This document shows, one piece after another, positions 1 through 31,978 of a stretch of 31,978 nt of DNA. Both the position numbers and the translations under genes were made by a program. The DNA is from a virus. Position 1 is the first letter of the stretch, and each line of letters opens with the position of its first letter. The notes beneath the pieces are model-generated. The model was not told the DNA's origin, did not search any database, and was given only the letters and a program-made list of their open reading frames with translations. The stretch covers positions 1 to 31,978 of the IMG/VR virus record IMGVR_UViG_3300033143_000746; one strand, 5' to 3'.

Positions 1-69
1 TATTGTATTTGGTATTAAATCATCTGATACAACAAATGTATCTTCATTATCGTTTACTAATATATCCAT
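1..69 (-). CDS. Start of a gene cut by the window edge
   Basis: The ATG at 69 overlaps the upstream stop (TAATG) and opens 23 codons without a stop to position 1: MDILVNDNEDTFVVSDDLIP and three more residues. It is acidic and does not reveal a family. The 1-base overlap matches the style of the other gene junctions here, which supports a real gene continuing beyond the window. Confidence 0.55.
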   Translation of the reverse strand, partial: MDILVNDNEDTFVVSDDLIPNTI

Positions 70-356
70 TATATATCTAATATTTCCATTAGACCTTCAT
101 TTTCTAATATTTGATTATCTGAAGTTGTGACTAATACAGTAATTTTATATGTTCTTCCATTATCTCCACCACTCACTTGTATATTAGCAATATTCGTACC
201 CACGCTATATTCTATAGCGGTTAGTGATGCATCATCAGGATAAATATCAATACTATTAATGCTAGTCAGTGTTTCGGTTGAGCTTCTTAATTTATTACTA
301 AAACTCATACCATAAATTCTTGTTTCATTTGGTTGTTTTTTTAAAGTTGTTGACAT
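69..356 (-). CDS. Small Ig-like phage protein (95 residues)
   Basis: The protein starts with MSTTLKKQPNETRIYGMSFS and has a C-terminal stretch IQVSGGDNGRTYKITVLVTT. This order (Lys/Pro start, FS-L motif, then SGG-x-G-x-xY-x-(I/V)-T) is common in small phage proteins found beside fibre or capsid genes, as I recall. It is probably a single beta-sandwich domain with no catalytic motif. The stop overlaps the next gene's start as TAATG. The ribosome site (GGA) is weak, so a promoter octamer upstream may matter. Confidence 0.65.
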   Translation of the reverse strand: MSTTLKKQPNETRIYGMSFSNKLRSSTETLTSINSIDIYPDDASLTAIEYSVGTNIANIQVSGGDNGRTYKITVLVTTSDNQILENEGLMEILDI

Positions 357-388
357 TTCGTATATTCCAAAAGTATTAATTATTAATA

Positions 389-3300
389 TTATTTATCATT
401 CCAATATTTTAAAGCTTTTTTTGTTGCTATATCATCTTCAAAAATAGTAATTTCTTTCTTATAAACAAATATTTTATCTATATATATACTTCCCCACACT
501 TTAATTATTTTCTCTCTAGAATCAGGGAAAGGAATATATTCAACAGTATCTAAATTAAATCCTTTTATAACTACAACATCATTTGCTTCATTATATAATA
601 GAGAACCATATGATCCTGCAATAAACGCAGTTATAGTAGGAGTATCATCATTTTCTGTAATATTAAGAGAACCTGTTACATTTATTGATAATGTACCACC
701 AGCTGTAATAGAGTCATCTTGAGATATATTATTAGAAGAACCAATGAATATTTCTTTAGCGTTTATTACTGTTGTGTCATCTTCATTAACTAGGTTTAAT
801 GTACCTTCTGTTAATTGATCACCACCAGCTGTAATAGAGTCATCTTGAGATATATTATTAGAAGAACCAATGAATATTTCTTTAGCGTTTATTACTGTTG
901 TGTCATCTTCATTAACTAGGTTTAATGTAGCAATATATACAGGAGAACCGTTAGCATTAATAACATCATTATCTTCATTTACATCGAGACGATTATTTTG
1001 TGCTGTTTCACCTACACCAGATAAAATATCATCTAATTCTGATATATTAAGATTACCGATAGCATTTAATAGTGAACTACCATTACTGATAATAGTATCA
1101 TCTGTGTCAGTTTCGTTTACTGAACCTGAGTATGTTTGAGTACCGGCACTTGCTGATGTATCATTATTATCGGTTTCGTTTAATGTACCTAAATATGTTT
1201 GAGTACCGGCACTTGATGATGTATCATTTACATCTATAGTATTAAGTGAGTTATTTTCACTATGAACACCACTAGCTGATATTGAATCGTCTTCGATAGT
1301 AACATCAAATGTACCAGTAGCATCCAAAATAGATGTACCATTAGATGATATTGAATCATTATTGTCAGCCTCGTTAAGAGTACCGGCGAATATTTCTTCT
1401 CCAGAGCTTGATGATGTATCATCTATATCTGTTTCGTTTAATGTACCTAAGTAAGTTTGAGTACCAACAGAAGCGGAAGTGTCATCTATATCTGTTTCGT
1501 TTAATGTACCTAAGTAAGTTTGAGTACCAGCACTTGATGATGTATCATTATTATCGGTTTCGTTTACTGTACCTGTGATACCTTCGATTGCCGAGCCATT
1601 AGCAGAGATAGTGTCATCTGAGTCTGTAGTATCGGATGTACCAACAAAAATCTGTTCTCCTGATCCAGAAATAGTATCATCTGAGTCTGTAGTATCGGAT
1701 GTACCAGTTATAATTATTAATGATGTACCATCTGCTGCGACTGTATCATCACCATCAACAACATTTACACCACTATTGAAATCCACATCAGATACAACAA
1801 AATCCCCACTAGGAGATAAACCATTTTCAGTATCAAATACGGTAAAAGTATTAGCGTTATTTTCGGTATATGTACCATTAGCTGTTATTGTGTCATTGCC
1901 ATCAGTGGTGTTGAGAGTACCACTTGATCCAGATACTTGTGTTCCTACAGCAGCTAATGTGTCATCAACATCAGTTTCGTTTAAAGTACCAGTGAAAATT
2001 TGTTCGCCAGAAGATGAAGTTGTATCATCAACATCAGTAGTATTAGAAGTACCAACGATACCACCATCAGGGAAGAATTCCGCTAATAAAGTATAACCTG
2101 TACCATTTCGTGTGGCATCAAAACCATTATCTGATAAATCTATTTCTGTTGCGTTATCACCCCTGAATCGTAAATCTAATTCAGCATCAGAACGCACTAT
2201 TGTTATATGTTTTCCAGAAGCTAATGTTGTTAGATCTGTATTTGAAAGAGAATCATTAGTAAGTATAAATACTTCACCAACTGTATTACCAAAATATCTT
2301 GTGGCATTCCCGTCAGGTCTTCTACCAATATTTAATGAAGGTAATGTATTTGCTGTATTACTAAGGTTAGACGTTGACATGTCAGCAGCAGTTACAGTGT
2401 CACCTTCTGCTATCCAGTAACCATAAACAGTAGTACCTATTCGTTGTACTACTAATAGGTGATCCCCATCGTCTATACCATTAGCATCACCTATGTTTGA
2501 TGCTATTACAACATTTATCTCAGTACCAGTATTACCACGAAGACGTACCATGACATCTCTGAAATTTGATGATTCCCCAAAAAATATATGGAAGGAGTTT
2601 GTAGCAGCTAGAGTACCACCAGAAAATATGTACTGGAAATCCATGTTGGTACTTAAACCATTAGGCATTCTTACCCACATACCAACAGTCCAATCAGCAT
2701 CAGGTAATACTAATCCACCTGTGACATCAACATCAAAATATCTGGAATTATTATTTAGCCCAAAGTCTAAAGCTGTTAAAGGTAATTCACCGGCGGCAGA
2801 CATTGTATCGTCTGTATTAGTTTCATTTAAAGTACCAGTGAAAATTTGTTCGCCAGAAGATGAAGTTGTATCATCAACATCAGTAGTATCAAGTGTTCCA
2901 GTTGTACTAACAGATTCAGGTATATACAATGCATCAATATAGCCTCTGTCATCTCCTACTGGTGTGCTGGAATCTTTAGTGTATTCCCACTTAAATGTAC
3001 GAGAACCTGCCGCAACAGTATACTTATTAATTATCCAACCTGCTGTCTCAGCAACCTGTTGACCTTCATAATATCCAGACCATGAATCTTGTTCTACTGT
3101 ATCAATATAAAACTTTAAAAAATCAAACGTTGCTTCACTAGATATAAAATAAGCAAAGAACATTTCCCCTGCATCACATGTTACAGTGTAACTTATATCA
3201 GAAGTACCACTATCAGGAGTAGCAGCATTAGATGCAATACAATCTGTGCCAAATAAAGATTTAGTTGTTATAGCTGCCCAAGGAGTTGACCCATTAGACC

Positions 3301-6300
3301 ATCCTGCTGGAATGCCAGATTCAAAACTTTCTAAAGTCCCAGAGAAATCTGTAGCAGCAGGGTAAATGATATCATCAATGTATACTGTATCTTGACCTGA
3401 TGATGTCCCCCCATCTGTTGCATATATCCATTGAAAAATATGTAATCCAACAGAAAGAGAAGACGAAGTAAATAATGTCCAACTCCCCGCTACACCAGAT
3501 GCAGGGAATCCTGTTTGTACAACACCATCTATATAGAAAAATAATTGATCAAATGTAGCTTCTGAATCCGTTCTGTACCTGAATGATATTGTACCAACAG
3601 AAGTTGTATCCACAATCATTGTGGCTTGACTTTCTTGGTTGGCTAATCCTCCGGTATCTGACTCCATGCAATACGTACCAGCATAAGGAGAAGTTGTACT
3701 GATAACCCAAGGATTGTCATTTGACACACGGATTATTGAAGGTATTGAACCACCTTCAAAATCAATAATGGCAGTTGTCGCTGGGACTTCATATGCGCCT
3801 ACTGATGGTGGGTTAGCCCAAGATTCTCCATCTAAATCTGTAGATAGGTAATTCGCATCGGCAGTAATATTAGTACCACCACTTGTGCTGAATGCAATAC
3901 TGTCTAACGCACCACTTGAACCTGTTGTATCACTTGCAGCACAAGTAACATAATTTGTTTGTGCTGCTGATCCATAGCTGCCATTGGTTGCTCCATTATC
4001 ATGAGCATAACCATTTTTAGCAGTAAGATAAACAGCACTATTAGCACCGACTGCTTCTATTGTTCCTGAGTTTACAACAGTAAATTGTTTTAATGTTGTA
4101 CCTGTTGAATCTGATACATTCCAAGTACTATAAAACCCGTAGTTACCATCACAATCTTCTATTAATACATTTTGGTAAGTACCTACACCACCACCATGTA
4201 AGATACCCTCACGCGCACCACCTAATACATGAACATTAGTGAAACGTATATCTGAACTTGCGCCACCATCAGCTTCAACGTTTAGAACTGAATCATTATT
4301 AGAAGTATTACCAGACGTAGATAAATGTTCACCAATAAAACCATCTTCACGATAGTAATTGATATTCATATGATATAACTTGCCAAAGTTACGAACTGCT
4401 CTTAATTTGTATCCATTAACATTAGTAACAGATACATAACTGTCTTCACCTGTAACCCAATTAGTAGATGTGGTTAATCCTACGGTGTCATCACCACCTG
4501 TACCATCACATATTAAGTGATGAACTTTATTAGTTGCTGCCAAATCTGTTGCTTCTGCCGCGTCCCATTCAGAACGACTTACATATGCTCTGTTCGCACC
4601 AGTAGTTGCATTAGTAGTACCATCACCACCCGTAGTAGAATTTGTATTTACATAACGGAAAACATCCACATCAGCTTTTATTTCAATTGCTATACCAGTT
4701 ACAGATTCTACTGTTGCAGAGAGTGTGACATCTACGGTTGTATCATTATCATTTCTGTATTGAGTTTGTAACGTTCCATACCACCCACCAGATAAATCAA
4801 TAGTTATTTCTGTTTCTTCTGTGAATCCACTTCCAGGTGTTACTGTTAAACCTGCTGCTTCAATAGTTGCGTGATATGCACCATGAGTTGCATTAGCCGC
4901 ATTACTAAATGTCGCAAGAGTTACGGTAAGTGCTGCGGCATTTGCATCATTTGCAGCATGTTGTACTACAGCACCAGAACCATTCGTACCACTTTGGTCA
5001 ACGTTACCTTTTTCACATACTGACCATGCAACACCTGTTTGAGTATCTGATCCAAAATCAATAGTTAGTACACCCGTAGTAGGTGTACCCATAGCACGAA
5101 ATAGTGTCTGTCTGCCAAAATCTTCAGCACCATCAGCACCATCAGCACTACCTATAAGAGATCGTACTACAATCCATGTTACTCCACACCCAGATAAAGT
5201 TGGTTGTACATTACCGTTTGCGGTAACACATTCACCAAGAACATCAACTAATAATAATTTACCAGCACTAGGAGTAATTGAAGCGGTAGTAAAAGAAGTG
5301 CCATCAACTATATCAGACCCTTCTGTTAATAATGTATGAGTTATTCTTGTTATCTCGTCTGCGCCAACATCCCAATTTACACGTAGCTCACCATCAATAT
5401 CATCAGAGAATGTACCACTTAAATCTAAACCTGCGCTGTTTAAATCTGTGTCATTATATTTTAAATGGAAGTCCTTATTTGTGATATCAACAAATACATC
5501 ATCCCATACAGCAGGAGTTATTGCGTTTGTTCCATCACCATCATCAGACGCACAATAATCTATGGTGAGAGTACCACCACCACTGTTTAAAAAATCGTCA
5601 CTGTTAGACCATGACGCACAGTTAGTTGCTATTAAAGTTCCTAATCCTGTGTTGGCTATGCTATATCTATTACCAGTACATGTTGCATTATATAACTCTA
5701 CATCACTATTATCATTATTAATATGGATACCGTAGCTGACTGTGCTTCCTTTGGAAAATCCATAAACAATAGGGTTAGTTATAATTGTTGGAGTTGGAGA
5801 ATATACTGCTAGACCACGAGTATGTTGATCTCCGTTGTTGAATGTTGCTTTTAAAATTGGTCTGTTTACATAAATTGCGCCTGTTGCACTAACCGAAGCT
5901 ATTTTAAATGCTTCTCTGTAACTTGATGATGGATCTATATGACATTGCATATCATTAACAGTAACATATTCTTCTGTTACGATTAATGGTCTATTACCAG
6001 TAGCAATCTGTTCTAATCGGTATGCGCTTGTATTATAAATACCAGTATTGTTATCACCATTAACAGTAATATCATTAGTAACACCAGTTGTCCAACCAAG
6101 TATATCAGCCGCAGTTGTATCCGCAGTAGTACCTGAACAATTGACTACATGACTATCCGTATCGGTTACAAGATCGGTTTGCTCTGCTGCTTCCCATTCA
6201 CTTAAAGAAACGTATGCTCTGTTTGCACCAGTGATTGCATTAGTAGTACCATCACCACCAGCACTAGACGCTGTGTTTACGTAACGAGTTATAATCGCCA

Positions 6301-6301
6301 T
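389..6301 (-). CDS. Giant multidomain adhesin or tail fibre with acidic repeats
   Basis: The 1970-residue protein is a mosaic of beta modules. Residues 1 to about 320 and about 547-840 are two related beta-helix-like domains; each begins with RYVNT, then GGDGTTNA, a GANRAYVS strand and SEW(E/D)AAE. Between them (about 320-545) is a beta-sandwich like that of the PhoD-type protein. Two MAM/jelly-roll-like modules follow (about 845-980 and 990-1128), then two repeats, a LamG-like domain (about 1179-1409, DWTVGMWVRMP), about 21 further repeats (about 1410-1890) and a C-terminal 80-residue domain. The repeat is 17-23 residues with core GTLNETDxDDTxSxxG. I infer a long host-binding fibre. No lyase motif is visible. 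Confidence 0.75.
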   Translation of the reverse strand: MAIITRYVNTASSAGGDGTTNAITGANRAYVSLSEWEAAEQTDLVTDTDSHVVNCSGTTADTTAADILGWTTGVTNDITVNGDNNTGIYNTSAYRLEQIATGNRPLIVTEEYVTVNDMQCHIDPSSSYREAFKIASVSATGAIYVNRPILKATFNNGDQHTRGLAVYSPTPTIITNPIVYGFSKGSTVSYGIHINNDNSDVELYNATCTGNRYSIANTGLGTLIATNCASWSNSDDFLNSGGGTLTIDYCASDDGDGTNAITPAVWDDVFVDITNKDFHLKYNDTDLNSAGLDLSGTFSDDIDGELRVNWDVGADEITRITHTLLTEGSDIVDGTSFTTASITPSAGKLLLVDVLGECVTANGNVQPTLSGCGVTWIVVRSLIGSADGADGAEDFGRQTLFRAMGTPTTGVLTIDFGSDTQTGVAWSVCEKGNVDQSGTNGSGAVVQHAANDANAAALTVTLATFSNAANATHGAYHATIEAAGLTVTPGSGFTEETEITIDLSGGWYGTLQTQYRNDNDTTVDVTLSATVESVTGIAIEIKADVDVFRYVNTNSTTGGDGTTNATTGANRAYVSRSEWDAAEATDLAATNKVHHLICDGTGGDDTVGLTTSTNWVTGEDSYVSVTNVNGYKLRAVRNFGKLYHMNINYYREDGFIGEHLSTSGNTSNNDSVLNVEADGGASSDIRFTNVHVLGGAREGILHGGGVGTYQNVLIEDCDGNYGFYSTWNVSDSTGTTLKQFTVVNSGTIEAVGANSAVYLTAKNGYAHDNGATNGSYGSAAQTNYVTCAASDTTGSSGALDSIAFSTSGGTNITADANYLSTDLDGESWANPPSVGAYEVPATTAIIDFEGGSIPSIIRVSNDNPWVISTTSPYAGTYCMESDTGGLANQESQATMIVDTTSVGTISFRYRTDSEATFDQLFFYIDGVVQTGFPASGVAGSWTLFTSSSLSVGLHIFQWIYATDGGTSSGQDTVYIDDIIYPAATDFSGTLESFESGIPAGWSNGSTPWAAITTKSLFGTDCIASNAATPDSGTSDISYTVTCDAGEMFFAYFISSEATFDFLKFYIDTVEQDSWSGYYEGQQVAETAGWIINKYTVAAGSRTFKWEYTKDSSTPVGDDRGYIDALYIPESVSTTGTLDTTDVDDTTSSSGEQIFTGTLNETNTDDTMSAAGELPLTALDFGLNNNSRYFDVDVTGGLVLPDADWTVGMWVRMPNGLSTNMDFQYIFSGGTLAATNSFHIFFGESSNFRDVMVRLRGNTGTEINVVIASNIGDANGIDDGDHLLVVQRIGTTVYGYWIAEGDTVTAADMSTSNLSNTANTLPSLNIGRRPDGNATRYFGNTVGEVFILTNDSLSNTDLTTLASGKHITIVRSDAELDLRFRGDNATEIDLSDNGFDATRNGTGYTLLAEFFPDGGIVGTSNTTDVDDTTSSSGEQIFTGTLNETDVDDTLAAVGTQVSGSSGTLNTTDGNDTITANGTYTENNANTFTVFDTENGLSPSGDFVVSDVDFNSGVNVVDGDDTVAADGTSLIIITGTSDTTDSDDTISGSGEQIFVGTSDTTDSDDTISANGSAIEGITGTVNETDNNDTSSSAGTQTYLGTLNETDIDDTSASVGTQTYLGTLNETDIDDTSSSSGEEIFAGTLNEADNNDSISSNGTSILDATGTFDVTIEDDSISASGVHSENNSLNTIDVNDTSSSAGTQTYLGTLNETDNNDTSASAGTQTYSGSVNETDTDDTIISNGSSLLNAIGNLNISELDDILSGVGETAQNNRLDVNEDNDVINANGSPVYIATLNLVNEDDTTVINAKEIFIGSSNNISQDDSITAGGDQLTEGTLNLVNEDDTTVINAKEIFIGSSNNISQDDSITAGGTLSINVTGSLNITENDDTPTITAFIAGSYGSLLYNEANDVVVIKGFNLDTVEYIPFPDSREKIIKVWGSIYIDKIFVYKKEITIFEDDIATKKALKYWNDK
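390..397 (-). promoter_or_regulatory. T4-like late promoter octamer (GATAAATA)
   Basis: GATAAATA overlaps the stop codon of the giant adhesin and lies 33 bases upstream of the start at 356. It has the same spacing class as the other octamers. The gap 357-388 otherwise holds only a weak GGA ribosome site. Confidence 0.4.
695..929 (-). repeat. Perfect 109-base direct repeat in tandem
   Basis: Positions 695-803 and 821-929 are identical over 109 bases and separated by 17 bases, giving a 126-base period (42 codons, in frame). The unit encodes two protein repeats (the NLVNEDD and GSSNNISQDD types). Perfect identity implies a recent duplication. Confidence 0.9.
1980..2043 (-). repeat. 64-base direct repeat, copy on the C-terminal side of the LamG domain
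   Basis: The 64-base segment is identical to 2826-2889 in the same orientation. It encodes most of two protein repeats (DVDDTTSSSGEQIFTGTLN). Because the strand is minus, this copy follows the LamG domain in the protein. Confidence 0.9.
2826..2889 (-). repeat. 64-base direct repeat, copy on the N-terminal side of the LamG domain
   Basis: Identical to 1980-2043 and in frame with it (846 bases apart, 282 codons). The two copies bracket the LamG-like domain precisely. Confidence 0.9.
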
Positions 6302-6756
6302 TATTCTACGTCCACATCAACAAGGACATTGGATTCATCATCAGTAGATGAATTCAATTTATTATATATTATTTTTTTACGTACATAAGGTTTTACTTGA
6401 CTCCAAGTAAAAGTTACTTCTCTGTCTGCCAATAATGTATTCCTTACATCTACAGGTAATACACTTGCAGGGATGCGCCATTTTCTTTTTCTCCAAACAT
6501 CAGGATCAATAAGAATTACAGGATCATACGAAGAAGAAAGTAATTCTGATTTTATTTTACTAAATGGAATTGAATCAGGAACAGCAGTGATGTGAACGAA
6601 ACCTAATCGTGACGCAGGTGAAGGTGCTTCTGTTATTTCAGAAGAAAGGTATACAGATACTATATCACCACGTCTATATCTAGCAGCATCTTTTTCAGGG
6701 GATGCGCTTAAATCATGTGTAGGCGGGACTAACATAATTTGAATTGTTATGTCCAT
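6301..6756 (-). CDS. Unknown tail-region protein (151 residues)
   Basis: The protein has IQIMLVPPTHDLSASPEKDA, RYRRGDIVSVYLSS, then ASRLGFVHITAVPDSIPF, a layout I recall from unannotated proteins beside fibre genes in other phages. It has no membrane segment and no catalytic motif. The start at 6756 has a GGGAG ribosome site 9 bases upstream, better than the Met at residue 8. Its stop overlaps the start of the 1970-residue adhesin as TAATG, so the two are translationally coupled; a role in attaching or folding that adhesin is plausible but unproven. Confidence 0.7.
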   Translation of the reverse strand: MDITIQIMLVPPTHDLSASPEKDAARYRRGDIVSVYLSSEITEAPSPASRLGFVHITAVPDSIPFSKIKSELLSSSYDPVILIDPDVWRKRKWRIPASVLPVDVRNTLLADREVTFTWSQVKPYVRKKIIYNKLNSSTDDESNVLVDVDVE

Positions 6757-6780
6757 AATATTTTACTCCCTTATAGTGGT

Positions 6781-8901
6781 CTATGCAGTTACATTTATGG
6801 CAAAATTGGATATAACACTTTGATCAGATGTTTTTCTGATAATTATATAATAACTACCAACAGTTAAATTAAGTGCTGTGATCGTACCCACACCCGAACC
6901 ATCCGTTGTGAATGTACCACTTGCTGAGAAAGTTCCACCCCATGCACTATATATAACATAATCAAATCCAGTAGTTGCTATTGGAGCATTGTATTTGTCT
7001 ACTAAATCAAAAGTAACCTGATTTATTAATGGGGTTAGTATTATAAGAGCATCAGTATAAATTAATACTTCGTCTTTATCGAAACCTTTTGTTGTTACTG
7101 TTATCTGTGTTGTAATATCAACAAAAGACATCGTTGAATATTGACCATCAAGATCACCCTGTACAGGAGTGAATGAGTACGTACCACCTTTTGTTGAACC
7201 TGTCTTGGCTAATGGTGATGATTGGTACACAGGCCAACCTGTTCTGGTTGATGTGTCAAAGGTATTATTCGTTCCATCATCATATGCAATCATATGAGCA
7301 TCAGCCGCTATAAATGCAATTTTATCTTCTAATCCCTCTAACCATATCTTATCTGCAATCTCAGTTCTTTCGGCAGTTGCATCACTCCATGTATCCGTTT
7401 CGGCAGTTGCAATCCAAGGTACACCAGTTGAAACTACTGTAAATTTAATATTTGCGTCTGCTGCGATACTTGCAAGTTCCGCTAAGAACCATGTTTTTTG
7501 TGTAGACCCTAATAAGGTATTGGTGTCACGATAATAACGAGTATCTAGTAAAATAAAACGTATTCGGCCATGAGTCCATGCTCTGTAAATTCCACCTGAA
7601 GATGGAAGTTCTAAATGTGGATCAGGTATGAAAGTTCTATATGCTGCGGCGGCTGCTAATTTTGAAGGAGAAGATGCATCTGAATCATTATTACTATAAT
7701 CATGATCATCCCAGACGTATTTTAATGACTTCGACTTAAACATTCTACGTTGATTTGGTAATGCGAAAACTGTCTTATACGCAGTCCAGAATAAACTTTC
7801 TGTGTTGGTTGTAATGTCATCGTAATGCATATCACCCAAATGTATGAAAAAATCAGCATCTAGAGCCGCAACATTAAGGTGAGTTTGAGATTCAGTATTA
7901 GATTCAGTATCACCAACAAAAACATATGAGAAATTTGCTGGTATACCTGCTGTTTGTAAAGTTTTAACAGTTGCGTATTCAACATCTGCTGTACCATTCT
8001 CAATAGCACGAACATAATATTTCGTATTAGGAGTTAAACTAGTTAAGCTAAATCGGGCAATGTAATCAGAACCTACTACTGGTGTTGTCGCACCTGTTGT
8101 AGACGATGATGAAAAATCAAGATTGGTTGAATATTCAAGTGTAGTTGAAAGACCACTTGGCACACGACATGTTATTTCTGCTGTGGTAGATTCTGAATTG
8201 GTTAAGTAAAAATCTATGTCTGCTGTTGCGACATTTTCAAAGACAAGCATGATACCTGCCATTTGATCGCCAGTATCTGTAGTAGAAAATGTTGTTTCGA
8301 CTGTCCCAGCAGAAGTAAGAGTTTTTGTGGCTATAATTAATGCAACAGTATTACCACCAGCATTATTAGCACCAACAAACTCTATTTCAGTAAAACCATT
8401 TGTGTATGATCTACCTGTTTCAATATTAGAAAAAGTATCTCCACCAAAAAGTGCAAGGGCAAAAGCGTTTGCTTGTGAGGTTGTTCCTGTAGTACCAGTG
8501 GTCTGAGAAGTTACTGCTGATGCACCACTATTAGCGGTTACTGTTACGTCTGGTGTAGCACCATTAAGTCCTACTATTTCACCAATCCAAACATGTTGGT
8601 CATTAACAGCATTAGTCCAAGTCCAATCAGCAAGTAAATCATCTGCTGAACCATCAGCAAGTCTAATTGAATACGCAATAGTTACACTTACATCTGCCTT
8701 TACGACTACCGCAGCAGACCAACCTGTACCTGTAGGGCCGGTTACAGTACCACCATCTTTGTCAATTGCTATAAAAGATAATACGACTGAGCCAACATCA
8801 GGTGCTTCACGTAAAGAAGCACTTCTATTAGTATCTTCTGTAGTAGAATCTATATCTTCATTGACTACTGATTGAACTATTCTTGGGTTAAATGAACTCA
8901 T
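6781..8901 (-). CDS. Virion protein with embedded PhoD-like metallophosphatase domain
   Basis: The 706-residue protein is a mosaic. Residues 1 to about 224 form a phage-type beta-sandwich (SVVLSFIAIDKDGG, WIGEIVGL, ANAFALALFGGD). Residues about 225-315 look like an FnIII/PhoD-N domain (FSLTSLTPNTKYYVRA). Residues about 320-600 carry PhoD motifs in order: VGD (Asp331), HLGD (Asp357), WDDHDYSNND (397-406), LLDTRYYRD (451-459), STQKTWFLAEL (466-476), VVSTGVPW (489-496) and ADAHM (533-537) where PhoD has GDxH. The rest is a C-terminal Ig-like domain (about 620-706). PhoD enzymes cleave phosphodiesters and phosphomonoesters with Fe/Ca or similar metals. No signal peptide is present, so it probably acts as part of the particle. 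An AGGAA site precedes the ATG. Activity on teichoic acid, phosphorylated glycan or nucleic acid is unproven. Confidence 0.8.
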   Translation of the reverse strand: MSSFNPRIVQSVVNEDIDSTTEDTNRSASLREAPDVGSVVLSFIAIDKDGGTVTGPTGTGWSAAVVVKADVSVTIAYSIRLADGSADDLLADWTWTNAVNDQHVWIGEIVGLNGATPDVTVTANSGASAVTSQTTGTTGTTSQANAFALALFGGDTFSNIETGRSYTNGFTEIEFVGANNAGGNTVALIIATKTLTSAGTVETTFSTTDTGDQMAGIMLVFENVATADIDFYLTNSESTTAEITCRVPSGLSTTLEYSTNLDFSSSSTTGATTPVVGSDYIARFSLTSLTPNTKYYVRAIENGTADVEYATVKTLQTAGIPANFSYVFVGDTESNTESQTHLNVAALDADFFIHLGDMHYDDITTNTESLFWTAYKTVFALPNQRRMFKSKSLKYVWDDHDYSNNDSDASSPSKLAAAAAYRTFIPDPHLELPSSGGIYRAWTHGRIRFILLDTRYYRDTNTLLGSTQKTWFLAELASIAADANIKFTVVSTGVPWIATAETDTWSDATAERTEIADKIWLEGLEDKIAFIAADAHMIAYDDGTNNTFDTSTRTGWPVYQSSPLAKTGSTKGGTYSFTPVQGDLDGQYSTMSFVDITTQITVTTKGFDKDEVLIYTDALIILTPLINQVTFDLVDKYNAPIATTGFDYVIYSAWGGTFSASGTFTTDGSGVGTITALNLTVGSYYIIIRKTSDQSVISNFAINVTA

Positions 8902-8986
8902 TTATATTTCCTAAATTTGGTAACTATCAAGAGTAAGTTCCAATTAAGGCATAAATTATATTACCCTATTACTCTAGTTCTTGTTG

Positions 8987-9403
8987 TTACGCATTACCCA
9001 TAGTAATATCGAATTGTGTAATTGAAATAGTAGCGCCTGCTACTATTGATACTGTATTCAAGTTAAGATCTGAACCAGATGTACCTACATCACCATCCAT
9101 AATATGAGTACCAGCAGCTTGAGTTAATACTCTAAACCATGTTGCTGTACCAGTAGCGTCAGCAGATGCGTCATCAGTAATTGATGCACCAACAATAGTT
9201 CCAGCCGCTGCTGCCGCGAATGAAGCTGCTGAGAAAGTTAATGTTGCAAGTAATACTTGTGTAGTTACCGCACCACCTGTTGCTGGACGACCTGTACCTG
9301 TACTATCGTAAATTTCGATAATTGCTGCGGTACCAGCATCCATTTCTGTTGTGATTGCGTCTGCTTTTGCGTTACGTACTGCTACGCTATATCCTAATGC
9401 CAT
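8987..9403 (-). CDS. Small alanine-rich virion protein
   Basis: The 138-residue protein matches a common phage structural pattern I recall: ALGYSVAVRNAKADAITT, IIEIYDSTGTGRPAT, LLATLTFSAASF, DDASADATGTATWFRV, then DGDVGTSGSDLNLNTVSI and a short SITQFDIT end. It is beta-rich, with an alanine run (AAAAAG) at about residue 65. An AAAGG ribosome site precedes the start. The function is unknown beyond probable virion decoration or fibre attachment. No metal or catalytic motif is visible. Confidence 0.7.
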   Translation of the reverse strand: MALGYSVAVRNAKADAITTEMDAGTAAIIEIYDSTGTGRPATGGAVTTQVLLATLTFSAASFAAAAAGTIVGASITDDASADATGTATWFRVLTQAAGTHIMDGDVGTSGSDLNLNTVSIVAGATISITQFDITMGNA

Positions 9404-9421
9404 TTTTATATACCTTTTATA

Positions 9422-9790
9422 TTAAATTGTTGTTTTGGTTAATCCAGGGACTACATTTATACGATCTTTATAATCATCTATCGGTGGTAAGATAGTTTTT
9501 ATTATAGGTGGATTTCCACCTTTACTAACTTGCACATCATAATAATATTTACCAGAAGGGATACCCAAACTAGTAGTTGAATCTATTGTTAAATAAACTA
9601 TACCATTAGCAAGATCATCATTTGCATCATCACCTGCTGTAGTAGATACTTGAGCTACTATATTAGAATCGTCAAGTTCATTTTTTAATGTAATCCAAAA
9701 TTTCCAGCCAGTAACGTCAATACCAAGACCATAATCAATCTTTATTATTTTAGAGTCACCTTGTCTGAAATCTTTTATGTAATCGCTCAT
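9422..9790 (-). CDS. Small virion protein, beta-sandwich type
   Basis: The 122-residue protein has the layout FRQGDSKIIKIDYG, VTGWKFWITLKNELDD, AQVSTTAGDDANDDLANG, then SGKYYYDVQVSKG, seen in many small phage structural proteins annotated as tail or fibre-associated, as I recall. A BppU-like N-terminal fold is a possibility. It has no catalytic motif and is acidic and beta-rich. It follows the small basic gene and precedes another small virion protein. Confidence 0.65.
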   Translation of the reverse strand: MSDYIKDFRQGDSKIIKIDYGLGIDVTGWKFWITLKNELDDSNIVAQVSTTAGDDANDDLANGIVYLTIDSTTSLGIPSGKYYYDVQVSKGGNPPIIKTILPPIDDYKDRINVVPGLTKTTI

Positions 9791-9796
9791 ATTTTT

Positions 9797-10069
9797 TTAT
9801 TTCTTCTGTTTAATACGCTGTCTAGTTTTTCTATTTATATTAAATCTATTACCGTTTGCTTTTGTAATACTTATATTACCACTTCGATTATTTATATTAA
9901 ATCTATCACCTATATCTGTGCGTATATCAATGTCAGTAGTTTTCTTATCTACATAAACATTCATAACTGAATAATTTTCAGTTTCATTATTAACTACATC
10001 TAGTGCGATATATAACTCTAAAGTACTAGGTGGTCTTTTTGTTTCACTCAGAAGAGTCTTCGATGTCAT
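9797..10069 (-). CDS. Small basic protein with duplicated RFNIN motif
   Basis: The 90-residue protein is unknown. It overlaps the receiver gene by 26 bases at its 5' end; the ATG at 10069 has an AAGAAG site upstream, and the next Met is at residue 36. The second half has beta-like residues with two copies of an RFNIN-(N/R)-(R/K) motif and a strongly basic end (KTRQRIKQKK). The first part (LELYIALDVVNNETENYSVM) resembles a beta strand pair. The DNA under the duplicated motif is a near-identical 22-base repeat. Confidence 0.55.
   Translation of the reverse strand: MTSKTLLSETKRPPSTLELYIALDVVNNETENYSVMNVYVDKKTTDIDIRTDIGDRFNINNRSGNISITKANGNRFNINRKTRQRIKQKK
9832..9910 (-). repeat. Duplicated 22-base element containing TATAAATA
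   Basis: Copies at 9832-9853 and 9889-9910 differ at one base and are offset by 57 bases (19 codons). Both contain the minus-strand octamer TATAAATA and encode the RFNIN motif of the small basic protein. The copy at 9832-9839 is 41 bases upstream of the start at 9790, so it could also act as a late promoter for that gene. Confidence 0.6.
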
Positions 10070-10529
10070 CTTGTATTCTTCTTTTATTTATTCTTCGTTC
10101 TATATTCTTGTAACATGATTGATAAAAACATGAGTTATTACTAGCACATAACAATAATCTTCTAAATGCTGCAGGAAAATCTTCTTGTATTGGTTTGTTA
10201 TATACTAAACCATGTTGCCATAATAAATTACTGATTTTAGGATCTTCTATACTTGTTACAAATAATATAGGTATATTAGGACTTTTTTCATGTATATCCC
10301 TTGCTACACTAATGCCACTGATATCAGGTAATACAGAATCTAATATAACAGCTTCTATATTTTGTCCTATGCGATTCAATTCTTCTAAACCACTCACGCC
10401 AGTATTTGCTACAATATATTTTACGTTTTCACGTTCTACTATTGCTTCCATGTAATGTAATACTTCTTGATCTTCTTCGATAATAAGTATTAAACCATCT
10501 ATATCACATCCTCTGTTACCACCATCCAT
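10044..10529 (-). CDS. Stand-alone response-regulator receiver domain
   Basis: The 161-residue protein has a receiver fold: strand LILIIEED with an acidic pocket (Glu18, Glu19, Asp20), a phospho-acceptor in ILDSVLPDISG (Asp64), a conserved Thr in LFVTS (Thr92) and the switch Lys in YNKP (Lys112). The PDISG after the acceptor and the KP dipeptide are typical. There is no DNA-binding or enzymatic output domain; after residue 125 comes a short tail with three Cys (128, 134, 139) and a basic/acidic end. It may act as a phosphate sink or intercept a host histidine kinase. The acidic pair Glu-Glu instead of the usual Asp/Glu-Asp may change metal binding. Finding this in a tail/lysis region is unusual for phages. 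Confidence 0.8.
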   Translation of the reverse strand: MDGGNRGCDIDGLILIIEEDQEVLHYMEAIVERENVKYIVANTGVSGLEELNRIGQNIEAVILDSVLPDISGISVARDIHEKSPNIPILFVTSIEDPKISNLLWQHGLVYNKPIQEDFPAAFRRLLLCASNNSCFYQSCYKNIERRINKRRIQDDIEDSSE

Positions 10530-10834
10530 TATGTATTATCCTTATCCTTCTTTTTATCTAATTTAGATTCAATTGAATCAAGTTTAAGAAATAAAGCATC
10601 AGAAAGACGTTGTAAATCTTCTTTCATTACATAAAAGGTTGGTAAACTTACATTTAATTTATTTATCTCTTTAGACAAAATTTTGTCCTGTTTAGTTAGA
10701 TTATCTAACTGATTAAATAACCTATTAACCACAAAACCACCCGTAAATGCTATTAACGCTACCGCTACATTAAATAGGGTTTGGAATGTCACATTCGCGT
10801 TTTGTGCTACATGGCTTATTATTTCTTGTTCCAC
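10529..10834 (-). CDS. Single-helix membrane protein with coiled coil (possible holin-like)
   Basis: Start is GTG at 10834, supported by an AAAGGG ribosome site 9 bases upstream. The 101-residue protein has one hydrophobic segment (about residues 18-40, LFNVAVALIAFTGGFVVNRL), then an amphipathic helix and a lysine-rich C-terminus (about residues 70-101, KLDSIESKLDKKKDKDN). Membrane helix plus charged coiled coil resembles small phage holin/antiholin or spanin-like proteins, but no signature settles this. It overlaps the receiver-domain gene by one base (TAATG) and follows the LapG-like gene. Confidence 0.65.
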   Translation of the reverse strand: MEQEIISHVAQNANVTFQTLFNVAVALIAFTGGFVVNRLFNQLDNLTKQDKILSKEINKLNVSLPTFYVMKEDLQRLSDALFLKLDSIESKLDKKKDKDNT

Positions 10835-10869
10835 TTATGAACCCTTTATTTGAATTTTATTATTATTAT

Positions 10870-10877
10870 TATTTATC
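10870..10877 (-). promoter_or_regulatory. T4-like late promoter octamer (GATAAATA)
   Basis: GATAAATA lies in the 71-base gap 10835-10905, 35 bases upstream of the GTG start at 10834. The gap also holds an ATT trinucleotide run next to the octamer. The motif differs at one base from TATAAATA. The gap contains no clear terminator hairpin. Confidence 0.4.
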
Positions 10878-10905
10878 AAAATTGTAATATAATTTAGATA
10901 CTTCT

Positions 10906-11451
10906 TTATTCTTCATCAAATTCAAATGGAGAAGTATATTCTTCATATTCTTCTCTAAATCTTTCTACCACATCTCTCCATGTTTTAAAAACTTTATATC
11001 CATTACCGATAAGTTTACCATCACTCCAAAAACCATCATTATTGAAACTATATGTATTTATAGGTAAATCTTTTCTTTCGGTAAATAATTCTATCTTATC
11101 CGTTATATTATCTAGAATTACATATTCATTATCATATAATACAGATAAAACCATGTGAGCTGTACCATCTGTTGTAGTTACATGCATGAGACGAAGATTT
11201 TCTTCTTTTATTCCCATCATTTTGAGTGTAAAATATTTACCAATTGCATAATCTTCACAATCACCTAAACCTTTTTGCATAAACTCAAATGGAGTAGCCC
11301 AATAATCTTTTTCATCCCAATTATAATCATCCCATTCATATTCTATATCATTGAAAAAATCGTTAACAGTATGTAATTTTTGAAAGGTTGTTAAGCCATC
11401 TGAACTCTCTAATAACTCCACCCATTGCGCTATTTTCTTTGAATATTCCAT
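10906..11451 (-). CDS. LapG-like cysteine peptidase (BTLCP / DUF920 family)
   Basis: The 181-residue protein matches the transglutaminase-like LapG family along most of its length: an N-terminal helix (KKIAQWVELLESSDGL), KLHTVNDFFND, EKDYWATPFEFM, then GLGDCEDYAIGKYFTLKMMG with Cys65. The motif TAHMVLSVLYD gives His99 and VILDN gives Asp114, a Cys-His-Asp triad with normal spacing. The DCED motif (64-67) also carries the Asp/Glu that bind calcium in LapG structures. LapG cuts the N-terminus of LapA-type surface adhesins in the periplasm and is inhibited by LapD when cyclic-di-GMP is high. No signal peptide is visible here, so the enzyme would act in the cytoplasm, on virion proteins, or outside after lysis. 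It lies between a membrane protein gene and a possible holin. Confidence 0.8.
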   Translation of the reverse strand: MEYSKKIAQWVELLESSDGLTTFQKLHTVNDFFNDIEYEWDDYNWDEKDYWATPFEFMQKGLGDCEDYAIGKYFTLKMMGIKEENLRLMHVTTTDGTAHMVLSVLYDNEYVILDNITDKIELFTERKDLPINTYSFNNDGFWSDGKLIGNGYKVFKTWRDVVERFREEYEEYTSPFEFDEE

Positions 11452-11453
11452 AT

Positions 11454-11885
11454 CTAACAGTGTCCACCTTTTTCAAAAGGATCTAAAAAATGTTTACAGA
11501 ACCAACGTGCTATCTTACCACGCTTTCCATATGTATCCTTCCAACGTGAAACTCGTCCTGTGAATAACCATTCTTTCTTGTCATATCGTGGAGGTTCAGC
11601 GAAGAAGAAAGTACCTACGAAACTATTTAAAAATACGTCCCATAATAAACCTCTAACTAACATTGGGTATCCAAATATTTTTTGTTCGATAGAAAAATCT
11701 TTTCCTTCGGCTTTTAATCTATCACGTTCTTCTTTAAGATGCATCATGGCAAGATAGTATTCCCATGTCTTTGACATAGTGAAATACATAGCAACTAATA
11801 ATGTGATAGGCCAATATGTTCCTGCTATTACAAGAAAATCATACACATATTCCGCGTATCCTAAAAATTCTTTTAAATCAAGCAT
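11454..11885 (-). CDS. Two-helix membrane protein with conserved C-terminal motif
   Basis: Residues about 15-37 (YDFLVIAGTYWPITLLVAMYF) and about 75-97 (MLVRGLLWDVFLNSFVGTFFF) are probable membrane helices. A basic loop of about 35 residues lies between them. The tail contains KEWLFTGRVSRWKD and ends in ARWFCKHFLDPFEKGGHC. I recall a similar Leu-Asp-Pro-Phe ending with a terminal Cys from unknown proteins of other tailed phages. Function is unknown. The LapG-like peptidase gene starts 2 bases after its stop, so they are co-translated and perhaps work together at the inner membrane, for example in lysis or in envelope modification; this is inference. Confidence 0.75.
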   Translation of the reverse strand: MLDLKEFLGYAEYVYDFLVIAGTYWPITLLVAMYFTMSKTWEYYLAMMHLKEERDRLKAEGKDFSIEQKIFGYPMLVRGLLWDVFLNSFVGTFFFAEPPRYDKKEWLFTGRVSRWKDTYGKRGKIARWFCKHFLDPFEKGGHC

Positions 11886-11897
11886 TTATCTTTCCTA

Positions 11898-12269
11898 TTA
11901 TTCTTCTATTAGCCAATCTAGAGTAAACAGTGTAATGGGTTTAATTGAAAGGTTTGATTTGAGTAAATCTGATAAATTAATTTTTTTATCATCAATATCT
12001 TCAAGTACTTCTTCATTAAGAATCTCATTGATTTTTTTATCAAAAATATCTTTATTCTCAGGTAATATCTCAAAAACACCCTCTGGCTTATCTTTAACTT
12101 CTTTGCCATATTCTTTATATATATCTTGAACTTTATTTTTATATAGTTCTTCAACTATATTATATTCATCCATAATCTTTTTAATTTTAAAACCTATAGA
12201 TATTGGAATATCTTTATTTGATAATTCTAATAGAGCATCTTTACTATTTAATAAATCTTTCAATTTCAT
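11898..12269 (-). CDS. DUF1617-like small phage protein
   Basis: The 123-residue acidic, helical protein has the layout MKLKDLLNSKDALLEL, then a lysine/glutamate helix with YKNKVQDIYKEYG, an INEILNEEVLEDID segment and a closing SIKPITLFTLDWLIEE. This order resembles the DUF1617-type family of phages and bacteria (unknown function), as I recall it. It has no membrane segment. The ATG follows a GAGGAAA ribosome site. It opens the non-structural block with the membrane protein and LapG-like peptidase. The role is unknown; length and codon pattern are normal for a real gene. Confidence 0.65.
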   Translation of the reverse strand: MKLKDLLNSKDALLELSNKDIPISIGFKIKKIMDEYNIVEELYKNKVQDIYKEYGKEVKDKPEGVFEILPENKDIFDKKINEILNEEVLEDIDDKKINLSDLLKSNLSIKPITLFTLDWLIEE

Positions 12270-12303
12270 TTATATGTTTCCTCATTTAATTATATATTTA
12301 ATT

Positions 12304-12633
12304 CTATTTATCATTCTTCCTAGACTTATCTTCTTTAACTATTCTTACACATACACTATTTTTCCCAAGTGGATAGAACGATGTACCTTTTTTCTTTTTC
12401 ATAGCTGATAAAAGTTCTTTTGATGTTAAAGGTGTTTTTATTTTAATCAATTTTTGATGATTTTTTTTATACTTTTCTTCTTTATTAGCATACTCAATTT
12501 TCTCATTAATTTCTTCAATTTTCTTAACTTCTTCAATGAGTGAATCGTAATGATAATCCATAGTTCTAGTAAGCCAATCTTCGCTTGTATCTAACCAAGT
12601 TTTTCCTTCATTAGATGATCTTTGTATTTTCAT
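12304..12633 (-). CDS. Small unknown protein downstream of Kelch-like gene
   Basis: The 109-residue protein starts with IQRSSNEGKTWLDTSEDWL, followed by a charged helix (residues about 30-65) that could be a coiled coil. The C-terminal half is strongly basic (AMKKKKGTSFYPLGK). No family is recognised and there is no membrane segment. It starts 23 bases after the Kelch-like stop with an AGGA ribosome site. Position directly behind an adhesin resembles fibre chaperones, but nothing in the sequence proves it. Confidence 0.6.
   Translation of the reverse strand: MKIQRSSNEGKTWLDTSEDWLTRTMDYHYDSLIEEVKKIEEINEKIEYANKEEKYKKNHQKLIKIKTPLTSKELLSAMKKKKGTSFYPLGKNSVCVRIVKEDKSRKNDK
12305..12312 (-). promoter_or_regulatory. 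T4-like late promoter octamer (GATAAATA)
   Basis: GATAAATA on the minus strand differs at one base from the T4 late consensus TATAAATA. It overlaps the stop codon of the upstream gene and lies 35 bases before the start at 12269. Other such octamers have similar spacing to their genes. AT-rich background makes single hits weak. Confidence 0.4.
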
Positions 12634-12656
12634 TTTTATATCCTATTATATTTAAT

Positions 12657-13685
12657 TTATTCAAGAGACGCACCACCCGAACCCATTTTAGGATTAGTTA
12701 ATGTTGTACTTTCCCAAGAATGAGCTGTACCATTCCATTTTCCTATTCTATTCTCAGCAACGAAGTCATATGCCGCAGAATCATCCCCACCCATTGTATG
12801 TAGATTACTACCAACATTACCTGTCGCGCCATAAGAATGTTCATTAGCCATCACTGCAACTAACAAAGTAGAAGTAGTTTCGTCATAACTTCTTATTTCG
12901 GTTGAATCATTATTTGATATATCCCAACCACCAAATATATAATTAATTCCACCTTGCCAGCCACAAAATGCACGAGCAATACCTCTGTTTACTGTAGCTG
13001 ACTCTGTAGTAACCGCTGCTGCTGTATTTTTAATTATGCTTGAAGAATAAGCAGCAGGTGTGATAACACTATACCCACCATACATATAATTATTTCCATT
13101 CATCCAAGTTGTATTATCAGCAGTTCTTAAAGATATACTCATAACAAGAGAATCAGTTAATCTAGTAGTACCGTCCCAAGTTTGAATTAGATTATCAATG
13201 AGTTCCGGATCGCCAGCATATATATAATTTTTCCCGTCTAGATAAGCAGCTGATCCTTCATTCCAAAGGGCTGTTAATGTTGCTGTTTCTACGGTTAAAG
13301 ACGATTCATCATACTTACTAATAGTATCCGACTGAGTTGCCCCAGGTTGGTTATACCCTCCATAAATATAAGCAAGCGCATTTAAAGTTGCTGCACCGTT
13401 ACCAACGGAAGTCTCTGCAAGTTCTCCACTAGCTACTACACTAGTGGTTCCGTTCCATTTTTCAATGACTTTATAATGAGTTGCATCACTATATCCACCA
13501 AAACAATACATATTGACAAATGTTGCGTTCTCCCATGTGAATAAAAAATCGTGACACTTCTTCCATACACCACTCACCTTTACATAAGCCTTCATAGTTG
13601 GTTTCCATACACCACTAACTCTTACTTCAACATCATCAATTTCCTCCCATACACCACTCACCTTTACAAATGTTTTATTAGGCAT
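12657..13685 (-). CDS. Kelch-like beta-propeller candidate receptor-binding protein
   Basis: The 342-residue protein begins with three near-identical strands (FVKVSGVWEEIDD, VRVSGVWKP, YVKVSGVWKK; residues 6-43), a repeat type seen in phage fibre stalks. Residues about 57-330 then carry six Kelch-like units, each with a hydrophobic-hydrophobic-GG or AG turn: CFGGYS (61), YIYGGY (107), YIYAGD (154), YMYGGY (200), YIFGGW (249), HTMGGD (296). Each is followed 12-20 residues later by a W/Y-D/N-G/E-T strand such as EKWNGT, SKYDES, QTWDGT, RSYDET or GKWNGT; the fourth unit lacks it. Six units fit a six-bladed propeller. Kelch domains bind proteins or sugars, so a virion adhesin is likely. Domain identity is pattern-based. 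Confidence 0.7.
   Translation of the reverse strand: MPNKTFVKVSGVWEEIDDVEVRVSGVWKPTMKAYVKVSGVWKKCHDFLFTWENATFVNMYCFGGYSDATHYKVIEKWNGTTSVVASGELAETSVGNGAATLNALAYIYGGYNQPGATQSDTISKYDESSLTVETATLTALWNEGSAAYLDGKNYIYAGDPELIDNLIQTWDGTTRLTDSLVMSISLRTADNTTWMNGNNYMYGGYSVITPAAYSSSIIKNTAAAVTTESATVNRGIARAFCGWQGGINYIFGGWDISNNDSTEIRSYDETTSTLLVAVMANEHSYGATGNVGSNLHTMGGDDSAAYDFVAENRIGKWNGTAHSWESTTLTNPKMGSGGASLE
13561..13668 (-). repeat. Three near-identical 23-base repeats encoding VKVSGVWK
   Basis: Copies at about 13561-13583, 13603-13625 and 13645-13668 share the plus-strand core CCATACACCACT followed by an AC-rich stretch, with few differences. The spacing of 42 bases is 14 codons, so the repeat keeps the reading frame and encodes three tandem beta-strands at the N-terminus of the Kelch-like protein. 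Confidence 0.75.
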
Positions 13686-14307
13686 CGAACTTACTCATCT
13701 TATAATATTTAATCTTTATAGGTTTTTTATTAATATCAAAAGATATACCAATGATATCTTTCTTCAAATCAGGAACAGCTTCTATAGGCATTGGATATGG
13801 TAAATTAAAATATTCACATAAAGATGATAAATAATTTTTAGAAATCATTTTTAAATAAACATCTATTCTTCCATTTGGATGAATTTTACTTTCAGTTTCA
13901 TCAACCATGATACTAGAGAACATATGTTCGCAATATGGAGGTATTTTTATTCCTTTTGGTAATGCTTTTATAAAAAACTTATAAAACTTTTCTACTGAGA
14001 TTGTATTAACCTTGATTGCGTACATCGGGTGAAAAATAATTTCATCAAAAAAATCAGACAAGTCAATAGAAGGTTTTCTATTAACACCGTTAATATACAA
14101 TGATATTTCTTCACCTTTATAACCATACGTATCACCAATAGAAGTAACACCAATAATTGATGAGTGCGTAGCAGTACCTAATGAATAGTTATCAAGTTCA
14201 CTCAAATAAGGATTGATATTTTTAAATAAAGATATAGATTCCTTTGTTGAACCTGCATAAACATTTCTTACCAAAATTCCTTCAATATACATTTTTTCGT
14301 ATATCAT
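13678..14307 (-). CDS. Unknown protein of fibre cluster (209 residues)
   Basis: I do not recognise this soluble protein. It has mixed alpha/beta composition with no membrane segment or clear catalytic motif. A conserved-looking stretch is IFHPMYAIKVNTISVEKFYK. The C-terminus (GISFDINKKPIKIKYYKM) is beta-like and basic. The chosen start at 14307 gives an ATGA overlap with the coiled-coil gene; a second Met five codons later has no better ribosome site. Its stop overlaps the Kelch-like gene by 8 bases. Tight coupling on both sides suggests it works with its neighbours, perhaps in fibre assembly or modification. Confidence 0.65.
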   Translation of the reverse strand: MIYEKMYIEGILVRNVYAGSTKESISLFKNINPYLSELDNYSLGTATHSSIIGVTSIGDTYGYKGEEISLYINGVNRKPSIDLSDFFDEIIFHPMYAIKVNTISVEKFYKFFIKALPKGIKIPPYCEHMFSSIMVDETESKIHPNGRIDVYLKMISKNYLSSLCEYFNLPYPMPIEAVPDLKKDIIGISFDINKKPIKIKYYKMSKFDA

Positions 14308-14897
14308 CTATTATCTACCAACTTATTTTGTTCTTCAATGCGTTTAATAAACAAATCATCAGCCTCTTTAAACTTTCCAGTTAGAATTCCTCGATTTTCT
14401 GATGCATCAGTCAAAATAAGTGTAATCATTTTATCAGGTAGAACTGAAATTTGATCTAATGTTCCCTGTCCAATATGACCTGTTGTAATCATCTCTATAG
14501 ACATTTTTTTTGCGTAATAACTAATCCAGTGTTTTTCTTCTGCAGCTTCAAAACCTGCATTCCAATATTCTTCATCTACTGAGTCGATTAGTTCTTTTTT
14601 TAAATTCTCATAATTTCTCAATCGTTCAATAGAATCAGATATAAGTTCCTTACTACCTTCTCTGGAATATTCAATCTCTTCAATCTCAATCGCCTCAAGC
14701 TCATCTTTTGAATTCAGATTTTTTAATTTAATATTTGATTTTCTTAAATTAAATTCAGCAGTTTTTAGAGAATCTTTTAAGTCTCTAATTTGCAATTCAA
14801 TAGTGCGAAGACGGCGATAAGGTTCAAATACCGCCCCCGTTACCATATATGTATCTTGAAATACTGATTGTCCTAAATTTACTTTTGGTGTATTCAT
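14304..14897 (-). CDS. Unknown coiled-coil protein in fibre cluster
   Basis: The 197-residue family is not recognised. Residues about 25-110 are strongly helical with charged heptads (RLRTIELQIRDLKDSLKTAE, then EIEEIEYSREGSKELI and SIERLRNYENLKKELI), so a long coiled coil is likely. The rest (HIGQGTLDQISVLPDKMITL) looks globular. The ATG has an AAGGG site at normal distance. The stop overlaps the next gene as ATGA, suggesting coupled translation. A fibre connector or trimerisation chaperone is a guess from context. Confidence 0.7.
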   Translation of the reverse strand: MNTPKVNLGQSVFQDTYMVTGAVFEPYRRLRTIELQIRDLKDSLKTAEFNLRKSNIKLKNLNSKDELEAIEIEEIEYSREGSKELISDSIERLRNYENLKKELIDSVDEEYWNAGFEAAEEKHWISYYAKKMSIEMITTGHIGQGTLDQISVLPDKMITLILTDASENRGILTGKFKEADDLFIKRIEEQNKLVDNR

Positions 14898-14915
14898 ATT
14901 TTACCCTTCATATTA

Positions 14916-16484
14916 TTAATCGTGTTGGAACCACATATCTCCATCAACTCCACCAGTAGGTGCGCTTGTAGATATAGTCTTCTTTGCACCGTCCCATATT
15001 TCTGAATTCAAATCAGCTACTACTTGTGTACTGTCTACTGTGAATGGTGAAGATGATCCTGATACACCACCATTGAATGAAGGTCTTACAGAATATGTAG
15101 TAATTCCCGCAAAAACACTAACACCATTCCATGTATTTGGAATTTCCCATGTATTTGTTCCTATATCAACACGACCAAAGCTAGAGGCATGTATTGAATC
15201 AACAGTATCAGCGTCTAAACCACTAGCAGCACCGTCATTACCTGCGTTCCATATAACATTAGAACCAACATAAGGATCTTTATCAAACTGCCATCTTGAA
15301 TTACTAAAATGATAAACGAAATCATCAGTAGAATCTGCCACACCTAAAGGTGCTGGTCTAAATCCAATAGTATCAGCAGAATATGTTTTTAAATGCAATT
15401 CATTTGTAGTGGTAGTATTAACAAGTTCTAAAAATGATACTGCGTTACCATATTTTCTAACAACATCTGGTACGATTGCTTTATCAGGTACTAATTTATT
15501 ACCAAGAGCTGTCTCTATAATATTTAATGATGAGCTTCCTTGTTCTATAATTATACGTCCTATCAATACTTCTAATCCATCCAATTGAGGAGGTAGAGTA
15601 GAAGGGACTACTTCTGTTTGTGCTTCTGTAATTGTGTCATATTCACCTTGACCATATAATACATATAACTCATCTGCATTTGAACCGACTTTTAAAAATA
15701 CCCAATTAACAACAAAATTGCCTACAGTGATTGGTTCTAATGTTCCTGAATCATTATCATAATTAGCATTATCAATAACAGTATTAATAACATTTTCTGT
15801 CCAGCCGGTGCCGCCGTCTCTATAGTAATATTCAAAAGTATCTGCTGCGTTTGTATCATAAGCTGTGTGTGTGAATTTATTTAATCCACGATAAAATGCA
15901 CCACTTTGTAATAATAGTTTACGTGTATTAGTACCACTCTCTGAAAGTTGTGTACCACCAATAACATGTTTGAACCCTTCGGTATCATTTAACATACTAT
16001 TAAGTTTATTATACCGATCAGCAATTCCCGCAGTAGCTTCAAGAATAGTAAGATTAACACCTTCTCTTGATACAATTCCTATAAGACATATATCATTATT
16101 GTTTATTAAAGAAGATACTGTAGTATTAGTTATAATAGGTGAACCACCATTATAACTTAGGTATATATAGTTAATATCATTATCTACTAAACCTACTATT
16201 GGATCAGCATCAACAGCAACACTTACTAATTCAGAAGATGTATCATTACTAATTCTTAATAATGCTTCACCTGCGGTAACAGAAATAGATCCTGTTCCCA
16301 AATCACCAATAGAACATCCTGAATGGACGCCAGCACTTTCAATGTAAGTAAATATATCTTCTAATGTTTGTAGTTTAGCAGGAGTACCGATTTTAGTAAT
16401 ATTTACTAAATCAATGATATCATTTGTTCTAGTGCGCCAATCAAAGAATGTTGTTGCAGCGGCGACCTGTGGTATTGTTGACAT
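14916..16484 (-). CDS. Tail fibre protein
   Basis: The 522-residue protein begins with a short helical region (FFDWRTRTNDIIDLVNIT) that fits a fibre attachment end, then long beta-rich stretches. Near residue 425 it has GLDADTVDSIHASSFGRVDI, a motif repeated in many T4-like tail-fibre proteins. It ends with a SAPTGGVDGDMWFQ-type C-terminus, also common in fibres. No peptidase or lyase motif is visible. An AAGGAAA ribosome site precedes the ATG. It follows the small coiled-coil protein and precedes two unknown genes and the Kelch-like gene. A short-tail-fibre (gp12-like) role is possible from gene order, but sequence supports only fibre protein. Confidence 0.75.
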   Translation of the reverse strand: MSTIPQVAAATTFFDWRTRTNDIIDLVNITKIGTPAKLQTLEDIFTYIESAGVHSGCSIGDLGTGSISVTAGEALLRISNDTSSELVSVAVDADPIVGLVDNDINYIYLSYNGGSPIITNTTVSSLINNNDICLIGIVSREGVNLTILEATAGIADRYNKLNSMLNDTEGFKHVIGGTQLSESGTNTRKLLLQSGAFYRGLNKFTHTAYDTNAADTFEYYYRDGGTGWTENVINTVIDNANYDNDSGTLEPITVGNFVVNWVFLKVGSNADELYVLYGQGEYDTITEAQTEVVPSTLPPQLDGLEVLIGRIIIEQGSSSLNIIETALGNKLVPDKAIVPDVVRKYGNAVSFLELVNTTTTNELHLKTYSADTIGFRPAPLGVADSTDDFVYHFSNSRWQFDKDPYVGSNVIWNAGNDGAASGLDADTVDSIHASSFGRVDIGTNTWEIPNTWNGVSVFAGITTYSVRPSFNGGVSGSSSPFTVDSTQVVADLNSEIWDGAKKTISTSAPTGGVDGDMWFQHD

Positions 16485-16497
16485 TTATATTTCCTTG

Positions 16498-16752
16498 TTA
16501 ATCTTTACTATTTATTAGACGATTAACTAAGCTAGTTAGATTTGCTACTTCTTTTCTTAACGTTCTTAATTCACTATCATTTTTCTTATTAGAGAAGTTT
16601 TCACGTTTTCTACGAACATGTTGTTGATACTCTGATTGATTATTAAATACAATCCCCCCAGAATTTATATCACGAACAGCATCTTCGTTTTCTACTTCTA
16701 ATCCTTTAACTTCTTTAACTTCTTCTTTTTTAACTTTCTTTTTTCTAGCCAT
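16498..16752 (-). CDS. Small basic protein with C-terminal coiled coil
   Basis: This 84-residue protein is unknown. Its first 15 residues are mostly Lys/Arg/Glu (MARKKKVKKEEVKEVKG). The last 30 form a heptad-like helix (SELRTLRKEVANLTSLVNRL), suggesting a trimeric or dimeric coiled coil. A ribosome site (AAGGA) lies 8 bases upstream of the ATG, and the gene begins 11 bases after the DUF4815-type gene. It sits just before the tail-fibre gene, so it could be a fibre connector or chaperone; this is inference. Confidence 0.65.
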   Translation of the reverse strand: MARKKKVKKEEVKEVKGLEVENEDAVRDINSGGIVFNNQSEYQQHVRRKRENFSNKKNDSELRTLRKEVANLTSLVNRLINSKD

Positions 16753-16763
16753 TAGAATATCCT

Positions 16764-19700
16764 TTAGTATACTGCTATAGATCTAAACGCTTTACATAAC
16801 GGGTAAGCAATTTCACTGTTAGTCAACAATTCAATTTTAATAGAGAATGAAGAAAATTCATCAATGATTGCTTCTTTAGGTTTAAATGTTGTTTCTACAA
16901 AATCAAATTCATCAGCACTTTCAACAGTTTCCGCTGCCATCTCGCGCCATGTTTGTTCTGCATCAACAACTAATGCATTTGTAATATTTGTACTAGGAAC
17001 TAATAACCATATAGCACTATTAGTGCCTGGAGTAGTACCAGTATTGTTTGCTACGTTTTCGTATAATAATCCTGCTTCCCAAACATGTTGTCCAACTGTA
17101 TAAGCTGTACCAACATTCCAAGATTCAAGGAATGTAATATCATCTATTAGACATGCAAATATAGTTTGTCCACCTAAACCAGCTGGGTCAACTAACTTAC
17201 TACTATCTACAATACTCTTTAAGTAATATCTATTATTAGTAACATCAACTTGTGACACTACAGCATTTGTTTCAAGAGATACTACATTAGAAGCGGTTGT
17301 ATCATAATAGAAATATACAATTTCTTCATCAAAAGATGTTTGTTCTTCACCACCAGTTACAGGAACATAACGTGGTTCGTATTTACCTGTTTTGAAATAT
17401 ACAGCAACATCAGTACCAGATGGTTTGTTCATATCAACTAAAACTTTTAAATCATCCGAAGGATTAGCTAAATTTGTAGATCGAGTAATATAAGTACCAC
17501 CAACTTTATATGATAATCCATTATTAGGTGAAACAACTGTACCTGCTGATAATTCTGTACTAATTACAACAGAGCTTGCAGAATCAACTGAAATAACAGG
17601 AGTTAAGTTATCTTTAGTTGTTGTCATGGTATTGACAACTTTCAATTGTGTAGCACCACCACCTGAAGTTAATGTTTGTAATAAAGGTAAATCTACATCT
17701 TCTTTATTTTCAAATGATACCGGCGTAGAGTCAGATAGATATTGATAGGTCATTGATAATTCAGTAGCTTCTAATGCAATATTATCAATATTAAACATAT
17801 TTGTTGTTACTAAAGCTGGAGAATTAAAACTCGCTGTATCCAACTCAAGGGCATAAATAGAAGGAGTTCCTGTATCAAACACACAACGATTAATTTCAAA
17901 CATAATGTCACGTTCTTGATCCGCAGTCCATGTAGAACTATTTTGAGATTTGAACATCACGCCAGCATATGGCTGTTTATCAATACGATTAGTTGTTCCG
18001 ATTTTATTATCACCAATCTTACCAATATAAACTTCATACTCATTAGAGTTAGAAATTAACATAAATGAATATTCAACAGCATCTTGTAAATATACAGGAT
18101 CACTAAATGTAAACTTAGTTGCTGTAGTAGGAGCCGTCTCATTACCAGTAACCGTTACAGCAGAAGGATTTAATGTTACTTCTGAATAAGGTACGATTAC
18201 TTGTGAAGGATAACCATTATCATTCTCTACAATACGTAATGTAATTGGAACACCACTAGAAGGTTTTGTCTTAAACCAGATATCAATATCAGATAAGAAT
18301 ACTCCACCCTCTTCATCAATTAAAAATGATTCTGCAATTGGATCAGTCCAATCTGTTTGCTGTACTCGAACAACATTGCTTGCCCATGCTAGAGATGAAA
18401 CAATTCTAGATTGTGATACAGTTTGACGAACTAGTTCAGGCTTAGTCATAGAAATTATAGTTCTACGTTTAAATTGACGTAAACCACTAGCAGTATAATT
18501 ACCTTCCGCAGAGGTTGTAGGATTACTAGTTCCATCATCAGCAAATCGTAATATACGTTCACCTGTTCTAAATTTATTAGCAGGAATAGTAAATGTACCA
18601 ACCATAGAACCATTAACATCAGTAGTTAGATTAGTACAATTAGCACTAACATCAATACCATCAAAATATGCTAATACAGTAGTACTAGGCTTCATACGTT
18701 TTGCATCATATGATATATTACGTGTACGAATCCACGGTATAATAGTTGTATTGATTACACGATCACCTAAATTCTTACGAGTAGTTTTAGGACGTACAAC
18801 CATACGTGTTCCAAAACGATCTTGCCCACGTCTTGTATTAGTAATAGTTGTTCTAGATGTTATATTTAACCATCCACTTCTTTGAACATTTGTAAATGTT
18901 CTACGTGATACACCAACCCAGTTAGTTCTCCACCAACCCCATTGAGTTCCAAATGCTGCTGCTTCATTACGAGCTGCTAACCAATTTGCATTACTATCAT
19001 CTTCATTAACTAATAAATCTGGTAATGTTGTTGTATCTACCCAGTTATCTACAGAAGGAGATAATTTAACAGTTCCTTCCCACACAAATACATTATATGG
19101 ATTGACATTGATTGTTTCAGAAGCTAAGAGTTGTGATATAAAAGGAGATGTTGTATAACTCTTTGTGATGATATTATCGTGTATAGATATATTGGATGAA
19201 TTGCCAGCATCATTTACAAAGTCAACATTGTCAACTAAAAATGAAGGTCTTAATTCTTCTTTAACAGGATCTACAGAACAACGGTAATCAATATTATAAA
19301 CGTCACCTACATCATGTCCTGTAAATTTATCTACTAGTATACCGTTCTTAAATTTATCAAAACCGTTTTTATCAGTGATACGAAAATCTTTAGCATTGAT
19401 TTCTAAAAGATTCATTGCTGTATAATATTCTACATTTTCTAATCTACGTTCAATTTCACCAATGTCTTCCATTGTGTAACGGCGCGTATCTTTTAATTCA
19501 ATATTAACTTCATCAGGGAATGAAGTGTAAGGTGATAGGTATAAAGTTCCTATAACCATAGCACCTTCTGGTTCTTTTGGATGATCCGCAATTAATTCAG
19601 GTACGCCTGTTATAGTACCAAAATTACCATATGGGTCAACATACACTTTATCAATACGAGGTATGTAGTAAGAATAATCTGTAGTAATAGTATCTTCTGG

Positions 19701-21830
19701 GATAACTAAATCAACATTACCCTCCGATACACTACGTCTAAAATCAAAGGTATCACGTAATGAATAACTAACACCTAATGTAGAAGTATATTCTGGTATG
19801 TAACCATAAAAATCATCGTAAGGTAATCCAGTTCTTGGATTAGTAGTAGAAGAATTTGCTGCTGGAGTAGTATAAGAATCTACAGTAAAGTAATCACCTA
19901 CACCACCATGAGCAAAATATAAATAATTTATAGTATGTGTTGCAGAAGCAGTTAATCCACTCATCTTACCAAAGTCATAGAAGTAATCATTTTGACCACT
20001 ATCTAATACAGCATTAGCGGTTACATCTGTTGCTGCGCCTGCAGGATCTTCAATCACCGATATAATATCATATACATCAACATGAGTAAGATCTATTTCT
20101 CCGTTAACATCAGTACTTACTAATGACATTGTTCCTTGTGTTAATGTTTTTGTTTTTCCGTTAGCATTTTGTTTAGTAATTCTATATGTTATATCATACG
20201 AGGCATCAGGAAGTCCACCAGTATCAGTTATAGTAAGGAACTCACTTGATGCACCTGATATAACTGCTGAGTATCCAGCACTTGGCTCAAAAACACCACC
20301 AACTGCTGTTAAATACATAACAGGATTAGAAGCGAATCTTTCATTAACACCAGCATTAATAACAGCAGAGCCGCCACTAATAATTATTGTACCATTACGA
20401 GTAACTTCGTATGTAGTTGAAGAAGCAACAATAGCTGCTATATAATCGTTTTGTGTATCAAATAATATTGGCTTTGAATTTTTATTACTTAGAATAGGTA
20501 AATTATTATCACCGTATAATTCAATATTCATAAAGTTAGCAGGAGTACCTGTTGAACGAATAGATCTTACTGAACTAAAAATTGATTCATATTTGTCTAA
20601 ACCAGAAAGATATAATCTTAATTTACTATTAATATCTTGTATTGATAATATACGACCTGTACCTAACACATCTCCAGTACCATTAGTAGCAGACATTAAT
20701 TCAATAGATTCTTTAGCTAAAATATCAAACGTACCATTAATATTAGCGGGAACACTGTAGTCAACTTCTGTGTAAGGCCCGTAAGGAGTAGAAGAAATCG
20801 CATTAAGTTTTGAAACTGAAGTTCTAGATCTATCTATATTAACTGTACTAGGAGAAACGGATTCCACTTCATAACCAAGTACATAAGCTTTTCCTGGCTC
20901 TACTACAACAGAAAGTTTATCTGCGTCTGTTGCATGATCTGTTACTTTCATATTGAAAACATCAACACTATAGTTACCAGATTGGTCAAATGTTCTACGC
21001 GCAAGGGTATCTAAAATAACAGAGTAATCAACTAATTTTTGTTGTTTTGTTGTTTCACCATTTACAATTTCAACAACTGATAAGAAATCATTATCAGGCG
21101 TTTCTGCACTTTCATAAGAATTCAGGTTAAGAGTAATATTATAACGATCTGCGCCTGGCGCATTAAAGTTAAACGAACCATTAGCTGGATCATTTAAAGT
21201 AGTATCATCAGAAATTGTTTTAACACTTTCAACAATGGTGTAACCAACCTTATGAGTTGTACTTACATTTTTAGGTTCAACTACTATAGTTTGAGATGTT
21301 ATAACAACAAAATGTTCATTAATATAAACAATACCTGCTGATACATGAGCTAATGTTCCAAATAATTTAGAACCTGTAGCAGTAATAACTATATCATTAG
21401 CTTGTACAGCACCAGTAATAGAAACGTCTTCGGCGTCATCAAATTCACCACCAGTGAAATTGATATATAAAATTCTTTCAACAGCATCATAATTATCGAC
21501 TGTTGCTGTAGCACCAGAAGTTAATCCAACTAATGATTGTCCAATCCAAGTATCATCAATGATTACAGCACTTGCTCCAGAATCTAATGCTTCGAGTTCT
21601 ATACAAGGTTTTTTTGTATCTACTGTAATTTTAGCATCTAATACTGAGGAACCATCAGCAAAAATATGACTACCAAATTTAGTAATTTGATTCTGTAATA
21701 TTGTTTGAGCTTGTGTTAATTCTCTAGCTTGTACAGCACGACCAGGATTATAGAGTACACGCAAATAATTTTTATCAGCATCGTAATCATCATAGTATGG
21801 AGCAACTGAACCGTAATCTTTATAACTCAT
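16764..21830 (-). CDS. Giant DUF4815-type virion structural protein with CBM5/12-like insertion
   Basis: The 1688-residue protein starts with a YYDDYDADKNYLRVLYNPGR motif and a following ARELTQAQTILQNQITKFG segment, the hallmark of DUF4815 proteins of marine T4-like phages. A second conserved block in the later half (DPIAESFLIDEEGGVFLSDI, IDIWFKTKPSSGVPI, AVEYSFMLISNSNEYEVYIG, VMFKSQNSSTWTADQERDI) is also common to these proteins. Around residues 1573-1609 (DNA about 17005-17110) lies a short motif, AYTVGQHVWEAGLLYENV with a following TGTTPGTNSAIW, matching CBM5/12 carbohydrate-binding modules. An RG/RR-rich basic segment occurs near residues 990-1060. It follows gp8, where T4 has gp9/gp10, so a baseplate-peripheral or fibre-anchoring role is likely. 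The exact role is not established. Confidence 0.8.
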   Translation of the reverse strand: MSYKDYGSVAPYYDDYDADKNYLRVLYNPGRAVQARELTQAQTILQNQITKFGSHIFADGSSVLDAKITVDTKKPCIELEALDSGASAVIIDDTWIGQSLVGLTSGATATVDNYDAVERILYINFTGGEFDDAEDVSITGAVQANDIVITATGSKLFGTLAHVSAGIVYINEHFVVITSQTIVVEPKNVSTTHKVGYTIVESVKTISDDTTLNDPANGSFNFNAPGADRYNITLNLNSYESAETPDNDFLSVVEIVNGETTKQQKLVDYSVILDTLARRTFDQSGNYSVDVFNMKVTDHATDADKLSVVVEPGKAYVLGYEVESVSPSTVNIDRSRTSVSKLNAISSTPYGPYTEVDYSVPANINGTFDILAKESIELMSATNGTGDVLGTGRILSIQDINSKLRLYLSGLDKYESIFSSVRSIRSTGTPANFMNIELYGDNNLPILSNKNSKPILFDTQNDYIAAIVASSTTYEVTRNGTIIISGGSAVINAGVNERFASNPVMYLTAVGGVFEPSAGYSAVISGASSEFLTITDTGGLPDASYDITYRITKQNANGKTKTLTQGTMSLVSTDVNGEIDLTHVDVYDIISVIEDPAGAATDVTANAVLDSGQNDYFYDFGKMSGLTASATHTINYLYFAHGGVGDYFTVDSYTTPAANSSTTNPRTGLPYDDFYGYIPEYTSTLGVSYSLRDTFDFRRSVSEGNVDLVIPEDTITTDYSYYIPRIDKVYVDPYGNFGTITGVPELIADHPKEPEGAMVIGTLYLSPYTSFPDEVNIELKDTRRYTMEDIGEIERRLENVEYYTAMNLLEINAKDFRITDKNGFDKFKNGILVDKFTGHDVGDVYNIDYRCSVDPVKEELRPSFLVDNVDFVNDAGNSSNISIHDNIITKSYTTSPFISQLLASETINVNPYNVFVWEGTVKLSPSVDNWVDTTTLPDLLVNEDDSNANWLAARNEAAAFGTQWGWWRTNWVGVSRRTFTNVQRSGWLNITSRTTITNTRRGQDRFGTRMVVRPKTTRKNLGDRVINTTIIPWIRTRNISYDAKRMKPSTTVLAYFDGIDVSANCTNLTTDVNGSMVGTFTIPANKFRTGERILRFADDGTSNPTTSAEGNYTASGLRQFKRRTIISMTKPELVRQTVSQSRIVSSLAWASNVVRVQQTDWTDPIAESFLIDEEGGVFLSDIDIWFKTKPSSGVPITLRIVENDNGYPSQVIVPYSEVTLNPSAVTVTGNETAPTTATKFTFSDPVYLQDAVEYSFMLISNSNEYEVYIGKIGDNKIGTTNRIDKQPYAGVMFKSQNSSTWTADQERDIMFEINRCVFDTGTPSIYALELDTASFNSPALVTTNMFNIDNIALEATELSMTYQYLSDSTPVSFENKEDVDLPLLQTLTSGGGATQLKVVNTMTTTKDNLTPVISVDSASSVVISTELSAGTVVSPNNGLSYKVGGTYITRSTNLANPSDDLKVLVDMNKPSGTDVAVYFKTGKYEPRYVPVTGGEEQTSFDEEIVYFYYDTTASNVVSLETNAVVSQVDVTNNRYYLKSIVDSSKLVDPAGLGGQTIFACLIDDITFLESWNVGTAYTVGQHVWEAGLLYENVANNTGTTPGTNSAIWLLVPSTNITNALVVDAEQTWREMAAETVESADEFDFVETTFKPKEAIIDEFSSFSIKIELLTNSEIAYPLCKAFRSIAVY

Positions 21831-21845
21831 TTATATTTTCTCTTA

Positions 21846-22676
21846 TTAAAACTGTAAGATTGTTTGAATAACTTCTGTTTGGTTAGCTGCTCTAGTAACA
21901 GCAAATTTATTTTCAATATGTAACATATTACCTGAATTGGCTGTTACACCAGATAAAGGAGCAGTAGTTGCAGATAATTTATTTACACCACCATTATCTA
22001 ATGGGTTACTAATAATGGCTGTTTGACTGTATGCTGTACCAGAAGCACCAAGATCTGGTTCTGTATCATCTAAGGTAACAAAAATTAATATATATTTTGC
22101 ACCTAATGTATATACAGCTAGGTCATCTCTTTTTGTATCGCCAGCATCAATGTGGTCACTATAGTTTACAGGCATCCATGTATCATTTAATAAAGTATCA
22201 ATAACTACTTGAGGAAGTTCATATAGGTATTGCCATGTATAACCATCTGCTGCTACTACCAAACCATTCACATCTTCACCAGAAAGTAAAGGTTCTGTAG
22301 TGCTAGTGCCACCGCCAGCTACAGTACATTCATAAACTCGGTATTCCGTATTCATAACATAGAATGAAGAGTTATATGCTGTTGTGCTTGATGTATCTAA
22401 TATCACGTAAGTATCGCCGCTTGTCCAATTAATACGTGGAACAACGGGAATAGTATTTGTTGAATCAATAAGTTTTAAACCGATAGCGTTAGTCCAGAAA
22501 TTAGTTTCTTCATCTATTGTATCAACTAAAGGATCTGGATTTGCTGGATCGCCCCAGCCTGCTGCTAAACCTGTAGATAAATAAAGTCTTTCTGTTGCTT
22601 GAGCAGCTAAACCATAGGTGTTTGCGAATCCTAATGCATTCTCAACGTGAGTACTATGTTTAATAAGTGTAGCCAT
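21846..22676 (-). CDS. 8: Baseplate wedge subunit gp8
   Basis: The 276-residue protein has the gp8 landmarks: a central YVMNTEYRVYECT followed by STTEP and a DGYTWQYLYEL motif, then a domain with KYILIFVTLDDTEPD and SQTAIISNPL. The end carries the characteristic LHIENKFAVTRAANQTEVIQ signature and a terminal ILQF. T4 gp8 has 334 residues. In T4, gp8 dimers bind the outer part of gp6/gp7 in each wedge. An AGGA ribosome site lies about 8 bases upstream of the ATG, and an exact TATAAATA octamer is 39 bases upstream, so this gene may open a new transcript. Confidence 0.85.
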   Translation of the reverse strand: MATLIKHSTHVENALGFANTYGLAAQATERLYLSTGLAAGWGDPANPDPLVDTIDEETNFWTNAIGLKLIDSTNTIPVVPRINWTSGDTYVILDTSSTTAYNSSFYVMNTEYRVYECTVAGGGTSTTEPLLSGEDVNGLVVAADGYTWQYLYELPQVVIDTLLNDTWMPVNYSDHIDAGDTKRDDLAVYTLGAKYILIFVTLDDTEPDLGASGTAYSQTAIISNPLDNGGVNKLSATTAPLSGVTANSGNMLHIENKFAVTRAANQTEVIQTILQF

Positions 22677-22715
22677 TTCTTTTGTCCTGTTAAATTAATT
22701 AATTAACTATATGTA

Positions 22716-22723
22716 TATTTATA
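22716..22723 (-). promoter_or_regulatory. T4-like late promoter octamer upstream of gp8
   Basis: The minus strand reads TATAAATA exactly here, inside GTATAAATATAC, 39 bases upstream of the gp8 start. It lies in the largest non-coding gap of the window (22677-22762, 86 bases). In T4, TATAAATA is the -10 element recognised by the phage sigma factor gp55. There is no -35 box, as expected. The same gap holds a TTAATTAATTAA palindrome (about 22692-22704) and no clear terminator. Confidence 0.55.
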
Positions 22724-22762
22724 CAGATCTTATATTATCTATATACGATTTCTAATATTTTT

Positions 22763-25700
22763 TTATGCAAACTCTAATAGATGTTGAACTTTTACGTTAT
22801 CCAATGTTCCATCAAAATCAGCACTAGCATGAGAGAAAAATTGTACAAGACTTGTAGATAAATCAACATCAACAACCTTTCTATAAACGCCTGCTGCATT
22901 ATTACCATCTACCCATGTACCACCCAATCTAGGAACGAAAAGACCACTATTGAAAATAGGAATATCGTAACTTAATAAGTATATACTTTGAATCATATCA
23001 CTTAAAGATTGTTGAATTGACTTATTTGTATTAGGGGTCACATGAGTAGCAACACCACCACTTATAGTCCAACCTGATCCTTTAGTCCAAATAGTATCAG
23101 TATCAAATTCACCATTAGTAACTATATTCTCTCCTAACCAAGAAGTATAAAGTATACCATCATCATGAGATAAATATTTTCTATAGTAATATGTATTCCA
23201 ATGTGCTGATGTGAAGCTTTCTAAAGTACAATTTGAATCTGGCAACTGTTTTACCGAAATATTATCTGTTGAAACAGTAGAGCTAGGTGTAGCATTAAAG
23301 AACCTGAAATAAGTTGTAGTTGATAATGCTACGAAAGTCTGAGTTTCTAATGTCTGTGTTGAAGCGATATTTCCAGCACCGATGGCTGTACCAATATGAT
23401 ACCCGCCGGTATTTAAAACCCAATCAAAATCAATTACATATCGTTTTCCAATAATAGTTGTAGTTGTAAAATCAAATCGTGCAGTATTCGTAGTTGGAAC
23501 AATCAAATCAATATATTGTCCTCCATTCCACGCTGCTGATGAGTCACCATCACTATTATCCGTGAAACCAGTTATATCAGTATCAAATGTTCCATTAGAA
23601 ACTTCTTCATTTCCTAATACTTCACCAACAGGTAGTTGGTAGTCTACCGAACCAGAATCAATAACATAATCTATAGGAATAGGATTATCAACGCTAACAG
23701 GAGTTCCTTCTGTGAATATATTCCACATTGTATCACTACGGTCTAATTCTATTTGTACCGCGTCAATTACGCAAGAACCTGTTACGGTTGCATCCCAAGT
23801 ATTCCAAACAGCACCAGCTGCACCATACATTCTCACTCTTAATGTGGTGTTACCAGTCGTGTTGTTTTGTACTGTTTGAGTTAGCTTCCACCAATTTCTA
23901 CCACCTAATAATACTGATTCTACGCTTGATGATACAGTACCAACAGCTTCCCTATTAATAATAACTCCACTCTTTTTATTAAGTTGTGTTTCTACATGTT
24001 GAGTTGTTGCTCCACCTACAAGTTGCAATTGTATTTCAGGGAATGTAGCTTGATCATCTTCCAATAAAATATATGTATGTATAGCATGAGTATTATTATC
24101 ATCTGGGATAGTAACATCTTGATAAATGCTTTCATTATTAACTACATCATCATCACCTAAAGTCCATGCTGTATTTAATACACCATCAATACCTATTTGG
24201 TCTTGTACTATAGTAGGAGTATTTGTTTGTAGCCATACACCATTACTTAAATCTCTATTCCATAAACAATCATTTATACGTAGACGTGCATCAGAGAATT
24301 TGACATATAATATTTGACCATTAAATAAATTTGTAAGATCTGATCTACCACCAATTGTATCAATAAAACAATCACCACTTAAAGTAAAAGTAAGTCCTTG
24401 CTGTATTCCACCTACATATAATGTTCCTGTTGTTCCAACGCGTGTGATATAAGCGTGATAAATTTTGCCATCCCATATAGGATTATCCGTTGTTCTTAAA
24501 AGCACTCCACCGTGATAGACAGATAATCGTCCTGTATTATCCATAAATAATTCTAATCTATCAACACCCACTCCACCAAATACATCTCCAGCAGTCTGTA
24601 TAGTAGTACTAAATTCCATATCTATTCTAAAATCATCTGCAAAGGTTATAGGTGTATCTAGTAAACCATAGTTTGTACCATCAAAGGTTGCTATATTTCT
24701 AGGTAATGGTTCGTACACTGGAGATTCTGTAAATGCTCCAATTTCCATACGATGTATTTTTGTTGGTAATATAAATGTATCTTCACCTGTTGTGCCTGAG
24801 AATCTATATACCCTACTATTTTCTGGTATAGTGAAATCCGTTGCAGTAACAATAATAAATTGATCAGAACCTAATGGGGTATCTAATGTTAATTGCTCAT
24901 TAATTATTGAGAACGCTGTGGTAGGTGTGCCACCAATTGTTATTGTAACGTAATTCTCAGGATAGTTATCACTAATAGTATTAATAGGAAATGAACTAAA
25001 TGCAGCAGCAGGATACAATTGAATGAAAGCTGTCTCTTCACGATGAAGTTCAAAATATTTCCAATCAAAATCATTACCACTACTATACTTAGGAGCAACT
25101 GATTGAGATGCTAACTCTTGAGATATTGAATTAATTGTTTGTTCGACATTCTCATTTCTAATCCAATCAATGACATGAGATACGAAACATGCTAATTCTG
25201 TACCAATATTTTCTAACTGTCCACTAGAAGTTACCAATGCAAATAATTTCATTCCGGCTGGATGAATATTTTCTTTAATAGCTTTTTCTATTAAATCTGC
25301 TGATACATTAGACTCTAATACATATGAATAATCTTGATAGTAGTGTGAATCTTGTATATACTTGTTCCAAGATAGGAATCCCTCTGTACCTTCCCAATAC
25401 CCATCTCCCACTATAACAGGGTCAACAGCATCTAATGTAGTACTAGGGGTTACTTCTCCCTGTACTGTGATGGTATCTGCGTTTGTGAATACGCCTGTAC
25501 GGTCTACTAGGGATAATACGTATATAGTAGAGTTACTATCTTGCGGATCTACTACTTGTATTACACCTTTAACATAAGCGGTTGCGTTAGTTACGCTACC
25601 TACAATAATTTTATCGTAAAAATATTGAAGATTAGTATTTGATTGATCTGTAGGGTATAAGTAATATGGCTCAATCCATCTGCCGTCAGAGGCTCTTAAC

Positions 25701-26074
25701 ATATCTACTTTAGGATAGTATAGATTTACCGTTTCATCAAATATCATTCTAAAGAATATTTTAAATGATTCTTCAGTCCCTTTTGTTTGATAGAAGAGTT
25801 TTATATTCTTTACTAAAATAGAAAGAGATGTTTTATATTTCTCTGGTAATAGTGGAGCATACATACTCTTAAAGTCATCATAGAAAGCAGATACAGTTTT
25901 ATCTATATTCATATAATCTATTAGATTTGAAGTTAAATCATATTCACCTAAATCACGACTAATATATTCAAAATACTTTTCTATAAAGAGAGCAAATTGA
26001 GGATTTTCATCACGTATATTAGAGGGTACGGCTCTTTCTATAAAATGATCTAATTTTGTTTTTGAATCACCCAT
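22763..26074 (-). CDS. Baseplate wedge protein in the gp7 position with LamG and lectin-like domains
   Basis: The 1103-residue protein lies between gp6 and gp8, where T4 has gp7 (1032 residues). Residues 1 to about 300 carry a block shared by virion proteins of marine T4-like phages: ENPQFALFIEKYFEY, a YKTSLSILVKNIKLFYQTKG segment, then FFRMIFDETVNLYYP and SDGRWIEPYY. From about residue 458 to 600 a LamG/concanavalin-like domain is visible (IATFDGTNYGLLDTPITF, FRIDMEFSTT, IYHAYITRVGTTGTLYVGG). Residues about 600-800 form another beta-sandwich. Two segments near residues 815 and 985 begin with SNGTFDTD and TNGEFDTD, typical of CBM4/9-like modules. I infer an N-terminal baseplate anchor carrying carbohydrate-binding heads. 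Homology to T4 gp7 itself is by position; I cannot show it by sequence. Confidence 0.75.
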   Translation of the reverse strand: MGDSKTKLDHFIERAVPSNIRDENPQFALFIEKYFEYISRDLGEYDLTSNLIDYMNIDKTVSAFYDDFKSMYAPLLPEKYKTSLSILVKNIKLFYQTKGTEESFKIFFRMIFDETVNLYYPKVDMLRASDGRWIEPYYLYPTDQSNTNLQYFYDKIIVGSVTNATAYVKGVIQVVDPQDSNSTIYVLSLVDRTGVFTNADTITVQGEVTPSTTLDAVDPVIVGDGYWEGTEGFLSWNKYIQDSHYYQDYSYVLESNVSADLIEKAIKENIHPAGMKLFALVTSSGQLENIGTELACFVSHVIDWIRNENVEQTINSISQELASQSVAPKYSSGNDFDWKYFELHREETAFIQLYPAAAFSSFPINTISDNYPENYVTITIGGTPTTAFSIINEQLTLDTPLGSDQFIIVTATDFTIPENSRVYRFSGTTGEDTFILPTKIHRMEIGAFTESPVYEPLPRNIATFDGTNYGLLDTPITFADDFRIDMEFSTTIQTAGDVFGGVGVDRLELFMDNTGRLSVYHGGVLLRTTDNPIWDGKIYHAYITRVGTTGTLYVGGIQQGLTFTLSGDCFIDTIGGRSDLTNLFNGQILYVKFSDARLRINDCLWNRDLSNGVWLQTNTPTIVQDQIGIDGVLNTAWTLGDDDVVNNESIYQDVTIPDDNNTHAIHTYILLEDDQATFPEIQLQLVGGATTQHVETQLNKKSGVIINREAVGTVSSSVESVLLGGRNWWKLTQTVQNNTTGNTTLRVRMYGAAGAVWNTWDATVTGSCVIDAVQIELDRSDTMWNIFTEGTPVSVDNPIPIDYVIDSGSVDYQLPVGEVLGNEEVSNGTFDTDITGFTDNSDGDSSAAWNGGQYIDLIVPTTNTARFDFTTTTIIGKRYVIDFDWVLNTGGYHIGTAIGAGNIASTQTLETQTFVALSTTTYFRFFNATPSSTVSTDNISVKQLPDSNCTLESFTSAHWNTYYYRKYLSHDDGILYTSWLGENIVTNGEFDTDTIWTKGSGWTISGGVATHVTPNTNKSIQQSLSDMIQSIYLLSYDIPIFNSGLFVPRLGGTWVDGNNAAGVYRKVVDVDLSTSLVQFFSHASADFDGTLDNVKVQHLLEFA

Positions 26075-27840
26075 TACGCAAGTTTCTCAACTGTTGCTAC
26101 ATTATCTCCCAATAACATAATATTATTTGTAGTAAGCTGGACATTGTTATCTGTAGGAGTTGCTTCTATAACTATTTCTTGATTATTAGTTTGTGTCTTA
26201 AATACAGCACCAATCAAATCAATAATTCCATTTACATAATCTACTAGTCCTATAGAGTTACCGTTCAAAACGCCATCCTTATAGAAATGTATCTTACCTA
26301 GAGAGTCATCTCTTATTTCCCATGTTGTTACTAGATCTGGATCAATCCATACATTACTTTGAATTGTCCCTGCATTGATAGCAGCGTTATACTGTAGATT
26401 AGCATTTGTACTAGCTAAAGATACAGGAGTAATCTTCTTAGAAAGAGTGATTGTAGTATTATTTCCCACAATAGATTCATCTATACTATCAATAAATGAA
26501 GTTAACTTAGAGAATCTAAAATCAGTACTGAATAGACTTACGCTATCACTGAAATATGTTGTGATGCCATTTATTACTAAAGTAGTCAACTCACCAATTT
26601 TTAATATTGTCTTTTCATCATTATATGTCACTAATGTAGTTACATTGATATAGGTATACTCAGCATCTACAATCTCAGGAGTAATACCAATAGCAGAGTA
26701 TCTTGTTAAGATGCTATCAGTGATTTCTTGTTTAGTAGCTGGAGATATGGTTAATCCATATATAGGTTTAACAGCTATGAATACTTTACCGTATTGTGGT
26801 GGTATATTATCTTCACCACCCCAAACATTTAAACTTGCAATAGCAGGATACTTATTTAATAATAGAGCACGATAATCAGAAATTGTAATTGCACGTTCTT
26901 GAGTTGTATTCACTAAGGGAGCATTAAATTTAATACTATCTATACTTTCTTTCTCACCACCACCAGCTGCTTGTAGTATGGTAGTAATAGTGAAATCACC
27001 GATGTTATATGTTGCACCATCAATCACGTTATCAATTAATGTAAATACAGAAGCAGAATTTGCTAACTCACCTTTAGTAACAAGATAATTTACATCAACA
27101 GCATTGTTAACAACAATTTCTTTACCTAGATTACCATCACCAAAATAAACTTCTACGTTACCACTCTCAGCTTCTTGTATGTAATATATTTCACTATCAC
27201 CATCAATACCTGCAATAGCGGTAGAACGAGCATAATTAGTTGAGTTAGTTGTTTGTGCAGTTAATCTAATGTTTACATTAAAGAAACTTTCATTTGCATC
27301 AACATCTTCTTGAATTAATACAAATCTTTGATAAGGATCACTTGATTTAATAAATGTTTGTGTTCTGAATACACCTTGATTGATAATGATATCAGCTTCA
27401 TATGTGCCTATAGTATCAAGATCATCTAATTGTACATCATCCGTTGTTACAAAGGTAAATGAAGAATTATCTACAGAAGAGGTAAAACGTATTCCCTTTG
27501 GTACTGTGATGATACCACCCGTACCACCATTAGGATCTACAGTAGGAGTAATAGAAAGATTAATAGTTGCAATAGCAGAGCTTATTTGTCTTGGAAAATA
27601 GTTTATATCTTTAACACGAGCAACAACATTGCTTCTTATCTGAGCTGAATCTAAGAAAGCTTCTGACATAACCATATTAGCGGTAAGACCATTGTAATGT
27701 GTTACGTATGCTAAAGCATCTATCAACACATTGAGGCCACTCCCTTCAAAATTATAATCAGAGAACTCACTCTGTTCACCCATGAATGTTTTTATATCTT
27801 CTTTAATGGATTCAAAATCTAAATTGATTTCGGCTGGCAT
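26074..27840 (-). CDS. 6: Baseplate wedge subunit gp6 (baseplate J family)
   Basis: The 588-residue protein opens with a DFESIKEDIKTFM helix, then SDYNFEGSGLNVLIDALAY and AFLDSAQIRSNVVARVKDI, the standard N-terminus of T4 gp6 and baseplate-J proteins. A later segment (AITISDYRALLLNKYPAIASLNVWGGED) is the other conserved family block. T4 gp6 is 660 residues. gp6 dimers form the inner ring of the baseplate that rearranges during contraction. It follows gp25 after a single base with an AAGG ribosome site, and its stop overlaps the next start as TAATG. Length and conserved blocks look complete. Confidence 0.92.
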   Translation of the reverse strand: MPAEINLDFESIKEDIKTFMGEQSEFSDYNFEGSGLNVLIDALAYVTHYNGLTANMVMSEAFLDSAQIRSNVVARVKDINYFPRQISSAIATINLSITPTVDPNGGTGGIITVPKGIRFTSSVDNSSFTFVTTDDVQLDDLDTIGTYEADIIINQGVFRTQTFIKSSDPYQRFVLIQEDVDANESFFNVNIRLTAQTTNSTNYARSTAIAGIDGDSEIYYIQEAESGNVEVYFGDGNLGKEIVVNNAVDVNYLVTKGELANSASVFTLIDNVIDGATYNIGDFTITTILQAAGGGEKESIDSIKFNAPLVNTTQERAITISDYRALLLNKYPAIASLNVWGGEDNIPPQYGKVFIAVKPIYGLTISPATKQEITDSILTRYSAIGITPEIVDAEYTYINVTTLVTYNDEKTILKIGELTTLVINGITTYFSDSVSLFSTDFRFSKLTSFIDSIDESIVGNNTTITLSKKITPVSLASTNANLQYNAAINAGTIQSNVWIDPDLVTTWEIRDDSLGKIHFYKDGVLNGNSIGLVDYVNGIIDLIGAVFKTQTNNQEIVIEATPTDNNVQLTTNNIMLLGDNVATVEKLA

Positions 27841-27841
27841 A

Positions 27842-28237
27842 TTAGTTTACCTTACGTAATATGAACGATATAACACTCAAGTTTATATTGTTCAGAATTT
27901 TAAAAATTAATTTTATATCATATCTAGCATCATCATAATCAGCAACCACTCGAATTTCTTCTACTGTTATTCTAGGTTCATACTTATCTAATACTTCTTT
28001 GATTGCTTCTCTAAGTTCTATTACAACATCAACACCCATTGGTTCAAACAATAAACGTCCTACACCAGAACCCTTCCAAGGTTGCATAGGACTCTCGTAA
28101 TATTCCATACTCAATAGTAGTTCTACTGATTGCTTTATAGAATTCTCATCAACAACCTTGACTATATCGTTAGAAAGTGGGTGATTATTAAAATCTAGTG
28201 ATATATCGGTATAAGTATTTTTTGTTTTAATTGCCAT
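27842..28237 (-). CDS. 25: Baseplate wedge subunit gp25
   Basis: The 131-residue length equals T4 gp25 (132). The family signature is clear: DISLDFNNHPLSNDIVKV at the start, ENSIKQSVELLLSMEYYESP in the middle, then GRLLFEPMG and a KYEPRITVEEI motif near residue 90. gp25 is the conserved core wedge protein that binds gp6 and gp53 and initiates sheath assembly; homologues occur in R-type pyocins and type VI secretion (TssE). The start is preceded by AGAAG at a normal distance. A GATAAATA octamer also lies only 6 bases upstream of this ATG, too close for a promoter serving this gene. gp6 follows after one base. Confidence 0.93.
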   Translation of the reverse strand: MAIKTKNTYTDISLDFNNHPLSNDIVKVVDENSIKQSVELLLSMEYYESPMQPWKGSGVGRLLFEPMGVDVVIELREAIKEVLDKYEPRITVEEIRVVADYDDARYDIKLIFKILNNINLSVISFILRKVN

Positions 28238-28249
28238 ATCTTCTATTTA

Positions 28250-28537
28250 TCATCCTGCAAATACATTAGAAGAACCTTCCGCGCAAACAGAGCCACAAGC
28301 AACCGCATCACCTATCCTTGCTAATGCTTTTCCATTCACGAATACAGTAGGGCTACCACTAGCTAATACGCTATCATGGCAACTAGGTACAGGATTACAA
28401 TGAGTAACCCAATGGTCGCCTTCTCTATGAGCACCAATACCATTAATAAATACATCAGAGCTTCCACTATCACATACTCTAGGTGGAAAAGATCCATGCC
28501 CTGAGCATATATCACCTATTCTAACTGTTGCTGGCAT
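28250..28537 (-). CDS. 5.4: PAAR-repeat spike tip protein (gp5.4 type)
   Basis: The frame is open back to 28588, but I set the start at the ATG at 28537. It gives the canonical PAAR beginning MPATVRIGD, overlaps the upstream stop by one base, and has a strong GGGGAG ribosome site 8 bases upstream. The longer version would overlap the upstream gene by 52 bases. The product is 95 residues, close to T4 gp5.4 (97). It has two PAAR-like units: GDICSGHGSFPPR with VFINGIGAHREGD, then SPTVFVNGKALARIGD. His14, His42, His46 and Cys81 are candidate metal ligands. PAAR proteins form the sharp metal-bound cone on the beta-helix needle and are the first part to contact the membrane. Confidence 0.9.
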   Translation of the reverse strand: MPATVRIGDICSGHGSFPPRVCDSGSSDVFINGIGAHREGDHWVTHCNPVPSCHDSVLASGSPTVFVNGKALARIGDAVACGSVCAEGSSNVFAG

Positions 28538-29013
28538 TAGTATAATCTCCCCATTAGTTCTAATATATTTGCTTTGTGAACATCCCAACTATTATTAATA
28601 GTTAGTGTGTATGTATTTTCCTCTGACTCTAATAATAAATCACCAACACCAAAAAATTCTGCTTTAATTATAATCGTAGCATCTCTAGATATAGTCTGGT
28701 CAGGCTTCCATTGATAAACATCATCACCAATCGAAATGTCCAATGGTTCAATTGTCTCTTTAGGTACTGTTCCATTTTCCATGTATAATATAGGAGACCC
28801 GTCAGTAAATTCCGATAAAGAGTTTCCTGTTATGTAAACACCATTAGCATCAGAATTAATAATACTCGTATCTGGCATATCATGAGATATAACAGTAAAC
28901 ACACTATACGAGAAATCAACATCATCTGATGTCGCAGTTATAGTGAATAGCGTGTTGTCTGGTTTAGTTATCTCTTCTAATATTAATACTACAGGATTCC
29001 ATGTAATAGCCAT
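28537..29013 (-). CDS. Unknown baseplate-region protein (beta-rich, 158 residues)
   Basis: I do not recognise the family. The sequence is beta-rich and acidic, has no membrane segment or signal peptide, and contains repeated short strand-like stretches (TLFTITATSDDVDFSYSVF, VYQWKPDQTISRDATIIIKAEF). It begins at a TAATG overlap with the spike gene and ends at a 1-base overlap with the PAAR start. This places it in the hub/spike operon between the needle and its tip. A tail-tip accessory, an Ig-like decoration or a spike-loading factor would all fit; this is inference from position only. The C-terminal WDVHKANILELMGRLY is probably helical. Confidence 0.7.
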   Translation of the reverse strand: MAITWNPVVLILEEITKPDNTLFTITATSDDVDFSYSVFTVISHDMPDTSIINSDANGVYITGNSLSEFTDGSPILYMENGTVPKETIEPLDISIGDDVYQWKPDQTISRDATIIIKAEFFGVGDLLLESEENTYTLTINNSWDVHKANILELMGRLY

Positions 29014-30050
29014 TAGTTAAGATCTACACGTCCAGCGGTCATCTTAATTGCTGGCCCACCATCAACAATGATACCACCATCAACATTAGAAATCTGAGAA
29101 CCTTGTATAGTCTCACTATCTGAACCTGTAATTGCTAATGATTTATTTGATTCAAATGTTTCTGTCACATCACCTTCAACAGTGCGTGTTAAAGAACCTT
29201 TTATTACCTCAGTCACATCACCTGTAATAACGCGGTTAACATTCTTATCAACTTGTTCTTCAACGTTACCCTTCACATATATACTTGCATCACCATCAAC
29301 AGTTATATTAATATTACCCTTGACGTGTAGATTCTTATCTTTAAGAACAATCTCAAAGTCATCACCAATAATCTTACGTACCTTAGACCCATCGGTATGT
29401 ATTTCTGTGAACGTACCAGTCCTATGATATGTGTGAAGTCTTTCAGCTCCATCAGTATCATCAACCTCTATAATATGTCCACTCTCGCTTTCTCTAACAT
29501 GATTGAAGGGATACTTAGCGTCATAAGGACTCTGGGGCTCACTCCAATAAGTTCCAACGTTAGCATGACTAACATTATTATCTAAATTATCTATTTTGTC
29601 TTGATGTATAGTATCAGTTAGTTTTTCATTACGTGCTAATCTATTTGTATCAGCTTCCCCAATGAAGTCACTCTTAGGGTATACATCATTAGGATCATTA
29701 AATCCTGTTTGACCATTAGGTTTTTTCTGTGGTATACCACCTAACGTACCAATGATGATCAAATCATTCATGAAGCGACCATCACGAGATATACCTACAA
29801 CATGAGTTCCCTCTACTATACCTGTAGGAGATTCCCCTATACCATTCATAGCTGCGCTAGTAATTGGTTGTAATGGATACGCCCAAGGTAGGTCTTCTGT
29901 AGGAATACCCTCACCTGTAGCGTCATCACCTACTTTAATATCAGTGTGTAGTCCCATGATACGAACTTGCACACGTCCTAACATCATAGGATCATGTCTG
30001 TTCTCTACTACACCATAGAAGACTGGTGCGCCTGTAATACCTGTTATCAT
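29013..30050 (-). CDS. 5: Baseplate spike protein, gp5 type, no lysozyme domain
   Basis: I place the start at the ATG at 30050. It gives an ATGA overlap with the gp27-type stop and has a GGTGG ribosome site 5-6 bases upstream; the GTG at 30059 has a weaker site. The protein is then 345 residues. Residues 1 to about 107 form the OB-fold domain (VFYGVVENRHDP, LGRVQVRIMGLH, then LPWAYPL). From about residue 205 to the end there are regular short strands (VKGNINITVDGD, VKGNVEEQV, ITGDVTEVIKGS, VEGDVTETF) typical of the trimeric beta-helix needle. T4 gp5 is 575 residues because it carries a muramidase between these parts. Here the linker is only about 100 residues with no lysozyme motif, so the spike probably pierces mechanically. 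The PAAR protein two genes downstream would cap the needle. Confidence 0.85.
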   Translation of the reverse strand: MITGITGAPVFYGVVENRHDPMMLGRVQVRIMGLHTDIKVGDDATGEGIPTEDLPWAYPLQPITSAAMNGIGESPTGIVEGTHVVGISRDGRFMNDLIIIGTLGGIPQKKPNGQTGFNDPNDVYPKSDFIGEADTNRLARNEKLTDTIHQDKIDNLDNNVSHANVGTYWSEPQSPYDAKYPFNHVRESESGHIIEVDDTDGAERLHTYHRTGTFTEIHTDGSKVRKIIGDDFEIVLKDKNLHVKGNINITVDGDASIYVKGNVEEQVDKNVNRVITGDVTEVIKGSLTRTVEGDVTETFESNKSLAITGSDSETIQGSQISNVDGGIIVDGGPAIKMTAGRVDLN

Positions 30051-31231
30051 GTATACCACCTATCAGAACTTAATTCTAATGATTGATTGTATATCCCATC
30101 AACAAAAGAATGTCTCACATTTGTAATTAAATATTTCTTAGGAAAGATAAGATGGTCATTCTTATCACTACCTAATACATTTGTTTTGTATTTGTAGTTT
30201 ACTGTTTGGCCTACTGTGATATTACTATTACCATATAGATTAACTACCACATTAAAATTATCGAAGAGTTGAGCATCACCTGAAGATTTTTGATTCCACT
30301 TCCCCGATTCACTACTATCATAGTTACCTGACATGAAAGAGAAACGGTTCAACGTAGAGTAATCTTTAACATTAGGAGAAAGCGTACCCTCATACCCATA
30401 CTCATGTGTTGTAAGTGTTTTATCTATTATATTGTGACTCACTGTAGTATTACCAAAGACACCTAACATCTGATTATCACTATTGTTAAACATAGTAGGG
30501 ATATAGGAATCAATAACAATATCTAATTTGTCTTTTGAATCCTTCTGAACAACAACACTCTTCCCTTTCTCTAACAAATCAAAAGGTTCACCATCGTCAT
30601 ATAGTCCACGTAGGTATCTAAAGTTAAATCCTACACTTGACTCATAGAAGATAAAGCCCGCATCGGTATCATCATTAGAGAAACCAGATATACTACTCTC
30701 AGCTAAATAATTGAATAGCGTCAATGGAGTCATTCTAGGAACAACTATCTTACGAGGGTATTTTGTACCATCTGATAAGATAGTATCTTTAAAGCCTAAT
30801 GTGTTTTGGTATATGTTATTAATAATATTCTCAGCATAATCATCATATGATCGACTGATCTTAAAATTCTTATCTATGAATGCAATAGGGGTTACTAAAT
30901 GAAGTGTATAGTATTGTTCTTTGCCTTGACTAATGAAATCGCTTATCTTAGCAATCACAAAGGTCTTCTCTATAGTGTGAAAGCCACCTTCTGTACTTGT
31001 GGTCATTCTAAATATAATCTTCTCACTACCCACTACATTGTATGTTTCGAGTATAGACTTATCATCCTGAAAGATAATGATACCTGTCATAGATGAAGCG
31101 GTTAGACTCTCAAACAAATCTATCTGAACCGCGTTATCCGCTATATCCAATTTTGTATTATTATGAAATACTATTGATAGCTCTATTAGATTATAGTCGC
31201 CAGGTCTTTGCCACTTATTCGTATTAGCCAT
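30047..31231 (-). CDS. Baseplate central hub protein, gp27 type
   Basis: The protein has 394 residues, almost the same as T4 gp27 (391). It starts with a hydrophobic/polar beta pattern (NLIELSIVFHNN, then VQIDLFESLTASSMTGIIIF), as seen in the first tube-like domain of gp27 and phage tail protein D relatives. A KTFVIAKISDF-like strand and a helix with YAENIINNIYQNTLGF follow, then a C-terminal LITNVRHSFVDGIYNQSLEL stretch typical of hub proteins. gp27 forms a trimeric ring that joins the tail tube to the gp5 spike. The gene lies directly upstream of the gp5-type spike gene and overlaps it by 4 bases (ATGA). The family call is from recalled sequence pattern and position. Confidence 0.75.
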   Translation of the reverse strand: MANTNKWQRPGDYNLIELSIVFHNNTKLDIADNAVQIDLFESLTASSMTGIIIFQDDKSILETYNVVGSEKIIFRMTTSTEGGFHTIEKTFVIAKISDFISQGKEQYYTLHLVTPIAFIDKNFKISRSYDDYAENIINNIYQNTLGFKDTILSDGTKYPRKIVVPRMTPLTLFNYLAESSISGFSNDDTDAGFIFYESSVGFNFRYLRGLYDDGEPFDLLEKGKSVVVQKDSKDKLDIVIDSYIPTMFNNSDNQMLGVFGNTTVSHNIIDKTLTTHEYGYEGTLSPNVKDYSTLNRFSFMSGNYDSSESGKWNQKSSGDAQLFDNFNVVVNLYGNSNITVGQTVNYKYKTNVLGSDKNDHLIFPKKYLITNVRHSFVDGIYNQSLELSSDRWYT

Positions 31232-31697
31232 TTACAGTACTCTCGAACTCATTGATTAACTGATATAGATACTCAGGACGTAAAATCTTAATCTCACGTT
31301 TAGCATTATTCAATCGTTCCTCATACTCTCTATTGGATATGGTAACGTCATCACCATTATCAAGCTCATTAATAACATACCCATCACCATCTTCATAATG
31401 ATGTACACCATCAGGATCATCATATAAATCATTAATATATAAATCCATCTCTACATCATTTCTAAACCATTCATCCAAAGGATCAGTAATATCATTCATT
31501 AGTAACACAACCCAATGATAGGTCACCTCACCATATATTCTATAGGATACATCTTCTGGCTTCTCACTCTCACTTAAACGATACAACTCATAGGTATTAA
31601 CACTCTGTCTTACTAAGTCATTAATCTTATAGCGAATAGACAAATCAGGAATGATAACATCGTTATACTCTATCTTAGGAAACTTTTCAAAATACAT
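31224..31697 (-). CDS. 53: Baseplate wedge subunit, gp53 type
   Basis: The 157-residue protein opens with MYFEKFPKIEYN and continues into a DLSIRYKINDLVRQSVNTY-like stretch, the usual N-terminus of T4 gp53 wedge proteins. A following segment (YRIYGEVTYHWVVLLMND) matches the family's tryptophan-containing motif about the neighbouring wedge. T4 gp53 is 196 residues, so this is a short version. In T4, gp53 joins wedges into the six-fold baseplate. The gene begins at the TAATG overlap with the tube-cap gene and overlaps the gp27-type gene by 8 bases, so the three are probably translated together. The middle (about residues 85-115) is very acidic. Confidence 0.85.
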   Translation of the reverse strand: MYFEKFPKIEYNDVIIPDLSIRYKINDLVRQSVNTYELYRLSESEKPEDVSYRIYGEVTYHWVVLLMNDITDPLDEWFRNDVEMDLYINDLYDDPDGVHHYEDGDGYVINELDNGDDVTISNREYEERLNNAKREIKILRPEYLYQLINEFESTVNG

Positions 31698-31978
31698 TAT
31701 AGTTCATACTCCGCTGCTTCATACTGTGTACGCTCTAATACATCATTCTCAACAAACGATATGTTCAATGTCCATACCACAGGATGCCCACTACGAAAGG
31801 TTGTCCATACACTATCAGGACTCATGTTAGTTGTGGTAGAGGTAATGTAACATCTCTCACAACCCATTAAAGGTAATACCTTACCCTGATCAGCATAGTT
31901 CGCGCTATGTATTGCAAATTTCCAAGCCATAGGATAATCAAACACATGATCAGAGGTACTAACAGGAAGACTATATTT
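31697..31978 (-). CDS. Baseplate tail-tube cap, gp48/gp54 type (C-terminal part only)
   Basis: The frame stays open to the window edge (31978), so the gene starts outside and only its last 93 codons are present. The GTG at 31945 lies inside this open frame and is probably an ordinary valine. The visible part has a Cys pair (GCERCY) and the ending typical of T4 gp48/gp54 tail-tube-cap proteins, where a phrase like FRSGHPVVWTLNISFVE precedes a short acidic tail. In T4 these proteins sit on the central hub and start tail-tube polymerisation. The stop overlaps the next start as TAATG, and the next gene is gp53, which fits a baseplate operon. Assignment to gp48 rather than gp54 cannot be made from this fragment. 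Confidence 0.6.
   Translation of the reverse strand, partial: KYSLPVSTSDHVFDYPMAWKFAIHSANYADQGKVLPLMGCERCYITSTTTNMSPDSVWTTFRSGHPVVWTLNISFVENDVLERTQYEAAEYEL

Follow-up and report, generated by a model that had tools for sequence, protein, structure and literature searches.

Gene content of the window and position of the PhoD gene

The stretch analysed here (the window), 31,978 bases long, makes up a complete viral record of IMG/VR. It holds a 706-residue open reading frame (ORF), starting with ATG on the minus strand (6781-8901), in which the presence of a PhoD domain is certain: the Pfam profile PF09423 (PhoD) matches with an E-value of 2.4e-14 and a score of 53.7 bits against a curated cut-off of 27, and the predicted structure has the fold of PhoD and purple acid phosphatases (PAP) with its N-terminal beta-sandwich. 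Three PHROG phage families also match, including "phosphodiesterase" (E 4e-43) and "hydrolase" (E 1e-32), and the phrog_13624 alignment spans residues 49-611. Read along the minus strand, a phrog_3758 gene, the PhoD gene, a 151-residue ORF and a gene for a very long fibre-like protein follow each other, tightly packed:

8987..9403, minus strand: phrog_3758 virion structural protein, 138 residues, upstream of the PhoD gene (PHROG match)
6781..8901, minus strand: whole PhoD ORF, 706 residues, comprising a phage-type beta domain, a PhoD N-domain, a PhoD phosphoesterase core and a C-terminal Ig-like domain (Pfam, PHROG, model, match to 2YEQ)
8227..8901, minus strand: residues 1-225, phage-type beta-sandwich (profile match; low model confidence)
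7948..8226, minus strand: residues ~226-318, the Fn3-like N-domain that PhoD shares with purple acid phosphatases, a domain not specific to phages (weak PF16656 and PF16655 matches; 2YEQ alignment)
7042..7947, minus strand: residues ~319-620, PhoD catalytic core (PF09423, E 2.4e-14; pLDDT ~95; Z 36.5 to 2YEQ)
6784..7041, minus strand: residues 621-706, Ig-like domain at the C-terminus that varies among relatives (sequence comparison, model)
6301..6756, minus strand: 151-residue ORF directly downstream of the PhoD gene, on the same strand after a 24-base gap (ORF list)
389..6301, minus strand: repetitive fibre-like protein of 1970 residues, overlapping the 151-residue ORF by 1 base and assigned to no family (profile searches)

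The other half of the window carries a T4-type baseplate module with hub-lysozyme, PAAR, gp25-like, gp6-like and wedge-like proteins, whose closest relatives (~35%) are found in Desulfovibrio phage 7757, pelagiphages and cyanophages. The PhoD gene therefore lies in a phage, and this phage is contractile-tailed. A spanin- or lipoprotein-like neighbour (10529-10834, a weak match) weakly suggests a Gram-negative host. T4-like late promoters (TATAAATA) were not enriched in the window (7 against 8.6 expected), and a search for relatives of a 522-residue neighbour returned none.

Domain organisation and fold of the PhoD protein

The initial annotation had called for a structure prediction to be set against Bacillus PhoD. 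An AlphaFold2 model built from a 92-row alignment of the window protein and the fetched loci placed residues ~229-620 at a pLDDT of ~95, with the N-terminus (1-223) and the C-terminus not confident; a single-sequence run reached a pLDDT of only 32. The top PDB match of the model is Bacillus subtilis PhoD (2YEQ; Foldseek E 1.1e-23), with purple acid phosphatases ranking after it, and model residues 222-622, covering N-domain and core, align to 2YEQ as one unit (Z 36.5, rmsd 2.6, 380 residues).

The same alignment revises the description of the flanking regions. Phage-type beta-sandwiches had been proposed on the two sides of the phosphatase; this holds for residues 1-225 only, while the sandwich at ~226-318 is the standard N-domain of PhoD and PAP enzymes, since the part aligned to 2YEQ takes it in. 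Residues 1-225 are conserved in two full-length relatives of the window protein (L165 and L011) and are probably related to the N-terminal regions of PhoD proteins from Streptomyces and Microbacterium phages, as suggested by a profile match (E 1.1e-5, probability 82%). A profile search of this region against the PDB gave weak Ig-type matches only, and no similarity to the 1970-residue fibre was seen. Separate tblastn searches with the N-terminal and C-terminal domains found no phage match, nor did a first scan of viral records with the single window protein as query find any. Compared with the Bacillus enzyme, the window protein adds the phage-type N-terminal and Ig-like C-terminal domains, and nothing in it aligns to the C-terminal capping helix.

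Metal ligands of the active site

The PhoD motifs occur in the order originally described, running from GD(331)T through GD(357)MHY(360) and WD(398)D(399)HDYSN(404)N(405) to AD(534)AH(536):

7909..7911, minus strand: D331, equivalent of the Fe3+ ligand Cys180, Asp subfamily (alignment; PMC4223295)
7822..7833, minus strand: D357 to Y360, equivalents of Asp207 and Tyr210 (alignment)
7687..7710, minus strand: DDHDYSNN, with D398, D399, N404 and N405 equivalent to Asp265, Asp266, Asn271 and Asn272 of the Ca sites (alignment)
7294..7305, minus strand: ADAH, with A533 at the Gly435 position and D534 and H536 equivalent to Asp436 and His438 (alignment)

Bacillus PhoD contains a tyrosinate-ligated Fe3+, and loss of Cys180, Asp207, Asp265, Asp266, Asn271, Asn272 or Asp436 abolishes or drastically cuts its activity (PMC4223295). 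The proposed metal-site comparison with this enzyme found no ligand missing: by alignment, each Bacillus position holds a usable ligand in the window protein, with Tyr210 and His438 taken as the Tyr and His ligands on the same basis. The Fe3+ set (Cys or Asp, Asp, Tyr, His) is supplied by D331, D357, Y360 and H536, and the Ca-site set by D398, D399, D534, N404 and N405, the register of the Asn pair being uncertain in relatives. Indeed, the Asn271 position is Pro in most viral relatives, in which the CaB ligands may be offset by one position, and the NND of the window protein fits both registers. The divalent-site ligands of purple acid phosphatases (His2 Asp Asn) are absent from the window protein and PhoD-type DDH and DxH stand in their place, so it is not a true purple acid phosphatase. 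Fold and ligand set are thus well supported, and we infer that the ligands converge in three dimensions.

The active site is also strongly conserved beyond the window. The Asp207 and Tyr210 equivalents are invariant in viral (83/83) and genome-derived (82/82) rows, those of Asp265, Asp266 and His267 are kept in 81 of 83 viral rows, and those of Asp436 and His438 in 82/82 of the viral rows covered. Given that columns of the 92-row alignment are on average 16% identical, such near-invariance argues that selection keeps the active site in phages. Phage adhesins recycle enzyme folds, and the PhoD fold could on this ground have been retained to bind phosphorylated glycans as receptors, with no turnover. 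A few phage homologues have lost ligands, with Ser at the Asp265 position in Tomas and Pioneer3 and Asn at that of Asp266 in Pumpernickel and Unphazed. However, the window protein and most of its viral relatives, otherwise widely divergent, keep all ligand positions and His267, and we consider a binding-only role improbable. The active site of the window protein is very likely catalytically competent, as predicted from these residues.

The ADAH motif and the Asp/Ala variant

The initial annotation had flagged ADAH, where GDxH is usual, as a reason to question activity. The substitution is present, but it is no anomaly. Ala occupies the Gly435 position in 28 of 65 viral representatives (non-redundant at an 80% identity cut) and is nearly always paired with Asp at the Fe3+ position; conversely, Asp is paired with Ala without exception among viral proteins. 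Counted as residue pairs 331/533, these representatives comprise 37 Cys/Gly, 26 Asp/Ala, 2 Cys/Ala and 0 Asp/Gly, and the 82 genome-derived rows comprise 77 Cys/Gly, 2 Asp/Gly, 1 Cys/Ala and 2 with another letter at 331. A division of PhoD into two subfamilies, according to whether position 180 is Cys or Asp, has been described previously (PMC4223295). Inactivation was rejected as a meaning of the motif: Gly435 is not a ligand, D534 and H536 are intact, and Asp and Ala co-occur. We therefore read ADAH as a lineage signature and not as a mark of inactivity.

On a tree computed without the 331 and 533 columns, the window groups with L165 and L011 (99*) beside a Cys/Gly relative (L027), and the Asp/Ala state changes 7 times, at least 3 of these changes being forced by well-supported branches. 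The co-occurrence of the two residues has a Fisher p of 4e-16 with relatedness ignored; supported branches yield 4 independent pairs (sign-test p 0.25). The pairing looks like co-adaptation, although independence of the events on the tree is unproven, the supported pairs being too few for significance.

Among the 80 genome loci, the only Asp forms are a tandem pair of PhoD genes in a Calditrichota MAG (L084, 5639-8986 and 9205-11124), both Asp/Gly.

Export signal, fusions and neighbourhood of viral PhoD proteins

PhoD enzymes are typically extracytoplasmic, and that of Bacillus is exported by the Tat pathway, a route that the authors tie to iron loading beforehand (PMC4223295). The window protein, by contrast, has no apparent Tat or Sec signal peptide at its N-terminus (MSSFNPRIVQSVVNEDIDSTTEDTNR) in a simple hydrophobicity test, in line with what had been noted at the outset. 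The same crude test, which looks for a 12-residue stretch of mean Kyte-Doolittle >= 2.2 near the N-terminus and relies on mechanically assigned start codons, detected such a stretch in 2 of 64 viral and 53 of 80 genome-derived PhoD proteins (Fisher p 1.8e-16, not corrected for relatedness). A virion protein would need no Tat signal: its folding takes place in the cytoplasm, and lysis lets it out of the cell.

Several viral PhoD proteins are joined to tail or tail-fibre families. Among 60 of them, fusions involve DUF5047 (7), tail protein phrog_1887 (7), minor tail protein phrog_1885 (5), two tail-fibre families (3 each) and a tail tubular protein (1), in sets that may overlap; individual checks established PhoD plus tail protein in L018, L025 and L082, and PhoD plus tail fibre in L042 and L048. 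Neighbouring genes share the strand in 103 of 122 cases, and the 25 commonest neighbouring families, where they have a name, mostly belong to tail-fibre, tail, minor tail, minor head or virion structural proteins. In L165, PhoD directly follows head-morphogenesis genes; in P1312 it comes after tail genes, in Pioneer3 between capsid and head-tail genes, and in YongM and Dfl-JY23 next to a "capsid fiber protein" gene. The homologues of Tomas, among tRNA genes, and of Pumpernickel, among nucleotide-metabolism genes, lie outside structural modules.

These data bear on the prevailing interpretation of phage phoD as an auxiliary metabolic gene (AMG), whose product, released at lysis or exported, would mobilise organically bound phosphate to the benefit of the host or of the following infection. 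A role in phosphate acquisition is widely ascribed to phage phoD; one soil study shares this reading, reports a dN/dS below 1 and describes one protein (PhoD22) that hydrolysed pNPP (PMC10987575), and the location of the Tomas and Pumpernickel homologues agrees with this view. However, the lack of an apparent signal peptide in the window protein and in nearly all viral ones, the tail fusions of relatives and the location of the window gene within a fibre cassette argue against it, and phosphate release could be a mere side effect of a particle enzyme. Phosphate supply in poor water, offered earlier as one function, amounts to this published reading and fits the context less well; we regard it as unlikely.

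A role inside the infected cell, on nucleotides or host-defence signals, or in blocking superinfection, would make the structural neighbours coincidental. It finds precedent in Gp48 of A10ZJ24, a small phage metallophosphoesterase that counters host defence (PMC12287305), and in the proposal that P1312 ORF22 blocks superinfection (PMC4569894). Yet Gp48 belongs to a different, non-PhoD family, and the viral PhoD proteins bear adhesion-type and tail domains on an enzyme class that usually acts outside the cytoplasm, which makes such a role very unlikely.

A fibre cassette exchanged with and without PhoD

The phrog_3758 gene is 72-93% identical in four other viral records (L166, L169, L171 and L172; 89-93% with L166 and L169). 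In all four it is followed by pieces of the same fibre (<=74% identical), with no PhoD gene between, and a search of the complete records from which L166 (81 kb) and L169 (77 kb) derive gave no PhoD match. The surroundings also differ: unlike in the window, the cassette is placed after terminase genes in L166 and after a tail-sheath stabiliser-like gene in L169. The gp6-like protein was not found in these two records, a search run without a positive control, so that different backbones are not proven. We take phrog_3758 and the recombined fibre pieces, with their differing neighbours, to be an exchanged cassette, in which PhoD is an optional insert because cassettes elsewhere, up to 93% identical, lack it. 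A host-range or surface-processing module would be expected to look like this.

The 1970-residue fibre itself contains many short repeats (..NETDNDDTSSSAGTQTYLGTL..), and its residues 847-980 recur in the C-terminal parts of the L055 and L061 PhoD proteins.

Particle and mutant data on homologues

LC-MS/MS data exist for cyanophage YongM, whose PhoD (5775..7658) stands 7th by score (1132, with 35% of the sequence covered) in a list of 32 proteins, in the company of capsid and tail proteins; the product of the adjoining capsid fibre gene is 10th (PMC8875764, Table 4). The sample was concentrated phage, with particle purification only loosely described, and the authors placed the protein under DNA anabolism (PMC8875764). 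Together with the tail fusions, structural neighbours and absent signal peptides, this family-level evidence favours particle association, which we consider probable for the window PhoD.

Other observations stand against this reading. In gel-filtered virions of P1312, where 24 of 93 proteins were found, PhoD (ORF22) has no coverage value (PMC4569894). A YongM UV mutant with a 1-base deletion at 6196, which shifts the frame at codon 488, is viable with large plaques and also carries a tail-fibre mutation (PMC11356776); codon 488 lies beyond the PhoD domain, which ends near 361, so it is the C-terminal part of YongM PhoD that is dispensable in the laboratory. The placement of PhoD in Tomas and Pumpernickel likewise runs counter to a structural role.

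A proposed particle-borne phosphoesterase

Taken together, a complete ligand set, no apparent export signal and a fibre cassette sustain the original idea of a phosphatase domain within a protein of the virion cluster. On balance we favour an active PhoD phosphoesterase, as predicted, borne on the particle in a fibre or decoration protein and acting on host-surface phosphates during adsorption. The enzyme would be a PhoD metallophosphoesterase of the Asp subfamily with a predicted Fe3+ and two Ca2+. Synthesis and folding, with metal loading, would take place in the host cytoplasm, after which the enzyme would join the particle together with the structural and fibre proteins encoded next to it; outside the cell, it would hydrolyse phosphate esters carried by molecules of the host surface, either removing or cutting them, and so aid adsorption or penetration. 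Candidate substrates are phosphorylated LPS core or O-antigen, phosphodiester-linked capsule and exposed phospholipid, which are likelier than the teichoic acid of the initial annotation given the weak indication of a Gram-negative host; if that indication is right, teichoic acid is a poor guess. Surface hydrolysis during adsorption, taken by itself, is plausible, with chances slightly better than even; activity, substrate and adsorption role of the window protein are what we infer.

Several known systems place this proposal in context. Of the Bacillus PhoD residues, D207, Y210, D265, D266, D436 and H438 have identical equivalents and N271 and N272 are also Asn, the differences being Asp for Cys at the Fe3+ position and Ala for Gly435. 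The "hydrolase" and "phosphodiesterase" families PHROG 13624 and 24476, from Streptomyces, Microbacterium and Thermobifida phages, share the beta domain plus PhoD arrangement, and their P1312 member is also Asp/Ala; they differ in hosts and phage types, have ~25-30% identity to the window protein, and include many members of the Cys/Gly type or with ligands lost. YongM "alkaline phosphatase D" (QLF85062.1) likewise has a PhoD domain, no signal peptide and a capsid-fibre neighbour, but its PhoD is N-terminal, of the Cys/Gly type and 31-32% identical, with a long C-terminal domain; it was found by MS of a phage preparation (PMC8875764). Soil phage phoD genes are phage-encoded too and mostly keep DDHE/D and DxH, yet the accessible account mentions no tail association, the word "tail" occurring nowhere in its main text (PMC10987575). 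A functional parallel is the tail-associated GDPD of enterococcal phages, a phosphodiesterase domain in tail modules proposed to attack surface glycopolymers, although it belongs to an unrelated enzyme family and to phages of Gram-positive hosts (PMC10194240).

The window gene belongs, as a divergent member, to a phage family that databases already contain; the particle-borne reading departs both from the secreted enzyme and from the AMG interpretation in print. Searches of the open-access literature returned no description of PhoD as an enzyme of the virion. More broadly, many of the phage PhoD genes that are commonly interpreted as metabolic helpers of the host may encode parts of the particle. 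We give somewhat less than an even chance to the wider proposal that phage PhoD proteins are largely a widespread class of phosphoesterases that are carried on the particle, act on surfaces and have been recombined with tail and fibre domains, the Asp/Ala variant having arisen several times in viruses and being rare in the cellular relatives sampled. If true, genes counted as a phage boost to host phosphorus supply would become infection machinery, inference of viral roles in phosphorus cycling would change, and a metal-dependent (Fe/Ca) enzyme type would join the short list of tail-associated depolymerases.

Further observations

Three other minus-strand genes of the window deserve mention: a 161-residue protein with a response-regulator receiver domain (10044-10529; PF00072, E 1.1e-12) within the structural cluster, a 181-residue transglutaminase-like cysteine proteinase (10906-11451; Peptidase_C93, E 5.5e-18) in the phage cluster, and a 342-residue protein with weak Kelch-motif matches (12657-13685) in the fibre region. 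PhoD-like proteins also occur in the giant viruses Orpheovirus and Yasminevirus (BFVD A0A2I2L3W3 and A0A5K0U7V2).
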